A stretch of 64,000 nucleotides of DNA from Alphaproteobacteria bacterium (lineage in GTDB: Bacteria > Pseudomonadota > Alphaproteobacteria > Micavibrionales > Micavibrionaceae): contig JAUIIA010000003.1 of NCBI GenBank assembly GCA_030432025.1, forward strand, positions 186,001 through 250,000, read 5' to 3'. The position numbers and the translations under genes were made by a program. The notes below the pieces were generated by a model. The model did not search any database and had not been told where the DNA came from. It saw only the letters and a list, made by a program, of their open reading frames with translations. This document shows, piece after piece, positions 1 through 64,000 of this stretch. Positions within the stretch are counted from its first letter, which is position 1. The number at the start of each line of letters is the position of its first letter.

Positions 1-648
1 TACGGCCACGATAAGCAAAAGATGCAAGAAGAGCTGATCGAGATGTATCAGCGCGAAGGCGTAAACCCGATGTCGGGTTGCTTACCCATCATTGTACAAA
101 TCCCCATCTTCTTTGCGCTTTATAAGAGCTTCTTTGTCACGATTGAGCTGCGTCATGAGCCGTTCTTTGGCTGGATTCAGGATCTGTCGGCCCCTGACCC
201 GACCAGTATTTTCAACCTGTTCGGCATAATTCCTTGGGATCCGCCGTCAATCCTGATGATCGGTGCATGGCCGTGCGCGATGCTGCTCATCATGATTGTG
301 CAGAAAAAACTGAACCCGCCGCCACAAGACCCGTTGCAACGGGATATGGCGAACTACATGCCGTTCCTGTTTGCGTTTATTATGTCGGGCTTTGCCGCAG
401 GATTGGTTGTCTACTGGACGTTCAGTGCCCTGATCGGTGTGCTCCAGCAAATGATCATCATGCGCTCACTCGGTGTGCCTATTCACCTGTTTGGTGAAAC
501 ATCCGAAGAGGAAGAAGAGGCCGCAGAAGAAGCCGCAGACCAGTTTGTCGCCGAACATGAAGGCAAGGATGCCGTCATATCGGACGAAGACGAAGCGCCG
601 AAAGAAATTTCACCGCCCAAACCTAAGAAGAAAAAGAAGAAAAAATAG
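1..648 (+). CDS. yidC: Membrane protein insertase YidC, C-terminal part (5' end outside window)
   Basis: YidC inserts proteins into the inner membrane, alone or with SecYEG. The frame is open from base 1, so the N-terminal part lies upstream. Visible are the conserved core features: a cytoplasmic segment with MQEELIEMYQREGVNPMSGC, the hydrophobic helix around LPIIVQIPIFFALYKSFF, two further membrane helices, and the family motif near FSALIGVLQQ. After the last helix comes an unusual tail: a Glu/Ala-rich stretch, then an Asp/Glu-rich stretch, then a run of about seven lysines. Basic YidC tails are known to contact ribosomes; the acidic part is less usual. The stop codon overlaps the GTG start of engB by one base. 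Confidence 0.97.
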   Translation, partial: YGHDKQKMQEELIEMYQREGVNPMSGCLPIIVQIPIFFALYKSFFVTIELRHEPFFGWIQDLSAPDPTSIFNLFGIIPWDPPSILMIGAWPCAMLLIMIVQKKLNPPPQDPLQRDMANYMPFLFAFIMSGFAAGLVVYWTFSALIGVLQQMIIMRSLGVPIHLFGETSEEEEEAAEEAADQFVAEHEGKDAVISDEDEAPKEISPPKPKKKKKKK

Positions 649-1283
649 TGAGCGAGGAATACTCAAAGCAAGAGATGGAAGAAGCCCGCAAGCTGTTTGC
701 GGGCTCTTGCGATTTTATGCTTGGTGTTGCGGGTTTAAAGCAATTGCCGTCTGCAGACCTGCCTGAAATCGCCTTTGCCGGTCGTTCCAATGTCGGTAAA
801 TCCTCGCTTGTGAACGCTTTAACGGGCCGTAAGACGCTAGCTAAAACGTCACATACGCCGGGACGTACGCAGCAGCTCAACTTCTTTAATCTGGGTGAGC
901 GCCTCTACATGGTCGATATGCCGGGCTATGGCTATGCCAAAGTCTCCAAGACCCAGCGTGATGAATGGACACAACTGATCTTTGATTACTTGCGTGGCCG
1001 CCCGACGTTGCGGTGTGTATTTATCCTGATCGATTCCCGTCACGGTTTTAAGGACAGTGATATCGAGTTGATGAAAATGCTGGATGAAACGGCCGTGCAA
1101 TACCGCATCATCCTGACCAAAACCGACAAGATTAAATCCCAGCAGCTTGAAAAAGTATCACAGAATATTGTGAAAACGCTGAAAACCCATGCAGCCGCTT
1201 TCCCTGAAATTCTGGCCACAAGTGCACAGAAAAATATCGGCCTGCATGAAGCGCGTACGGTGATGGCATCCTACGCTGCGTAA
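648..1283 (+). CDS. engB: Ribosome biogenesis GTPase EngB (YsxC/YihA)
   Basis: A small GTPase of 211 residues that takes part in large ribosomal subunit assembly. The G1 P-loop GRSNVGKSS lies near residue 46, the G3 motif DMPGYGYA near 93 and the G4 motif TKTDK near 157, as in the TrmE-Era-EngA-EngB family. The GTG start overlaps the last base of the yidC stop, so the two genes are translationally coupled. The yidC-engB pair is typical of Alphaproteobacteria; argB, which often follows, is not here. Confidence 0.97.
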   Translation: MSEEYSKQEMEEARKLFAGSCDFMLGVAGLKQLPSADLPEIAFAGRSNVGKSSLVNALTGRKTLAKTSHTPGRTQQLNFFNLGERLYMVDMPGYGYAKVSKTQRDEWTQLIFDYLRGRPTLRCVFILIDSRHGFKDSDIELMKMLDETAVQYRIILTKTDKIKSQQLEKVSQNIVKTLKTHAAAFPEILATSAQKNIGLHEARTVMASYAA

Positions 1284-1284
1284 C

Positions 1285-1995
1285 TTACTGATCCGCAATC
1301 ACAGTGTAATAGGCGTAAATACCCGCATTCTCGATACATAGGGACGCACGGTTATGGCATTCAGGGCAAATCTCCCCGCCGTCAGTCGTCAATTCGACAT
1401 TGGTACCGCCATGCAAGGCATCATCAATCAGGATGTTGCGTAACTGCACCGTCGCACTTGGTGGCGTGGTCAATGTTTCATCAATGCTCAAATTGATTTG
1501 ATTGCAAACTTCTTCATTGACCTGAAACGCGACAAGGATCACATCATCCGCTGTCGTATCCGTCCAGTCGATATTGTTGAACCGTCCCATATACCAACCT
1601 GGCATCGGGTCCGTAGTCACTTGGTTCACGGCTTCCTGCGGTAAACGGCCGGGGTTTAGGCCACCGCCGGACGGGTGATACACCTTATGAATCACAATGC
1701 CTGTATCAAAGGTGGAATCTCCGGGCGGTGTAAAATCCAGCTCGCTGATATTGGTCGCGGCCGTGAACAACATCTGGTCGACCGCAGACTTGGCTTGCGC
1801 ACTGTAGGATGCGATCTGTGACAACACCAGCTTGACGCGTTCCGCACTCATGCCGCTGACTTCCGACGTATTGGTTTGCCGTGACAGGGTAAAGCTTAGC
1901 GCACCGAACAACGCAATCGCGATCAGCACATAAATAAGCGCATTTCCACGTTCTTTGTTTCTTTGCCTGTCGATATTGTGGGTTTTTCTATTCAT
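1285..1995 (-). CDS. Pilin-like secreted or membrane-anchored protein, function unknown
   Basis: 236 residues. A short basic N-terminus ends in ERGNALIYVLIAIALFGALS, a charged-then-hydrophobic pattern like the N-terminus of type IV pilins and type II secretion pseudopilins. The remainder looks extracytoplasmic and holds several cysteines, including CPEC near residue 211. No prepilin peptidase or other pilus gene is nearby, and the residue before the hydrophobic part does not give a clear G|FxxxE cleavage site. It is convergent with engB with almost no gap and divergent from rmuC. A pilin-like orphan is the best description; a plain membrane-anchored protein is possible. Confidence 0.6.
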   Translation of the reverse strand: MNRKTHNIDRQRNKERGNALIYVLIAIALFGALSFTLSRQTNTSEVSGMSAERVKLVLSQIASYSAQAKSAVDQMLFTAATNISELDFTPPGDSTFDTGIVIHKVYHPSGGGLNPGRLPQEAVNQVTTDPMPGWYMGRFNNIDWTDTTADDVILVAFQVNEEVCNQINLSIDETLTTPPSATVQLRNILIDDALHGGTNVELTTDGGEICPECHNRASLCIENAGIYAYYTVIADQ

Positions 1996-2035
1996 AACGC
2001 CTATATTTGCCGCGAATCGATGCTATGCTTCCAGT

Positions 2036-3289
2036 ATGCAATCTATTTCTGAGTTTTTAAACGACTTTCAAGCTGAGCTGTTCTTCGCAACGGGCGGCTT
2101 CTGTGTCGGCGTGCTGATCATGGCGATCATTTATCTCATCAACCGTACGCGTTTGATCACCGAGAATGTCGAACTCAAAGCCTATATCCGTGAGCGCGAA
2201 ATCGCGTTCGAGCAAACACAGGCCGCTCTCGATAATCGTTTTAAGGCCACCGCCGCTGAAGCCTTGCATAAAAATAACGAGCAATTCCTGCAATTGGCGA
2301 AGGAAAGCCTGAAGGCCGCACAAAAGGATAGTGCTCATGATCTTGAGAAGCGCCAGAACTCAATCGCGGAAATGATTAAACCCGTCCATAAAAACCTTGA
2401 GGACATGGCCAAGGCCTTGGAACAGGTTAAGGGCACGGACACGGCCCTGCGTGAAGAAATGCAGACACTCAACCGTGAAACTGCTCGCCTTGTCGGTGCG
2501 TTGCGCGATCCTGCCGCACAGGGACGCTGGGGTGAATACATTCTCGAAGGGTTGTTGGAAAAATCAGGCCTGATCAAAGGCGTACATTATGAAACGCAAG
2601 TGTCCATGCAAACCGCGACAGGCCGTCAGCAACCCGACGCTGTCATTAATATGCAGGATGGCTTCAAAATCATTATCGACTCCAAAGCTCCCGTGAATCA
2701 GTTCGTTGATCGCTTGGCCGAAGATATTAGCGAGGATGAGTATAACAGCCTGATGCAAAACCTGTCCAAGCAAGTTAAAGGACACGTACAGCAGCTCGGT
2801 AAAAAAGGATATTGGGAGAATGTAGAAAGCCCGGACTTTACCGTTCTCTTCCTGCCATCTGAACATATCTATTCATTGGCTCTGCGTGCGGACCCGCAAC
2901 TCGTTGAATACGCTGCCGGCCAAAATATTATCATTGCCTCGCCTACATTGCTGATGAGCTTGTTGCGAGTTGTCGGCTTAAGTTGGCGTCAGGTCGAGCT
3001 GGCCAAAAACGCGCAGGAGATTTCCGAACAAGGTACCGAACTTTACAAACGCTTCCTTAAATTCACCGACCATCTCGGTAAAGTCGGTAAGGGTTTGCAA
3101 AGTGCGATGAATAATTATGATTCCGCTGTTGGGTCGCTTCAGGGATCAGTCCTGCCCGCCGCGCGCAAGTTCAAGGACCTGCAAGCCGGTGCAAACTTGC
3201 CCGATATCGGGGACATGGAGGCAATCGAGGAAACACCGCGCAGCCTGTCACTTACGGCTGAAGATGAGCGCGAAAAGAAAATCGCGTAA
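2036..3289 (+). CDS. rmuC: DNA recombination protein RmuC homologue
   Basis: 417 residues from the chosen ATG. Layout is that of RmuC: an N-terminal membrane anchor (about residues 15-37), a long coiled coil rich in Ala, Glu and Lys (about 45-160), then the nuclease-like RmuC domain with GRWGEYILEGLLEKSGL, KIIIDSKAPVNQF and LPSEHIYSLALRADPQLVEY. RmuC limits rearrangements at inverted repeats in E. coli. The same frame is open up to 1955, but the extra residues would overlap the divergent gene, and starting at 2036 puts the anchor at the N-terminus. No strong ribosome binding site is seen. def follows after a short gap. Confidence 0.93.
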   Translation: MQSISEFLNDFQAELFFATGGFCVGVLIMAIIYLINRTRLITENVELKAYIREREIAFEQTQAALDNRFKATAAEALHKNNEQFLQLAKESLKAAQKDSAHDLEKRQNSIAEMIKPVHKNLEDMAKALEQVKGTDTALREEMQTLNRETARLVGALRDPAAQGRWGEYILEGLLEKSGLIKGVHYETQVSMQTATGRQQPDAVINMQDGFKIIIDSKAPVNQFVDRLAEDISEDEYNSLMQNLSKQVKGHVQQLGKKGYWENVESPDFTVLFLPSEHIYSLALRADPQLVEYAAGQNIIIASPTLLMSLLRVVGLSWRQVELAKNAQEISEQGTELYKRFLKFTDHLGKVGKGLQSAMNNYDSAVGSLQGSVLPAARKFKDLQAGANLPDIGDMEAIEETPRSLSLTAEDEREKKIA

Positions 3290-3337
3290 TTTCTATTCAA
3301 TCTTGACCCTTTGCCAAAAACGGCTTAACTCAAGCAC

Positions 3338-3862
3338 ATGAGCGATTTATACGAAATTATCAATGTTCCTGATCCTGTGCTGAAAGAAACGGCTCAGGCG
3401 GTCGATACCGTCAATGCGGATATTAAGAAGCAAATGGATAAGATGCTGGCCACAATGTATGAGGCCCCCGGCATCGGTCTGGCCGCTAATCAGGTGAATC
3501 TGCTCAACCGCGTGCTGGTCATGGATTTGTCACGTCAGGATGAGGGCGAGGAGAAAAGCCCGATCTGTATGGCTAATCCTGAAATTATCTGGGAATCCGA
3601 AGAAATGAGCGTGATGGAGGAGGGCTGCTTGTCGATCCCACGCCAATACGCGGATGTCGAACGCCCGGCTATCGTACGTGTCAAATATCTGGGTTATGAC
3701 GGCAAGGAAGCCGAGCTTGAGGCTGACGGCCTGTTGTCCCATTGCGTTCAGCATGAAATTGACCACCTGAACGGTGTTTTGTTCATCGATTATCTCTCAT
3801 CACTGAAGCGTAATATGATTTTGCGCAAAGTTGATAAGATGAAAAAGCAGAATTTGATCTAA
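3338..3862 (+). CDS. def: Peptide deformylase
   Basis: Removes the formyl group from the N-terminal Met of new proteins. 174 residues, normal length. All three family motifs are present: GIGLAANQV near residue 46, EGCLSIP near 93 (metal-binding Cys) and QHEIDHLNG near 137 (two metal-binding His and the catalytic Glu). It is followed after about 30 bases by fmt, which adds the formyl group to initiator tRNA; def-fmt pairs are common in bacteria. Confidence 0.97.
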   Translation: MSDLYEIINVPDPVLKETAQAVDTVNADIKKQMDKMLATMYEAPGIGLAANQVNLLNRVLVMDLSRQDEGEEKSPICMANPEIIWESEEMSVMEEGCLSIPRQYADVERPAIVRVKYLGYDGKEAELEADGLLSHCVQHEIDHLNGVLFIDYLSSLKRNMILRKVDKMKKQNLI

Positions 3863-3891
3863 CATACCGCTTAGTCTGTTAAGGAAGTGAC

Positions 3892-4824
3892 ATGACGAAA
3901 TCACTGCGCATAGGGTTTATGGGTACACCCGACTTTGCATTGGAGGCTCTAAAAGCCCTCCATGCCACTGATCATGAAATCGTCTGTGTGTATTCACAAC
4001 CACCACGTCCAAAAGGCCGTGGTCAGCAAATGCAGCTCTCGCCTGTACATGATTATGCCGAACGCAATCTGATCCCTGTATTCCACCCCAAATCTTTGAA
4101 AAAAGCCGAAGCACAGGCGGAGTTTGCCGACCACAACCTTGATGTTGCCGTGGTGGCGGCGTACGGCCTTATTCTGCCAAAAGCTGTCCTTGATGCGCCG
4201 AAATATGGCTGCATCAATATTCATGCGTCCTTGCTGCCCCGCTGGCGCGGTGCTTCACCGATACAGCGCGCGATTTGGCAAGGGGACGCGCAAAGCGGCG
4301 TAACAATCATGCAGATGGATGAAGGATTGGATACTGGGCCGGAAATCCTGAAAACAGCGATAGATTTGGATAATCGGGAAACTGCACAAACGCTCCACGA
4401 CAAGCTCGCAGACTTGGGTGGAAAGATGGCTGTCGAGGTTGTCAATAAATTGGCTGAAAATGGCCAAGCTACTGCTATTGAACAAGAAAATGAGCGCGCC
4501 ACCTATGCGCACCTTCTTAAGAAAGAAGACGGGGATCTGAATTGGGATCAGGATGCACAGGCGATAGATCGGCAGATCCGCGCATTAAATCCGTGGCCAG
4601 GCGTGCGTGCCGAAATTGGCGGAAAAATGTTTAAGATACTCGCCGCTGAACCGGTAAGTGAAGCCACTCATGCAAACCGACCAGTCGGTACTATTTTGGA
4701 TAAAGGCGGTAATATCCAGTGTGGCGACAACACGGTTCTCAACATCAAGATCATCCAGCCCGCAGGTAAAAAGGCGATGGATTTCGCCTCGGCCGTGAAT
4801 GGCGGTTATATCTCGATTGAGTAA
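3892..4824 (+). CDS. fmt: Methionyl-tRNA formyltransferase
   Basis: Formylates initiator Met-tRNA using 10-formyltetrahydrofolate. 310 residues. The N-terminal Rossmann-like domain begins RIGFMGTPDFALEAL, and the folate-binding/catalytic signature NIHASLLPRWRGASPIQ (Asn, His) lies near residues 107-123, followed by the catalytic-region motif MDEGLDTGP near 143. The C-terminal OB-fold domain includes LNPWPGVRA. An AAGGAAG ribosome binding site precedes the ATG. truA starts six bases after the stop. Confidence 0.97.
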   Translation: MTKSLRIGFMGTPDFALEALKALHATDHEIVCVYSQPPRPKGRGQQMQLSPVHDYAERNLIPVFHPKSLKKAEAQAEFADHNLDVAVVAAYGLILPKAVLDAPKYGCINIHASLLPRWRGASPIQRAIWQGDAQSGVTIMQMDEGLDTGPEILKTAIDLDNRETAQTLHDKLADLGGKMAVEVVNKLAENGQATAIEQENERATYAHLLKKEDGDLNWDQDAQAIDRQIRALNPWPGVRAEIGGKMFKILAAEPVSEATHANRPVGTILDKGGNIQCGDNTVLNIKIIQPAGKKAMDFASAVNGGYISIE

Positions 4825-4830
4825 GTAGAA

Positions 4831-5613
4831 ATGACGCAGCGTTACAAATTCACAATTGAATATGACGGCACTGACTATGCAGGATGGCAGAGACAGGAAG
4901 GGGACTTGCTCACTGTTCAAGGCGAAATCGAAAAAGCGATTGAGAAATTCAGCGGTCAGCAAGTCACTTTACAGGCGGCAGGGCGGACCGATGCGGGCGT
5001 GCATGCAAAAGCCCAAGTTGCGCACGGCGATTTTGAGGATTTCACAAAACCGATGGACCCCTTTGAAGTCGCCAAAGCCATCAATGCCCATCTGCGGCCA
5101 CAAAAAATCAGCATCATCGGTGCCGCGCCTGTAGGTGATGAATTCCATGCCCGTTTCGCGGCCAAGAACAAGCTGTATACATATCGCATTCTGGTCCGTC
5201 CTGCTTTTCCGGCTCTTGAGCAAGGCCTTGTCTGGCATATCAAAAAGCCGCTGGATGCGGACAAAATGCACGAGGCGGCGCAAGTCCTCATCGGTCATCA
5301 TGATTTTTCCAGCTTCCGCGATTCCCAATGCCAGTCGAAAAACCCTATGCGTACGCTCGACCGTCTGGATGTACGTGTTCGGGATTACGATCAATGCGGC
5401 GGGCAGGAGATTTTGATTGAGGCCGAGGGGCAGTCCTTCCTACACCATATGGTGCGCAACCTCGCCGGTACATTGGCTTTGGTTGGTGAGGGCAAATGGA
5501 CAAAGGAGGACCTTAAAGCCGCACTCGAAGCTAAGGACCGGACGAAAGCCGGACCCACTGCACCCGCCGCCGGACTATGCCTAACCAGAATTGATTATCC
5601 CAAGGATGCATAA
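4831..5613 (+). CDS. truA: tRNA pseudouridine(38-40) synthase TruA
   Basis: Isomerises uridines 38-40 in the anticodon arm of tRNAs. 260 residues, the usual length. The catalytic Asp sits in AAGRTDAGVHA near residue 53, with YDGTDYAGWQRQ at the N-terminus and FLHHMVRNLAGTL in the C-terminal half, both family signatures. It belongs to the def-fmt-truA run, all on one strand with short gaps, so probably one operon; its stop overlaps the start of the next gene by one base (TAATG). Confidence 0.97.
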   Translation: MTQRYKFTIEYDGTDYAGWQRQEGDLLTVQGEIEKAIEKFSGQQVTLQAAGRTDAGVHAKAQVAHGDFEDFTKPMDPFEVAKAINAHLRPQKISIIGAAPVGDEFHARFAAKNKLYTYRILVRPAFPALEQGLVWHIKKPLDADKMHEAAQVLIGHHDFSSFRDSQCQSKNPMRTLDRLDVRVRDYDQCGGQEILIEAEGQSFLHHMVRNLAGTLALVGEGKWTKEDLKAALEAKDRTKAGPTAPAAGLCLTRIDYPKDA

Positions 5614-5933
5614 TGAAATCGCGCCGCGTAATAACCTTCGTACCTGCCGATCAGGCCGCCGCATTCGCCGCTGAAATTGGGGAACATATACCGCACCTGT
5701 TCGGAAATTATGATTCGGTGTGCTGGTGGTCGGAACCGAAAATGGAAACGGGCACCGAGCAGTTCAGGCCTGAAAACGGGACGCCACAGCAAGAACCATC
5801 CGTACGTATGGAATTTTCCATTCCCGATGACGATCAGGCTTACGCTGATTTTTCCCAAAAAATCAAAGAGCTGCACCCATGGGAACAACCTGTGATCTTG
5901 TGCGTATGTATGGACATAGAGAAAATATTATGA
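5613..5933 (+). CDS. Small NIF3-like / CutA-like fold protein
   Basis: 106 residues coupled to truA by a TAATG overlap. The sequence starts with a short strand and a VPADQAAAF helix, as in the inserted domain of NIF3/YqfO proteins, and ends with the typical ELHPWEQPVI (family pattern HPWEEP). Stand-alone proteins of this kind are widespread and form CutA-like trimers or hexamers; their job is not established. Assignment rests on the HPWE motif and length only. Confidence 0.6.
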   Translation: MKSRRVITFVPADQAAAFAAEIGEHIPHLFGNYDSVCWWSEPKMETGTEQFRPENGTPQQEPSVRMEFSIPDDDQAYADFSQKIKELHPWEQPVILCVCMDIEKIL

Positions 5934-6003
5934 AAACAAGTAGACACAGAGCCCTAATTGCTCTACGTCAGTGTCAACACAGAGTAAAAGAATTGAGATC
6001 CCT

Positions 6004-6684
6004 ATGAGACATTTGACCGCCATCCTCACAATTGCCTTGCTGGCCCTGAGCATCAATACGCCTGCACATGCACAAAGCACGCCCGCATATTTCAGCGCGC
6101 TGGATAAATTAAACAGCATCAACCGCTCGAAGCCACAGCAACGCGCTTCTCAGGAACCGATCAAGGAACTGATCTCTGACCGCATTCTCGACAGCCGTAA
6201 TAAGGTCGTCGGTGAAATTAAGGAAGTTATTCTGGACCGTAACGGTGCCATCGCGGCCCTTGATGTTGAATTTGACCGCCTGCGTATCAGTCACGACCGT
6301 ATGATCATTGATTACGATCAGTTTGGTGTCCGTCCGGTAAGTAATGGTTTTAAGGTGAATTACACCGATGACCAGATTGTCGAACTTGTGCCTGCAATTC
6401 TGGCCAACATTGAAACAGCTTCCGGCGGTAATAATGAAAACTTCGCCGCCAGTGAAATGCTGGGCCGTAAAGTGAAGAACAAGGAAGGCAAGACGATTGG
6501 TAAGGTTGCCGACGTTTTGTTCGATAACGGCCGTGCCGATTACCTTTTAATAGCAGTATCCGCCGGTGGTGCACGCGGCGAGAAAGTAGCCGTGCCGTTT
6601 TCCCGCCCTGTCTATAAGGGTAAAACCATCACGCTCGATGACACATACGCGCAAGCCGTCGTCGATTACGCCGCTGATCAATAA
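6004..6684 (+). CDS. Secreted PRC-barrel domain protein
   Basis: 226 residues from the ATG that directly opens a signal peptide (MRHLTAILTIALLALS, cleavage after AHA). An in-frame GTG at 5971 would add eleven polar residues and spoil the signal, so it was rejected. Two PRC-barrel-like units follow: SDRILDSRNKVVGEIKEVIL near residue 50 and ASEMLGRKVKNKEGKTIGKV near 150, each with the I-G-x-V/I and xVLF pattern. PRC barrels usually bind proteins or small ligands; no specific role can be given for this periplasmic version. Confidence 0.8.
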   Translation: MRHLTAILTIALLALSINTPAHAQSTPAYFSALDKLNSINRSKPQQRASQEPIKELISDRILDSRNKVVGEIKEVILDRNGAIAALDVEFDRLRISHDRMIIDYDQFGVRPVSNGFKVNYTDDQIVELVPAILANIETASGGNNENFAASEMLGRKVKNKEGKTIGKVADVLFDNGRADYLLIAVSAGGARGEKVAVPFSRPVYKGKTITLDDTYAQAVVDYAADQ

Positions 6685-6704
6685 ATCCGGTAACGCTGTA
6701 AAAT

Positions 6705-7565
6705 TTAGTCGCGTAGCAGGTCGTTAATGCTTGTCTTGCTGCGTGTTTGCTCATCAACACGTTTCACAATCACAGCACAGGCCAAGTTCGGACCCGGTGA
6801 ACCATCAGGAAGCGGTTTGCCCGGCAATGTACCCGGCACCACAACGGAGTAAGCCGGAACGCGGCCGACAAAGATCTCGCCGGTTGTACGGTCGATAATC
6901 TTCGTTGATGCGCTGATGAACACGCCCATGGATAGGACAGAGCCTTCCTCGACAACCACGCCTTCAACAACTTCGGAACGGGCGCCGATGAAACAGTTAT
7001 CTTCAATGATGGTCGGTCCGGCCTGCAAAGGCTCCAGAACGCCGCCGATACCAACACCACCGGAAAGGTGTACGTTTTTACCGATTTGAGCGCATGAACC
7101 GACAGTTGCCCATGTATCCACCATCGTACCTTCGTCTACATATGCGCCTAAGTTCACAAAACTCGGCATCAAGACAACGCCCTTACCGATAAAGGCGGAA
7201 TAACGAACTGTACAGTTAGGAACGGCACGGAAACCGGCTTTTTCGAAATGCTCGCGCTCCCAGCCATGAAATTTACTCTCAACCTTGTCGTACCAGCTGG
7301 ATTGGTTCGGACCGCCGGAGATACGCTGCATTTCGTTCAGACGGAATGACAGCAGCACGGCTTTTTTCAGCCACTGGTTAACGACCCAGCCATCAGCGCC
7401 TTTTTCGGCAACACGCGCTTGCCCCGCATCCAGCATGGATAGGGCTTGTTCGACTGCGTCACGCACATCACCTTCGGTCTCTGTGCTCACATCGGCACGG
7501 TTCTCCCACGCCTGATCAATAATTGTTTCCAAATCGTCCATTTTCTTTACTGCTGCCTCGGCCAT
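6705..7565 (-). CDS. dapD: 2,3,4,5-tetrahydropyridine-2,6-dicarboxylate N-succinyltransferase
   Basis: DapD succinylates tetrahydrodipicolinate in the succinylase branch of lysine and meso-diaminopimelate synthesis. 286 residues. The N-terminal helical part is followed by hexapeptide-repeat (left-handed beta-helix) segments such as [20 protein letters not shown] and [20 protein letters not shown] near residues 155-195. The start was placed at the ATG after a CGAGGACGAG ribosome binding site; the frame is open 20 codons further upstream but those residues are not family-like. It is convergent with the PRC-barrel gene. dapD near truA is a common alphaproteobacterial arrangement. Confidence 0.97.
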
Positions 7566-7709
7566 GTCTCGTCCTCGTTTGTGGTCGTATGTAAATATCT
7601 TAATATTTGCGCAGCACTTGACCACGCATTGGCAAAAAAATCAAGCCATGACGCGCACTGCACCGCACATAGCGCTTATCTTCGCCCTAATGTTTTGCTA
7701 GATTTCGAC

Positions 7710-8633
7710 ATGGATTGCACACTGACATGGCTGGATGACGTGCCTGCTGATATAAGCGGGACCCCCAGCTTGTTGCAATCCCCTTCCTATATCGCCGCCG
7801 TTGCCGAAAAAGAAAGCCAGAATATGCGTGTGTTCGGCATTGATATAGACGGACAGAAGGCAGGGCATGGCATTGTCATGGAAAAGAAATCAGTAGGGCT
7901 GCACAGTGTAATTCTGGATCGTGGCCCCGTCTGGGCGGCGGGTTTTGGAACCGAAGAACATTTCGGTGCTTTTCTATCCGCTTTTCGCAAAACCTACCGT
8001 AAACGACCGGGCCGCCGCATCCGTATCATCCCCGAGATCGAGAATACTGAACACATTAAGGCAGTTTTGCGCAAACATAAATTCCGCAAAAAATCCGAAG
8101 ACTATCAAACACTTATTATTGATCTGACGTTAGATTCGAAGGATATACGCGCCGATTTTCGTAAAAATTGGAGAGGGTCGCTCAATAAGGCCGAGCGTGA
8201 AAACCTCGAAATGCAATGGGATGATGAGGGCAAATATGCCCATTGGCTGACCAAATTCTATTGCTTTGATAAACGTACGCGCGGCTATAAAGGCCCGTCA
8301 CAAAAATTTTTGAGCCTTCTGGCCAAGCACTGCGTACCGAATAAAGAATTTCTGATCGGCCGGGTGATGCAGGATGGCCTTGCGATAGCGGCGATACTGC
8401 TATTACGTCATGGACGGAGCGCGACCTATCAGATAGGCTGGAATACGAAAGTAGGCCGCGAAACAGGAGCGCATAATTTCGCCCTGTGGCAGGCGGTTTT
8501 AGAACTGCAAAAACGGAACACGGACACGCTGGATTTAGGCGGCGTAAATGATACGGAAGGCGAACATGTTAAAGCATTCAAAACAGGTATGGGCGGTACT
8601 CTCATTACTTTGCCTGGGGTTTATGTCGGCTAG
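7710..8633 (+). CDS. FemAB/GNAT-like acyltransferase
   Basis: 307 residues from the chosen ATG; the reading frame stays open upstream but overlaps dapD on the other strand and carries no family-like residues. The C-terminal half resembles FemAB-type peptidoglycan aminoacyltransferases and related double-GNAT proteins: FRKNWRGSLNKAERENLEM, then a segment with YQIGWNTKVGRETGAHN and ALWQAVLELQKRNTDTLDLG followed by a VKAFKTGMGG pattern. Members use aminoacyl-tRNA or acyl-CoA; the substrate here is unknown. It probably shares the divergent region with dapD. Confidence 0.65.
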   Translation: MDCTLTWLDDVPADISGTPSLLQSPSYIAAVAEKESQNMRVFGIDIDGQKAGHGIVMEKKSVGLHSVILDRGPVWAAGFGTEEHFGAFLSAFRKTYRKRPGRRIRIIPEIENTEHIKAVLRKHKFRKKSEDYQTLIIDLTLDSKDIRADFRKNWRGSLNKAERENLEMQWDDEGKYAHWLTKFYCFDKRTRGYKGPSQKFLSLLAKHCVPNKEFLIGRVMQDGLAIAAILLLRHGRSATYQIGWNTKVGRETGAHNFALWQAVLELQKRNTDTLDLGGVNDTEGEHVKAFKTGMGGTLITLPGVYVG

Positions 8634-9438
8634 CACAGCGCAAGCCGCACAGGAAGGCACACAGCAAAAGCTGGTCTACGAAGTCTACGCCAGTGGTTTT
8701 CACGTTGTGCAGGCGCGCTTGTCCATCGATCTGTCCGACCCGAATAAATACAGCATTGAAATGGATGCGGATACGCGTGGTTTTCTGGGAAACATCGTAC
8801 CATGGAGCGGTACTTTCGCCAGCAATGGTTGGGTCAAAAAAGACGGCAGCTACCGTCCTAAACAGCACAGATCATCAGCTATATGGCGTGGTGAGGAAGA
8901 CATTAAGGATTACCAGTACAACAAGGATGGCACGTTCAAAAGCCTGACTATCGTTGAGCATGATAAAGAGCCGGAAATTAAGGAAGTTGATGCGGAGCTG
9001 ACAGATAATTCCATTGATATCCTGACGGCTACCCTGACGATGCTCGCCGCTTTCCCTGATACCCAAAAATGTGAAGGCGAAGCAGAGATTTTCGATGGTA
9101 AACGCCGTTTTAAACAGACGTTCAAACATAAGGCGCTCGTACAATTACACCCCTCAAAATATAATATCTTTGAAGGGCAAGCCGCACGGTGCAGCGTGGA
9201 AGTAACCCCTGTCGCAGGTGACTGGGGTACCAAGCCGCGTGGCTGGATGTCTATTCAGGAACAAGGCCGTGACCGTGGTACATTACCGACGGTTTGGGTC
9301 GGTAAAGTGAGCGAGACAGGCCCTGCGGTTCCGATTAAAATTCTTGTTAAAACCGCCTATGGCTCTTTGTTTATGCATTTGGCGGAGTTCCAGACCGAAG
9401 ACCAGATTATGGTTGCCGAAAAACGCGCCAAGGACTAA
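8566..9438 (+). CDS. Secreted DUF3108-type protein
   Basis: 290 residues. The chosen ATG follows GGAAGGCGAAC and opens a good signal peptide (MLKHSKQVWAVLSLLCLGFM, cleavage near TAQAAQ), at the price of a 68-base overlap with the upstream gene. A start at 8623 would shorten the overlap to 11 bases but destroy the signal. Features typical of DUF3108 are the early YEVYASGFHVVQARLSIDL, the MDADTRGFLGNIVPWSGTF strand pair and the late PVKILVKTAYG-like segment. Function of the family is unknown; periplasmic location is inferred. Confidence 0.7.
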   Translation: MLKHSKQVWAVLSLLCLGFMSASTAQAAQEGTQQKLVYEVYASGFHVVQARLSIDLSDPNKYSIEMDADTRGFLGNIVPWSGTFASNGWVKKDGSYRPKQHRSSAIWRGEEDIKDYQYNKDGTFKSLTIVEHDKEPEIKEVDAELTDNSIDILTATLTMLAAFPDTQKCEGEAEIFDGKRRFKQTFKHKALVQLHPSKYNIFEGQAARCSVEVTPVAGDWGTKPRGWMSIQEQGRDRGTLPTVWVGKVSETGPAVPIKILVKTAYGSLFMHLAEFQTEDQIMVAEKRAKD

Positions 9439-9477
9439 GCCTCTTGTGTTTTTCGCCATTTTCAAGACAATAGCGCT

Positions 9478-10842
9478 ATGAGTAACGAACACCCGCATAC
9501 CCGCCCCCTTGCGGTCGTCATCTTGGCGGCCGGTAAAGGCACACGGATGAAATCTGATAAGCCCAAAGTCATGCATGAACTTGCGGGCCTGCCGATGATC
9601 AACTGGCTTTTAAAATCTGCCGAGGCGCTGGAGCCTGAAAAAATCATCGTGGTTACAGGCCCCGATATGCCCGAACTCGAAGCCGCCGTTCAGCCGCACC
9701 AGACCGTAGTGCAGGAAGTGCGCGACGGTACGGGCGGGGCCGTGCGTATTGCCGCACCGTTGCTCAAAAATTTCGAAGGTGATGTCCTCATCGTGCTTGG
9801 CGATACGCCGTTGATGAGTGAATACACAATGCGCAACCTTATTGCCTCCCGCGGGGACGCCCCACTTTCCGTACTCGGAACCGTGCTGCAAAATCCGTTC
9901 GGTTATGGCCGCCTTATCCTCGATCAACAAGGATTCCTGCAAGCCATCGTCGAAGAAAAAGACGCGGATGCGGAGCAAAAGGCCATTCAGCTTGTGAACA
10001 CAGGTGTCTTTTGCGTCGATGGCGCGCAACTTGGTGACTGGCTCGATAAACTTGATAACAATAATGCGCAAGGTGAATTCTACATCACGCAGCTTCCCGA
10101 AATTATTCAGGACACCATGATCGTTTCCGTCACACCGGATGCGCATGAAACGCTGGGCTGTAATACACGCAGTGATCTCGCAACACTTGAAGGACATCTG
10201 CAAAACCGCTTGCGTGAAGAATTCATGGAAAATGGCGTTACGATGCAAGCACCTGAAACTGTTTATTTCTGGAATGACACCGAAATTGGCGAAGGCAGCT
10301 ATATTGAACCCAATGTTATTTTCGGCCCGAACGTCAAAGTCGGCAAAGACGTAACCATAAAAGGCTTCTCGCATCTCGAAGGGGCAACGGTGAAGAAGGG
10401 GGCAATCATCGGCCCGTTTGCTCGTCTGCGTCCCGATGCTGTCATTGGCGAGGACGCGAAGATCGGCAATTTCGTTGAAATCAAAAAATCCAATATCGGA
10501 CAAGGCGCAAAGATCAATCACCTCGCCTATGTCGGCGATTGTGAAATGGGCGACCGTGTTAATTTCTCCGCCGGCGCGATTACTGTGAATTATGACGGCT
10601 TCCAAAAACACCAAACGATCATCGGCAAGGATGTAATGGTTGGCTCCAATGTTAACCTCGTTGCACCCGTAACTATCGATGACGGCGCCTTTGTCGCCGC
10701 GGGCTCTACGATTACCGAAGATGTGCCTGCCGACGCGCTGGGTATTGCACGCGATCCTGCACAAATCCGTAAAGGTTGGGCATCTAAATTCCGTAAGGCC
10801 AAGGAAGAAGCCAAAGCCAAACAGTCCCAAAAGAAGGCGTGA
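9478..10842 (+). CDS. glmU: Bifunctional UDP-GlcNAc pyrophosphorylase / GlcN-1-P acetyltransferase
   Basis: Makes UDP-N-acetylglucosamine for peptidoglycan and LPS. 454 residues. The N-terminal uridylyltransferase has the nucleotide loop LAAGKGTRMKSDKPK near residue 16 and the metal-binding LGDTPLM near 105. The C-terminal left-handed beta-helix acetyltransferase has GPFARLRP, NHLAYVGDCEMG and SAGAITVNYDG near 325-380, matching the acetyl-CoA site. glmS, which supplies its glucosamine-phosphate precursor, lies one gene downstream on the same strand. Confidence 0.97.
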   Translation: MSNEHPHTRPLAVVILAAGKGTRMKSDKPKVMHELAGLPMINWLLKSAEALEPEKIIVVTGPDMPELEAAVQPHQTVVQEVRDGTGGAVRIAAPLLKNFEGDVLIVLGDTPLMSEYTMRNLIASRGDAPLSVLGTVLQNPFGYGRLILDQQGFLQAIVEEKDADAEQKAIQLVNTGVFCVDGAQLGDWLDKLDNNNAQGEFYITQLPEIIQDTMIVSVTPDAHETLGCNTRSDLATLEGHLQNRLREEFMENGVTMQAPETVYFWNDTEIGEGSYIEPNVIFGPNVKVGKDVTIKGFSHLEGATVKKGAIIGPFARLRPDAVIGEDAKIGNFVEIKKSNIGQGAKINHLAYVGDCEMGDRVNFSAGAITVNYDGFQKHQTIIGKDVMVGSNVNLVAPVTIDDGAFVAAGSTITEDVPADALGIARDPAQIRKGWASKFRKAKEEAKAKQSQKKA

Positions 10843-10899
10843 TGTAACGTTTCGCAACATGCTGTTACTTGTGCGCTGCGCAAAATCCGCTATTTTCAG

Positions 10900-11559
10900 A
10901 TGATGTTAAAGAAACTGCTTACACTATTCTTGATTCTCGGTATCTCCCCTCAGGCTTTTGCTGAAGAGTGCCCCTCTGTCGATCCGGAGGAGCTGCTGGA
11001 GCAAGCCGATTTCATTGGTGTAGTGCAGATAGACAAAGTTGAAAAAATCACCAAGCCCTTGAAAGTTCAGACAGCAGAGACCCCGAAAACCGAAACGGCT
11101 GCTGCTCCTGAGGATGCTGAAGCAGCTGAACCTGAAATAAACAGGCCTTATGTGACATACACGATCACCGCTGTTTTCGCGTATAAAAGCGAAATACCCG
11201 ACGCTTTGGAAGTGCGGGTCTATGAAGATGCGTGCGACCAGTTCAATGACGGTATAAAAGCCGGACAACATCAACAGGTGCTGCTTGATAAAACTGTAAT
11301 CGAGACCGAAGTGGCAGATGACAGTGAAGACGAAACTGAAACCCAGAAAGAAGAGGTTTACACATTTATGGGCGGATATAGAAAATTGCCGGTGACCATT
11401 TGGACGAGGTTACAGCGTGAAGGCATAAATCACGGAAGTACAATGATGAAGGCAAGCTCTTGCTCATCTTCAAGTGATAATGTCGCAGATTATATGGAAG
11501 GCGTGCTGAATCAAAGTCAGCCTTGTTCCGGAGGAGGTATGGGTTCATGTGCGGAATAA
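10900..11559 (+). CDS. Secreted protein of unknown function between glmU and glmS
   Basis: 219 residues with a signal peptide (MMLKKLLTLFLILGI, cleavage after AFA) and Cys soon after it. The mature part opens with a CPSVDPEELLEQADFIGVVQ segment, an Ala/Glu/Pro-rich linker and a strand-rich part with VTYTITAVFAYKSEIPD, then a Cys/Ser-rich tail. The pattern (early Cys, an A-D pair, alternating strands, second Cys) resembles the shorter protein at 45817 in this window and recalls TIMP/netrin-like secreted modules, though the match is loose. Its end overlaps the glmS start by 13 bases. Two adjacent ATGs (10900, 10903) are possible starts. Confidence 0.65.
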   Translation: MMLKKLLTLFLILGISPQAFAEECPSVDPEELLEQADFIGVVQIDKVEKITKPLKVQTAETPKTETAAAPEDAEAAEPEINRPYVTYTITAVFAYKSEIPDALEVRVYEDACDQFNDGIKAGQHQQVLLDKTVIETEVADDSEDETETQKEEVYTFMGGYRKLPVTIWTRLQREGINHGSTMMKASSCSSSSDNVADYMEGVLNQSQPCSGGGMGSCAE

Positions 11560-13385
11560 TTGGAATTTTAAGTGACGACGATGCGGCTCCACATTTGCTG
11601 GAGGGTTTGAAACGTCTTGAGTATCGCGGTTATGACTCCGCAGGTATCGCAACATTGCAGGGCGGTCAGCCAACCCGTTGCCGCGCGCAGGGAAAATTGA
11701 AAAACCTAGAGAAAAAGCTGAAAGCTGAACCGCTCGGCGGCAATATCGGTATCGGCCATACACGCTGGGCCACGCATGGCGGCCCTACGGAAGACAATGC
11801 CCACCCGCACGCCAATGATCAAGTCGCCGTCGTGCATAACGGCATCATTGAAAATTATGCTGCACTAAAATCAGAGCTGGAAGAAAATCAGGCCCGCTTC
11901 GAAACTGAAACAGATACCGAAGTGATCGTCCACCTTGTCGATCATTACCTGAAGCAAGGGAAATCCCCGCGTGAGGCCGCCAATGAGACATTTGATAGAC
12001 TCGAAGGGGCATATGCGGTCGTAATGATTTTTGCCGGTGAAGAAGATTTGCTGATTGGTTGCCGACAAGGCACGCCGCTGGCCATCGGTTACGGCGACGG
12101 TGAAATGTATGTTGCCAGCGACTCTTATGCGCTCGCACCATTGACCAAAAAAATCTGCTTCCTTGAGGACGGTGACCGCGTATCCGTCACCCGCGAAGGT
12201 GCAGCAATTTACACCAACGATAATGAGGAAGTGACCCGTGAAATTCGCGTTACGGCGCAAAGCGGCGCAACAACGGGTAAGGGTAATTTCCGTCACTTCA
12301 TGCTCAAGGAAGTGTACGAACAACCAAGCGTTATCGGCGATACGCTTAATTCCTTTATCAACCCCGCCACGGGTAAAATCACGATCCCGCCTGATGTGCT
12401 GGAAGCTTTGCAAAAAACACCGCGTATCACCATGGTGGCTTGCGGAACCGCTTACTACGCTTGCGCGACGGCGAAATATTGGTTCGAACAAACCGCGGGT
12501 ATTCCGTGCGACATTGATATCGCATCTGAATTCCGTTACCGCGAACCGCCTTTGCCGAAAGACGGTCTAGCTGTCTTTGTTTCCCAGAGCGGTGAAACGT
12601 TGGACACTTTGGAAGCTTTACGTTTCTGTAAGTCACAGGGTCAGAAAATCCTCTCTATCGTCAACACAATCGAAAGCACAATAGAACGCGAGAGCGATCT
12701 GGTTTTGCATACGCTGGCAGGTCCTGAAATCGGTGTGGCTTCGACTAAGGCGCTGACCACGCAGCTGACGACGCTGGCCTGTATGGCGTTGTGTGTTGCG
12801 CGTGAAAACGGCTCTATCGATGCCGCGAAAGAAAAAACCATGACCGATGCGCTGCGCCATATACCGCAGCAAATTACCGACATTCTGCATGACGATGAGC
12901 GCAGCAAAAACATTCAAGGCATTGCTCGTGATATCTTTGAATCCGCACATATGCTCTATCTCGGACGTAACCTGCTCTTCCCGCTTGCCATGGAAGGTGC
13001 GCTGAAAATGAAGGAAGTCTCCTACATTCACGCCGAGGGCTATGCAGCGGGGGAACTGAAGCACGGGCCGATCGCCTTGATCGATGAGCAAATGCCGATC
13101 GCGGTTTTCGCACCCGGTAATGATCCGCTGTTCGAAAAAACCGCCAGCAACTTGCAGGAAAATGTCGCCCGTGGGGCAAAGGTCCTGATGATCTCGGATG
13201 AAAAGGGTTTGGGCGATCTCGAGAAATTCTTGAAATGGTCGATCCCGATGCCTGATGTCGACCCGTTCGCTGCCCCCATTTTATACGCGGTACCTGCGCA
13301 ATTGCTCGCTTATCATGTCGCTGTCACCAAGGGCACAGACGTTGATCAACCGCGCAATCTCGCTAAATCCGTCACGGTCGAATAA
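11547..13385 (+). CDS. glmS: Glutamine-fructose-6-phosphate aminotransferase (isomerizing)
   Basis: Forms glucosamine-6-phosphate from fructose-6-phosphate and glutamine. 612 residues. The start MCGIIGI leaves the nucleophile Cys at position 1 after Met removal, and a GGAGGAGG ribosome binding site lies just upstream; a longer frame from 11523 would bury the Cys and is wrong. The class II glutamine amidotransferase domain covers about residues 1-220 (GHTRWATHG, HNGIIENY) and two SIS sugar-isomerase domains follow (SQSGETLDT, GRNLLFPLAMEGALKMKE). The C-terminus ends in the family pattern KSVTVE. Confidence 0.98.
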   Translation: MCGIIGILSDDDAAPHLLEGLKRLEYRGYDSAGIATLQGGQPTRCRAQGKLKNLEKKLKAEPLGGNIGIGHTRWATHGGPTEDNAHPHANDQVAVVHNGIIENYAALKSELEENQARFETETDTEVIVHLVDHYLKQGKSPREAANETFDRLEGAYAVVMIFAGEEDLLIGCRQGTPLAIGYGDGEMYVASDSYALAPLTKKICFLEDGDRVSVTREGAAIYTNDNEEVTREIRVTAQSGATTGKGNFRHFMLKEVYEQPSVIGDTLNSFINPATGKITIPPDVLEALQKTPRITMVACGTAYYACATAKYWFEQTAGIPCDIDIASEFRYREPPLPKDGLAVFVSQSGETLDTLEALRFCKSQGQKILSIVNTIESTIERESDLVLHTLAGPEIGVASTKALTTQLTTLACMALCVARENGSIDAAKEKTMTDALRHIPQQITDILHDDERSKNIQGIARDIFESAHMLYLGRNLLFPLAMEGALKMKEVSYIHAEGYAAGELKHGPIALIDEQMPIAVFAPGNDPLFEKTASNLQENVARGAKVLMISDEKGLGDLEKFLKWSIPMPDVDPFAAPILYAVPAQLLAYHVAVTKGTDVDQPRNLAKSVTVE

Positions 13386-13405
13386 GCACTGCTTTTTTGT
13401 GCAGG

Positions 13406-13421
13406 TTTGACTTTGGTCAAA
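13406..13421. promoter_or_regulatory. Inverted repeat resembling a CRP/FNR-type operator
   Basis: The perfect palindrome TTTGAC-TTTG-GTCAAA lies between glmS and the next gene, about 60 bases before the latter's ATG. Its form is close to TTGAT-N4-ATCAA sites of the FNR/FixK family, differing at one base per half. Single occurrence; the regulator is inferred from shape only. Confidence 0.3.
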
Positions 13422-13479
13422 GCACTGTTGCGCCAGGCGCGTATTCTGTAATCGGTAAAACAGCAGAAGAGAGGCTGAA

Positions 13480-14103
13480 ATGGTGTCATGGGCAGTCAAT
13501 GAAACATCCGAGGAAGGGCCTGTCGAGGCGCTCGATCTGGCCCTGAAAAAGGCAACGGAATCTGTTAGCGGTTATCCGCACAGCGATATCTTTCTTGCCG
13601 ATATAAAAAAACTCGCCAAAGGTTGGCGTGCGGAGCTAAATATCGTTGCAGCGGCAAAACGTAAGAAGCGCGGAATTCCTGACGTTGCGCCGTCCCCTCG
13701 TGAAAAGGAAGAAGCCGACCAGAAGAAAGAGAAAAAGCGCCTCGATGCACTCAAATTCGAGGTCGATAAATTCTATCATGACTGGCTGGTCAATGAACTT
13801 GGCACAGAATATGCGGCGATGCAGGAAATGGATGACATCATGATTCTGATCGCGGAAATATCCTTCGAGCAAGAAGTATGGGCCGCTGTGCCGGAGCACA
13901 ATTTCACCGCCATTCATTTCGTGCCTGAAGGATCATTGTGGAATTTGGCGCAAGAACGCCAGCCTGACATCGAGCTTTACGAGGCGGCGCATGATGGTGG
14001 TCCTGAAAAAGGCGCGGTGGTACAGGGCGAAACGGGCGGAGACAAGCCAAAACCAAGACCGGGAAAGCGCTCCGTATTGTCACCGGAACTGACGGACGAA
14101 TAA
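13480..14103 (+). CDS. Hypothetical cytoplasmic protein with charged coiled segment
   Basis: 207 residues, no signal peptide or membrane segment. A helical N-terminal part (residues 1-60) is followed by a strongly charged stretch (SPREKEEADQKKEKKRLDA, about 72-90), a helical middle (FEVDKFYHDWLVNELGTEYA) and an acidic/basic low-complexity C-terminus. A GAGAGG ribosome binding site precedes the ATG. No family was recognised. It is the first gene after the FNR-like inverted repeat. Confidence 0.65.
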   Translation: MVSWAVNETSEEGPVEALDLALKKATESVSGYPHSDIFLADIKKLAKGWRAELNIVAAAKRKKRGIPDVAPSPREKEEADQKKEKKRLDALKFEVDKFYHDWLVNELGTEYAAMQEMDDIMILIAEISFEQEVWAAVPEHNFTAIHFVPEGSLWNLAQERQPDIELYEAAHDGGPEKGAVVQGETGGDKPKPRPGKRSVLSPELTDE

Positions 14104-14114
14104 GCGGTAAAACT

Positions 14115-14522
14115 TTAGGCGGTTAAATCGTCGTATCCGTAAACACCCAGATACTCCATCTCGCATTCATACAGACCTGCGCGTTTCGCCTCTGCCAGAA
14201 TTTTTTGCCTGAGCCCAAGCAGGTGCGGCGTTTGTGTTGCATCGAAATGTGAGGAAACCGCGGTACTTACATCTGCTGCGCTATGTTGCCCACCCAGATC
14301 AATCGGTTCAGGGTTGATAAAAAACGGTGTGATCGGCTGGTTGTCGTAACTACTCTCGGATTCAACCGCGCTTGCTGCACGATGAAAATCAAGCTGACTG
14401 TATACGGAAATGCGGCTGACTGTTTCCAGATCACTCAAAGGTTTGGCTTTTGCAAATGGAGCCAAAGGGCTTTCTTGATGAATAACGGAATCTGTATCGA
14501 CGAGGCGCAAGGGCTGATTCAT
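14115..14522 (-). CDS. Hypothetical protein
   Basis: 135 residues, no signal peptide or membrane helix. The N-terminal two thirds are Ser/Ala/Asp-rich and look disordered; the end has a helix (LGLRQKILAEAKRAGLYECE) followed by MEYLGVYGYDD. No family recognised. It lies downstream of prmA on the same strand and is convergent with the gene at 13480. A hairpin (CTCTTTAAT/ATTAAAGAG, 14531-14558) lies just before its start codon. Confidence 0.55.
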   Translation of the reverse strand: MNQPLRLVDTDSVIHQESPLAPFAKAKPLSDLETVSRISVYSQLDFHRAASAVESESSYDNQPITPFFINPEPIDLGGQHSAADVSTAVSSHFDATQTPHLLGLRQKILAEAKRAGLYECEMEYLGVYGYDDLTA

Positions 14523-14600
14523 ATAGTCTACTCTTTAATTTTTTCTAACATTAAAGAGAGATAATATATGTGTCAAATCAGTGACTTATGGTGCATTGCA

Positions 14601-15503
14601 CTAGCTGCGGTGCAGCACAAGCGTAGACCAGCCGTCGATCTTGCGTTCCTCTAATTTGCGTAAAGACCCGCGTTCATATACAGCCAAAACATCATCCACT
14701 TGCTCGTTCAGAATGCCGGACAGAATCACATAGCCGTTATCATCAACTACGCTTTCGAGGTCCTCGGCCATTGCCTTCAACGGACCGGGCAGGATATTGG
14801 CAATCACCAACTCATATGGTCCTTTTTGCTGCACCTTGTCGCCGGCAAAGCCTTCATTCACAAATGTCTCGATCTTACCCTTGCCGACTTGCAAGCCGTT
14901 GTCTTCGATATGCCGCTCGGTAACGCGAATGCTTTCGGGGTCATTATCAACCGCGAAGACGGGCGCACGCCAGAGTTTCCACGCCGCAATGCCTAAAATA
15001 CCGGTGCCCGTTCCCATATCCAGAATATTCCACGGGCACACGCCCATCTCGAACATATCATCCATCGCCAGCAGGCAGCCCTTGGTCGTGCCGTGCTCAC
15101 CCGATCCGAACGCCGTCGTTGCATCCACCTGCATGCCGATTTTGGATGGAGGAATTTCGCCTTCGAAATGTGCGCCGTAAATAAAGAACGACCCGACGCT
15201 GAACGGCTCGAACTGCTGGTACGAATATTCCAGCCAGTCACGGTCGGCGATTTCTTCATGCTCGAATTCTATCGCATCGGGAAGGGCAATTTGGTGGGCC
15301 TCGCTCACGACCGCCAGTCGTGAACGCAGCAGATTTTCATTTGCGGCGTCCTCGCTCATCAATTCGATTGCCCAATCGGCCTGATGGTGGTTTTCCAGCC
15401 TTAGCGCTGAATGAGAAAATCCAAGGTCACTGATGGCTTCACCAAAAACCGCGACCTCAATGTTGCTCAAGGTCGCGGGAAGAATAAATCGGGTCTTAAA
15501 CAT
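14601..15503 (-). CDS. prmA: Ribosomal protein L11 methyltransferase
   Basis: PrmA trimethylates ribosomal protein L11 with S-adenosylmethionine. 300 residues. The N-terminal substrate-recognition part is followed by the family signature AFGSGEHGTTKGCL near residue 130, the SAM-binding motif LDMGTGTGILGIAAWKL near 160, an acidic loop AVDNDPESI, and the later VIANILPGPL motif. Length and order fit the family. The FYDLN gene lies just upstream on the same strand. Confidence 0.95.
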   Translation of the reverse strand: MFKTRFILPATLSNIEVAVFGEAISDLGFSHSALRLENHHQADWAIELMSEDAANENLLRSRLAVVSEAHQIALPDAIEFEHEEIADRDWLEYSYQQFEPFSVGSFFIYGAHFEGEIPPSKIGMQVDATTAFGSGEHGTTKGCLLAMDDMFEMGVCPWNILDMGTGTGILGIAAWKLWRAPVFAVDNDPESIRVTERHIEDNGLQVGKGKIETFVNEGFAGDKVQQKGPYELVIANILPGPLKAMAEDLESVVDDNGYVILSGILNEQVDDVLAVYERGSLRKLEERKIDGWSTLVLHRS

Positions 15504-15528
15504 GGGATCAGAGGGTTAAACGACAAAA

Positions 15529-15987
15529 TTATTTCTTGTCGTCGTCATCATCCTCTTCGTCATCTTCGTCAAGATCAGCGTCAGGCTCGAGGTCATCCAG
15601 ATCACCCAGATCATCGTCATCAACGTCGATATCATCCAGATCATCATCGTCCAGATCCAGATCGCCGCTCATTTCCTCGTCGTCATCGTCATCGCCGGAA
15701 TCGTCATCGTCCAGGTCTTCGAGGCTCACCACTTCGGTGTCGTCCTCTTCGTCCTCGTCGTCATCATCCTCTTCGGTTTCTGCATCCTTAGCTTTCTTCT
15801 TTGATACTTGACCTTCGGCTTCCTCGGCAGCAGCACCGCGTGAACGGCGGCTCTTCACCTTGATCTCTCCGGTAAATTCAGTATCACAGCTAGGACACAC
15901 GATCGGACGCTTATTCATGTCGTAAAAGCGTGTTCCGCAATTTAAACAAATTCTTTTTAAGCCTCTGGCATCTGCAGCAGCACCCAC
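15529..15987 (-). CDS. FYDLN-acid zinc-ribbon protein (TIGR02300-type)
   Basis: 152 residues. The N-terminus holds a zinc ribbon with CLNCGTRFYDMNKRPIVCPS (two CxxC pairs, residues 14-34) that gives the family its name, here FYDMN. A short basic linker follows, and the last 90 residues are almost only Asp and Glu with a few Leu. The family is known mainly from Alphaproteobacteria and has no assigned function. The GTG start follows CAAGGAGATTTGCC. The serine-rich frame on the opposite strand is an artefact of this repeat. Confidence 0.9.
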   Translation of the reverse strand: MGAAADARGLKRICLNCGTRFYDMNKRPIVCPSCDTEFTGEIKVKSRRSRGAAAEEAEGQVSKKKAKDAETEEDDDDEDEEDDTEVVSLEDLDDDDSGDDDDDEEMSGDLDLDDDDLDDIDVDDDDLGDLDDLEPDADLDEDDEEDDDDDKK

Positions 15988-16176
15988 GGCAAATCTCCTT
16001 GATTTGAGATAAACATTAACACTATCGCCTGATCTGCCCGATTCCGTGGCCTAAGTCAAATATAAATGAGCGAATAAATGACGGAAGCAGTTCTTAAGCA
16101 CTCGAAAACCCTCGACCCGTGCCCTATATCATTGTAAAGTCATGATGATTTCGAAGTTCTAATTGGAGGTACTCAC

Positions 16177-17304
16177 ATGGAAAAACCCGTCGTTATTTGC
16201 GGCTTCAAACGCTCCCCGATGCATTTCGCTAACAAAGGCGCACTGGCCAAGGTCCGCCCGGACGATATGGCGAGCGAGGTCGTTAAAGCGTTGATCGAGG
16301 CTACAGGCGTGAATGCCGAGGATATTGAAGATCTCCTGATGGGCTGTGCCTTCCCCGAAGCCGAACAAGGCTTCAACATTGCCAAACTGGTTGTTCAGAA
16401 CGCAGAGCTTCCTGTTTCCATTGCAGGCGCCACAGTCAACCGTTTCTGCGGGTCATCCATGACCAGCATCCATATTGCGGCCGGTGCCATTCAAATGGGC
16501 GCGGGCGAAGCTTTTATCGCCGCAGGCGTAGAGAGCATGTCCCGCATTCCGATGGGTGGCTTTAACCCGATGCCGAACCCCGCTTTGTACGAGAAATATC
16601 CGCAAGCTTATATTTCTATGGGTGAAACAGCCGAAAATCTGGCCAAAGAATACAAAATTAGCCGTGATGAGCAGGAAGAATTCGCCGTCTCCTCTCACAA
16701 AAAAGCCGCAGCCGCTGCCGAAGGCGGTAAGTTTGATGATGAAATCGTCCCGATCGGCGATGTTAAGACCGACGGCACAATCCGTCCTGATTCTTCAACT
16801 GAAAAGCTCGCAACCCTCAAACCTGCTTTCCTTGCGGACGGTACGGTAACGGCCGCGACTTCCTCACCGCTAACCGATGGCTCTGCCGCGGTGTTGGTCT
16901 GTTCCGAAGAATATGCCGACAAGCACAAGCTGCCGAAACTGGCACGGATCAAGTCCGTGGCTGTTGCGGGCTGTAAGGCGGAAGTTATGGGTATCGGCCC
17001 TGTTCCGGCGACGCAAAAGGCGCTGGAGCGTGCAGGCCTGAAAATCGGTGATATCGATATTATCGAGCTGAACGAAGCCTTCGCGGCTCAAGGCTTGTCG
17101 GTGCTGAAAGCGCTCGAAGCCGATGTCTCTAAAGTCAATCTGGATGGTGGCGCTATCGCTCTTGGTCACCCGCTCGGCACATCCGGTGCGCGGATCACGG
17201 GTAAGGCCGCAAGCCTGCTGAAACGTGAAGGCGCTAAATACGCGCTCGCCACGATGTGTATCGGCGGCGGACAAGGGGTCGCAACGGTTCTGGAGGCCAT
17301 TTAA
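16177..17304 (+). CDS. Thiolase family acetyl-CoA acyltransferase
   Basis: Cleaves 3-ketoacyl-CoA with CoA in the last step of beta-oxidation. 375 residues. Active-site residues are visible: the nucleophile Cys in TVNRFCGSSMTS near residue 90, His in GGAIALGHPLGTSGAR near 333, and Cys in MCIGGGQGV near 364; the NEAFAAQ motif lies near 304. A TTGGAGGT ribosome binding site precedes the ATG. It opens an operon with the small membrane protein and the FadN-type enzyme, which makes its substrate, so a degradative role is more likely than a biosynthetic one. Confidence 0.95.
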   Translation: MEKPVVICGFKRSPMHFANKGALAKVRPDDMASEVVKALIEATGVNAEDIEDLLMGCAFPEAEQGFNIAKLVVQNAELPVSIAGATVNRFCGSSMTSIHIAAGAIQMGAGEAFIAAGVESMSRIPMGGFNPMPNPALYEKYPQAYISMGETAENLAKEYKISRDEQEEFAVSSHKKAAAAAEGGKFDDEIVPIGDVKTDGTIRPDSSTEKLATLKPAFLADGTVTAATSSPLTDGSAAVLVCSEEYADKHKLPKLARIKSVAVAGCKAEVMGIGPVPATQKALERAGLKIGDIDIIELNEAFAAQGLSVLKALEADVSKVNLDGGAIALGHPLGTSGARITGKAASLLKREGAKYALATMCIGGGQGVATVLEAI

Positions 17305-17561
17305 TGGATGACCTTGCGGCACTTCAGGAACGCAACGCCCGTGTCGAAGCTGAAAAGGCATGGGAAATATCCTGGACGCGCCGTGCGATCATCACGGTCG
17401 GCACCTATGTCATCATTGGCGGCTACCTGACGTTTTTGGGCGTACAGAATGCCTGGCTGCATGCGATTGTACCGCCGGTGGCCTATATTTTATCAACGCT
17501 TTCCCTGCCGTTTTTCAAGGCATGGTGGATGAGCACAGTTTACAAACCAAAAGGGGTTTAA
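17304..17561 (+). CDS. Small two-helix membrane protein in the beta-oxidation operon
   Basis: 85 residues. The ATG overlaps the last base of the thiolase stop (TAATG), and only two bases separate its stop from the next ATG, so it is translated in line with both enzymes. After a charged helix (LAALQERNARVEAEKAWEIS) come two membrane helices, around AIITVGTYVIIGGYLTFLGV and IVPPVAYILSTLSLPFF. No family recognised. A membrane adaptor for the oxidation enzymes is a guess from position alone. Confidence 0.75.
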   Translation: MDDLAALQERNARVEAEKAWEISWTRRAIITVGTYVIIGGYLTFLGVQNAWLHAIVPPVAYILSTLSLPFFKAWWMSTVYKPKGV

Positions 17562-17563
17562 GA

Positions 17564-19966
17564 ATGGACATCAAAAAAGTAGCAGTTATCGGATCAGGCG
17601 TGATGGGCAGCGGGATTGCTGCACAATTGACCAATGCGGGCATTCCGGTCGTACTTTTGGACATTAAGGTTGAAGGCAAGGACCTGGCCGCCGAAGCGGT
17701 ACAGAAGATGCTTAAAACCGATCCTGCACCGTTCATGCTGCCTGGCAATGCACGACTGATCGAAACGGGCACGATTGATGATGATCTCGACAAGATCGCG
17801 GATTGCGACTGGATCGTTGAAGTCGTCCTCGAGAAGCTGGAAATCAAGCACGCGACATATGAGAAAATTGAAAAAGCGCGCAAGAAAGGCTCGATCGTTT
17901 CATCCAACACATCGACCATTCCATTGCACAAGCTGATCGAAGGCCAGCCTGATTCTTTCGCCAAGGACTTCATGATCACCCACTTCTTTAATCCGCCGCG
18001 CTATATGCGTCTTCTGGAACTGGTTGTCGGTGAAAAAACCAACAAGGATGCAGCAAAAACAATCGAAGAATTCTGCGATGTCAGACTTGGTAAAGGTGTT
18101 GTCCGTACCAATGACACGCCCGGCTTTATCGCCAACCGTCTCGGCGTGTTCTGGCTAACCGCCGGTGTGAACGAAGCCATCAAACAGGATATTTCCATCG
18201 AGGTTGCCGATGCAGTCATGAGTAAACCTGTCGGTATTCCGAAGACAGGGGTGTTCGCGCTGATCGATCTGGTCGGTATCGACCTTATGCCCAAACTCTC
18301 CGAAAGCTTGCTTTCAACGCTGCCTGAAAAGGATGCGTACCGCGACATTTTCGAGGATTACAAATTTATTCACGGCATGATCGAAGCGGGCTACACGGGC
18401 CGTAAAGGCAAGGGCGGTTTCTATCGTCTGAACCCCGATGCACCAAAAGGCGTGAAGGAAAAACAGGCGCTGGCGATTGATCCGTCAAAATTCGATGAAG
18501 CCCAGTACGGCGCATCGGAGAAAAAGATCGCTGCCGCTGACCCTGCCGTTTCTGCCGGGCGTAAAGGCATTCGCGCCGTTGTCGAAACCGATAGTGACGG
18601 CGGTAAATATGCATGGGAAGTGTTGAAGCAAACACTGACTTATGCTGCGGAACTGGTCGGCGAAATTGCCGATACTATCCATGATATCGATGAAGGCATG
18701 AAGCTGGGCTATAACTGGAAAAAAGGCCCGTTCGAAATGCTCGATGATCTCGGCCCCGCATGGTTTGCAGCCAAGATCAAGGAAGAGGGCATGGATGTGC
18801 CTGAGATTTTTGCAAAAGTCGGCGACGGCACATTCTACAAAGTTGAAGACGAGGCGCTGCAATATCTCGGCACCGACGGTAAGTATCACAAAGTGATCCG
18901 CCCGGACGGCGTTCTGTTGCTCAGCGATATCAAACTTTCATCCGAACCTGTTCTAAAGAACGGTTCCGCCTCCGTATGGGATATCGGCGACGGCGTTTTG
19001 TGTTTCGAAAAACATTCCAAGATGAACACATTTGACGAGCAGATTTTTGAATTGCTTGTGAAGACGAAGAAGCTGATCGAGAAGGAAGACGATTACAAGG
19101 CGTTGGTTGTCTATAACGAAGCCTCACATTTCTCTGCCGGTGCAAACCTTGGTCTGGCCTTGTTCATGGTCAATATCGCCATGTACCCGCAGGTCGAGGA
19201 ATTCGTCCGCACAGGTCAGAAAGTCTATACCGATTTGAAATTCGCCAATTTCCCGATGGTTTCCGCCCCGAGCGGCATGGCCCTGGGCGGCGGTTGTGAG
19301 ATCTTGCTCTGTGCCGATGCGGTGCAGGCTCATGCCGAGACCTATACCGGTCTGGTTGAGGTTGGTGTTGGTGTTATTCCCGGCTGGGGTGGCTGTAAGG
19401 AGATGATCCTGCGCTACCGTGAGCGTGAAAAAGCCAAATTCAAAAAGGACATGGATAAAATCGGTAAGGATAATATCTGGTTCTCTCCCGATACTACGCC
19501 GATGGGCGCGGTGCGAGAGGCATTCCAGACTATAGGCATGGCCACGGTGGCCAAATCTGCCTTTGAAGCCCAGAAAATTGGTTATTTCCGCCATACTGAT
19601 GGCGTTACCATGAACCGTGACCGCTTGCTTTATGATGCCAAGCAAAAGGCGCTTGGACTGGCGAAGGATTATACACCACCTGAAAAGGCTGAAAATATCC
19701 GCATGCCGGGGCCTGCAGGAAAAGCTGCGCTTGATCTTGCCGTATCCGATTTGCGTAAATCCGGCAAGGCCACCCCGTATGATGTGGTGGTATCTGGACA
19801 TCTCGCCCACGTATTAAGCGGGGGTGACACGGATTATACCCAAGACATGAGCGAGGACGATCTGTTAAAGTTGGAAGTCTCGCAGTTCATGGACTTGCTC
19901 CGTAACCCCGGAACGCTGGCCCGTATCGAACACATGCTGGACAATGGGAAACCTCTGAGAAACTAG
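17564..19966 (+). CDS. FadN-type 3-hydroxyacyl-CoA dehydrogenase / enoyl-CoA hydratase
   Basis: 800 residues, carrying two beta-oxidation steps. Domain order is dehydrogenase first, as in Bacillus FadN and unlike E. coli FadB: an NAD-binding Rossmann fold (VAVIGSGVMGSGIAAQLTNA, residues 5-24), the catalytic His region MITHFFNPPRYMRLLELV near 130, then dehydrogenase C-terminal domains (GRKGKGGFYRL near 285), and a crotonase-fold hydratase at about residues 480-700 with ALGGGCEILLCADAV and VEVGVGVIPGWGG. The start was taken at the ATG after AAGGGG; the frame is open upstream through the previous gene. Located after the thiolase and the small membrane protein in one operon. Confidence 0.95.
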   Translation: MDIKKVAVIGSGVMGSGIAAQLTNAGIPVVLLDIKVEGKDLAAEAVQKMLKTDPAPFMLPGNARLIETGTIDDDLDKIADCDWIVEVVLEKLEIKHATYEKIEKARKKGSIVSSNTSTIPLHKLIEGQPDSFAKDFMITHFFNPPRYMRLLELVVGEKTNKDAAKTIEEFCDVRLGKGVVRTNDTPGFIANRLGVFWLTAGVNEAIKQDISIEVADAVMSKPVGIPKTGVFALIDLVGIDLMPKLSESLLSTLPEKDAYRDIFEDYKFIHGMIEAGYTGRKGKGGFYRLNPDAPKGVKEKQALAIDPSKFDEAQYGASEKKIAAADPAVSAGRKGIRAVVETDSDGGKYAWEVLKQTLTYAAELVGEIADTIHDIDEGMKLGYNWKKGPFEMLDDLGPAWFAAKIKEEGMDVPEIFAKVGDGTFYKVEDEALQYLGTDGKYHKVIRPDGVLLLSDIKLSSEPVLKNGSASVWDIGDGVLCFEKHSKMNTFDEQIFELLVKTKKLIEKEDDYKALVVYNEASHFSAGANLGLALFMVNIAMYPQVEEFVRTGQKVYTDLKFANFPMVSAPSGMALGGGCEILLCADAVQAHAETYTGLVEVGVGVIPGWGGCKEMILRYREREKAKFKKDMDKIGKDNIWFSPDTTPMGAVREAFQTIGMATVAKSAFEAQKIGYFRHTDGVTMNRDRLLYDAKQKALGLAKDYTPPEKAENIRMPGPAGKAALDLAVSDLRKSGKATPYDVVVSGHLAHVLSGGDTDYTQDMSEDDLLKLEVSQFMDLLRNPGTLARIEHMLDNGKPLRN

Positions 19967-20002
19967 ACGGCTGCACGGTCGCACGAAGGACCATCTGAGT
20001 TC

Positions 20003-20455
20003 ATGAATCTTGCAATTTATCTTCTGCCGATTTTTGCGGCTATGTTTTACGGCATGGGCTTTGCCCTTATGGACAGGGCTTTACAAGCAACCAATGTTGT
20101 CACCTATATGATTCTGGGTGCGCTGATTTCTTTCCCTCTTGTAGGTATTTTGGCTTACACAAAGCGGGAAAAAGTCTCGTTCGAATTTATCAATAGCTGG
20201 CAAGACATTGCGCTGGTTATTGCCGCTGTATTGGCGCCTGCGCTTGGTTGGTTCCTCACCGCTTACACGATTAAGAATATCGGCGGGGCCTATGCCGCGT
20301 TTGCCGAAGTGTCCTACCCGCTCTTCACCATTTTGTTCCTATTTGCGTTTTTTGGCATCAAGAACTTCGATTGGCACTTGCTGGTGGGCGGCTGCATGAT
20401 CATCCTTGGTTCCTTTATTCTGGTGATGGGCCAATTCAATACAAAGGGCGGCTGA
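20003..20455 (+). CDS. EamA-like small membrane transporter
   Basis: 150 residues with about five membrane helices, equal to one half of a drug/metabolite (DMT) transporter. MNLAIYLLPIFAAMFYGMGF is the first helix, and the segment IGGAYAAFAEVSYPLFTILF matches the conserved second-last helix of EamA repeats. Such half-size proteins work as dimers. The substrate cannot be read from sequence. It follows the FadN-type gene after 36 bases. Confidence 0.7.
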   Translation: MNLAIYLLPIFAAMFYGMGFALMDRALQATNVVTYMILGALISFPLVGILAYTKREKVSFEFINSWQDIALVIAAVLAPALGWFLTAYTIKNIGGAYAAFAEVSYPLFTILFLFAFFGIKNFDWHLLVGGCMIILGSFILVMGQFNTKGG

Positions 20456-20529
20456 GTAGGGCTGTGAGCAAAGTTTACCAGCCCATAATTATTTGACATA
20501 ATCAATAAACTCCTTTACTTTACCGCGCC

Positions 20530-21240
20530 ATGGGCCTGCGCGCGAAATTCACATTTATGGATTCACCTTTGCGTGAAACATTTACGTCGATCAGCAAAAA
20601 TCAAACTTTGCGGATCGGTGAGCTATTTGCGCAGAAGGTGCTGATACCCTCTATGGAGGCTGGAGAGGCCGCAAAACGTGTGGGCCTTGCGGGCAAGCCT
20701 GAAAGCGGGAAATCAACACTGGCGGCGGGAATATTGCAGCCTGTCATTGCCGCAGGCCAAGCACGGTTAATAAAACAGGCAGACGGACAAGAAACACAAT
20801 TCGGCTTCCCTACGGGACGCATAAAACCCCAACGTATATGGGAACATGCAGAACACGGCCTGATCAGGCTTTTCGATGCCAGAGTGCAGGGTGCGGCATT
20901 TGAATCTGCGGCTGATCCGGAATTCAGGGATAAAAATCCGCATGGGTTGGATATTCTGGAGCATCCGCATCGTCACAAGCCGGGAGCCCGCCGTATGATG
21001 GGCCTTATTGCTCCCGCCGCCGCTGACTGTGATTACATTTTTGATCTGAAAATGCAGCGCAGCTGGGATTGGGACGAACCACCTAAAGTACATATGAAAT
21101 TTATGTTCCCTCAAGCGGAACAGGACAATCTGGCCATATTGGAATTCATTGAAGAAGCGCGTAGGATTACAGAGTCCGGCCAGCCGGATGTGGCAGCTAA
21201 CTTTGAACTGCACCCGGAACTGCGAACTGATTTTTACTAA
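20530..21240 (+). CDS. P-loop protein with TsaE-like layout
   Basis: 236 residues. A Walker A motif GKPESGKST lies near residue 55, preceded by a helix (LRIGELFAQKVLIPSMEAGE) and a short strand, the same order as in TsaE-type ATPases (helix, strand, P-loop). A later GLDILEHPHR near 135 could correspond to the family IEWP pattern. Against TsaE, the HFDLYR motif is not visible and the protein is longer. It is only nine bases ahead of the ceramidase-family gene, so the two are probably cotranscribed. Function unknown; nucleotide binding is the only firm inference. Confidence 0.5.
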   Translation: MGLRAKFTFMDSPLRETFTSISKNQTLRIGELFAQKVLIPSMEAGEAAKRVGLAGKPESGKSTLAAGILQPVIAAGQARLIKQADGQETQFGFPTGRIKPQRIWEHAEHGLIRLFDARVQGAAFESAADPEFRDKNPHGLDILEHPHRHKPGARRMMGLIAPAAADCDYIFDLKMQRSWDWDEPPKVHMKFMFPQAEQDNLAILEFIEEARRITESGQPDVAANFELHPELRTDFY

Positions 21241-21249
21241 ACGCTTTTT

Positions 21250-21885
21250 ATGAATGATTACATCGATATTTACTGTGAGCGCTTGGAGCCGGGCTTATGG
21301 GCTGAGCCTCTGAATGCTGTAACGAATGCGGCTTTCTTCATCGCGGCCTTTTGCGCCTATAGTTTGGCCAAAAAGCGGGCAGTATTGGATCTGAATATCG
21401 GTATTTTGATTGCCCTTATCGCTGTTATAGGAACAGGCAGCACATTGTTTCATACATTCGCCACTGGCTGGGCGCAGCTGTCGGATGTATTACCAATTCT
21501 GTTTTATCAAATCGTCTTTGTTGTCGTATATGCTAACCGCATCATCGGCCTGAATGCGCAGAAATCAACCTTATTGCTTTTTGCGTTTTTTGCGACGATT
21601 TACGGCTTCCAACAACTCCCCCAAGGCCTGCTCAACGGTTCTTTGGGCTACGCACCTGCATTATTGTTTGTTCTGGGCTTAGGCGTCTGGCACGTGTTGA
21701 ATGCCAAAACCGAGCGCTATGGCCTGCTTGCGGCGGGTATTACGTTCGTCATCTCCCTGACATTCCGCTCGATTGATATGCAGATCTGCGAAAGCTTGCC
21801 GATCGGTACGCATTTCTTGTGGCATTGCTTGAATGGTGCAGTGCTCTATCTGACTACTAGAGCATATATCCTGAATGTTAGATAA
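21250..21885 (+). CDS. Ceramidase-family (CREST superfamily) membrane protein
   Basis: 211 residues and about seven membrane helices. It carries the alkaline ceramidase pattern: DIYCERLEPGLWAEPLNAVT near the N-terminus, GSTLFHTFATGWAQLSDVLP near residue 62 (metal-binding His and the Ser/Asp motif), and THFLWHCLNGAVLYL near 182 with two further His. Characterised relatives hydrolyse ceramides or act as receptors; bacterial members are barely studied, so the substrate is open. It sits directly behind the P-loop protein. Confidence 0.8.
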   Translation: MNDYIDIYCERLEPGLWAEPLNAVTNAAFFIAAFCAYSLAKKRAVLDLNIGILIALIAVIGTGSTLFHTFATGWAQLSDVLPILFYQIVFVVVYANRIIGLNAQKSTLLLFAFFATIYGFQQLPQGLLNGSLGYAPALLFVLGLGVWHVLNAKTERYGLLAAGITFVISLTFRSIDMQICESLPIGTHFLWHCLNGAVLYLTTRAYILNVR

Positions 21886-22129
21886 AGCACACAGCGATCC
21901 TTAATCTCTTTACGGGAACATGCCAAAAACAAAAATTATGTTAAAAAAATACGCTCAGAGCGACAATGTTTCCATAATTTTCTTGTAATTTTCGGTAGCT
22001 TTGTTTACTAGATCATGGTGCAAAGCATCATAAGATTTGCTTTACATAGAAAAAAATGACGCTAAATTGCGCATACGGAAAAAACAGTTTAGAACACAGG
22101 GACGCACACTACTTACTGCGTAAAAGACT
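21886..22129. other. AT-rich leader region before the 1142-residue gene
   Basis: A 244-base gap, clearly richer in A and T than the flanking genes, with poly-A tracts (AAAAAAATACG, GAAAAAAATGACG). No RNA gene or convincing hairpin is seen. It must hold the promoter of the large downstream gene, but no clear -35/-10 pair stands out. Confidence 0.4.
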
Positions 22130-25100
22130 ATGACTCGAGCCCAAGGGCTTAGCCAAGAAGCACAAGCTACATCTTCAGTAAAAGATCAAATGGACCTTAT
22201 GGTCCTCAACCTCATGGACCGCAATCGCGCGGAACTGGCAGCCAAATTCCCCGGTGCCGACGTCGATGCCGTTATCGAAAAAATTCGTAATGACATCGAG
22301 ACGTTCCACACGACGGGCCGCAATAACGAAGATCTGACATTCTATAATGACGACCAGTCGATCGACTTGCCTAATCAGGCATTGCTCGATCATTTGAGCC
22401 TGATGCGCCATGAAATGCGCTCTAGTGCGACAGTGATCGCTGACCGTGCTTACAACATTGATGACCCCGCAACCGAAGAAGAGCTGCGTCAGGCCATCAA
22501 GGACATGAAAAAGATGGGTTTCACATTCGAAGAAACCGTCAAAATGTTCAATCAGGACATCAAATTTTCAAAATCGCCGACACCGCACCCGACGGAAAAT
22601 CTGAGCATCGAAGGCATCAAAGCCTACATGAAAGTTGTTCAGGCAGCGGAAACAGGCGAAGGCGACCCGATGGCCAGACAGGCGAATCTGGAAACGGCCA
22701 TTTCGGAAATGATGCTACGCGACGACATCAGCCCGCAGGAAAAATACAGCATTCTGGATGAGATTGATCTCTCCGATCTCTATGCCGAAACGCACAATAA
22801 AGGCGTAAACAGGCTCGAACGTTTCATCGAAGATACAATCGAGGAAGAATACGGCCAGCGTCCGAAAATTTCTCTCGATGCGTCATTAAAAAGCTGGGAT
22901 TACGATTCAGACGGCAAAAATAACGCCGAAGGTTTTGCCTTCATGGCAAAAACATCTTCTACGACAATGGCGGCGTTGAACCTGACGATCAAGTCTATCG
23001 AAGAAGCGCAGGCAAACGGTCTGGTGCCGGCAGCCAATACGCAGAATATTCAAAAAACGCTAGAAGAATGCCGCGCCGTAAAAGAGGCGCTACAGCCGAT
23101 TTATGATCGTTCTCGTGAAATTACCCAGACACTGGCAAACCTCGATCCGGATGCTCGTGGTGAATATTACGAGAAAGTCTATAACGAAGAATATGCGAAG
23201 ATGGAGCATGACTTTGGCGACATCTATGATGCTGTCGGCACAGTTAACCGTGGTTCCAATTTTCATGAGCGCACGGTTGTAAGCTTGCGTGAAGCTGTTG
23301 AAGGACAGGCGGGTCAAACAGAACGCGAAGCCAACCCGATGGATGACGCACTGCGTGTATTGCGCCGTAACGGTGTCGCGATTGAAAAAGGCCAGCCGCG
23401 TCAGAATGACTACAAACATATCGACATTATTCACAACCTGATAAATCATGATAAATTCCGCGAACTGGACATCCTGACTGCGGAAGAATTAGCCGAGATT
23501 GATGCGGTAAACGGGTTTGCAACGCCCGAAGAGCGCGGTGGCCTGACAGGTGACCGCAAGCACGAGCTGCTTGATAAAATCGCAACATATGTCGAGCAAA
23601 ACGGCAACCGCCGCGACATTCAGAACTTGCTTTATGAAGCCAACCCGCTGACGATCGATGATAACGGCTATCCGGCGCAAACACGCTCATTGCTTGATCG
23701 TTTCAAACTGCGTCATTTCTATCCGTATAAATTCGAAGACAGCATTAACTCGGACGCGCAGCCCGGCTCTGACGAACGTCTGCACTTCCTCTTCCGCGTC
23801 TTTGATATTCGCCGCGGCAGCTCCATGAGCCTGCACGAGGACCGCGAAACATTACCGCGTAAACCTGATTTGACCGTTACGTTTGTAAACCACTCGGGAC
23901 GTGAGCGTATCGAACGTCTGCGCTCTATGGACAAGGACGCGAGCGTGCCTTGGTACCTCGACCGCTCCAGCAGCAAAGACATGATCAAATCCATGACCGG
24001 TCCGAGTGACGCACAAAAAATCGGCGGCCCTCCTGCACAAAACGAGATTTTCTGGATTTGGGGCATGGGTGCCCGCAACGCATGGGATCATAAATATTTC
24101 GAAGAACACATGTTCGGATGCGGAATGGCTTCTGACCGTTTTGGTGCCGACGGCGCAACATGTTCGGATGTAAAAGCGCAAGAAATGATGGAAATTGTGC
24201 TTGAGCACGGCCCATTTGACCGCACCGTCCCTGAGCACCGCCGCTTTATGCGTGCAGCATTGGCTGAATCTTTCACACAACAGGGCCGCAATAAACGTTA
24301 TGCCATGTCGAGCGCGGATCAGGTCGCCGATGACCTCTCTGCCCGTATTGTCGATAAGGTCCATAAGCGTTTTGAACTCGAAGGTCTGGTCGCACCGGGT
24401 ACGTATATCAGCCCGAAACCGCAATTCAGAGATGAGCGCGTAGAAGGTTTCATGCGTGACCTGAACGCCAACTGGATCGAGCGTTTCAACAGATCCCGTA
24501 TGGCCACGCGCGGTGAATATGACGAGAAGGGTAAACCCGTCTTTGTCTTTGATGAATTTGCCGACAAGGTAACCTGCCCGAACATTATGGGCTACAGCAA
24601 CAATGGCGCCCGTCCGGCCGCAAAAGGCGGAAGCGCGAAGAAAGCCATGAATGTGCGCGCAATTGAAAACCAGCAGCGCCACCAGATTTCCCAGCTCTTT
24701 GCCGGCAGCATGTACGGCGCAGGCTTGATGATGAAGGAAATCGGCTATGCCTACAGACTGGAAAACCCCGATCCGTGCCAGGTTAAACTGACGGATGGTG
24801 ACGTCGAGGACTTCCTGAGCCACGAATATTGGGATTTCAACATCCACACAAAAACAATCGCCGCCGCGGCTATGGTTGATAATACATACTCGCTGGAGCA
24901 AATCGGTTGGGCGAACGCGAAGTTCGATGAATTATACGATGTGGGCCGAAAAGTCACATTCTATAAGCACCCTGACAAAAAAGACGAAATCAGAATGGTC
25001 TATGAAGGCGACCGTCAGGATCTGGACAGCTCACAATTATATGCTGCCAAACTCTGGTATGACCGTCTTGCCTATGTCTCGCACATGGAAGCCGCATTGA

Positions 25101-25558
25101 CCAAGCCGGGCGAAGGCAGCCCGACACTGGCCGATGAGCCACACACTATTATGGCCGCATTCAGAACCGAAGACGGTTCCCCGAATATAGGCGTAGGCGC
25201 CAGAACACAAGCCAGATGGCCGCAAGCGATGGAAATCGCGCAAGAGCACATGGTTAACCTGCCGCAATTCAATGCGCAATACGCGCGTGAAGCCCAATGG
25301 GCTGCGGATGCACAAGCGGGCTTGTCCAAGGCCGAGATCCTTGAGCGTCAGGGCGGAGAAGCAGGCTTGCGCCGTTCCCGTGCCGCGTTCCGTGCCGGTA
25401 CATTGCCGCATGTTCCGTATTGGTCGGGACAAAAGCGTATTGGTATCGAGCCGAAACCGGATGCATCGATCGAAGATTTGATGACCCCTAAAGCATGGGC
25501 GGATTCCCACAGAGACCCGCATCCTGATAGTGGTTTGAAACGCTTCCTGGACAGATAA
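22130..25558 (+). CDS. Large orphan protein, function unknown
   Basis: 1142 residues, no signal peptide, no membrane helix, no obvious repeats. The first 400 residues look helical and charged. The central part (about 500-700) has more aromatic residues, for instance EIFWIWGMGARNAWDHKYFE near 640 and MFGCGMASDRFGADGATC, and scattered Cys. The last 300 residues include DVEDFLSHEYWDFNIHTKTI and end in PHPDSGLKRFLDR. No known domain was recognised. Codon use is like its neighbours. It stands alone with its own AT-rich upstream region. A large cytosolic enzyme or a secreted effector are both possible. Confidence 0.85.
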   Translation: MTRAQGLSQEAQATSSVKDQMDLMVLNLMDRNRAELAAKFPGADVDAVIEKIRNDIETFHTTGRNNEDLTFYNDDQSIDLPNQALLDHLSLMRHEMRSSATVIADRAYNIDDPATEEELRQAIKDMKKMGFTFEETVKMFNQDIKFSKSPTPHPTENLSIEGIKAYMKVVQAAETGEGDPMARQANLETAISEMMLRDDISPQEKYSILDEIDLSDLYAETHNKGVNRLERFIEDTIEEEYGQRPKISLDASLKSWDYDSDGKNNAEGFAFMAKTSSTTMAALNLTIKSIEEAQANGLVPAANTQNIQKTLEECRAVKEALQPIYDRSREITQTLANLDPDARGEYYEKVYNEEYAKMEHDFGDIYDAVGTVNRGSNFHERTVVSLREAVEGQAGQTEREANPMDDALRVLRRNGVAIEKGQPRQNDYKHIDIIHNLINHDKFRELDILTAEELAEIDAVNGFATPEERGGLTGDRKHELLDKIATYVEQNGNRRDIQNLLYEANPLTIDDNGYPAQTRSLLDRFKLRHFYPYKFEDSINSDAQPGSDERLHFLFRVFDIRRGSSMSLHEDRETLPRKPDLTVTFVNHSGRERIERLRSMDKDASVPWYLDRSSSKDMIKSMTGPSDAQKIGGPPAQNEIFWIWGMGARNAWDHKYFEEHMFGCGMASDRFGADGATCSDVKAQEMMEIVLEHGPFDRTVPEHRRFMRAALAESFTQQGRNKRYAMSSADQVADDLSARIVDKVHKRFELEGLVAPGTYISPKPQFRDERVEGFMRDLNANWIERFNRSRMATRGEYDEKGKPVFVFDEFADKVTCPNIMGYSNNGARPAAKGGSAKKAMNVRAIENQQRHQISQLFAGSMYGAGLMMKEIGYAYRLENPDPCQVKLTDGDVEDFLSHEYWDFNIHTKTIAAAAMVDNTYSLEQIGWANAKFDELYDVGRKVTFYKHPDKKDEIRMVYEGDRQDLDSSQLYAAKLWYDRLAYVSHMEAALTKPGEGSPTLADEPHTIMAAFRTEDGSPNIGVGARTQARWPQAMEIAQEHMVNLPQFNAQYAREAQWAADAQAGLSKAEILERQGGEAGLRRSRAAFRAGTLPHVPYWSGQKRIGIEPKPDASIEDLMTPKAWADSHRDPHPDSGLKRFLDR

Positions 25559-25637
25559 TCCGCGGCGCTCAAAACTATTAGTTAAAATCCAATCTATAAT
25601 TTACCGCTTTTTAAAAGCCCTCGGGCATACTCGTCTC

Positions 25638-25985
25638 ATGTTTGGGATTTTTACCAATTCTAAAACGGACAAACGGAAGAAGCCAAAAGAGCTTCAGGCG
25701 AGTTGTGAGGGAGTAAAAAATAAGAGGGGGGCTCAAAATAAACCCGCAAAGGGTAGAGCCAAAAGTACAGGCAGCCAGAGCAATAGTGCGGGGGATATTC
25801 GTGCGCAAGCTCTGGCAAATGCCCGTTTAGCCCGCGAAAGACTGGGCGAAGACACGGTTCAGAAAATGGCCGAAATCATATCCAGAAAAGAAAACAATCC
25901 ATTCGAACAAGCAAAGAAGAAAATCGCCATGGCCGACAGCGACCGTGTTGTCGATGAAATCATGTTCTTATTGGATGAAGATTAG
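25638..25985 (+). CDS. Small basic hypothetical protein
   Basis: 115 residues. The first half is Lys/Ser/Gly-rich and probably disordered; the second half forms amphipathic helices (IRAQALANARLARERLGEDT, then MADSDRVVDEIMFLLDED). No signal peptide. No family recognised. It is convergent with the small Cys-tailed gene that ends five bases away. Confidence 0.55.
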   Translation: MFGIFTNSKTDKRKKPKELQASCEGVKNKRGAQNKPAKGRAKSTGSQSNSAGDIRAQALANARLARERLGEDTVQKMAEIISRKENNPFEQAKKKIAMADSDRVVDEIMFLLDED

Positions 25986-25990
25986 TCCGC

Positions 25991-26200
25991 TTAGCTACAG
26001 GTGTCGCATTCACACGTTTCAATCGCATGATCCAACCGCGCTTGATCCAGACCACCCATTGAATCTTCCATAACGGCTGCGAAAACTGCACAGTTATTGC
26101 CTGTGCCTTCGGGGTCCTGCACATCTGTGAACGCGCTGACAATATGGCGTTCTTCGGGTCTATCTGCTTTTTTAACGGGTAATTGAATGACCTTAGCCAT
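25991..26200 (-). CDS. Small protein with Cys-rich C-terminus
   Basis: 69 residues from the ATG preceded by GAGGAGAGAATT; the frame is open 18 codons further up without a better start. The N-terminus is basic (MAKVIQLPVKKADRPEER), the middle is acidic, and the last residues hold a CECDTCS cluster that could bind a metal. No family recognised. Confidence 0.6.
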   Translation of the reverse strand: MAKVIQLPVKKADRPEERHIVSAFTDVQDPEGTGNNCAVFAAVMEDSMGGLDQARLDHAIETCECDTCS

Positions 26201-26340
26201 AATTCTCTCCTCAAAATATGGCCGCACGCTACGCCTGTTTTCATAATATTGCAAGTTTTGTTTTAGATTTCCCCATTCATTCTTAATCGTTTTGCGCTAT
26301 ATTAACTTTATATATCCGTAATTTATGGGAGAAATCACAG

Positions 26341-28131
26341 ATGCCAGTCTACAATCCGCCATCCGAAAATATTAAATTCATTCTGCACGATGTTCTAAAC
26401 GCATCGCAGCTATCGGAATTGCCGGGTTATGAAGAGGTTTCAGAGGATCTTATGGATCAAATCCTCGAGGAAGGCGGCAAGATCTGCTCTGAAGTTTTGT
26501 TCCCGATTAACCTTTCCGGTGACCAGGAAGGCTGCCATTACGAAAATGGAGTCGTCCGCACACCCGAAGGCTTTAAAGAAGCCTATGATACCTTCGCCGA
26601 AGGGGGTTGGTGTGGCTTGTCAGGTGACCCTGAATACGGTGGCATGGGCATGCCTGTCTTGATGAATACAGTGATGCAGGAAATGATCTGCTCCGCCAAC
26701 ATGTCATTCGGCATGTATCCGGGCCTGTCACAAGGTGCGTACGAAGCCTTGCACCATTTCGGCACCGATGAACAAAAGGAATTATACCTGCCTAAATTGA
26801 TCGAGGGCACGTGGTCGGGCACGATGAACCTGACCGAGCCGCATTGCGGTACTGATCTTGGTTTGATCAAAACCAAAGCCATCCCTAACGATGATGATTC
26901 ATTCCAGATTACGGGCACGAAGATTTTTATCTCCGCCGGCGAGCATGATTTAACTGAAAATATTGTGCACCTGGTACTTGCGAAGCTGCCCGATGCCCCT
27001 GATGGCGTGAAGGGCATCTCTCTGTTTGTTGTGCCGAAATTCCTGCCCAATGATGATGGTTCTGTTGGTGAACGCAACGGCGTTCGCTGCGGTTCTATTG
27101 AACATAAAATGGGTATTCATGCGAACTCGACCTGCGTGATGAACTTTGATGATGCGAAAGGCTGGCTTGTCGGCGAACCGCACAAAGGTTTGAAGGCGAT
27201 GTTCGTAATGATGAATGCTGCACGCCTCGGTGTCGGTATGCAGGGCCTTGGCATCTGCGAAGTGGCGTATCAAAACGGTTTGGATTACGCAAAAGACCGT
27301 TTACAAATGCGCTCTTTAACGGGTGTTAAAGCACCGGATAAACCAGCTGACCCGATTATTGTGCACCCTGATGTGCGTCGTATGCTTTTGAAGGCAAAGG
27401 CTGTAACTGAAGGTGGCCGCGCGTTATCATACTGGACAGGCTTGAAGCTTGATATTTCACAAAGACATCCTGATGAAACAATCCGTCAGGAAGCCGACGA
27501 TCTGGTCGCGCTTCTGACACCGATCGTTAAAGCATACCTTACCGATATGGGTACGGAGATCGCCAATGAATGTCTGCAATGTTATGGCGGTCATGGCTAC
27601 ATTGCGGAATGGGGTATGGAACAATATGTTCGTGATGCCCGTATTGCACAAATCTACGAAGGTACAAATGGTATTCAGGCGCTTGATCTTGTAGGCCGTA
27701 AAATGGGACAGGGCTACGGGCGTTTGCTCCGCCGCTTCTTCCACCCGGCGCAGCAATTTATCGAAGATCATCAGGCTGATGAAAATATGCAGGAGTTTGT
27801 CTTTGCCTTTGCAAAAGGTTTAGCCAAGCTGCAGCAAAGCACAGCGATGATCGCGCAAAAGGGATTGAAAAACCCTGACGAAGCGGGTGCAGCATCCTCT
27901 GATTATTTGCGTCAATTCGCGCTGGTTGCGTTGGCTTATATGTGGTGCCTGATGGTGAAAGCCGCGCAAGCCAAGCTGGAAAGCGGCGAAGGTGATAAGG
28001 AATTTTATGAATCCAAAATTAAAACCGCGCGTTTCTTCATGCAACGCATGCTGCCCGAGGCTGACGGCCGTTTCAAAATGGTGTTGGCCGGAGCGGGGAG
28101 CTTGATGGATCTCGACGCAGACGCGTTCTAG
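26341..28131 (+). CDS. Acyl-CoA dehydrogenase, long form with C-terminal extension
   Basis: FAD enzyme that introduces the trans-2 double bond into acyl-CoA. 596 residues, longer than classical ~380-residue members and similar to the DmdC/3-methylmercaptopropionyl-CoA dehydrogenase-like group. The start MPVYNPPSENIKFILHDVL is typical for that group. Motifs: MNLTEPHCGTDLGLIKTKA near residue 160 (FAD contact), GHGYIAEWGMEQYVRDARI near 418, and the catalytic Glu in QIYEGTNGIQALDL near 438; a C-terminal domain follows. Substrate chain length is unknown. It works upstream of the hydratase/dehydrogenase and thiolase found at 16-20 kb. Confidence 0.93.
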   Translation: MPVYNPPSENIKFILHDVLNASQLSELPGYEEVSEDLMDQILEEGGKICSEVLFPINLSGDQEGCHYENGVVRTPEGFKEAYDTFAEGGWCGLSGDPEYGGMGMPVLMNTVMQEMICSANMSFGMYPGLSQGAYEALHHFGTDEQKELYLPKLIEGTWSGTMNLTEPHCGTDLGLIKTKAIPNDDDSFQITGTKIFISAGEHDLTENIVHLVLAKLPDAPDGVKGISLFVVPKFLPNDDGSVGERNGVRCGSIEHKMGIHANSTCVMNFDDAKGWLVGEPHKGLKAMFVMMNAARLGVGMQGLGICEVAYQNGLDYAKDRLQMRSLTGVKAPDKPADPIIVHPDVRRMLLKAKAVTEGGRALSYWTGLKLDISQRHPDETIRQEADDLVALLTPIVKAYLTDMGTEIANECLQCYGGHGYIAEWGMEQYVRDARIAQIYEGTNGIQALDLVGRKMGQGYGRLLRRFFHPAQQFIEDHQADENMQEFVFAFAKGLAKLQQSTAMIAQKGLKNPDEAGAASSDYLRQFALVALAYMWCLMVKAAQAKLESGEGDKEFYESKIKTARFFMQRMLPEADGRFKMVLAGAGSLMDLDADAF

Positions 28132-28811
28132 CCATGACTGGCATCGGGACCGTCTGCGAAAACGGGTTTTTGCTTCGGGATCGGTGTAATAGGGCGCACA
28201 GGTTTTTTTTGCCGCATCATAGATTCACAAATCGGCGTGTCCACGCACCATAATTTGTAAGCTTGTTTTATACGTTCCAGACTTCCTTCTTCGGGGAAGT
28301 CACCAACCACATGGAAATGCATCGATATAGAGTCCGGTAAAACCTTTTCCGTTTCCAGATATGCCCGCGGTGCATGATCCGCATTGGTAACAATGGTCAC
28401 GGAAGAAAGATTCAATGTCCGTGCCCACGTCCGCGTTTCCATTGCATTCCCTTTGGTATTCTGCGCATAGCTCAGGAATGTAATGCGATCGGCATCCACG
28501 CTGGTTTCGAACGACTCCATAATGTCATCCAGTCCGTAACTCGGGTGCCCGCCTGATATTAAAACACGTGATCCGGGCGCATTTTCCGCCAATTTCAATG
28601 CCGCTTCAATCCGTTCTGTCGTACCGGCATAAGCCGCATAGCCGTCAGTCGGCTCGTCTGTTTGCGAAGTCCTGACCTTGTTTTCAAACTGCGCATATTC
28701 GCGCATCGCAGAAAAATGCACGGACGCAGCCGTCCCTGCAGCCACTGCAAAGACAACAACTCCGCCGCGCATAGCGGCCTTCTTGCTGAACGGTATGCGC
28801 ATTTTCTCCAT
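28128..28811 (-). CDS. YdcF/SanA-like DUF218 membrane-anchored protein
   Basis: 227 residues. An N-terminal membrane anchor (about residues 15-35) leads into a DUF218 domain: RVLISGGHPSYGLDD near 90, SYAQNTKGNAMETRTWARTL near 113 (family A-x-N-T-x-E-N/E pattern) and SVTIVTNADHAPRAYLE near 137. Relatives include ElyC, linked to envelope synthesis; the reaction is not established. Convergent with the acyl-CoA dehydrogenase with a 4-base overlap. The first ATG lies inside a hairpin; a second in-frame ATG at 28802 has a better spaced GGAG before it and could be the real start. Confidence 0.75.
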   Translation of the reverse strand: MEKMRIPFSKKAAMRGGVVVFAVAAGTAASVHFSAMREYAQFENKVRTSQTDEPTDGYAAYAGTTERIEAALKLAENAPGSRVLISGGHPSYGLDDIMESFETSVDADRITFLSYAQNTKGNAMETRTWARTLNLSSVTIVTNADHAPRAYLETEKVLPDSISMHFHVVGDFPEEGSLERIKQAYKLWCVDTPICESMMRQKKPVRPITPIPKQKPVFADGPDASHG

Positions 28812-28833
28812 GCCTTTTGTTCTAAAGGCATGG
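28808..28833 (-). promoter_or_regulatory. Perfect 10-bp hairpin covering the start of the DUF218 gene
   Basis: CCATGCCTTT and AAAGGCATGG flank a six-base loop. In the transcript of the minus-strand gene the AAAGG ribosome binding site and the first AUG both fall in the 3' arm, so the stem could hide the start. No U-run follows on the minus strand; on the plus strand a short TTTT follows, so a plus-strand terminator is the alternative. Confidence 0.45.
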
Positions 28834-28873
28834 TTTTAAAGAATTATTATAGAAAATACAACTTTTTGTGAGG

Positions 28874-30496
28874 CTACTGTGTAGATTCGAGCAAACGGAT
28901 GCGCTCTTCGTAACGAAGTCTCTGCGCTTCTAATTCACGCTTCGCATCTTTCAACTCGCCTTCCAGAACCGAAAGCTTGGCAAGCTGGGCTTGTTCTGTC
29001 ACCTGAGGATCAAACAGCATCGACTCCAACTCACGTTTCTCTAGCGAGCATTGCGCGCGTTCTTTTTGCAGCTGTTGGCCCAGACGCTTGTTCTGGCGTT
29101 CGGCTTCGTTGAACTTCATGGTGGCCTGTTCGAGGTTCCAGTTTTCGGACGCGATCGTCAGGCGCTCCTCTTCGGATTCACGAATAGCTTTCTTGAGCTC
29201 GGCATTCAGCGCTTCGTTTTCCGCCTTCAGTTCACGAACTGTTGCCTCAAGGCTAATGACGTCTTTACGCAAGTCGGAATTCATAGTGCTTAGCTCGCTA
29301 TCATTCACATGTGTGAAATCAGCTTCTGCGGACATGGTCTCTTTATGAACCGTCATCGGCTTTGTCTTGGTGTAAACACGTGTGGCCTCGGTTTCCTCGA
29401 CAGGAATGTAGTTTTCAACATTTTCGACCACTTTGACTGTTTCCACTTCAACCTCGGCATCCGCACCCATATCTTCAGGCTCGGCTTCGGCTAAAGTTTC
29501 CTCGACAGGCTCGGGCATTGGTGCCGACTCTTCCTCGATCGCGGCTGTGGCCATTGGCTCCGTCGGCTCCAACAAAATTTCTTGTGATGGTGGCTCGGCC
29601 GGATCGATCATGGGCGTAACGGCGGTCTCTTCTTCCGGTACGATCGGCATTTCCGCAATCTCTTGTGGAATCTGCAACTTCTTGCGCTGTTCCAGAATCG
29701 CGCTGTCGTCCACATCAATCAAAGATGGGTCATCGGCGATTTGCTTGGCTAACTGCTCTGATAAACGTGTGCCTTTCGCCGGTCTGACGGGGGCTTGCGT
29801 GTCTGATGCGCTGACCGTGTAATCACCGACTTTTTTGGTCTCTGAGTATGGAATTTCCTGAATAACGGCCGTTGGCGGCTCAGGCGTAATTTCTTGAATA
29901 ACGGGGGCTTCGGCTGTCTGCTCTTCGCGGAAACTCTCTTCCATATCAATGGCTTCATTCACCATGAAGTTTTCCGAACCTGTATCTTGTGCCGCTGTCT
30001 TTGGTGCAGATGCACCCGCCATGCAGTTTTCAAATTCGCGAACACTGTTGCCAAAACCGGTCAGGTAGAAACGGAAAGCATTATCGTCCAGTTTCAAATC
30101 AACAACGCCGGATTGCTTCATCGCTTTGTAAAATTCCTTATCGTCCATAGAGAACGCGAGCAATGATCCGGTTTGCGCGGATGCTTTGTAACTCTTTGTA
30201 CGAACGCCGGGGATGGTCAGTGAGGCATCGTAGCTTTCACCTGCTGTGAAAATGTCCTGCTTGAAATCAATATCGAGTGCGCGGACCCACTTTTCGTTTC
30301 CGACGACACGGAAACCAAAGCCGTTATTGAAGGATGTGTTGATCGTGCATAGCTTGTCTGAGGCGCTGACACCCCATTTTGTGGCGGGGTAGAATTGTAG
30401 TTCGGGTTCAACAGTTTGCGCCGAAGCCGGGCTTGAAAGTAAAGCGGCGGATGCGCATCCGATTAGTACATGTAAAATGCGGGCAGATTTTTTCAT
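28874..30496 (-). CDS. Large periplasmic protein with C-terminal coiled coil
   Basis: 540 residues from the ATG that starts a signal peptide (MKKSARILHVLIGCASAAL, cleavage near ASA-QT); the frame is open 41 codons upstream but without such a signal, and GAGAGG lies before the chosen ATG. The first 180 residues are a strand-rich domain, the middle (about 200-380) is rich in Pro, Glu, Ala and Thr and probably disordered, and the last 150 form a long coiled coil (LRKDVISLEATVRELKAENE and following). No family recognised; the layout suggests an envelope structural protein. Confidence 0.75.
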   Translation of the reverse strand: MKKSARILHVLIGCASAALLSSPASAQTVEPELQFYPATKWGVSASDKLCTINTSFNNGFGFRVVGNEKWVRALDIDFKQDIFTAGESYDASLTIPGVRTKSYKASAQTGSLLAFSMDDKEFYKAMKQSGVVDLKLDDNAFRFYLTGFGNSVREFENCMAGASAPKTAAQDTGSENFMVNEAIDMEESFREEQTAEAPVIQEITPEPPTAVIQEIPYSETKKVGDYTVSASDTQAPVRPAKGTRLSEQLAKQIADDPSLIDVDDSAILEQRKKLQIPQEIAEMPIVPEEETAVTPMIDPAEPPSQEILLEPTEPMATAAIEEESAPMPEPVEETLAEAEPEDMGADAEVEVETVKVVENVENYIPVEETEATRVYTKTKPMTVHKETMSAEADFTHVNDSELSTMNSDLRKDVISLEATVRELKAENEALNAELKKAIRESEEERLTIASENWNLEQATMKFNEAERQNKRLGQQLQKERAQCSLEKRELESMLFDPQVTEQAQLAKLSVLEGELKDAKRELEAQRLRYEERIRLLESTQ

Positions 30497-30650
30497 CGTA
30501 GATATCCTCTCAAAGGCGCGTGCACAGGGCTTAAAACGCAACAGGAATAACACTAGCATCCTGTTTTGGGGGAGACAACGGCTAAAAACTTGTCTATTTT
30601 TATTCGCAGTATAATTCAAAAACTATAACGCATTGGTATAAGGAGCAATC

Positions 30651-30956
30651 ATGTCTTTAGACGACGTCAAATCCAAAATTGTAGAGAAAATAGCCGGCGC
30701 GCCTGACTTTGATGCGGTCATTATGTTTGATTTCGGCGATGACGGAAAAATCGTCGTTGATGGCAGCCAGTCACCGCCAAGCGTGTCCGAAGAAGAGCAT
30801 GGTGAACCCGATACGACATTGGTCTGTTCCCTCGAAACGTTCGAGAATATCCTCGCAGGATCACAGGATCCGAATATCGCCTTCATGATGGGTAAGCTGA
30901 AAGTGAAAGGCTCTATGGGTCTGGCGATGAAGCTGAACGCTGTGCTCGAAGACTAA
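30651..30956 (+). CDS. SCP2 sterol carrier domain protein
   Basis: 101 residues forming a complete SCP2 lipid-binding domain. The ending has the typical pattern SQDPNIAFMMGKLKVKGSMG followed by LAMKL, and VDGSQSPPSV occupies the strand before the D-T-T-L-V-C strand. SCP2 proteins bind acyl-CoA and other lipids. Together with the thioesterase 12 bases downstream it fits the lipid-degradation theme of this window. Confidence 0.85.
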   Translation: MSLDDVKSKIVEKIAGAPDFDAVIMFDFGDDGKIVVDGSQSPPSVSEEEHGEPDTTLVCSLETFENILAGSQDPNIAFMMGKLKVKGSMGLAMKLNAVLED

Positions 30957-30968
30957 CCGTCTTTTCCT

Positions 30969-31541
30969 ATGAACCTGTATATACGCTTACTGCTGTGCAT
31001 TCTTAAATCCATTCGCGCGCCGAAGATGAGCATTATGGACACAAGCGTTGTACGCTTCCATGTGCTGCCCAATGACCTGGATTTCAACATGCACATGAAT
31101 AACGGGCGCTACCTGACCATTATGGATTTGGGGCGTTTGGATATGCTGATCCGCACCGGGTTGGTCAAGCGTGTAACAGACGGCTCTCATGCCCCCGTGG
31201 CAGGGGCGGTCCAGATTCGCTATCGCCTGCCTCTTACACCTTTTCAAGCTTACGACCTCGAAACCAGGCTGATTTATTGGGACGATGAATGGGCGTATTT
31301 CGAGCAGCGCTTCGTAATCGCAAAGGGAAAAAAGGCGGGTGCGGTAGCAGCTATAGCAACCGTGAAAGCCTGCCTTTATGACCGTATCAACAAACGCCGC
31401 CCTGTACCCAGCGAGTTCTTAAAGGAATCCGGTATCGAGGATGTTCAAAGTCCGCCTATCACGCCGTTCATTGAAATATGGGCTACGGCGGAACAAGAGA
31501 TGCGTAAGCTCACAGCTGATAAAGCCAAAGATAAAGATTAA
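30969..31541 (+). CDS. Thioesterase-like protein (hotdog fold)
   Basis: 190 residues. The hotdog signature VLPNDLDFNMHMNNGRYLTI near residues 31-50 is typical of acyl-CoA thioesterases of the 4HBT/THEM6 type, with the Asp-x-N-x-H-x-N-N pattern. A later segment YWDDEWAYFEQRF matches the strand following the helix. It probably hydrolyses acyl-CoA; the substrate is not known. The hydrophobic N-terminus (LYIRLLLCILKSI) may associate with the membrane. A later ATG at 31026 is a possible shorter start. Confidence 0.8.
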   Translation: MNLYIRLLLCILKSIRAPKMSIMDTSVVRFHVLPNDLDFNMHMNNGRYLTIMDLGRLDMLIRTGLVKRVTDGSHAPVAGAVQIRYRLPLTPFQAYDLETRLIYWDDEWAYFEQRFVIAKGKKAGAVAAIATVKACLYDRINKRRPVPSEFLKESGIEDVQSPPITPFIEIWATAEQEMRKLTADKAKDKD

Positions 31542-31543
31542 TA

Positions 31544-31576
31544 AAAAAAGCCGCCTTCAAACGAAAGCGGCTTTTT
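31544..31576. terminator. Bidirectional intrinsic terminator
   Basis: AAAAAGCCGC and GCGGCTTTTT form a stem around a 12-base loop just after the thioesterase stop. The A-run on one side and the T-run on the other let it serve both the thioesterase (plus) and the FadL-type gene (minus). Confidence 0.85.
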
Positions 31577-31595
31577 AAAAATTATGTTCTAGATC

Positions 31596-32852
31596 TTAGA
31601 ATTTGTAATTCAGACCTACAGACAGAATACCAACGTTACCTGATGTATCTGCGCTCACAACCGCAGGAACAGCGGCAATGTTACGTGTCACGTTGATTGT
31701 TTCGTCCTCAATCCAGATGTAAGTACCGGCAAAGTCGATATCCAGATTGTCGTTAAGCTTGTAAGTACCACCGAGGGCAGCCCATGTACGGTCACCATCC
31801 GGTGTACGTGATGTACGGAACTGGTCAGTTGTCGGCGTTTCATCGAACTGAATACCACCACGGAAGTCCCACTGCTCGTTGTAGTCATATTCCAGACCGG
31901 CCGCGAAAGCGAATGTGTTCTGGTAGTCTTGAACAATCTGGTTAACCTGAGTACCGCCGACAAGTGTCGTGATATCTTCGAAGTTGCTCCAGCCGAACCA
32001 TGTTGCCTGCGCCTGCGCAGTCAACTTGTTGGTTACGTCATATGCAAGACCGACAGTCGCGATGTCAGGCAGGTTCAGGTCCGCTGTACCCGGTACGTTT
32101 GTATCGGCACCACCACTACCTTGGATCAGCAAGTCACCATCAAGTTCATGGCTCACTGCTGAGCGGTAACTCGCACCGACAACCGTGCGGTCGTTTGGTG
32201 TCCATGTTGCACCCAATGTGTAACCGAAGGATACGTCTTTACCATCCAGACGGGCTTGGCCTTCCGTACCGGCAAACAATGCGTTGGAAAGCTTGGCTTC
32301 CGCACGCTGGATGTTGATACCTGCACCGAAAGAAAGCTGGTCATTCAGCTTGAATGCAACAGTAGGCTGAACATCAATCGCGGTCAGCTCTGTTTCGATA
32401 GAGTCATAACGACCGAACCAGCCGTCATCATATTTGTTTGCCAGACCGAAAGGTGCACTAACGGACAGACCAACCCACCACTGGTCATTGACCTGATGGC
32501 TTGCGTGGAAGTTAGGAACAGGTGTCGGGTCATAAGGGTTCCCGCCATCACCTGTGCTGGTTACAGGTGCACCACCGAGTGTGGATCCTGTGTCATCGAG
32601 GTCAGAGCTAGGGGCAATGATATGCACACCGGCTTGAACTTGCGTCCCGCTCAGGGCCGCCATACCGGCTGGGTTATAATAGATCACACTGGCATCGTTC
32701 AGTGTCGTTGTAGACCCTGAGAATGCGGCACCTTGTGCTCTAACGGATTGTTCTTGAATGTAAAAACCTGCGGCATCTGCGGCAGTGGAGGACAAGGCAG
32801 TCCCCAAAGTGGCAAGTGTTACTACGGACAATGCTTTTAATGAGCGGCGCAT
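31596..32852 (-). CDS. FadL/OmpP1/TodX-type outer membrane fatty acid channel
   Basis: 418 residues with a signal peptide (cleavage near ADA-AGF). Family marks are the mature N-terminus AGFYIQEQSVRAQGAAFSG, the conserved SVIYYNPAGMAAL (NPA motif) near residue 57, the many alternating strands of a 14-strand barrel, and a C-terminal Phe (LNYKF). FadL proteins take up long-chain fatty acids or hydrophobic compounds, which fits the beta-oxidation genes in this window. It lies back to back with the SCP2-thioesterase pair across a shared terminator. Confidence 0.93.
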   Translation of the reverse strand: MRRSLKALSVVTLATLGTALSSTAADAAGFYIQEQSVRAQGAAFSGSTTTLNDASVIYYNPAGMAALSGTQVQAGVHIIAPSSDLDDTGSTLGGAPVTSTGDGGNPYDPTPVPNFHASHQVNDQWWVGLSVSAPFGLANKYDDGWFGRYDSIETELTAIDVQPTVAFKLNDQLSFGAGINIQRAEAKLSNALFAGTEGQARLDGKDVSFGYTLGATWTPNDRTVVGASYRSAVSHELDGDLLIQGSGGADTNVPGTADLNLPDIATVGLAYDVTNKLTAQAQATWFGWSNFEDITTLVGGTQVNQIVQDYQNTFAFAAGLEYDYNEQWDFRGGIQFDETPTTDQFRTSRTPDGDRTWAALGGTYKLNDNLDIDFAGTYIWIEDETINVTRNIAAVPAVVSADTSGNVGILSVGLNYKF

Positions 32853-32997
32853 CGGTGTCTCCCCTTATTGCTGTTAATCGTGATTCAGCGCACATTACAC
32901 ACGCTTAATTCTAAAAGCAGTGTAGAGTGAAATATAAGGCAATCCTAGGGGTTATGTGTTGTGCGTCGCAACATACTGTTGCAAAAAAGCAACAGCT

Positions 32998-33654
32998 TTA
33001 TGACAGCTTCATGTGCTTGAGAACATCCTGATAAATCTCGTCAGCTGTGTCCGAAGTTCTGTACATACCCAGCAACGTGTTATCGGGACCCATCAGGTAG
33101 ATAAAGCTGGAATGGTCCATGGTGTAATCATTCTGTGTCCCGTCATCGACCTTTTTCGCGAAAATACGGTAGTTTTTCTTCACCAGATCAATTTGCGGCA
33201 CAGTCCCTGTAAGCCCCACCAGCCGTGGATGAAACAGCGATACATACTCTTTCATTACAGGGATAGTGTCGCGCTCGGGGTCGATTGTCACAAACAGCGG
33301 CTGGACCTCGTTTGCGGCATCGGGGTAGTTCTTTTCCAGCCCGCGCATAACCTGAGTGACTTTTTGCAATTCTGTCGGGCAGATAGCTGGGCAATAAGTA
33401 AAGCCGAAATAAATCAGCTTATAATTGCCATCGTATGTTTTTTCGGTGACTTCATCACTGGTATGCGCGCTCAGATTAAACGGGCCGCCAATATTCAGAC
33501 CTGCAATCGGTGCATCCGATGGCGTTGAGCCTTTGGACACGGTACGGGCCTGATTCATTTGAATTTGCATCCATCCCACACCAACACCGATAACAAGTGC
33601 AACGAGGCTGAGGACAAACGTACGCACAAGGCGTTTCTTAATCTTTTCATTCAT
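32998..33654 (-). CDS. SCO1/SenC family copper-handling thioredoxin-fold protein
   Basis: 218 residues from the ATG. An N-terminal membrane anchor (TFVLSLVALVIGVGVGWM) holds a thioredoxin fold outside the membrane. The metal-binding site is complete: two Cys in FGFTYCPAICPTELQ and the distant His in TMDHSSFIYLMGP. SCO proteins deliver copper to cytochrome oxidase or reduce its cysteines; no cytochrome oxidase gene is in the window. An alternative TTG start at 33690 would overlap the upstream gene. No clear ribosome binding site precedes the ATG. Confidence 0.9.
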   Translation of the reverse strand: MNEKIKKRLVRTFVLSLVALVIGVGVGWMQIQMNQARTVSKGSTPSDAPIAGLNIGGPFNLSAHTSDEVTEKTYDGNYKLIYFGFTYCPAICPTELQKVTQVMRGLEKNYPDAANEVQPLFVTIDPERDTIPVMKEYVSLFHPRLVGLTGTVPQIDLVKKNYRIFAKKVDDGTQNDYTMDHSSFIYLMGPDNTLLGMYRTSDTADEIYQDVLKHMKLS

Positions 33655-33670
33655 GGAAGGGAAAATAGGC

Positions 33671-34240
33671 CTAAATAGCGGCGTGATCAAGCCCGTCTGT
33701 CGAGGTATCGGGTTTCATGTTCGCGCGTAGGGCTACGGGCGAAACGGCCCGCTTGAAAAATCGGTGATCACACAGATCGGGATCAACACCCGTATCCGGT
33801 GTAAAGCTCTCGAATCCGTTTCTGTCTGCGGCTTTCAGCGATGCAGTGTTTCCTGGGGAGATGCGGACCATCGCCTCGCGGTACCCTTGTTCGCGCAAGC
33901 TTAGCAAACATCCTTCATACGGAATATTAATCAGCTTCTTGCCGCGCTGATCAGGTACAACATGCAAAGCCGTGATCTCGGGCATGTTTTCATCCATATA
34001 TTCAATCATCGCTTTGCCGACCAGCCTGTCTTCTTGTGTATCGACAAGCGCAAAAAGCTCGTAAGTATCACTGCGCAGTGTGTTTTCGGCAATGTCCCAG
34101 ACTTCTTGCTGTCGCTCGGGGCTGAGGTCTTCAAAGTCTTCGCGGTCAAGAGTGATCACCGTAATCGCCGCATCGATCTCGCCTTCCTCTAGCAGGAAGC
34201 ACTGATATCGCCCGTTATCTCTTTCGGCCATTAATCGCAT
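33671..34240 (-). CDS. GNAT-like acetyltransferase, copy B of a tandem pair
   Basis: 189 residues. A GNAT-like core is visible: LVGKAMIEYMD strand, MPEITALHVVPDQRGKKLIN with the acetyl-CoA loop pattern (Q/R-x-x-G-K/A), and SPGNTASLKAADRNGFESF near residue 145, the typical end motif. It shares the opening GRYQC-LLE and the overall plan with the gene 10 bases upstream, so the two arose by duplication. Substrate unknown. Confidence 0.7.
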   Translation of the reverse strand: MRLMAERDNGRYQCFLLEEGEIDAAITVITLDREDFEDLSPERQQEVWDIAENTLRSDTYELFALVDTQEDRLVGKAMIEYMDENMPEITALHVVPDQRGKKLINIPYEGCLLSLREQGYREAMVRISPGNTASLKAADRNGFESFTPDTGVDPDLCDHRFFKRAVSPVALRANMKPDTSTDGLDHAAI

Positions 34241-34250
34241 TGTAAAATCC

Positions 34251-34826
34251 TTATAATTCCTGTTCGGCGGAATTGTGGGTGTAATCGCGCGTAGGGCGCA
34301 TATCTGCGAGCGGCACGCGCCGTGTTAGGTGATCTGCGGACTGGTCGCCGGATTTATGTGCGCTAGGTGGGTCATAGAGGCTGAAACCGTTGCGGATTGC
34401 AGCCTTGAAACTGGCGGTATTGATCTTCTCGATTTTGCATTTCACATGCTCGAAACCCTCTTCACTTAAAAACCTCAACCGTCCTTCGTAAAGCCAGTCG
34501 ATAAGACCTTCGCCGCGGCGGTCCATCTTGATATAGGATTGCGAAATCTCGGGGCGGTCTTCTTTTTCAAGGTCGAGATTTTCAATTTTTGCGCGCCCGA
34601 CAACTTCCAGCTGCTCTTTATCCCACAGCACAAAATGCGCCTCATCCGCGGCATCGATTTTGGCACGCAGAATCTCTTCAACGCTATTTTTGGTGCCTGC
34701 TGAAATATCATAGGGAAAGTCGAGGAAATGCCCGCCGAACGCCAATTCCGCACCGACAGAGTCATCCATATCCTCAGATTCCAGCAAAAGACACTGATAA
34801 CGGCCATGATCGTACATATTACGCAT
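34251..34826 (-). CDS. GNAT-like acetyltransferase, copy A of a tandem pair
   Basis: 191 residues. Paralogue of the following gene: both begin with an (H/N)GRYQC(L/F)LLE strand, both have a PEI strand followed by a D-x-RG-E/K loop (SYIKMDRRGEGLIDWLYEGR here), and both end their fold with N-TASFKAAIRNGFSLYDPP. The acetyl-CoA loop is weaker than in typical GNATs, so activity is uncertain. It is divergent from the riboswitch-controlled thiamine genes. Confidence 0.65.
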   Translation of the reverse strand: MRNMYDHGRYQCLLLESEDMDDSVGAELAFGGHFLDFPYDISAGTKNSVEEILRAKIDAADEAHFVLWDKEQLEVVGRAKIENLDLEKEDRPEISQSYIKMDRRGEGLIDWLYEGRLRFLSEEGFEHVKCKIEKINTASFKAAIRNGFSLYDPPSAHKSGDQSADHLTRRVPLADMRPTRDYTHNSAEQEL

Positions 34827-34909
34827 ACGGATTTATAGCTAATTATTATACATAATACAAGATTTTTCGTTGTTCTTGCCTGTGCTGCCAAACTGGTCTA
34901 CATGTGGTG

Positions 34910-34990
34910 TGACCTTCGGGGTGCTTTCATGGGTGAAAGCTGAGAAATACCCGTTGAACCTGTCTGGTTAGCACCAGCGAAGGGAAAGGA
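34910..34990 (+). promoter_or_regulatory. TPP riboswitch (thi-box)
   Basis: Binds thiamine pyrophosphate and shuts off the downstream genes. The conserved parts are in order: P1 arm CCTTCG (34913-34918), GGGTGC, CTGAGA (34940-34945), ATACCCG, TGAACCTG, CTGGTTAGCACCAG, and the closing P1 arm CGAAGG (34978-34983). The ribosome binding site AAAGGAAGAAG of the next gene begins right after P1, and no terminator is seen, so control is probably at translation. Confidence 0.97.
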
Positions 34991-34997
34991 AGAAGAA

Positions 34998-37143
<2,146 letters not shown>

Positions 37144-37186
37144 GGATAAGCACACGGCTCTTGCGCTGATGAAGAAAGGAAAAGCG

Positions 37187-37945
37187 ATGGCTTACAAACA
37201 CCGCACGCTGCTCGTTTTGCTCACGCTCATTGTCATGAATGTCTTCATTCATACAGGCAACGCGCAAGAGGATGCTTACTCCGTCCGCCTCGGCAAAGCG
37301 GACGCGCCAAACGAACTGCTCATCTATTTCTCGCTGGGCTGCTCGCACTGCCTGACATATTTCGACCGCCATAATCAGGACATCAAGAGTTACGTCGATA
37401 GGGGCCTGCTGAAGGTCGAACTGGTCGAGGTGTCCGGCATGGTCGATAATGCCGAAGACAAAGCCGCCTATGAAAAGGCGATGGATTCAACCGTCCCCGT
37501 CTCGAAAGTCTATGCCTGCATCACCGAGGAAAACCCCGACATGGCGTTCGAATATATGCGCCGCTTCGTCAAATCGGCGAAAGTCGCCCTCTACGGCAGC
37601 GACCTGCCATGGAACAAATGGCCATACGCCAAAACCGAGGATTTGAACCCGTCCAGCAATTCCCCCTACTTCAACGCCGAAGCCGAAAACGTGCAGGCCG
37701 AACTCGCCAAGCTGTTCTTTCTGGATTCCGACGCAAAAGGGGAAAACTGTTTCAGCGCGGCCGATGACAAACGCCTGTCGCGCAAGGTCTTCGCCCAGTT
37801 CAAACGCTTTATCGATACGGATTACGAAGGCGTGCCCGTGGTCATCTTGAACGGCGAATACGTCCCGCCGAAAAAACACAGATCAATGTTCCTGAATATC
37901 TCGTCATGGTTCCTGAACGGGCAGGAACTGAAAGTGAAACCATGA
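37187..37945 (+). CDS. Secreted thioredoxin-fold (DsbA/DsbG-like) protein
   Basis: 252 residues from the ATG after GAAAGGAAAAGCG; this start opens a signal peptide (MAYKHRTLLVLLTLIVMNVF, cleavage near GNA-QED). An upstream in-frame ATG at 37130 would overlap thiC by 14 bases and is less likely. The redox motif CSHC lies in IYFSLGCSHCLTYFDRHN near residue 48, followed by a long helical insert and a late cis-Pro-like GVPVVILNGEYVP near 221. It may oxidise or reduce envelope proteins. Codon use is GC-rich like thiC and unlike the AT-rich region after it. Confidence 0.8.
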   Translation: MAYKHRTLLVLLTLIVMNVFIHTGNAQEDAYSVRLGKADAPNELLIYFSLGCSHCLTYFDRHNQDIKSYVDRGLLKVELVEVSGMVDNAEDKAAYEKAMDSTVPVSKVYACITEENPDMAFEYMRRFVKSAKVALYGSDLPWNKWPYAKTEDLNPSSNSPYFNAEAENVQAELAKLFFLDSDAKGENCFSAADDKRLSRKVFAQFKRFIDTDYEGVPVVILNGEYVPPKKHRSMFLNISSWFLNGQELKVKP

Positions 37946-38001
37946 CCCGACACGTGCGCGAATTCATCGCGGAACAGGAGAAAAAGGATGAGGCAGCCTA
38001 G
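37942..38001 (+). pseudogene. Duplicated 3' tail of thiC
   Basis: The frame here reads [16 protein letters not shown]-stop, against [16 protein letters not shown]-stop at the end of intact thiC (37093-37143). Codons differ at many third positions, so this is a diverged copy and not a recent tandem repeat. It follows directly behind the DsbA-like gene. It looks like the end of a second thiC allele left by recombination or insertion at the thiC 3' end. Confidence 0.75.
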
Positions 38002-38063
38002 TAGACTCTTTTTGTTCTTTTTGAAATAAAGTTTCGTTCTTTAATTTTCTTGTTTTGTTCGTG

Positions 38064-38093
38064 TTGCGTTAGCGCATTTCAATGAACTACAAT
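38064..38093 (+). promoter_or_regulatory. Candidate sigma-70-type promoter before the Cys/Lys peptide
   Basis: TTGCGT (38064-38069) and TACAAT (38088-38093) are 18 bases apart, in an AT-rich gap, about 95 bases before the small peptide gene. Plausible but not tested. Confidence 0.35.
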
Positions 38094-38188
38094 ATGCGTG
38101 GCGGGTGTCGTTCACCCTCACTCCTCACTCTTGCTGGTGCGCATTGATACAGCGCGATGCAGCTAGCATTGAGAAAGGAGGTGATAAA

Positions 38189-38296
38189 ATGGCTAAGAAG
38201 AAAGGCTGTGGTTGTAAAACCGCTCCTAGAGGCCCCAAGACTGTGAAGGTTAAGACCCACAGACGAACTAAGCCTCGAAAAAACTGTAAGAAATAG
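38189..38296 (+). CDS. Tiny Cys/Lys-rich peptide with perfect ribosome binding site
   Basis: 35 residues, starting MAKKKGCGCKTAPRGPKTVK and ending in RKNCKK. It has three Cys and about fifteen Lys/Arg. The start is fixed by AAAGGAGGTGAT, an exact complement of the 16S rRNA 3' end and by far the strongest ribosome binding site in the window. The upstream extension of the frame has no such signal. No family recognised; a nucleic-acid or metal-binding peptide is possible. Confidence 0.6.
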   Translation: MAKKKGCGCKTAPRGPKTVKVKTHRRTKPRKNCKK

Positions 38297-38422
38297 TTGG
38301 CGCTAGATCTGCAGTAGCATAGCTCAGAACGGCATCCGCTACTTACCTTATGATAGAATCATACACTTAAGAATCCGTCAAGATCAGACTATTAGAGACT
38401 TGGCAAAGCAGGAGCGGCTAAA

Positions 38423-39247
38423 ATGTCAGACGAGGATAAAAAAACACCAGAAGGGCCAAAGCTGCCTGATAAAAACCAAGGAAAAGAGATAGCAAAAGCT
38501 GTGTTGCAAGTCGGTGGAGGAATCCCTGGTATCGGAGGCTTTTTATCCGCCGCGGCTAGTGCATGGAGCGAGCAAGAGCAAGAAAATGTAAATAAAATTT
38601 TTCAACAGTGGATACATATGCTGCAAGAAGAGCTTCAAGAAAAAGGCCAAACGATCCTTGAAATTATGGCTAGGATCGACATGCAAGAAGAGAAAACGAA
38701 GGAAAGAGTAGAGTCTGACGAATACCAAAGCTTAATGAAAAAATCTTTCAGAAACTGGCCTAATATAAATTCAGAATCGAAAAGAAAGAAAATAAGAAAC
38801 TTGTTAACAAACGCTGCTGTTTCAGATTTGACATCTGACGATGTAGTCAGCCTTTTTATTGATTGGTTAAATATGTATTCTGATTTTCATTTTGAGGTTA
38901 TAGGAGAAATTTACAGGAAAGCGCCTATTAGCAGGGGAGAAATCTGGGATAACTTAGGTAGAAAAAAAGCCGCTGAAAATTCGGCGGAAGCAGACCTTTA
39001 TAAAATGTTGATTAGAGATTTAAGTGTCGGGAGTGTGATTAGGCAGCAAAGAGAAGTTGATGCGTATGGGAATTTTATTCAAAAGCGAAGGCCGCCATCT
39101 AGAAAAAGTTCTGGCCCCAAACCAATGAAGTCTGCATTTGATTATGAAGAAAAATATGAACTAACAGGACTTGGCCAACAATTCGTGCATTATGCCATGA
39201 CTGAAATCACACCTCGTATTGAATTTCAAAACAATAAGGCTGCTTAA
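38423..39247 (+). CDS. Accessory protein of unknown function in AT-rich segment
   Basis: 274 residues. Base composition is clearly more AT-rich than its neighbours, with codons such as ATA, AGA and TTA. The N-terminus has a glycine-rich hydrophobic helix (VLQVGGGIPGIGGFLSAAAS, residues 28-47), then long charged helices (MLQEELQEKGQTILEIMARI), and the last 100 residues look like a winged-helix-type domain ending KYELTGLGQQFVHYAM. The layout, together with its location, recalls small defence or phage-related proteins, but no family was identified. The stop directly abuts the ATG of the PhnA-like gene. Confidence 0.7.
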   Translation: MSDEDKKTPEGPKLPDKNQGKEIAKAVLQVGGGIPGIGGFLSAAASAWSEQEQENVNKIFQQWIHMLQEELQEKGQTILEIMARIDMQEEKTKERVESDEYQSLMKKSFRNWPNINSESKRKKIRNLLTNAAVSDLTSDDVVSLFIDWLNMYSDFHFEVIGEIYRKAPISRGEIWDNLGRKKAAENSAEADLYKMLIRDLSVGSVIRQQREVDAYGNFIQKRRPPSRKSSGPKPMKSAFDYEEKYELTGLGQQFVHYAMTEITPRIEFQNNKAA

Positions 39248-39592
39248 ATGACCACAGAACTTCCCCCATGTCCGAAATGTGAATCCCCCTATACCTATGA
39301 GGACGGGCCGTTGCTCGTCTGTCCCGAATGCGCGCATGAATGGAGCGCGACCGAGGAGGAGGGCGAGACGATCCGTGATTCAGTCGGCAATGAATTGAAA
39401 GACGGCGATTCCGTCACCATTGCCAAGGACCTCAAAGTCGGCAATAAATCCATCAAGGTCGGCACGAAGGTCAAAAACATTCGTATCCTGCCTCGCGATC
39501 AATGGATCGGCGATCACGACATCGACGCCAAAGTCCCCGGCTTCGGGCCGATGGGTTTGAAGTCTTCCGTGGTGAAGAAAATCTTCGACTAA
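39248..39592 (+). CDS. PhnA/YjdM-type zinc-ribbon protein
   Basis: 114 residues matching E. coli YjdM (PhnA). The zinc ribbon has [20 protein letters not shown] with a following Cys, then the strongly conserved [14 protein letters not shown] and [10 protein letters not shown], and a [14 protein letters not shown] end. Despite the old name it is not needed for phosphonate use; its function is unclear. The ATG sits directly after the stop of the AT-rich gene and has no evident ribosome binding site of its own. Confidence 0.9.
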
Positions 39593-39698
39593 ACACACAC
39601 ATCAGTATAAAAGGCCCTTTAAGTGATGCGAACAAAGCGGTGCTTTGCTTCGCCGCAGTAAAAAAATTCGTTAAAAAAATTTTCGATTAAGGACAAGT

Positions 39699-39932
39699 AT
39701 GAACGAAGAAGAGCTGGATACGCTGATCCTCGGGGTCATGGATGAGGAATGGACGAAAATCGCCGTCATTATCTCGAAGGTTTATGACGCGGTTGACGAA
39801 GCCCACCAAACCAAAACATTGGGGCAAGAGATCGCACAGCGCATCTACATCCTCGTCGACAACGGCGCTCTGCATTGTCAGGGCAATATGCGCCGCTGGC
39901 GTGACGCGGATGTGCGGCTGCCACAAAGCTGA
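39699..39932 (+). CDS. Small DUF3658-like protein
   Basis: 77 residues. MNEEELDTLILGVMDEEWTK is a helix, and ALHCQGNMRRWRDADVRLP at the end matches the RW-R-x-x-x-V-R-L closing pattern seen in DUF3658 domains. No known function. AAGGACAAGT precedes the ATG. Confidence 0.6.
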   Translation: MNEEELDTLILGVMDEEWTKIAVIISKVYDAVDEAHQTKTLGQEIAQRIYILVDNGALHCQGNMRRWRDADVRLPQS

Positions 39933-39977
39933 CCTTCGCCCTTGACGATATCCCGAAAATCGGTCGGAATAGAGGGC

Positions 39978-40343
39978 ATGAAAACGATTTTTCAGCTATC
40001 ACTTCTGTTGACCGTAATGCTCGGCGCACCTGCGCATGCCGATATGTTCGAAGAAACCGAAGAATCCTATTACACCCGCCAGATGCGCTCCTGCCTTTAT
40101 AAAAAGGAGCGCACGAGTGTCTTTGACCTCTTCCGCGCCACCCGCCCCGTCTATATGGATGATTGCTGCGCGCAAAGTGTGTACGCGATGCAAAAGGCGG
40201 ATGCCAAATGGATACACCCCGACAAGGATTGTCCGGAAGGGAAAGTGAAGGCACGGCTGCAATGTGAAACGTCGAAAGACTGGTGCATGTCCGTCGGCAA
40301 CGGCGCTACGCCATCCCGTCAGAATGCTCCAAAGGGTGACTAG
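39978..40343 (+). CDS. Small secreted Cys-rich protein
   Basis: 121 residues from the ATG that opens a signal peptide (MKTIFQLSLLLTVMLGA, cleavage near AHA-DMF). The mature part has about six Cys (RSCLYKKE, DDCCAQSV, DCPEGK, LQCETSKDWCMS), probably paired in the periplasm. No family recognised. Its 3' end overlaps the convergent RNase H-like gene by 38 bases. Confidence 0.65.
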   Translation: MKTIFQLSLLLTVMLGAPAHADMFEETEESYYTRQMRSCLYKKERTSVFDLFRATRPVYMDDCCAQSVYAMQKADAKWIHPDKDCPEGKVKARLQCETSKDWCMSVGNGATPSRQNAPKGD

Positions 40344-40890
40344 GCTCATGTTCATGCGGCTTGTTGCCTGCTGAACGGATGACCGCTTCTATACGCGCCA
40401 TATCACCGCGAGCGGCGGCCTTGGCGAATTGATCAGCCAGTGGAATTTTTCCTTGCCCGCGCGTCACCCTGTCGACCGCCATAGTCGGGTGGGCTGCTAC
40501 GCCGCTGATCAAGGCTTCACGTAAATTCTGCGGGTAGGCCTCATTAATACCCTTACCGCCGCGAATATCCATGATCGCGCCTTTTACGGCCGGACAATCG
40601 GTGGTTAACCGACCGATACTGCCCGGTGACAGGGCGTTCAATGTTTTAGCCGCCGCCCAAAGCTCGGCAAAATCGCTGATCGGAATAGGCAGGTGATTGA
40701 ACTCGAAACTCATGGTCCGCTGCAGCTTTCCATCTGAGTTACAGATAATAGCCGCTCCGCCCGCGACACCTTCACCGTCCAGCAACGAGCCGTCCGTCCA
40801 GACTTCTAAAAGTCCCTGACGCTTATTCTGCGCTTGCTGGCGTTTGCTGATTTTGCCTTTATTGTGCTTTTTTCCCATGTGGTTAGACAT
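40306..40890 (-). CDS. RNase H-like fold protein
   Basis: 194 residues. A basic N-terminus (MGKKHNKGKISKRQQAQNKR) is followed by an RNase HI-type core: LEVWTDGSLLDG with the first Asp, FAELWAAAKTLNAL with the Glu, LTTDCPAVKGAI with the second Asp, and LADQFAKAAARG near residue 165 with the last Asp, so the D-E-D-D set is complete. Such stand-alone proteins act on RNA/DNA hybrids. Starts at 40890 or 40878 are both possible; the frame is open far upstream but without family features. Confidence 0.75.
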   Translation of the reverse strand: MSNHMGKKHNKGKISKRQQAQNKRQGLLEVWTDGSLLDGEGVAGGAAIICNSDGKLQRTMSFEFNHLPIPISDFAELWAAAKTLNALSPGSIGRLTTDCPAVKGAIMDIRGGKGINEAYPQNLREALISGVAAHPTMAVDRVTRGQGKIPLADQFAKAAARGDMARIEAVIRSAGNKPHEHEPSHPLEHSDGMA

Positions 40891-40934
40891 AATGTATGAG
40901 GCCGCAGAAAGGCAAGAAAAATACGGCGCTTTTT

Positions 40935-40962
40935 TTGATTTTCGAAACGAATATGCTATATC
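40935..40962 (+). promoter_or_regulatory. Candidate promoter of the LysE-type gene
   Basis: TTGATT (40935-40940) and TATATC (40957-40962) are 16 bases apart, just before the leader hairpin and about 70 bases before the ATG of the transporter gene. It may overlap the promoter of the divergent RNase H-like gene. Confidence 0.4.
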
Positions 40963-40974
40963 AGTATTAATAAC

Positions 40975-40995
40975 CGGACCCGGCGAGAGGGTCCG
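40975..40995 (+). promoter_or_regulatory. Hairpin in the leader of the LysE-type gene
   Basis: CGGACCC and GGGTCCG form a perfect seven-pair stem around the loop GGCGAGA, followed by TTTGTG. It lies 35 bases before the ATG. It may be a weak attenuator or an mRNA-stabilising structure; there is no long U-run. Confidence 0.45.
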
Positions 40996-41029
40996 TTTGT
41001 GTCTCAACATACAATTGAAAGTTTGAATT

Positions 41030-41656
41030 ATGCCGGATGCTGGGTTATCAGCGGCCGCACTGACGGCTCTTCCCTTTATGTATTTTTTGATGGTGGCTTC
41101 GATCACACCGGGCCCCAATAACGTTATGCTGGCCGCGTCCGGCATGAATTTCGGCTACACTAAGACCGTGCCGCACATTCTGGGAATTCTCTTCGGCTTC
41201 TGTACGCTTTTGCTGCTCTGCGCCTTTGGTGTCGGCGCGCTGTATCAAGCTTATCCGCCGATCCAGATCGCGCTGAAAGTCGGTGGGTCATTGTACCTGT
41301 TGTATCTCGCATGGCGCATTGCCACCGCGGGTCGTGCGAAGATTGACGGCGAAACTGAAAAGGGCCGGCCTTTAACATTCATAGAGGCTGCATTGTTCCA
41401 GTATGTGAACCCGAAAGCATGGGTCATGGGCGTGGCGGCGTGTTCGACATTTCTGCCCGTTGATATGCCGGCCATGGGCCGTATTGCGGTTATTCTGGTC
41501 ACGGTTGTGACAGTATGTGCCGCGTCTACTCATGTCTGGGCGCTGTTCGGGTCGGGCGCAATGGCGCGCTTGTTTACATCCGATAAATGGAGGCGTGTGA
41601 TCAATATCACGCTGGCCGTATTACTGGTTGCGACAATCCCGATGATGGTGATGTAA
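41030..41656 (+). CDS. LysE/RhtB family amino acid exporter
   Basis: 208 residues with six membrane helices. Family marks are the SITPGPNNVMLAASGMNFGY segment near residue 24 and FQYVNPKAWVMGVAA near 125. Members export lysine, threonine, homoserine and related amino acids; the substrate here cannot be read. A threonine ammonia-lyase is encoded 3 kb downstream, but not in the same operon. Confidence 0.9.
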   Translation: MPDAGLSAAALTALPFMYFLMVASITPGPNNVMLAASGMNFGYTKTVPHILGILFGFCTLLLLCAFGVGALYQAYPPIQIALKVGGSLYLLYLAWRIATAGRAKIDGETEKGRPLTFIEAALFQYVNPKAWVMGVAACSTFLPVDMPAMGRIAVILVTVVTVCAASTHVWALFGSGAMARLFTSDKWRRVINITLAVLLVATIPMMVM

Positions 41657-41668
41657 AACCGACAAAAA

Positions 41669-41691
41669 AGCGCGGGGACAAACCTCGCGCT
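41669..41691. terminator. Bidirectional terminator between LysE-type and ohr genes
   Basis: AGCGCGGGG and CCTCGCGCT pair around a short loop, with A/T runs on both sides. On the minus strand a T-run follows, ending ohr; on the plus strand it follows the transporter stop closely. Confidence 0.75.
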
Positions 41692-41717
41692 CTTTCAATA
41701 AAAATTATGCCGTTATC

Positions 41718-42152
41718 TTAAGCGGCGGCTTTTAAAGCCGTGCCGTTAGCCTGCAATGTCACTTCGATATTGCCGCGGGTGGCTTTTGAATATGGGCAGA
41801 TTTCATGGGCCTTTTCGACCAAAGTCTCGGCCTGTTCCTGATCTGCGCCTGCAATATGCGCATCCAGCGTGGCATCAATGTAAAATCCGCCATCCTCACC
41901 TTTATGCAGCTGCACGGTCGCATCAACCTTCAATGCGTCGGCATCAATCTCGATACCGTGCTGTCCGGCCATCGCCTTGATCGCCTGACCGAAACACGCG
42001 GCGTATCCTGCGGCAAAAAGCTGCTCGGGGTTTGTACCCGGACCGTTTGATCCTGGTGGTGAGAGTTTCATGTCGATTTTACCGTCCTTGGATGTAGCCT
42101 GTCCTTCGCGCCCCGCAGTAGCGGCGGCTTGCTCGGTTGCCAATATAGTCAT
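41718..42152 (-). CDS. Ohr-type organic hydroperoxide resistance peroxidase
   Basis: 144 residues, usual length. OsmC/Ohr fold with the two redox Cys in AAGYAACFGQAIKAM near residue 60 and HEICPYSKATRGNIEV near 125, the second in the typical CPYSKATRGN form of Ohr. It reduces organic peroxides using lipoylated proteins. The start MTILATEQA follows an AGGAGAT site; the frame runs 25 codons further upstream without support. An OhrR gene is not in the window. Confidence 0.93.
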   Translation of the reverse strand: MTILATEQAAATAGREGQATSKDGKIDMKLSPPGSNGPGTNPEQLFAAGYAACFGQAIKAMAGQHGIEIDADALKVDATVQLHKGEDGGFYIDATLDAHIAGADQEQAETLVEKAHEICPYSKATRGNIEVTLQANGTALKAAA

Positions 42153-42332
42153 GTGTGATCTCCTTTTTATTATGCGTATACATACACAATAGACCGAATA
42201 TGGGAGCTGTCCAGTTTTGCCGATCATGAGGCGACAGCGACCTAAATTGATGCGGATTATATTATCTTCTCGACCAGCACCCCGTAGCGGGCTACATTAC
42301 CTGTAAGAGATAACCTAACCAAGGATTGCCCC

Positions 42333-42674
42333 ATGAGAGCCCTGATCTTCACTTTGTTTTTGACCGCCACTTTTGTCCTATCCGGTGTTTCTGCACATGC
42401 TGATGATCGCACCGCGGATTACAGCACGGCGCCAAAGCCTGCTAAAACCGTTATCCAGAAACGGACAACACCGGCCGGAAACGCGCAAGTGAAGGCAACG
42501 GACAAGTCCACACTGAAGGCGGTTGACGAAGTACGTAAGGATTTCGGTTATACATCCGACGAAGATTTGAAACAGGAAAGTGAAGCGGCCGTATTGGACG
42601 GCAAGGATTTCACAAAACGCACGACCGAGCAACGCCGTGACAGCGTTCCCCGCGTACAAGAATTAGGATTTTAA
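42333..42674 (+). CDS. Small secreted protein
   Basis: 113 residues with a signal peptide (MRALIFTLFLTATFVLSGV, cleavage near AHA-DDR). The mature part is rich in Lys, Thr, Asp and Glu, without Cys, and looks flexible. No family recognised. It is convergent with a tiny gene with a 4-base overlap. Confidence 0.55.
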   Translation: MRALIFTLFLTATFVLSGVSAHADDRTADYSTAPKPAKTVIQKRTTPAGNAQVKATDKSTLKAVDEVRKDFGYTSDEDLKQESEAAVLDGKDFTKRTTEQRRDSVPRVQELGF

Positions 42675-42856
42675 GCTGGTTGAACAGGCGGTGCTACAAC
42701 GTAGTCTGCACCAGGGTCTGTTGCTGTAACGACATCACGGTCGGCAAAATTACCCATCTCAACGTTCTGGCTTAGATCAAGAGTAGCCATAGTAGGAGCG
42801 CCTAGGATTTCGCCCATGAAGGCGACAACTTCTGTATCATTAATATCAAGCGTCAT
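42671..42856 (-). CDS. Small acidic hypothetical protein
   Basis: 61 residues, acidic, no Cys (MTLDINDTEVVAFMGEILGA then MATLDLSQNVEMGNFADR). The start overlaps the end of the upstream gene by 11 bases, which suggests translational coupling and a shared role with the 174-residue protein. No family recognised. Confidence 0.5.
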   Translation of the reverse strand: MTLDINDTEVVAFMGEILGAPTMATLDLSQNVEMGNFADRDVVTATDPGADYVVAPPVQPA

Positions 42857-43370
42857 ATTTAGATCTCCAATTCTTCGGTAAAATCACGCGTTCATAACCG
42901 GGTGCCCAGAAAGCCGATGATTCAGCCGGAAATTCCAGCCCCATTGCTTTCACCAGTGTGTGCGCGACTGAGTTTGGTGAGTCTCCGTTTTGATCTTCGG
43001 GAATATGGTTTAAATTCTGCGCGTTAATAAAGTGCAGTGCCTCAACGGCCATTGCCATCTTGCGAAGATATTCTTTTACAGGCCCGCGGAAGATCTCGAC
43101 TTCCTGCACCACATTGAAGTGGTCGACGGGTACGCGGTTCTCATCAGCAGGCGCCATAACACCACGCAGCGCCTTAATATCGCTGTGCGGGCGTTGAACC
43201 GAAAGGCCCTTCATCTGGACCTTTGTCTCGCCTGAATGATCGCGGAATGAAAGATAATGATATGCAGGAGCGCCTGCTGCGCCCATTTCGGCCGTAACCA
43301 CATGAATGCTGTGATCCATGGATGGCATGTCTGTTCCTGCTGTTTTTGAATTGTAAGTATCTGTGTGCAT
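42846..43370 (-). CDS. Hypothetical protein with NSV-x3-L motif
   Basis: 174 residues, no signal peptide. The last 70 residues show the pattern of a domain often seen in RTX-like and other exported proteins: an alanine-rich helix (KMAMAVEALHFINAQNLNHI), then DSPNSVAHTLVKAMGLEFP, then FWAPGYERVILP. In those proteins the pattern is A-x-x-IN...NSNSVV-x-TL-x-x-G. Whether it has a catalytic or only structural role here is unknown. It pairs with the small acidic gene that follows. Confidence 0.5.
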   Translation of the reverse strand: MHTDTYNSKTAGTDMPSMDHSIHVVTAEMGAAGAPAYHYLSFRDHSGETKVQMKGLSVQRPHSDIKALRGVMAPADENRVPVDHFNVVQEVEIFRGPVKEYLRKMAMAVEALHFINAQNLNHIPEDQNGDSPNSVAHTLVKAMGLEFPAESSAFWAPGYERVILPKNWRSKYDA

Positions 43371-43493
43371 TTTTATGTTTTAGCCCTTTTACGCATGCCT
43401 ATCTAATATGCCGTGTGGAAGTTAATATTTCGTAAATCCAATCTGGATAAGGCTTTGCACGTAGTATTTTAAGCGATAAGGGCATAAAAAAGA

Positions 43494-43519
43494 CCGATTC
43501 TGGCCTAAGCCGGAATCGG
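43494..43519 (-). terminator. Terminator of the PhoH-like gene
   Basis: CCGATTCTGGC pairs with GCCGGAATCGG (one G-T pair) around CTAA, and on the minus strand a run of six T follows. It lies about 35 bases after the stop of the PhoH-like gene. Confidence 0.85.
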
Positions 43520-43552
43520 CCCTTTTCGGGGGAGCGACAAAGGTAAACTTGT

Positions 43553-44299
43553 CTATAGAACGCCGAGCATGTCAGCGACGAGAGGATGGCGGACGATATC
43601 ACCGTCAGTCAGTCGACAGACAGCAACGTTATCCAGAGCATCGAGGCGGCGGGAAATATCAGCTAGGCCTGACATGCCGTCAAGAAGGTCGGATTGTTCG
43701 GGGTCACCCGTAACAACCATGGTTGAGTGCCAGCCCAGACGTGAAAGCAGCATTTTCAGCTGTCCGTACGTACAGTTCTGAGCTTCATCAATCACCACAA
43801 AGGAATTGTTCAGCGTACGTCCGCGCATAAAGCCGACAGGCGCAATTTCAATTGTGCCGTCTTCCAGATACTGGCGGACTTTCTTGCCACCCATCCGGTC
43901 ACCGAGCGAGTCATAGAGCGGACGAAGGTAAGGCGCCATCTTTTCCTGTAGGTCACCGGGAAGGTACCCAAGGGATTCTCCGGCTTCCATCGCAGGACGG
44001 GAGAGGATGATCCGCTCGATTTCACCTTTTTCCAAGGCTTCTGCAGCTTTGGAAATGGCGATGTAGGTCTTGCCTGTTCCGGCCGGGCCTATAGCCATTG
44101 TTAGCGAATATTCATCAATGGACTTCATCAGCTCTGCTTGACCGTCAGAGCGCGGCTTAATGTTCTTCACGTATTTTTTGTCACGGCGGCCGTTAATATC
44201 ATCGTCCAACGGATGCCAGTCATGACTTTGGTGCTCGAAATGCGGGTGGACGACATTATGCTCTTTATTCGATTTGTTTTTACGTGATTTTTTAGCCAT
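43553..44299 (-). CDS. PhoH-like ATPase
   Basis: 248 residues. A charged N-terminal tail is followed by a P-loop ATPase core: MAIGPAGTGKTYIAISKAA (Walker A near residue 70), the PhoH signature RIILSRPAMEAGESLGYLPG, NSFVVIDEAQNCTYGQLKML with Walker B, and MVVTGDPEQSD as the sensor motif. Relatives combine ATP binding with RNA helicase or RNA processing activity; the exact role is uncertain. It has its own terminator. Confidence 0.93.
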   Translation of the reverse strand: MAKKSRKNKSNKEHNVVHPHFEHQSHDWHPLDDDINGRRDKKYVKNIKPRSDGQAELMKSIDEYSLTMAIGPAGTGKTYIAISKAAEALEKGEIERIILSRPAMEAGESLGYLPGDLQEKMAPYLRPLYDSLGDRMGGKKVRQYLEDGTIEIAPVGFMRGRTLNNSFVVIDEAQNCTYGQLKMLLSRLGWHSTMVVTGDPEQSDLLDGMSGLADISRRLDALDNVAVCRLTDGDIVRHPLVADMLGVL

Positions 44300-44612
44300 A
44301 GCTAAAGGTCCTTTCCGTGGGGGTTAAGGGGAAAAGTAAAACGAGACGTATTGAAATCTAAGCAGTTATTTAAAGGGGGGGTAAGGGTACTGTGACGGCG
44401 GGCTGAAATGCGCCGGAGTACTGGGAATTCACTAAGAATGGTCGTTTGATGCAAGGAGAAATCCTTAAGTACGAACTGTTACCCTAATATACCAAATTCG
44501 AAGGACATCTACCATGGATTTTCCTAAATTATCCATGAATTCCTGTATAAAGTGCTGGCCTTTGATACTGTTGGCTTTTATTGTGTCTCGCTTAAATGAT
44601 TAAGAGCGAACC
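44300..44612. other. Intergenic region with divergent promoters and inverted repeats
   Basis: A 313-base gap between the divergent PhoH-like and threonine ammonia-lyase genes. It holds a possible imperfect stem (GTACT/AGTAC with inner GGCG/CGCC, 44387-44421) and, nearer the second gene, CATGGAT-N11-ATCCATG (44513-44537), which could be an operator. No RNA gene seen. Confidence 0.4.
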
Positions 44613-45824
44613 ATGACTTTGACATTCGAAGACGTACAAAAAGCCCATAAAGCGATTGAAAGCGCGACCATGCGAACGCCGTGTGTGAAAGCCGCACGCC
44701 TATCCTTGCATCTGGGTATTGATTTGTACCTGAAGCTCGAAAACCTGCAGCATACCAACGCTTTCAAGGCGCGTGGCGCGTTGAACAAACTGCTGACTCT
44801 GACCGAAGAGCAACGCGAAAAAGGCGTGATTGCGTGCAGCGCGGGCAACCATGCTCAAGGTGTGGCCTATCATGCGACGCGTTTGGGTATTCCGTCGACA
44901 ATCGTCATGCCGAACGGCACTCCGTTTAATAAAGTCCAGAGAACTGAAGATTTTGGCGCGAAAGTCGTCCTATACGGCGATAATTTCGATGATTCCGTGC
45001 AATTTACACTCGATAAGGCCGAAAAAGAGGGCCTAACCTTCATTCACCCGTTTGACGACGAAGTCGTGGCGGCGGGGCAGGGAACGCTGGGTATCGAGAT
45101 GCTGGAGCAGCAACCGGATCTGGATGTCGTTGTTGTGCCTATTGGTGGTGGCGGTCTTATCGCAGGCGTGGCGACAGCCCTGAAAGGCATGAAGCCGGAT
45201 ATCAAGATCATTGGTGCGCAGGCCGAAATGTTTGACGCTGTCAAAGCCAATCAGGAACAACGCCCCGGCCCGAAAGGCGGAGCGACATTGGCCGAAGGTA
45301 TCGCCGTCAAAGCGCCGTCCGAAGCCAACATGGAAATCATTGAAAAGCTTGTCGATCAGGTGGAATCGGCGAACGAAGCCGAAATCGAAGAGGCGGTTTT
45401 TGACCTGCTCTCATCCGAAAAACTGGTCGCCGAGGGTGCGCCGGGTGCGGGTCTGGCCGTGATTAAGAAGAATTTGAAGCAGTTCAAAGGCAAGAAAGTC
45501 GGGCTTGTCGTCTGTGGCGGAAACATCGACTCCCGCTTGCTGTCGACACTGATCCTGCGTGGATTGGTCCGTGACGGCCGCATTACACGCCTGACCTTCG
45601 AAATTGATGATACACCGGGCCAGCTTTCCGACATCTCCCGCATTATCGGGGAAAGCGGCGCAAACGTGGTCGAGGTCATCCACCAACGTATGATGCAGAG
45701 CGTCTCACTGAAAAAAGCCGAACTCGAAGTCGTGATCGAAGCCCGTGACCGCCACCATGTCAAAGAGCTGGTCGCGACGCTGAAAGAGGCGGGCTTCAAG
45801 GTGAAAGCAACCAGCAGTGTTTAG
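44613..45824 (+). CDS. Threonine ammonia-lyase (threonine dehydratase)
   Basis: PLP enzyme that turns threonine into 2-oxobutanoate, the start of isoleucine synthesis or threonine breakdown. 403 residues. The PLP lysine is in NLQHTNAFKARGALNKL near residue 49, the phosphate-binding loop is PIGGGGLIAG near 174, and VCSAGNHAQG-like ACSAGNHAQGVAYHA near 72. About 80 C-terminal residues form an ACT-type domain (LTFEIDDTPGQLSDISRIIG), which usually serves regulation. The gene for a secreted protein overlaps its end by 8 bases. Confidence 0.95.
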   Translation: MTLTFEDVQKAHKAIESATMRTPCVKAARLSLHLGIDLYLKLENLQHTNAFKARGALNKLLTLTEEQREKGVIACSAGNHAQGVAYHATRLGIPSTIVMPNGTPFNKVQRTEDFGAKVVLYGDNFDDSVQFTLDKAEKEGLTFIHPFDDEVVAAGQGTLGIEMLEQQPDLDVVVVPIGGGGLIAGVATALKGMKPDIKIIGAQAEMFDAVKANQEQRPGPKGGATLAEGIAVKAPSEANMEIIEKLVDQVESANEAEIEEAVFDLLSSEKLVAEGAPGAGLAVIKKNLKQFKGKKVGLVVCGGNIDSRLLSTLILRGLVRDGRITRLTFEIDDTPGQLSDISRIIGESGANVVEVIHQRMMQSVSLKKAELEVVIEARDRHHVKELVATLKEAGFKVKATSSV

Positions 45825-46254
45825 AGCACTCCTGACCATTGCTGTGCTTTTGATTACGCCGTATCAGGCGGCATGGGCTTTAAGTTGTGTCGAACCTGAC
45901 GGGGAGCAAATCATTAAAGAGAGTGATTTGATCGCCAAAGCCCGCATCACTCATATCGAAGAGCCGCTAAAAATACTCAATAACAATCAACCGCACAAAA
46001 TCATCACCTTTAAGATCGGACAGGTCTATAAGGGCGACAAGACCTTGGTTGGGCAGGAGATCAAGGCTGAATTCTCCAGCTTTATGGGCACATGGGGCCC
46101 GCAATTATCCAAGGGCGAAGAGGGTGAGTATATCTTTGATAATAATGAAAAAACCGGAAAATGGAGCTATGCGGGACCGGGCGCCTGCACATATCTGGAA
46201 GAAGACCTTTGGATCAAGCTCCGCAAACAAGCTCAAGCATCTGCAAAAAATTGA
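45817..46254 (+). CDS. Small secreted protein related in plan to the 10900 gene
   Basis: 145 residues with a GTG start overlapping the previous gene. Signal peptide FRALLTIAVLLITPYQAAW ends near ALS-C. The mature part has Cys soon after cleavage, IIKESDLIAKARITHIEEP, alternating strands and a second Cys in GPGACTYLEEDLW. The same plan (early Cys, acidic D-L/F-I turn, strands, late Cys) appears in the 10900 gene, so they may be distant paralogues. Function unknown. Confidence 0.6.
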   Translation: MFRALLTIAVLLITPYQAAWALSCVEPDGEQIIKESDLIAKARITHIEEPLKILNNNQPHKIITFKIGQVYKGDKTLVGQEIKAEFSSFMGTWGPQLSKGEEGEYIFDNNEKTGKWSYAGPGACTYLEEDLWIKLRKQAQASAKN

Positions 46255-46301
46255 CATAATACAACTGTTTAAGATACACTGTAGCCCTGTTTCATGGGGA
46301 A

Positions 46302-46928
46302 ATGATAGTGTTCAAAAGACTGGCAGACGCCGCGTTCGGTAGAAATATGACCGTCACGATTGATCGTGATGCTGCGGAAAATATCATCAATTCCTTAGGG
46401 CAAACCAGACCGGAACGCGACGGCGAACATTACGGCATGCTGGCGGTACGCCACAAATCCGATGGCGCCCATATAACCGCGTTCTCCCCCATTCCCGCAC
46501 ATTCAGCAACATCCGAGCTTATCGAGATTGATGAGCGGGTCATGGCCGGATATGTCCAGCATGCATTGCACCCGAACGGCATGATTCCGGGTGGCTTTAT
46601 TCACACGCACCCGCGCAACGACCCCATATTGTCAGAAGAAGATCTTTCGCTGACCCGGGAATATATGCAGCGCTTTAAAAACTTTTACGGTGAGGGCGCG
46701 CCTGATTTTTATCACATGCCGGTGATGCATTTTGAACGTGACGGTAAACCGAATATCACGACATGGGTCTTTGATATGAACAATCCCGATCGCGCACCCT
46801 TCAAGGCGAAAATGGATGTGGTTAACGGCCGCGGCCAGTCGATGGAAGTGAATGATTATATGCGCATGCGTGAACATAACGCACCGGCTCTGGATCAGGC
46901 TTTCGGCAGCCCGGGCCAACAGCGATAA
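46302..46928 (+). CDS. Stand-alone JAMM/MPN metalloprotease-like protein
   Basis: 208 residues. A complete JAMM zinc site is visible: the upstream Glu in RDGEHYGMLAVRHK near residue 46 and the motif GGFIHTHPRNDPILSEED (HxHP-x6-S-x2-D) near 105-122. Bacterial members can cleave ubiquitin-like tags, sulfur carriers or peptidoglycan-related amides. No ubiquitin-like, E1- or ThiS-like gene is next to it, so its substrate is open. An AT-rich gap of 47 bases precedes the start. Confidence 0.8.
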   Translation: MIVFKRLADAAFGRNMTVTIDRDAAENIINSLGQTRPERDGEHYGMLAVRHKSDGAHITAFSPIPAHSATSELIEIDERVMAGYVQHALHPNGMIPGGFIHTHPRNDPILSEEDLSLTREYMQRFKNFYGEGAPDFYHMPVMHFERDGKPNITTWVFDMNNPDRAPFKAKMDVVNGRGQSMEVNDYMRMREHNAPALDQAFGSPGQQR

Positions 46929-47071
46929 CGAATAACGCCAAAAGAAAAGCCGCCGAAATGTGCTCAGAACTGAACAGAAAACTCGGCGACTTCTTGATTC
47001 TGATTACAACGGATTCGCCGCCCGCAAAGAAGGCTAATCGAGTCTTACAGCCAATTTAACCACAGCTAAAA

Positions 47072-47102
47072 AAAGAAAAGCCGCACTAAAAAGTACGGCT
47101 TT
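47072..47102 (-). terminator. Terminator of nrdB
   Basis: AAAAGCCGCAC pairs with GTACGGCTTTT (one mismatch) around TAAAAA, 22 bases after the nrdB stop. On the minus strand a T-run follows the stem. Confidence 0.75.
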
Positions 47103-47123
47103 TGGTTACGCAGTAAACTGGGC

Positions 47124-48239
47124 TTATTCGGCGGCGATTATGTCACCGCTGTCATCGTCTTTGGCTTTTTCAATTTCCTCGGCGATGTTCATCGCACCGA
47201 TTTTCTTGCCGTAATTACCGGAGAAAATCTCGTCGCTGAATACTTCTTCCCACTTACCTTCGGTAGAGGCTTTGGAGTATTCGGTTGCACGGTTTTCGAA
47301 GAAGTTTGTGTGCTCTGCACCGTTGAGCATCTCATCCATCCATGGCAGCGGGTTTTTCTCGACACCGTAAATCGGCTCAAGGTTAAGTTGCTGCAAGCGG
47401 CGGTCGCCGATGTAACGGATGTACTGCTTCACATCTTCGGGCTTCATGCCTTCAATCTCGCCTTGCTCGAAACACAGATCGATAAACGCATCCTCATGCT
47501 CAACTGTGATTTTGCAGCAATCGGTGATTTCTTGCTTCAACTCGTCATCCCAGATGTCCTGGTTTTCATCAATGAACGTGTTGAACAAACGGATCATGGA
47601 CAGACAGTGCAATGTTTCATCACGCACAGACCATGTCACGATTTGGCCCATACCCTTCATTTTATTGAAGCGCGGAAAGTTCATCAAAATCGCGAATGAC
47701 GCAAACAACGCCAGACCTTCAGTAAAGGCACCGAACATCGCCATGGTTTTGGCCACATCGCGGCGGTTTTCCATGGAGACGTCTTGCATGTAGTCGAACT
47801 TGTCTTTCATTTCCTTGTAATCAAGGAATGCGGAGTATTCGACTTCCGGCATGCCGATCGTATCCAACAAGTGGGAGTACGCGGCAATGTGAACAGTTTC
47901 GATGTTGGAGAACGCGGCCAGCATCATCTGCACTTCCACAGGGCCGAACACTTGGGAGTAGTGCTTCATGTAGCAGTTATTCACTTCCACGTCGGATTGC
48001 GTGAAGAAGCGGAAGATCTGCGTCATCAGATTCTTTTCTGACGGCGTCAGTGTTTTCTTCCAGTCATGAACATCCTGCGCCAAAGGCACTTCTTCGGGCA
48101 GCCAGTGGATGCGCTGCTGCGTCAACCACGCTTCATAGCACCATGGGTACAGAAAAGGTTTGTAAACATGGCGCTCGACCATGAGCGGTGAATTGGATTT
48201 TTTGGCTTCTTCGGCCATATGGGCAGCAACGGCGCACAT
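47124..48239 (-). CDS. nrdB: Class Ia ribonucleotide reductase, beta subunit
   Basis: Holds the diiron-tyrosyl radical that starts reduction of ribonucleotides by NrdA. 371 residues. Ligands are in place: Asp in PLAQDVHDW near residue 56, Glu and His in SNIETVHIAAYSHLLD with the radical Tyr four residues after the His, Glu in FTEGLALFASF, and Glu and His in VRDETLHCLSM. A GAGGAG site precedes the ATG. The alpha subunit gene lies about 6 kb away on the same strand, both with NrdR-like boxes upstream. Confidence 0.97.
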   Translation of the reverse strand: MCAVAAHMAEEAKKSNSPLMVERHVYKPFLYPWCYEAWLTQQRIHWLPEEVPLAQDVHDWKKTLTPSEKNLMTQIFRFFTQSDVEVNNCYMKHYSQVFGPVEVQMMLAAFSNIETVHIAAYSHLLDTIGMPEVEYSAFLDYKEMKDKFDYMQDVSMENRRDVAKTMAMFGAFTEGLALFASFAILMNFPRFNKMKGMGQIVTWSVRDETLHCLSMIRLFNTFIDENQDIWDDELKQEITDCCKITVEHEDAFIDLCFEQGEIEGMKPEDVKQYIRYIGDRRLQQLNLEPIYGVEKNPLPWMDEMLNGAEHTNFFENRATEYSKASTEGKWEEVFSDEIFSGNYGKKIGAMNIAEEIEKAKDDDSGDIIAAE

Positions 48240-48541
48240 TGATGTGTCTCCTCTTTTTAAACAGTGATTCTTGTATAGGTTAAGTGTAGAGCCCTTTTCC
48301 GATTTGCCGAGTCATTCGCAAAAAAAGTCGGTGAATAACGGGGATAAGTCGGGAGAGGACCCAGAGAGTGGATATGGGCACATATTGTGACCACAAAATT
48401 ATAAAACCACAACATATTGTGTTTTACAAGAGGGGCGAGGACATTTTTTTAAAATTTTATCGATCTTAAGTTTTCCATAACTAAATTGCGGTGTAATGGA
48501 ATACGGACCTTCTTTCTGAAAATAACAAGCAGGAGCAAATC
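48240..48541. promoter_or_regulatory. nrdB upstream region with paired NrdR-like boxes
   Basis: A 302-base gap. Two 16-base elements, 48375-48390 (weak, CATATTGTG core) and 48407-48422 (CCACAACATATTGTGT, 14 of 16 to the NrdR consensus ACACWATATATWGTGT), start 32 bases apart, the three-turn spacing usual for NrdR. A CGGGGATAAGTCGGGA sequence near 48338 has a close match upstream of nrdA. The right side must hold the promoter of the 48542 gene. Confidence 0.65.
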
Positions 48542-49165
48542 ATGAAATTTAAGGGGCTAATGCTCGCAGGGGCAGCTATCATTGCGTGTGGGTTTTCCAC
48601 TTCAGCAGAAGCACGTTCTGACCGGATCACAATGTATGAAGTACAAAAATTCGTAGAACACTATTCTGATGCAGTGAACAATCCAGACCAGAATGCGATG
48701 CGATCATTTTTGATGAACAATGTCGATAATGCGGCCAGTTTTAAAACGTCGCTGACACATCCATATGCGGCAAATCAAGGATATTGGCATCCGGCATGGG
48801 CCGGTGAATATGGATCACCATATTACCGTTATCCGCATGCGGCGAATAACCCGTATTGGCGTCCGGCCAGTGTGGATACGGTCGGCAAGGACCAGATGAT
48901 CGCGGAAATGCATCACAAGAAATCCGTCGTGCCGCGGTATGAGCAAAAGCTCACGATGCTCGGTACGCACATTCCTACAAGCGGTGACCGTGCAGTGGTC
49001 GAATTGCGCATGCAGGAATTCGGCATGGGCTATGCCTACTCGCCGTATGATGCGCGCTATAATCATCAGGTTCGCCATTCGGTAGCAAACTGCTACATGC
49101 ATTTGGAGAAAGAAAATGATCATGTGCATATGACGCGCATGACATGCTCAACAACGCTGGATTAA
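48542..49165 (+). CDS. Secreted NTF2-like protein, first of a pair
   Basis: 207 residues with a signal peptide (MKFKGLMLAGAAIIACGFS, cleavage near AEA-RSD). It begins with TMYEVQKFVEHYSDAVNNPD, then a Tyr/Pro-rich insert (QGYWHPAWAGEYGSPYYRYP), a strand with RYEQKLTMLGTHIP, and an ending with two Cys (NCYMHLE, MTCSTTLD). The order matches the gene at 49321 (helix, GK-x-x-I helix, Y-x-x-x-L strand, two late Cys), so they look like diverged paralogues of the NTF2-like fold. Function unknown. Confidence 0.6.
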   Translation: MKFKGLMLAGAAIIACGFSTSAEARSDRITMYEVQKFVEHYSDAVNNPDQNAMRSFLMNNVDNAASFKTSLTHPYAANQGYWHPAWAGEYGSPYYRYPHAANNPYWRPASVDTVGKDQMIAEMHHKKSVVPRYEQKLTMLGTHIPTSGDRAVVELRMQEFGMGYAYSPYDARYNHQVRHSVANCYMHLEKENDHVHMTRMTCSTTLD

Positions 49166-49193
49166 GAATTTAATCTCAGCTTCTCGGTGGAAG

Positions 49194-49219
49194 CCCTGCC
49201 CTTGCGGCAGGGTTTTCTT
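49194..49219 (+). terminator. Intrinsic terminator after the 48542 gene
   Basis: CCCTGCC and GGCAGGG pair around CTTGC, followed by TTTTCTT. It ends the first NTF2-like gene about 30 bases after its stop. Confidence 0.85.
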
Positions 49220-49320
49220 ATGCTGAATCGCACAGACACACAGAAATTTATTGACATAATAATCACGCTTTCCTATGGTCCGGCTATCAAATAAAGAGAC
49301 CGACCCGGGAGTTTTGCGTT

Positions 49321-49878
49321 ATGCGTTCTGTTTTACTGAGTATTTGCCTTGTTGTGAGCATCCTTGCACTGGCTTTGAGCCAACCCGCCAACGGGACGAC
49401 AAAAACCAAAGACGTTGAAACACGTATATCGCAGGATTTCGAGCAGTTCGAATCGCTTTTGAACCAGAAGCAAAACCCCGAAGCATTGGTCGAGTTCCTT
49501 CACAGCATCATCGATCAGGATGCGAAATTCGAAATGACTGTCCGTGATTATCAGGACAGGAATGCCCAAAGCACGAAAATGGTGTTGGGCAAGGCGGACT
49601 TTATCAATAGCTACCTGTATGGTCCGCTTCAGGTCGCCAATTACAAGGCCGATTTCAAAACCTTGAAAGTCAGCAAGAACGGCGACAACACCCTGACATC
49701 GACAGCTATCTTCACCGAGCGCGGCCGCATGCTGGATGCGCAGGACCCGACGAAATACGGCCCTGAATTTGTCAGCGAAACCGTATGTGTTTCCACTCAC
49801 GGTGTAGAATCGGACGAGCGTGTGACGCTAAAAGGCAGTAGCTGCAAAACCGATATTATCTACGAACAATCCATCTAG
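49321..49878 (+). CDS. Secreted NTF2-like protein, second of a pair
   Basis: 185 residues with a signal peptide (MRSVLLSICLVVSILALAL). Mature part: a helix (FEQFESLLNQKQNPEALVEF), IIDQDAKFEMTV, then MVLGKADFINSYLYGPLQ and NYKADFKTLKVSKNGDN, and two late Cys (ETVCVSTHG, GSSCKTDII). The same plan is seen in the preceding gene. The pattern resembles toluene-tolerance Ttg2/MlaC-type and NTF2-like periplasmic proteins only loosely. Function unknown. Confidence 0.6.
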   Translation: MRSVLLSICLVVSILALALSQPANGTTKTKDVETRISQDFEQFESLLNQKQNPEALVEFLHSIIDQDAKFEMTVRDYQDRNAQSTKMVLGKADFINSYLYGPLQVANYKADFKTLKVSKNGDNTLTSTAIFTERGRMLDAQDPTKYGPEFVSETVCVSTHGVESDERVTLKGSSCKTDIIYEQSI

Positions 49879-49943
49879 ATTAAACATCCATGGAACTTTT
49901 TTGCTGATGCGCTGTAAGTCAGGCGTAGGAGCAAAACAGGGAC

Positions 49944-50462
49944 ATGAAATTCAGACTAGCCATTATTGCGATCTTGGCCGCGGCGTTTTTATTGTCGCCG
50001 TCGACCGCCCATGCAGGACGCGTCAATGTGCCTGTTGCGCAAGTTGTTGTTCAGAACAATGAGGCGGGGCGCAGGGTTAGCAATAATTTGCTCGATATTC
50101 GCGGTGATTCCCCTGCCAAGAAGGTCAAAGAATATTTGAAAAAGCGCTACCGCCCGACGGGTGGGGACCAGGTGTTGTTCATCAAAATCAGCCGCGCAAC
50201 CGTTCTGCATCAGGGGCAAACAGCTCTGGGGCGTGATAAATATTATGTCGATATAACGCTGGACGTTTCACTGGCCAGTAAACCATATATGCCGAGCAAG
50301 AAAGCCCGCGTCCGCTATGGCCGTCATGTTGAAAGCGCCGGCCCTTCATTCGTAGGCAGTAATTTGCCGACCCGCGCTAGCGCAAATCTGGTCAAGGCTG
50401 CGATCCGCTCGATCGACCGCAAGCTCATCAAGGCACTGCACCACGAACTCGATATTCTCTAA
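49944..50462 (+). CDS. Secreted protein of unknown function
   Basis: 172 residues with a signal peptide (MKFRLAIIAILAAAFLL, cleavage near AHA-GRV). The mature part is basic: DSPAKKVKEYLKKRYRPTGG, then a strand pair around QVLFIKISRATVLHQG and YYVDITLDVSLASKP, then a helix (ASANLVKAAIRSIDRKLIKA). No family recognised. Its stop overlaps the end of the convergent GT-C type gene by 4 bases. Confidence 0.6.
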   Translation: MKFRLAIIAILAAAFLLSPSTAHAGRVNVPVAQVVVQNNEAGRRVSNNLLDIRGDSPAKKVKEYLKKRYRPTGGDQVLFIKISRATVLHQGQTALGRDKYYVDITLDVSLASKPYMPSKKARVRYGRHVESAGPSFVGSNLPTRASANLVKAAIRSIDRKLIKALHHELDIL

Positions 50463-52159
50463 AGCTTCTCGTAGATACGGAATCGCTCGACGGTTTTGTG
50501 TAAACGGTAATCGCCGCTTTCAACAAAGTGCTGCTCCAACGCCTTATCGTATTCTTGAAAATATTTATCTTTGAAATTCACGATCAACATTTGTGGCGCG
50601 GCCACCTCAAGCATACGTACCAATTCCTCATACTGCGCATCATTATGAATGCTGACGGATGTGGAAATATACGGCGTCGGGTTTTTACGCCCTGTCAGGA
50701 AATAAAATTCAGGATTGGCAGGAAAGGCAAAAATCGAATCGTCCGTGTCGCTTAATTCCTCTACCGTCTCGATAACTTCGCCATACATCGCTTTCGAATA
50801 GGGCGAGATATGTAGGCTCACCCCGTCAAGTTCGGCGGGAACATAATCACGGGTCGGCGTCGGTTCATCGGCCACGGCGGCAAAGAGCACCAGATTTAAG
50901 ACGATCGTAAACAACATAATAACCGCGGCTGACAATCTCGCGGTCTTACTTTTAAGCATCAGCAGCAGTGCCAGAACAAAAAGCGGCAGAACATAGTACA
51001 GATAAATCTGATGCTGATAATACAATGCGCAATAACCGTAAAACGCCGCGATCAATACAAACGGCATTAGGCGCGGCTCAAGTTGTCGGCGGTAGGTTTG
51101 CACCAAGCCCGTAATCATCGCGACGGGAATCGCGGACCAGATGATGATCCAATATAGAAAGTTTCCGAACGTCACGATATTCGGCATTTCAAACAGCAGC
51201 TGCGCGGAAACGACGGGCTTATCCCAGAAATGCGCATCGGCGTAATGTTCACGGCCCAAGAGGGTAAGCGGTTCGACGATGGTGGTCGCAAACCAAATGC
51301 TGATATCACCACACGCCAGTTGATAGAGTATCAACGGCGCGATCGCGATAATGCCGCCCGCAGCTGCTCGCCAAAACCGCTGGATGACAACCGCATTGGT
51401 TGCGGGCATCCGTGCCATCACAAAGCAACCAAATATAATTGGCCAGATATTCAGATATAAAAACGTGCTCACATCGAACCGCGTGATGATCGTATAAAAC
51501 ACAGGCGCGAGGACCGTAAGCGTACCGATCACATACGCAAGCGCATATGATTTTTGTGGCTCTTTGTGATCGCGGTAATCGCCGCAAACCAGGCAGCATA
51601 AAAGCCCAGCCCCTAAAAACAGGCCCGAAGCATGGCGAAACCCCAAAGTCAGCCCGACCAGAATTCCGGCGAGAAAATACAGTTGCGGTTTTTCACGCGA
51701 TAAAAGTTCGGCCGTCAGAAGCGCAAAGAACAGGCAGTACCAGTTCGCGCTCGGGTTTAGAAATTGTACAAAGCCGAATACGGCAAACCACGCACCAGTG
51801 ACGATTAGAAAAAACGGACGTGCCTGACGGAATAACAAGCACACGATTAGCGGCGTGATCACACTGATGATCATAAGCGGATAACGAAACACGATCAGGT
51901 CACGGCCTAAATGCTCGAACAAAAATGCATCGAGCAATATGAGATAGCCGGTGTTGTTGCTGAAAAAATCCTTGCCGAAAACATGACCACTATTGGTTTG
52001 ATCGGCCATATAGGCGAAATATCCCTCATCAACGGGAAACCAGTATTGATTGTAAAAATACGCCATCAGCGTTGTGGCCAAAGCAGCAACGATGGTCAGA
52101 CAGACCGCGAACGCGATCTGATTTTTTCCGGTTTTGCGTATGTCTACAGCGTCATTCAT
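50459..52159 (-). CDS. GT-C type membrane glycosyltransferase-like protein
   Basis: 566 residues with about eleven membrane helices and a C-terminal soluble part (from about residue 430). After the first helix an acidic motif follows in the first outside loop (YWFPVDEGYFAYMAD), as in GT-C enzymes of the ArnT/PMT kind, which use polyprenyl-linked sugars. The soluble C-terminus includes AAPQMLIVNFKDKYFQEY. Donor and acceptor are unknown. The gene is on its own, without a sugar-lipid gene beside it. Confidence 0.75.
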   Translation of the reverse strand: MNDAVDIRKTGKNQIAFAVCLTIVAALATTLMAYFYNQYWFPVDEGYFAYMADQTNSGHVFGKDFFSNNTGYLILLDAFLFEHLGRDLIVFRYPLMIISVITPLIVCLLFRQARPFFLIVTGAWFAVFGFVQFLNPSANWYCLFFALLTAELLSREKPQLYFLAGILVGLTLGFRHASGLFLGAGLLCCLVCGDYRDHKEPQKSYALAYVIGTLTVLAPVFYTIITRFDVSTFLYLNIWPIIFGCFVMARMPATNAVVIQRFWRAAAGGIIAIAPLILYQLACGDISIWFATTIVEPLTLLGREHYADAHFWDKPVVSAQLLFEMPNIVTFGNFLYWIIIWSAIPVAMITGLVQTYRRQLEPRLMPFVLIAAFYGYCALYYQHQIYLYYVLPLFVLALLLMLKSKTARLSAAVIMLFTIVLNLVLFAAVADEPTPTRDYVPAELDGVSLHISPYSKAMYGEVIETVEELSDTDDSIFAFPANPEFYFLTGRKNPTPYISTSVSIHNDAQYEELVRMLEVAAPQMLIVNFKDKYFQEYDKALEQHFVESGDYRLHKTVERFRIYEKL

Positions 52160-52296
52160 GGGGCTTTCGGGAGGTGAGAAGTGATATGGCGAAGAGCCTT
52201 TTGTTAATTATGAAGGGTTAAGTCTTTCAAATCAGCATAAAAATGCCGCACGCACTCTTGTAAAACTCTGGATCATCTCACACCGCTCACGGTATA

Positions 52297-52740
52297 ATGG
52301 TTACGGTGAGGAAATTCAGTTCAATAGCAAAAATTAATAGACGAAGCTGCGCGCTTGGCGCGGTGGTGCTGTGCATGCTGTTTGGCTTCGCGCAGGCAGG
52401 GGTACAAAAATTCACCGTTGTCATCAGCGGCGTTGCCACAACGCAGGATTATAACTTTACGCCCTGCTATCCGATCACGGGCGAGTTCTATCATCCCGAT
52501 CCGAATGTCACGCGCGTACGCATGGAATATCCGGTCGACCCCAGCAAATTCTTCATGTACCCCGTGAACCGGAAGGTGCATATCGATTTCCATGAAAAGC
52601 AAATGAAGCGCGGCGATAACCCGTATAGCGATTTTGTCGCCGAGGATGATTACGGTGTCGAGTATGGCCGCATCCGTATGATCTTCTGGGCGCCTGATCC
52701 GAAAAAGGATAATGAATGCAAAAACGCAACCACATCCTGA
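52297..52740 (+). CDS. Secreted protein, first of a tandem pair
   Basis: 147 residues with an N-terminal signal or anchor (about residues 18-34). Mature part: FTVVISGVATTQDYNFTPCY, PITGEFYHPDPNVTRVRMEY, a YPVNRKVHIDFHEKQM helix-strand, YGVEYGRIRMIFWAPDP and a late Cys. The downstream gene has the same order and nearly the same motifs, so this is a tandem duplication. Function unknown. Its end overlaps the second gene by 25 bases. Confidence 0.7.
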   Translation: MVTVRKFSSIAKINRRSCALGAVVLCMLFGFAQAGVQKFTVVISGVATTQDYNFTPCYPITGEFYHPDPNVTRVRMEYPVDPSKFFMYPVNRKVHIDFHEKQMKRGDNPYSDFVAEDDYGVEYGRIRMIFWAPDPKKDNECKNATTS

Positions 52741-53129
52741 TCACTGCTGCCTTGGTACTGCTGGCGGGTACGGCGTTGGCGCGCAATACTGCCAACGGTT
52801 TGGTGCTGGAGATAAGCGGTGTGTATGTGGTTGAGGATTTTCGTTTTATGCCCTGCTACCCGGTCAACGGATTTTTCACCCATCCCGATCCGCGTGTGAG
52901 CAAAATCCGTATGGAAAATCCGCGTAATCCTGCGCAATTCATCGATTACCCGAAGAACGCCGAAGTCCATATCACCATTCACGAGAACTTCATGAAGCAG
53001 AATGTCTATTCATGGAGCAATTTCATCGCCATGGATTCTGCAGGCAACGAATATGGCCGTATCCACGTCACTTTCGACCCGCCGTCCGATCCGGACCACA
53101 ACAAGTGCAACGGCCACTTCAATTCTTAA
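52716..53129 (+). CDS. Secreted protein, second of a tandem pair
   Basis: 137 residues with a signal peptide (RNHILITAALVLLAGTALA). The matching motifs to the first gene are LVLEISGVYVVEDFRFMPCY, PVNGFFTHPDPRVSKIRMEN, YPKNAEVHITIHENFM, NEYGRIHVTF and a late Cys near the end. Two Cys per copy suggest one disulfide. Function unknown; the 25-base overlap implies coupled translation. Confidence 0.7.
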   Translation: MQKRNHILITAALVLLAGTALARNTANGLVLEISGVYVVEDFRFMPCYPVNGFFTHPDPRVSKIRMENPRNPAQFIDYPKNAEVHITIHENFMKQNVYSWSNFIAMDSAGNEYGRIHVTFDPPSDPDHNKCNGHFNS

Positions 53130-53240
53130 AATATTAACGTTTGCTTGACCGCGTGGACAGCCCTGTGCTAACAACGCTGAAATTTTTGCGTTCACGCCGC
53201 AAAGATTTAACCGATAACCATAAATATAAATGAGGTTTAT

Positions 53241-53699
53241 ATGCGTAAAACAGTAACACTTTGGGCCGACTCTCAAGATGATCTCACACTGCTCAGCGGT
53301 ACACTTGAGCAAGAATTTGGAGCCCAGGCTTTTCAAACCCAAGCACCAAAGCCCGTAAAGTGGGAAAATAGCGGCGAAGACCATGAGCGTTTTGTTGGCT
53401 ACACCGACCGTGTCACAGAAGATGATTTGGCGCATAACGCCAGCCTACGTTACATCGCCAAAATTGATGTCACTACCGAAGACGGCAACGTGGCGTTGAC
53501 CGAGCGTATGAAAAAAGCCGTAACCGCCGTCAGCGAAGGCCGCGCCGAGCCGATCGTCAATTCACACGCTGTTTCGATTGGTAAAGTACTGGATACGGAG
53601 CAACCGACAGAGCACGTTGTCGAAGCTGAAACCGCCACAGCAAAACCACGCTTTCGTCCCCGTGGGGATGATGCAGGAACACTGACTGCTCACCTGTAA
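53241..53699 (+). CDS. Hypothetical protein
   Basis: 152 residues without signal peptide. It opens with a strand (KTVTLWADSQDDLTLLSGTL), has a middle with RYIAKIDVTTEDGNVALTER and a disordered acidic tail. No family recognised. ATGAGG precedes the start in an AT-rich leader. Confidence 0.55.
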   Translation: MRKTVTLWADSQDDLTLLSGTLEQEFGAQAFQTQAPKPVKWENSGEDHERFVGYTDRVTEDDLAHNASLRYIAKIDVTTEDGNVALTERMKKAVTAVSEGRAEPIVNSHAVSIGKVLDTEQPTEHVVEAETATAKPRFRPRGDDAGTLTAHL

Positions 53700-53725
53700 A
53701 TAAATCAGATTGATACAAAATAAAA

Positions 53726-53749
53726 AGGCCCGCTTTTATCGGCGGGCCT
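53726..53749 (-). terminator. Terminator of the 53772 gene
   Basis: AGGCCCGC and GCGGGCCT form a strong stem; on the minus strand TTTTTATTTTG follows. It lies between two convergent genes and may also stop the plus-strand gene weakly. Confidence 0.8.
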
Positions 53750-53771
53750 GATTTGCAGGAATATGAATATT

Positions 53772-54242
53772 CTATTGCGCGCCGTCTTCCGGCGGCTCGT
53801 CTGTGCCGCTGGATTCAAACACATTGACCTCGTCGGCTTCATAAGTGTTATAGCCCTTATATTCCGGTTCGGGAGCGCTGCTCTCTATCGAGGTTTCAGG
53901 CAGGCTTTGTGTTTCCATCATATGCTGGAAGTCCAACCCTTCTGCGCTCATTAACCCGGCAAACAGGGCGGCGCCACCGAAGAACAGGACAAAGATCACA
54001 ATCAGAACAATCAGAATCACATAAATCGCGAGAATGAATTTACTCAGGCCGCTATTTTTGAAAAACGCGCCATAGCAAAAACTCGGAATTGGAAAGACAA
54101 GAAACGTGGTTATAAAGACCACAAGCTTAACACCACCCGATACTTCTGAATCGAACAGACATTGGAAGAATAGAACGATCGGGTAAATAATGAATATTAC
54201 AACCGATACGACAAGCAGAATAAGTATAAGAATAAGTTCCAT
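53772..54242 (-). CDS. Membrane protein with three to four helices and acidic tail
   Basis: 156 residues. Two hydrophobic helices at the start (ELILILILLVVSVVIFIIYP, VKLVVFITTFLVFPIPSF), a third around FILAIYVILIVLIVIFVLFF, then an acidic disordered tail from about residue 100. No family recognised. Confidence 0.65.
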   Translation of the reverse strand: MELILILILLVVSVVIFIIYPIVLFFQCLFDSEVSGGVKLVVFITTFLVFPIPSFCYGAFFKNSGLSKFILAIYVILIVLIVIFVLFFGGAALFAGLMSAEGLDFQHMMETQSLPETSIESSAPEPEYKGYNTYEADEVNVFESSGTDEPPEDGAQ

Positions 54243-54310
54243 AATCAGAATACTACCTTATTTTTATGGTCTTTAAAATACTGTTTTATTTCAATAAATG
54301 CTCTTAAGAA

Positions 54311-54340
54311 AAAGACCCGTATCGTTCGATGCGGGTCTTT
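54311..54340 (-). terminator. Terminator of nrdA
   Basis: AAAGACCCGTATC and GATGCGGGTCTTT pair around GTTC (one G-T pair), with TTTTTCTT on the minus strand, 33 bases after the nrdA stop. Confidence 0.85.
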
Positions 54341-54372
54341 CCTTCATTTACGCAGGAGATTCAACTTATAAA

Positions 54373-56199
54373 TTACTGACAAGCGAGACACTCTTCGTAC
54401 TGGCCTTGTGTTTCGCCGCCTTGTTCCTCTTCTTTCTTCTCTCCGTCCTTCGCACGTTGCCATGAGGCGTTGCTTTCCGCGCGCTGGATGGATTTGGAAC
54501 GGCAGTAATACAGAGACTTCACGCCTTTCTTCCATGCTTCCCAGTGCAGGGCATGCAGGTCGGCCTTGTGCACGTTGGCCGGCAGGAAGACGTTCAGGCT
54601 CTGTGCCTGACAAATGTACTGGGCGCGGTCACCGGCATGCTCAACCAACCAACGCTGGTCGATTTCGAATGCGGTCTTGAACACGTCTTTTTCATCTTCT
54701 GACAGGAAGTCGAGATGCTGTACGGAGCCTTCGTTTGTGAAGATTGAGCTCCAGACATCTTCGGTATTCATGCCCTTTTCTTCCAGAATGGCCGTCAGGT
54801 AACGGTTTTTAACAGGGAATGAACCGGACAATGTTTTGTGTGTATAGGCGTTTGCCGCGTTAGGTTCGATACCCGGAGAAGCACCACCACAAATGATGGA
54901 GATAGATGCGGTCGGTGCAATCGCCATCTTGTTGGAGAAACGCTCATTGATGCCGTAATCAGCCGCATCAGGACATGCACCGCGCTCTTCAGCGAGCTTA
55001 ACGGACGCATCATCGGCCTGACGTCTGATGTGTTGGAACATTTTGCGGTTCCAGACCTTCGCCATCACGGATTCCATCGGAATCATCTTGGATTGCAGGA
55101 AGCCGTGGAAGCCCATAACACCCAAGCCCACTGAACGCTCACGCATCGCTGCGTATTTCGCACGTTTCATGGAATCAGGTGCTTTGGCAATAAAGTCGGA
55201 CAGAACATTGTCGAGGAAACGCATGACGTCCTCTACGAATGTCGGGTGATCCTGCCACTCATCAAATTTCTCGAGGTTGAGCGAGGACAGACAACATACC
55301 GCCGTTCGGTCCTGACCCATGTGGTCCTTACCTGTCGGCAATGTGATCTCTGAACACAGGTTCGACATCTTCACGTTCAGACCGGCCATTTTGTGGTGGG
55401 CAGGGATCTGATCATTTACGTGGTCGATGTACACAATATATGGTTCGCCTGTTTCAACACGAGCAGTCAGCAAGCGGATCCATAGATCACGGGCGTTGAC
55501 TTTATCGACAACATGGTTGTCTTTCGGTGATTTCAGAGCGAACTCTTCGTTATTCTCAACCGCCTGCATGAAGGCGTTGTTAACCAGAACACCGTGGTGC
55601 AGGTTCAGTGCCTTACGGTTCGGGTCACCACCTGTCGGACGGCGGATTTCAATGAATTCTTCGATTTCCGGGTGCCAGATCGGCAGATAGATCGCAGCAG
55701 AACCGCGACGCAGGGAGCCTTGGGAAATAGCCAGTGTCAGGGAGTCCATCACGCGAATGAACGGCACGATACCGGATGTTTTACCATTGCGTCCGACTTT
55801 CTCACCGATGGAACGCACATTACCCCAATAAGAGCCGATACCTCCGCCCAAAGAGGCCAGCCATACATTTTCATTCCACAAGGATACGATGTCTTCGAGA
55901 GAGTCGTTTGTTTCGTTGAGGAAGCAGGAAATAGGAAGACCGCGGTTTGTACCGCCGTTTGAAAGAACAGGTGTAGAAGGCATGAACCACAGCTTGGACA
56001 TATAGTCGTAAAGGCGCTGGGCATGCTCGCTGTCGTCACCGTAATACATAGAGACACGCGCAAACAAATCCTGATACTGCTCTTCAGGCATCAAATAACG
56101 GTCAGTTAGTGTAGCCTTACCGAAAGTGGTTAGATTTTCATCACGAGAGCGGTCAATTTGGACGCGATTGCCCCTCTCCATTTGCGCAACGTCAAACAT
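54373..56199 (-). CDS. nrdA: Class I ribonucleotide reductase, alpha subunit (short form)
   Basis: Reduces ribonucleoside diphosphates to deoxy forms with NrdB. 608 residues, without an N-terminal ATP cone. Catalytic residues are present: Cys in GLPISCFLNETN near residue 90, the Asn-Cys-Glu triad in MSNLCSEITLP near 282, Cys in TAVCCLSSLNLE, and the Tyr pair in SLYYCRS near 570; the C-terminal Cys pair is in EECLACQ. An AGGAG site precedes the ATG. Its partner nrdB is about 6 kb downstream on the same strand. Confidence 0.97.
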   Translation of the reverse strand: MFDVAQMERGNRVQIDRSRDENLTTFGKATLTDRYLMPEEQYQDLFARVSMYYGDDSEHAQRLYDYMSKLWFMPSTPVLSNGGTNRGLPISCFLNETNDSLEDIVSLWNENVWLASLGGGIGSYWGNVRSIGEKVGRNGKTSGIVPFIRVMDSLTLAISQGSLRRGSAAIYLPIWHPEIEEFIEIRRPTGGDPNRKALNLHHGVLVNNAFMQAVENNEEFALKSPKDNHVVDKVNARDLWIRLLTARVETGEPYIVYIDHVNDQIPAHHKMAGLNVKMSNLCSEITLPTGKDHMGQDRTAVCCLSSLNLEKFDEWQDHPTFVEDVMRFLDNVLSDFIAKAPDSMKRAKYAAMRERSVGLGVMGFHGFLQSKMIPMESVMAKVWNRKMFQHIRRQADDASVKLAEERGACPDAADYGINERFSNKMAIAPTASISIICGGASPGIEPNAANAYTHKTLSGSFPVKNRYLTAILEEKGMNTEDVWSSIFTNEGSVQHLDFLSEDEKDVFKTAFEIDQRWLVEHAGDRAQYICQAQSLNVFLPANVHKADLHALHWEAWKKGVKSLYYCRSKSIQRAESNASWQRAKDGEKKEEEQGGETQGQYEECLACQ

Positions 56200-56620
56200 G
56201 AGCGTAACTCCTATTTCTTATTATATATCCGTCTAAAGGTGAGTTTAGTTGGATTTGTTTTTCGGGGTGCGAACAGTGTGCGAAAACACAATCTGTAGCG
56301 TTTGGTAAGAAATAAGCTACTACATCTCGTGGTATGCGGCAATAGGAATAACATCCTTTTGAGTTCGGCATTTTTTAAAATCTCTTTATTTATCAGCAAA
56401 TTAACAGCTCTATCCCGACGCTTATCCCCGCAAAAAAATTTTGAAAACCCGATTTCCAAACACAAAACGCAACAAAAATTTCGAATATCCCCAGAGTATT
56501 GGGGAAAGGGGTAACAGGCTTGCAGATATATGTTCACTTTATGTTCTTTTATGGTGATTTGTCAAATCTGTGATATGATTCTGTTACGGACAAACCCTCG
56601 ACAAAGATCAAAATCCTTTT
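56200..56620. promoter_or_regulatory. nrdA-pyk intergenic region with paired NrdR-like boxes
   Basis: A 421-base gap between divergent nrdA and pyk. ACACAATCTGTAGCGT (56286-56301) and CTACTACATCTCGTGG (56317-56332) each fit the 16-base NrdR consensus at most positions and start 31 bases apart, the three-turn spacing known for NrdR. Near 56415-56432 (minus strand) CGGGGATAAGCGTCGGGA matches a sequence before nrdB. The pyk promoter must lie in the last 80 bases. Confidence 0.7.
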
Positions 56621-58051
56621 ATGACCAAATGCTTACGGCGTAATCGCCAGACAAAAATTCTTGCCACGCTCGGCCCGGCCTCTAATACACGCGAAACGAT
56701 TCTTGAATTGTTTGAGGCCGGAGTCGATATCTTCCGTCTCAATTTCAGCCACGGTACGGCGGATGATCACGCCGCTGTGGCCAAGATAATCCGCGGCATT
56801 GAAGAAGAATATAACCGCCCCATAGGCATTCTGGCCGACATGCAGGGACCGAAGCTGAGAATCGGTACATTCAAGGACGGGTCGATTCAAACTGAACGCG
56901 GACAAAAGATTCGTTTTGATTCTGATCCCGCACCGGGCGATGAGACGCGTGTATATATGCCGCATCCTGAAATCTTCGGCATTCTTAAAAAGGACGGGTT
57001 GTTCTTTATTGATGACGGCAAGGTGCGTTGCCGCGTACGTGAGGTCGGTGACGATTATTTTGTGGCGGAGATTCGCGCGGGCGGAAAACTCTCCGATAAG
57101 AAGGGCTTTAATGTACCCGAAACCTTCCTCCCCATTCCGGCCCTGACTGAAAAGGATAAAAAGGATCTCGAATCGGCTTTGAAGATCGGCGTCGACTGGA
57201 TTGCACAAAGCTTTGTCCAGACTGCGGAAGATGTGCAGGAGGCCAAGGACCTGATCAATGGGCGTGCGGCGCTCATGGTGAAATTGGAAAAGCCGGCAGC
57301 GCTGGAGAATCTGGATTCGATCATTGCACTGGCTGACGGTGTTATGCTGGCACGCGGCGATCTGGGCGTGGAAATCCCGCCCGAAGATGTCCCTTCAACC
57401 CAGAAACGCGTTGTGCGCAAAGTGCGAGAGGCGGGCAAGCCCGTCGTCGTCGCCACGCAGATGCTGGAATCCATGATAGAAAGCTCTCGCCCCACACGTG
57501 CGGAAGCCTCCGATGTCGCTACGGCCGTCTATGACGGTGCAGACGCGGTGATGTTGTCGGCCGAGACAGCGGCGGGTAAGCACCCGTTGCGCACCGTGGA
57601 CATCATGAACAAGATTCTGATCCGTACCGAAGAGGACGATATATATGCCGCGATGATGGAGGACACGCGTCCCGATGCTATCGGCAACCCGTCCGATGCG
57701 ATTACAACGGCGGCCTTTTATGTCACGCAGGATGTCGATGCGCATGCGATCGTGACATACACGATTTCTGGTGCCACTGCCTTGCGTATGGCGCGCCAGC
57801 GTCCTGACGTGCCGATTCTTTGTTTAACGCCCGATATCAATGTGGCCCGTAAAATGGCAGTCGCATATGGTGTAAATGCCGTCCATACACCCGAGACGGT
57901 GGATGACTTCACCGGTCCCGCACAGCACGCTAGCAAGATTCTGCATGATCTGGGTTATGCGGAAAAAGGCGACCGCTTCATTATGACTGCGGGCGTGCCG
58001 TTCGCCGTATCCGGCTCAACGAATATTTTGAGAATTGCTGAAGTCGAATAA
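56621..58051 (+). CDS. pyk: Pyruvate kinase
   Basis: Converts phosphoenolpyruvate and ADP to pyruvate and ATP in glycolysis. 476 residues. Motifs: KILATLGPASNTRETILEL and IFRLNFSHG near the N-terminus, the catalytic Lys in MVKLEKPAALENL near residue 225, VMLARGDLGVEIP near 242 for Mg and ATP binding, and DAVMLSAETAAGKHPLRTVD near 307. Usual length. Confidence 0.97.
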   Translation: MTKCLRRNRQTKILATLGPASNTRETILELFEAGVDIFRLNFSHGTADDHAAVAKIIRGIEEEYNRPIGILADMQGPKLRIGTFKDGSIQTERGQKIRFDSDPAPGDETRVYMPHPEIFGILKKDGLFFIDDGKVRCRVREVGDDYFVAEIRAGGKLSDKKGFNVPETFLPIPALTEKDKKDLESALKIGVDWIAQSFVQTAEDVQEAKDLINGRAALMVKLEKPAALENLDSIIALADGVMLARGDLGVEIPPEDVPSTQKRVVRKVREAGKPVVVATQMLESMIESSRPTRAEASDVATAVYDGADAVMLSAETAAGKHPLRTVDIMNKILIRTEEDDIYAAMMEDTRPDAIGNPSDAITTAAFYVTQDVDAHAIVTYTISGATALRMARQRPDVPILCLTPDINVARKMAVAYGVNAVHTPETVDDFTGPAQHASKILHDLGYAEKGDRFIMTAGVPFAVSGSTNILRIAEVE

Positions 58052-58060
58052 TAAGGTGGG

Positions 58061-58987
58061 TTAGTTCGCGCTTGCCAAGATCGTTTTCGTTGGCGCTGTG
58101 TGCAACCACCATGCCTGACGATTGATGGAATAGATCGGACGGTAACGTGAACCGTTTTCCGCATCCACCAGACGCTTATTCTGGTTGTCCAGAATATACG
58201 CACCTTGTTCGGTGTAGACCACCAGAACCGCATGCGGGATATTCTTCTTCAAGTCCTGAACGATCGCCAGACGCATACGCTCTTCGGGAACACCCAGTGT
58301 GCGCAGGGCTGTATATTTCATGATCGCGAAATCTTCGCAGTCGCCGCCGCGTTGCAGGAACTCCACAGGTGTCGCCCAGTAATCGGACTGACCCCAGTTT
58401 TTGGAATCGACAATATAACGTTTCTTGTTCACTAGCGTGTTGACACGGTCGGCCATCGCCTTGATCGACAGACCCTGCATATCACGCAAGTTTTCCTGCC
58501 ACTCGCGAACGGTCTGAACGGATGACTGGTCTTTAAGCTGACGTTCGAACTTGTCGAACATGTCTGTCCATTTTGTGAAAGCTTTCAGATCGCGGGAACG
58601 TTTTTCCTGTGTACCGTAAAGTGCAGGGTAATGGTTCACCTTTGCGAAATGCGCACTCGCGCTGACCAATGTAATTTGTGACGGCACGTCCTGAATGATA
58701 TCTGCACGGGCTTTACGCTCCGAAGCCATCATGGACACGAAAATCATAATCGCGGCTGCGCATGTTCTTAAAGCTGATTGTTTCCAGAGCAACCAGCGTA
58801 ACTGGTTCTGTGAAATGACGGCGTTTTTAACAAACACCTGTCCCAACGGCGTGCGTGTTGAACGTTGTTCGTGCAAAGCATCGCGCAGTTGATGCGGCGA
58901 AATAACACCTTTGGAAACCAAAAGTTCACCGATCTTGTTGCGTTCCAACGCATTCTTAATTGTTCTGAAGATGCCCCTCTTGTGCAT
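58061..58987 (-). CDS. Transglutaminase-like cysteine peptidase with GspE-N-like domain
   Basis: 308 residues with two domains. Residues 15-70 show the GspE/MshE N-terminal pattern twice (IGELLVSKGVISPHQLRDAL and LGQVFVKNAVISQNQLRWLL), a module that binds nucleotides in pilus and secretion proteins. A hydrophobic segment around 78-92 follows, then a bacterial transglutaminase-like (BTLCP) peptidase with Cys in GGDCEDFAIMKYTALR, His in IPHAVLVVYT and Asp in YILDNQNKRL. BTLCPs often lie with large adhesins and type I secretion; none is nearby. Target unknown. Confidence 0.8.
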   Translation of the reverse strand: MHKRGIFRTIKNALERNKIGELLVSKGVISPHQLRDALHEQRSTRTPLGQVFVKNAVISQNQLRWLLWKQSALRTCAAAIMIFVSMMASERKARADIIQDVPSQITLVSASAHFAKVNHYPALYGTQEKRSRDLKAFTKWTDMFDKFERQLKDQSSVQTVREWQENLRDMQGLSIKAMADRVNTLVNKKRYIVDSKNWGQSDYWATPVEFLQRGGDCEDFAIMKYTALRTLGVPEERMRLAIVQDLKKNIPHAVLVVYTEQGAYILDNQNKRLVDAENGSRYRPIYSINRQAWWLHTAPTKTILASAN

Positions 58988-59179
58988 GGATGTAATCCCC
59001 TTAATTCTACTCTTATGTCCCTGTCACGGCCTGCGTTTGATTTATTATATTATGTTGTAAGCCGCGCATATTCGTGTTTTCGACCCCCTATTATAGCTTG
59101 AGAAAGATTGACGAATTCCTAACAAACAGGCATAAAACAACAACTTGTTAAGAAAATTTGCCAAAAAGCGGCTAAAACT

Positions 59180-60724
59180 ATGAAAAATCTGCAGAATATC
59201 CTCGAAAACATGAAAGGCGCACCCGTTTTGGTCGTCGGTGACATCATGCTCGACCGCTTCGTTTACGGGCATGTCGACCGCATATCACCGGAAAGCCCAG
59301 TGCCCGTGCTCGCGGTGAAGAATGAGGAACGTATGCTGGGTGGTGCGGGGAACGCGCTGGCCAACCTTGCGGGTTTGGGTGTGGATGCACGCATCGTGGC
59401 CGTAACAGGTGATGATGATGAAGGTGTGCTGGTGAAGCAGGAAATCGAAAAGCTTGGTTATGATGCCGCACATATCGTCAGTGACCAAAGCCGCCCGACA
59501 ACCGTGAAGAGCCGTTATCTCGCACGTCACCAACAATTACTCCGCACAGATTTCGAACACAAAACCCCGCTAAGCGATGCTGTTGCTAAACAGGTTCAGG
59601 AAGCTTTGCAGAAAGCCATGGACGGCGCGAAAGCCATCATCTTGTCCGATTACGGCAAAGGGTTGCTGACCAAGGATATTCTCGCCGGTCTTATTAAAGA
59701 TGCGCGTGCGAATAACATTCCTGTCATTGTCGATCCGAAAGGACAGGACTTTTCAATTTATGAAGGCGTGACGGCCGTTACACCGAACAAAAAAGAACTG
59801 GCCGATGCCACGAAGGGTCACCCGACGGGCACGGACGAAGAAGTAGAACAAGCCGCCAATCAAGTGATCGATGAATGCGGTATTCAAGCCGTGATCGCGA
59901 CCCGTTCCAGTGACGGGATGAGCGTAATTGAAAAGGGCGAGCCGCCGACACATTTGCGTACAATTGATATCGAAGTGTTCGATGTGTCCGGTGCGGGCGA
60001 TACGGTCATCGCAACAATTGCCGCATCCATGGCTGCAGGCGCGACGCTGGTCGAGGCTGCATCACTCGCGAATATTGCGGGCAGTATTGTTGTCACTAAA
60101 GTCGGGACTGCACCGATCCGTGCACATGAATTGGCGCAAGCTCTGCAGAGTGATCAGGGCGATGTGCTGACAAAGGTTAAACAAAAAACAGAAGACCGCG
60201 CCGACCGCGCACGTAAGGGCGATGTCTTTACCCATGATGATGAAGCCTGGAGCGAAGCCGCCGAACAGGTCCGCCGCTGGAGAGCACGCGGCCTCAAAGT
60301 CGGCTTTACCAATGGCTGTTTCGACATCCTCCATTTTGGGCACGTCTCGTATCTAAATAACACGCGCGACCATTGTGACCGTCTTGTTCTGGGTATGAAT
60401 ACAGACAGCGCCGTGAGTATTTTGAAGGGTCCAGAACGTCCCGTACATGACGAACAATCCCGCGCAGCTGTGCTGGCGGCTCTGGGGTCGGTTGATATGG
60501 TGGTGATGTTCGGCGCCCGTAAAGAGGGCGATGACAACACGGCGAACGAGCTGCTCGAGTTGCTCAAACCTGATATCTATTTCAAAGGTGGCGATTATAC
60601 GGAAGACCAGATCCCCGAAACGCCGACCGTCAAAGCTTATGGCGGTGAGGTCAATGTCATGCCCGTCTATGAAGGCCATTCAACGACAAGCTCTATCGCG
60701 AAAATGAAAGATGAAGCGGCTTAA
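59180..60724 (+). CDS. hldE: Bifunctional heptose kinase / adenylyltransferase HldE
   Basis: Makes ADP-heptose for LPS inner core. 514 residues, slightly longer than E. coli HldE. The N-terminal ribokinase-fold domain has VVGDIMLDRFVYGHVDRISPE near residue 18 and the catalytic DVSGAGDTVIATIAAS near 270. The C-terminal nucleotidyltransferase has GFTNGCFDILHFGHVSYL near 376, with the HxGH site. The linker around residues 325-370 is charged. Its stop overlaps that of the convergent flagellin by four bases. Confidence 0.96.
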   Translation: MKNLQNILENMKGAPVLVVGDIMLDRFVYGHVDRISPESPVPVLAVKNEERMLGGAGNALANLAGLGVDARIVAVTGDDDEGVLVKQEIEKLGYDAAHIVSDQSRPTTVKSRYLARHQQLLRTDFEHKTPLSDAVAKQVQEALQKAMDGAKAIILSDYGKGLLTKDILAGLIKDARANNIPVIVDPKGQDFSIYEGVTAVTPNKKELADATKGHPTGTDEEVEQAANQVIDECGIQAVIATRSSDGMSVIEKGEPPTHLRTIDIEVFDVSGAGDTVIATIAASMAAGATLVEAASLANIAGSIVVTKVGTAPIRAHELAQALQSDQGDVLTKVKQKTEDRADRARKGDVFTHDDEAWSEAAEQVRRWRARGLKVGFTNGCFDILHFGHVSYLNNTRDHCDRLVLGMNTDSAVSILKGPERPVHDEQSRAAVLAALGSVDMVVMFGARKEGDDNTANELLELLKPDIYFKGGDYTEDQIPETPTVKAYGGEVNVMPVYEGHSTTSSIAKMKDEAA

Positions 60725-62436
60725 TTATTCGGTCTCACCAGATCGATGATTGCCGAATTTCCGGCTGAGGCCAGCGATAACGTATTCACCTGAATGAATC
60801 GCCGCGTCTGCAGCGCGAGGAAGTCCGCACCGATCTTGTTTTGATCGGCAACAACCAGATCGTCACTTCCCGCTTTTAATGTATTGATTGTTTCATCGGT
60901 AAAAATATCACGGGCTCTGATGATGTTCAGGTCGCCTGTCAAAGTGGCACCGAACGCGCGAACGGTTTCTCTGGCCTCGCTTAAATTCTCCAGCGCCAGC
61001 TCGACTTCTTCGAAAGACAGAAAGCGTACTTTTTGAATTCCGAGGCCCAACCGCGACGCATCCAGCCCTTCAGTGCGCAGGAAGCTTGTACGGTCTTCAT
61101 TAAAAAAGGTGACTAAATCCTCGTTACCCAAAAGGTTGATGCCGCGGTAATTCGCATCAATGGCTATGCGGTCGAGCTGAGCCAGAATTTGTGCATATTC
61201 TTCGGCCTCTGCTGTTGTGTTTCTGTTGAGTGGATTGAGCTGGTAGCGCAAAACCACCGTCCCCGAACCCCCGACTGCGCCCAGGCGGTTGTTGTTTCCA
61301 CCGCCACCACCACCGCCAGTGCCATCAACACCTGCCGTTGCCGCCGTGGAATCATTGGCGCCGCTTCCGCCGCCGCCGACACCACCGACCCCGATCGAAT
61401 CGTTATTGGCACCACCGCCGCCGCCACCACCGCCGACAAATACGGATGCGCCTGTGATCATGGATTCAAAACCGTCACCTCCATCGCCGCCACTGACGGC
61501 CGAGTTCGCGCCGCCTGCAGTGGTTGCGCCACCACCGCCGCCGCCGCCATGCCCGCCGGGGGAGGGACCTGTTCCGCCTGAGTTACCCAAGCCACCCTGT
61601 GGTGCGGTGGGTTGTAACCCTGCGCCTGCGCCGCCGCCGCGACCACCACCGCCCGATCCGCCTGCGCTGCCGTTACCGTTACCGCCGATACCCGCCCCGC
61701 CGCCAAGCGCGGTCAGGTTTGTCCCGATATTCAGGCCCAGACTGGAGTTACCACCATTGGTTCCGGAATTGTTTCCGGCGGCCCCTGCGTTCCCGCCCGC
61801 TCCGACGACGACATCGAGCGACTGCCCTGCCGATACATTGAGGGTGCCCGTTATCACACCGCCTGCGCCACCGCCGCCAGAACCTGCAGTACTAAACGAC
61901 GTACTGGTACCACCGCCACCACCGCCGCCGACAATCAGATATTCCAGACTTGAAACACCTTCGGCCACCGTAAAGGATGTCGTCCCGACGGTATTGAATT
62001 GCTGCACGATAATCCCGCCACCCAGATGGATGGCCGTCGGGTCGGCCGCCAGAATGTCATTGACTTGTGTAGTTAGAAGGGTGGTTTCATCATTAATGAT
62101 CTCCGGCGGGTTACCGGCAATGAAATCATCGCGAACGTTTTCTACAAAAGCTTCGGCCTGATCGATGATTCGCGCCGTTGCACGCAAACCTTCACTGGCC
62201 AATTCAACGGTACGAATACTCTGGTTGATGCCGTCGAGAAGACGGCTCAAATCTGCTGCACGGTTTTGCAGGGAAGCTGAAGCAAAGAAGTTCTGGGGGT
62301 CGTCAATCGCGCTGTTTACGCGTAATCCGGTGGCAAGTTTCAGTTGGACATCACCAAGGGTTCGTGCAGTTGCCTGCAACGCTGTCACCTGCCGCGAAAG
62401 CGACGGTGGGAGTATACTACCCGTAATGTCGACCAT
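60721..62436 (-). CDS. Flagellin-like protein with large glycine-rich insert
   Basis: 571 residues. The first ~140 residues follow the flagellin N-terminus (heptad-rich coil with LKLATGLRVNSAIDDPQNFF, then DLSRLLDGINQSIRTVELAS), and the last ~170 follow its C-terminus (YRGINLLG, LSEARETVRAFGATLTGDLN, FLALQTRRFIQVNTLSLAS). Between them lies an insert (about residues 155-400) of repeated Gly runs opened by SSLEYLIVGGGGGGG and closed by GSGTVVLRYQL, like glycine-rich domains of phage tail adhesins. It replaces the variable surface part of flagellin. FlgL is a less likely option. The proline-rich open frame on the other strand is its shadow. Confidence 0.85.
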   Translation of the reverse strand: MVDITGSILPPSLSRQVTALQATARTLGDVQLKLATGLRVNSAIDDPQNFFASASLQNRAADLSRLLDGINQSIRTVELASEGLRATARIIDQAEAFVENVRDDFIAGNPPEIINDETTLLTTQVNDILAADPTAIHLGGGIIVQQFNTVGTTSFTVAEGVSSLEYLIVGGGGGGGTSTSFSTAGSGGGGAGGVITGTLNVSAGQSLDVVVGAGGNAGAAGNNSGTNGGNSSLGLNIGTNLTALGGGAGIGGNGNGSAGGSGGGGRGGGAGAGLQPTAPQGGLGNSGGTGPSPGGHGGGGGGGATTAGGANSAVSGGDGGDGFESMITGASVFVGGGGGGGGANNDSIGVGGVGGGGSGANDSTAATAGVDGTGGGGGGGNNNRLGAVGGSGTVVLRYQLNPLNRNTTAEAEEYAQILAQLDRIAIDANYRGINLLGNEDLVTFFNEDRTSFLRTEGLDASRLGLGIQKVRFLSFEEVELALENLSEARETVRAFGATLTGDLNIIRARDIFTDETINTLKAGSDDLVVADQNKIGADFLALQTRRFIQVNTLSLASAGNSAIIDLVRPNN

Positions 62437-62634
62437 GCAGAATCCTTCTACAATCGTTACGTATTCTACGCTTCTAACCCTCTATTATGAAGAAAATTGA
62501 TTAGGAAAGGGCTAATAATCGGCAAAATATCCTGTGGTTATTTATTCGCCAGATATTGCCAAAATGGGTTTTTTAGATGAGAATGATTATCACTAACAAC
62601 TGTGTTAACCATCTTTGAGCGAAAGGGGCGTTCA

Positions 62635-62844
62635 ATGCTTTCAGACTTTTTAACCTTGGAAATCTATTTCGGATCCGAACAGTCAGCCGTGTATTTCGAG
62701 GATCTGGCCAAACGATATGGCACCAACCGCGTGCAAAAAGCACTGGAGAAGGGCGATCTGCAATGTTCGAAATCCTGTGCCGGTGACAAATTGTTGATGT
62801 GGCTATCCAATCAGGGGCGTAGCAAGGCGCTCACAACCGCATAA
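62635..62844 (+). CDS. Small hypothetical protein with two Cys
   Basis: 69 residues (MLSDFLTLEIYFGSEQSAVY, then FEDLAKRYGTNRVQKALEKG and a CSKSC pair). The ATG at 62635 is preceded by AAAGGGGCG; the frame is open 11 codons upstream without support. It may be a small helix-turn-helix-like protein (RVQKALEKG). No family recognised. It lies divergent from the flagellin, across a 198-base AT-rich gap. Confidence 0.55.
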   Translation: MLSDFLTLEIYFGSEQSAVYFEDLAKRYGTNRVQKALEKGDLQCSKSCAGDKLLMWLSNQGRSKALTTA

Positions 62845-62970
62845 AACCCTGACCGTTCCGGTCTTCTCGAAAAGCTCTATACGCTTCAATCCAGACTTGG
62901 TATATTTACTCAGGAATTGTTCATGCCTGACGACAGGCAAACCCCAGATATCATCTTTGGAAGGATTTTC

Positions 62971-63660
62971 ATGCGTCATCTTCTTTTACTATCATCGTGC
63001 GTTTTCATGGTTGCGGCGTGCAAACCGATGTGGGACCCGACATTCGTTCCTTCCGGATACACTTACCATCACAACAAGTATAATTCGCCGAGCGGCAAGC
63101 ATGTCGAGCCGATTGGCTATGAATACAGCGCGGAAAAACACGAGCGCGTTATGCGCAAATGGAGAGACGCGGTCAGCGATCTGGTCCTTCGCGCCGAAGC
63201 ACACGGCATGCAGCCGATGGGCCCCGTAGCGTTAAGCACCGATCTGGAGCCAAGCGCATTTCAGGGCGCTTACGCGTATGTTCTGGGCAAGGAACTGATG
63301 GAAGCAGGCTATATGATCACGACTGATGCCGATCAGGATGGTGTAACGACATTGTACTACTCCGCATATGATCCCGAGCTGGGCGAAGATGTGGTGTATC
63401 AGGATCTGTATAATGATGATCCCGAATATTATAACGCGGACAACACATATTCGCCCGAGAGCAAGCCGCTTGAACTGGTTTTAGGCTTCAAGGGCGATGA
63501 TGTTCTCGACCACCGTGTCTCCGCTGTTCATAATATCCCGCTATATGATTATACCCCTGCAGGATATGCCAAGCCGCATGCCCGCCCGAAGAACGCTGTT
63601 CCGGGTGAGCGCGAGCCCGAAGATTTTGCCGAAAGCATGCCTGATGGCTTCAACGAATAA
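62971..63660 (+). CDS. Lipoprotein of unknown function
   Basis: 229 residues from the ATG after GGAAGGATTTTC. The signal ends in a lipobox (MRHLLLLSSCVFMVAAC). The mature part: a Tyr/His-rich start (SGYTYHHNKYNSPSGKHV), a helix (RKWRDAVSDLVLRAEAHG), the segment FQGAYAYVLGKELMEAGYMI, which resembles the FlgO-like pattern of the next gene, then an acidic tail. The following gene starts 17 bases inside its end. Confidence 0.7.
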   Translation: MRHLLLLSSCVFMVAACKPMWDPTFVPSGYTYHHNKYNSPSGKHVEPIGYEYSAEKHERVMRKWRDAVSDLVLRAEAHGMQPMGPVALSTDLEPSAFQGAYAYVLGKELMEAGYMITTDADQDGVTTLYYSAYDPELGEDVVYQDLYNDDPEYYNADNTYSPESKPLELVLGFKGDDVLDHRVSAVHNIPLYDYTPAGYAKPHARPKNAVPGEREPEDFAESMPDGFNE

Positions 63661-64000
63661 GCCTTTTTCAAAACTATTATTATTGTCTGCCTGCGTTTTG
63701 GCGGGTGCGAACCTGACCGCTTGCGGTCCCGCCGTTCTTGGTGGCACGGCACTGGGTGCCGCGGGTATGGGCGCGTTCGATCGTGATGAGACTGTACTGC
63801 TTGAGAAAAATTATGCTGCTGCCGATTACCTGATCCAACAGGCGGATGCATTTATGAACCGCCGTTATGATTTGATCATTGTCGAACCTCTGACCGATAC
63901 AACGCAGCCACTGGCCTCTCCTGATATCAATCGTCGTATCCCCGAGCAAATCGGCGTACGCCTGTCACAGCTTGGTTACCGCATGGATTTATCCAAGGTC
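63644..64000 (+). CDS. FlgO-like lipoprotein, 3' end outside window
   Basis: Frame open to the end of the window (119 codons seen). The lipobox is in LTACGPAVLGGTALG. The mature part shows KNYAAADYLIQQADAFMNRR, YDLIIVEPLTDTTQPLASPD, IPEQIGVRLSQLGYRM, the sequence plan of FlgO-family proteins, which are linked to flagellar function in Vibrio. Overlaps the upstream lipoprotein gene by 17 bases. A flagellin is encoded nearby on the other strand. Confidence 0.65.
   Translation, partial: MASTNKPFSKLLLLSACVLAGANLTACGPAVLGGTALGAAGMGAFDRDETVLLEKNYAAADYLIQQADAFMNRRYDLIIVEPLTDTTQPLASPDINRRIPEQIGVRLSQLGYRMDLSKV

Follow-up and report, generated by a model that had tools for sequence, protein, structure and literature searches.

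A second thiC tail behind a DsbA-like gene suggests gene addition at the thiC 3' end without an integrase

The end of thiC, a vitamin B1 (thiamine) gene, occurs twice in a contig of an alphaproteobacterium of the family Micavibrionaceae (GCA_030432025.1, JAUIIA010000003.1, positions 186,001 to 250,000), with a DsbA-like gene between the two copies. How the second copy and the gene came to lie there was the question raised by this locus. The whole stretch of 64,000 nucleotides, from a genome of 2.44 Mb, is called the window below, and positions are counted from its first letter. G004 is another genome of the family. The features of the locus were as follows.

34907..35002, + strand, TPP riboswitch (Rfam RF00059, 68.3 bits, E 2.9e-12), upstream of the CHMI-thiC genes
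35371..37143, + strand, thiC, core gene and homology anchor (Pfam ThiC_Rad_SAM, E 1.4e-187)
37048..37954 (limits approximate), + strand, putative tract of recent exchange with the G004 lineage, comprising the thiC end and the dsbA-like gene
37094..37143, + strand, T1, the first thiC tail, which is the functional thiC 3' end
37130..37945, + strand, DsbA-like gene, inserted gene 1 (Pfam Thioredoxin_4, E 2.3e-10)
37952..38001, + strand, T2, the second thiC tail, 84% to T1
38189..38296, + strand, 35-aa ORF behind T2, basic and Cys-containing, with Shine-Dalgarno-like AAAGGAGG
38423..39247, + strand, 274-aa ORF, GC 39%, cargo behind T2, no Pfam family
39248..39592, + strand, phnA/yjdM, right-hand flank of the hotspot (Pfam YjdM, E 4.5e-24)
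39670..39690, + strand, short copy of the phnA 3' end after a 77-nt spacer with a hairpin, missing in G004

The TPP riboswitch was the sole match in an Rfam scan of 34000-41000, and a CHMI-like gene (5-carboxymethyl-2-hydroxymuconate isomerase; Pfam CHMI) lay between it and thiC at 34998-35354. The DsbA-like gene was the only gene between T1 and T2. It scored 41.3 bits for Thioredoxin_4 (curated cut-off 23.2), and a CSHC (CxxC motif) was read in its sequence; its longest frame overlapped the thiC stop, and another possible ATG start was located at about 37188. Behind T2, the 35-aa ORF was rich in Cys and Lys, had a strong Shine-Dalgarno-like sequence, and gave no PHROG family match. An unrelated 273-aa ORF stood in place of the 274-aa ORF in G004. 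At the right-hand flank, 21 nt of the phnA 3' end (39572-39592) were repeated at 39670-39690, and the hairpin in the spacer (39628-39653) was single in the genome. G004 had neither the spacer nor the copy, and the repeat is possibly the right-hand scar of an exchange.

Alignment confirmed the recurrence of the thiC 3' end that a preliminary description of this DNA had reported: 37094-37142 matched 37952-38000 at 84% without gaps over 49 nt, at a spacing of 858 nt. The gapped alignment of T1 and T2 covered 66 columns at 77% (E 3e-10; 6 kb downstream searched), and chance was therefore excluded. Both tails stop at the same place, T1 with TAA and T2 with TAG, and comparison of the two encoded 15-residue peptides showed that most of the differences were silent, again as described before. 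The copy, earlier placed at 37942-38001, is real, but its clearly alignable start lies at about 37952 and not at 37942. A scan of 51 window ORFs for copies of their 3' ends (E<=1e-6, up to 3 kb downstream) gave a hit for thiC alone. The longest identical run between T1 and T2 measured 14 nt in the window; in G004 it measured 12 nt and lay elsewhere. The best match of the window T2 was G003 (86%); its identity with its own thiC was 82%.

Two other accounts of T2 were rejected. T2 might be a working mini-ORF, coupled to dsbA by an ATGA overlap, but the T2 of G004 lacked conserved thiC residues (AREVV) and looks like decay. Misassembly was discounted in view of the 16% difference between T1 and T2 and of the cases in G323, G540, and G558 described below, which sit on contigs several Mb long.

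A close copy of the DsbA-like gene was found in two of the 142 genomes of the order, namely that of the window and G004, while 11 others gave partial, weak matches (E 8e-8 to 7e-4). The window was compared with a 49-kb contig of G004, in which 41 window ORFs were matched, 38 of them besides thiC, the dsbA-like gene, and phnA. The pS was 0.51-0.79 in 31 of these 38 other alignable ORFs; the remaining seven (83-161 aa) had lower values, and three of them (34898, 39769, and 41251) are antisense to genes named here. The pS was 0.279 for thiC, 0.198 for phnA, and 0.089 for the dsbA-like gene, and it was likewise low for the orf80 gene behind phnA (0.211). Nucleotide identity to G004 was 97.9% for the dsbA-like gene, 95.6% for phnA, and 92.7% for thiC, against at most 88.2% for the other alignable ORFs.

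The identity between the window and G004 changed in a step on each side of the gene. The left edge was inside thiC: mismatches amounted to 13-18% at -300 to -150, fell to 4-6% over the final 150 nt, and were 0-3% in the gene. Differences were dense through 37047 (the last dense group at 37041-37047), numbered two in 37048-37302, and came back from 37955; identity of about 98% began some 95 nt before the thiC stop and ran through the dsbA-like gene, and the 799 nt behind thiC were 97.9% alike. At the right edge, T2 was 83.7% identical, with nine differences in 37955-38001, apparently no more than modestly above the rate at synonymous sites of dsbA (16/179). Behind T2, the window and G004 did not align until phnA. 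The dS of the window thiC was 0.35 against G004, whereas comparison with 8 other members of the family gave values above 1 or saturation; thiC is therefore not a gene of generally low divergence. Excess recombination in the flanking core genes thiC and phnA was seen in the window-G004 pair, the one pair compared for it; the unusual similarity of this pair extends to the body of thiC and to phnA, and several exchanges may overlap. Recombination with a foreign thiC carrying an extra gene, as proposed in the preliminary description, predicts exactly such a pattern of a thiC end and dsbA-like gene about 98% identical and a diverged T2, and it gains support from this block between otherwise diverged species.

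In the Micavibrio family, thiC was found in 37 of 104 genomes, and 34 thiC 3' ends were read, including that of the window (G025, G033, and G101 were left out; the thiC 3' end was absent from locus L039 of G010a). Second tails were present at three of the 34 loci, in the window, G004, and G021. An old and stable arrangement, with both tails and the gene in all relatives, had been named beforehand as the finding that would speak against an insertion; among the 34 family loci, only G004 had the gene and T2 in common with the window, so that this counter-evidence did not appear. G021 had two second tails, one of them fused behind the first codons of phnA, and therefore pieces arrived more than once there. 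The fusion was located about 1060-1172 nt behind the thiC stop (L035), where the start of phnA was joined in frame to a thiC tail at the PhnA-like CPQC, apparently via a shared TGCGGC. Downstream of thiC, phnA was found in 17 of the 34 loci, and directly so in G011, 18 nt past the thiC stop.

The content behind thiC varied from genome to genome across the 34 family loci, and the same flanking core genes with different cargo were found in these loci and likewise behind thiC in another alphaproteobacterial genus, g216. When the 600 nt behind thiC were compared with its final 900 nt, GC was lower by at least 0.08 in 26 of 33 family loci; among control genes in the same family stretches, 19 of 105 gave such a drop. 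A weak blastn match behind thiC in G012 (66.7%, E 0.006) was rejected as evidence of a tail copy.

A search across the class, in which 140 of 385 genomes gave a match, led to G323, in which a 249-nt thiC tail copy at 92% lay behind a 155-aa gene. In g216, 37 of 41 genomes had a thiC match, and tail copies were found at 8 of the 37 loci read, including two loci with short flanks (G536, 162 nt; G556, 762 nt) and one with partial thiC (G534). The 155-aa gene was common to G323, G540, G557, and G558 at 97.9-99.3%. Divergence among the thiC genes of these four was 8-16% at -150 to -100 and 12-30% at -100 to -50, and it dropped to 0-4% over the final 50 nt, where conserved sequence within T1 makes the left edge less exact in g216. 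Their T2 copies were 86.5-92.7% alike, near-identical at the start and diverging further in. The genes behind T2 differed, with nothing common in the next 1200 nt except for a 205-nt stretch about 1 kb on, shared by G540 and G557. The pairs with G558 had one bin of 11.7%, at the end of the compared stretch, which was taken for an alignment edge, and G557 had extra sequence between gene 1 and T2.

G553 and G530 had another gene in common at 96.3% identity, which we take to be SnoaL-like, with T2 at 90%, different genes behind, and thiC differences of 24-26% at -150 to -50. In both genomes the reading frame of this gene ran on into the thiC tail as a fusion, whereas its relatives in G539 and G543 stop short of the tail. 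Three different genes share the same step, in which the inserted gene is near-identical, the flanking thiC ends are diverged, and the cargo behind is different. The T2 of G530 was 67% identical to its own thiC and 87% to that of G553, and the T2 of G524 was 76% identical to its own thiC and 88% to that of G536; these affinities can also be read as an imported T2 plus cargo. The GC drop of at least 0.08 behind thiC was found at 22 of 36 g216 loci versus 1 of 23 control genes. A weak match in G527 (60%) was rejected as tail copy evidence.

Named thiC loci numbered 80, of which 79 had usable downstream DNA (L076 had merely 7 nt downstream of thiC), and two credible tail copies were found among them. 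One was a 109-nt copy at 81% in a Sphingomonadales bacterium MAG (L064), and the other an 85-nt copy at 84% in a MAG titled Phycisphaera mikurensis (L074), preceded by a gene pair that is presumably MNT/HEPN-like. Weak blastn matches in L082 and L128 were rejected because they lay on the opposite strand or within coding sequence of another kind, and a match in G445 was merely a contig end.

Enrichment was assessed in the Micavibrio-family, g216, and window loci. Copies of the 3' end within 3 kb (E<=1e-6) were found for 10 of 67 thiC genes and, with a minimum length of 150 aa, for 4 of 475 other ORFs (Fisher p 3e-7), counts in which the 67 come from a separate table, related species are entered separately, and some non-thiC ORFs are perhaps spurious. 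The contrast was weaker in the named loci, with 2 thiC copies (79 usable loci) versus 7 matches for other ORFs, 899 ORFs having been tested there, so the enrichment does not hold everywhere. Genes besides thiC that were followed by a copy of their own 3' end were seen in L154 (G115), L142 (G098), and L215 (G541) and in the named loci L061, L096, L114, and L133; some of these may be tandem paralogues and others may be the same kind of scar. The 274-aa ORF of the window had a 63% relative in G031, a genome that gave no thiC match. This relative (L172, 3652-4467) directly adjoined the 3' end of a gene that we assume to be uvrA-like, and another core-gene end may serve as a docking place.

From the inserts, 32 proteins were selected and scanned with Pfam. 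Fifteen of them matched a family above the curated cut-off, and 17, including the 274-aa ORF of the window, did not. The families were Thioredoxin_4, DUF5677, Peptidase_M78, SocA_Panacea, DUF488, FRG, DarT, PIN_12, Zeta_toxin, PNP_UDP_1, Fic, putAbiC, HNH_5, AAA_16, and SF0329, several of which we take to be linked to toxins or phage defence, and PADLOC further added DarG, AbiP, and PDC-M36A among the cargo. The DsbA-like protein had no PADLOC match, no relatives in viral contigs, and no match in PHROGs; the 274-aa ORF had a weak PADLOC match (E 0.0059). None of the window cargo fell into a known defence family, and the dsbA-like gene does not look like a defence gene. A resemblance of the 274-aa ORF to the cargo of G529 was not borne out. 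Pfam found no integrase or transposase family among the 32 selected proteins, and a transposase-like ORF about 2.6 kb behind thiC was read by eye in G553. The GC content of the cargo behind T2 was 39% in the window and 35% in G004, and that of the dsbA-like gene was 52-53%. The space behind thiC is one of rapid turnover, occupied mostly by AT-rich genes, several of which are toxin- or defence-like.

As far as the compared sequences tell, the dsbA-like gene most likely came from another species by ordinary recombination at the thiC end. There is good reason to regard it as a cassette bounded by thiC tails, inserted into thiC by double homologous recombination with no integrase of its own. One crossover would have fallen within about the last 100 nt of thiC, and the other in or beside T2. 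The recipient would have gained a new thiC end and the extra gene, and its old thiC end with the resident cargo would have been pushed downstream as T2. T2 is probably such a displaced older thiC end, and the unrelated cargo behind it (38423-39247) would have come along with it. A rare illegitimate join would first have linked dsbA to a thiC tail, once, and ordinary recombination could afterwards spread the cassette to any single-tail thiC locus while the resident cargo is kept; the same appears to happen to other genes behind thiC in other lineages. The sequences themselves show the tails, the identity steps, the hotspot, and its recurrence, so that foreign genes have docked at the thiC end repeatedly in several bacterial lineages; the double crossover and the first illegitimate join are deduced from them. 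The DNA might have been delivered by transformation, by gene transfer agents, or by another route, and the cargo might be of benefit. The 50-nt T2 is too short to be placed by descent, and of the window and G004 either may have received the block. The identical run of at most 14 nt between T1 and T2 in the window is short for RecA. Candidate short joints, read by eye, were CCATGA at the dsbA end and TGCGGC at the phnA-thiC fusion of G021.

The events might also have taken place in the reverse order, the gene beside thiC being the resident and T2 with its AT-rich cargo being imported on a donor fragment of thiC end, cargo, and phnA, through phnA homology on the right and, on the left, a join at microhomology, as in homology-facilitated illegitimate recombination. 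The cargo behind T2 does look the most foreign by its GC content, a phnA-thiC-tail fusion is in frame in G021, a resident-type gene is fused to T2 in G530 and G553, and the T2 copies of G530 and G524 are closer to the thiC of other species than to their own. This order leaves unexplained, however, why gene 1 is 96-99% identical while the adjacent thiC ends are 12-30% different, with the edge inside thiC. It is considered unlikely for the exchanges seen here, and it is probably how the first gene-tail joints arose.

A site-specific integrative element with the thiC 3' end as its attachment site, and with its integrase lost or acting in trans, would agree with the 3'-end target, the restoration of the gene by the incoming end, the direct repeats on both sides, and the serial stacking in G021. 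The copies, however, range in length from some 46-50 nt up to some 250 nt, no constant att core was found (the longest T1/T2 identical runs being the 14 and 12 nt given above), and no recombinase was found among the 32 scanned proteins, which makes such an element very improbable. Local duplication of the thiC end with later divergence and no transfer is scarcely credible: although the thiC tails most similar to T2 are found in its own genus, the intervening gene is close in two diverged species only (97.9%), most differences between the tails are silent, neither T2 copy equals either of the T1 copies, and the identity step contradicts it. We therefore keep to insertion of a tail-bounded cassette by homologous recombination and read the thiC end as an integrase-free hotspot, at which a gene between two tails is added without loss of the resident cargo.

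In integrative elements and islands at gene 3' ends, the incoming end restores the gene and direct repeats are formed; the thiC spot differs from them in that neither an integrase nor a fixed core was found. Hotspots without mobile elements and with recombination in the flanking core genes have been described (2017, PMC5635113). In the part of that paper available to us, they share with thiC the fast cargo turnover between core genes, the lack of a visible integrase, and the excess of flanking recombination, but 3'-end copies are not mentioned there, whereas at thiC partial core-gene copies lie between cargoes and the exchange runs between diverged species. For the T6SS of Vibrio cholerae, stepwise insertion of effector-immunity modules by homology-facilitated illegitimate recombination was proposed (Kirchberger et al. 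2017, PMC5361080). The accessible sections of that paper describe conserved gene anchors, an old 3' part and cargo shifted back, and serial arrays, as at thiC; a gene for toxin delivery serves as the anchor in that system, and its own end is the variable cargo, whereas here the anchor is a thiamine gene whose function is kept. Displacement of rhs C-termini, as cited in those sections (PMC5361080), likewise leaves strings of displaced 3' ends, in toxin genes rather than in a housekeeping enzyme. Homology-assisted illegitimate recombination was also proposed for small variable segments of bacterial genomes (PMC2884548), which, in the portion of that paper at hand, are small inserts between conserved genes, some with direct repeats. 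Those repeats are mostly less than 30 bp and not tied to one gene, unlike the repeats at thiC, which are the thiC end and come with evidence of interspecies exchange.

No description of thiC as such an anchor was found in the open-licence literature. With the types of hotspot and displacement known and the thiC anchor not found described, the thiC case is a variant on known kinds. To our knowledge, little is understood of how solitary defence and toxin genes pass from one species to another when no phage, plasmid, or integrase is involved. We put forward only tentatively that two-tail thiC genes form a class of integrase-free, self-adding cassettes, with the thiC 3' end as a widespread docking site and the tails as a record of the order of arrival. 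If this is true, built-in homology arms would let genes enter the single-tail thiC of other species and stack on the resident cargo, and the thiC 3' end, conserved at the DNA level across phyla, would be a dock for solitary toxin and defence genes. The duplicated thiC end would then mark each arrival and supply the homology for the next. The locus permits a direct laboratory test, and the thiC tails are a searchable signature that would reveal undescribed defence genes behind thiC.
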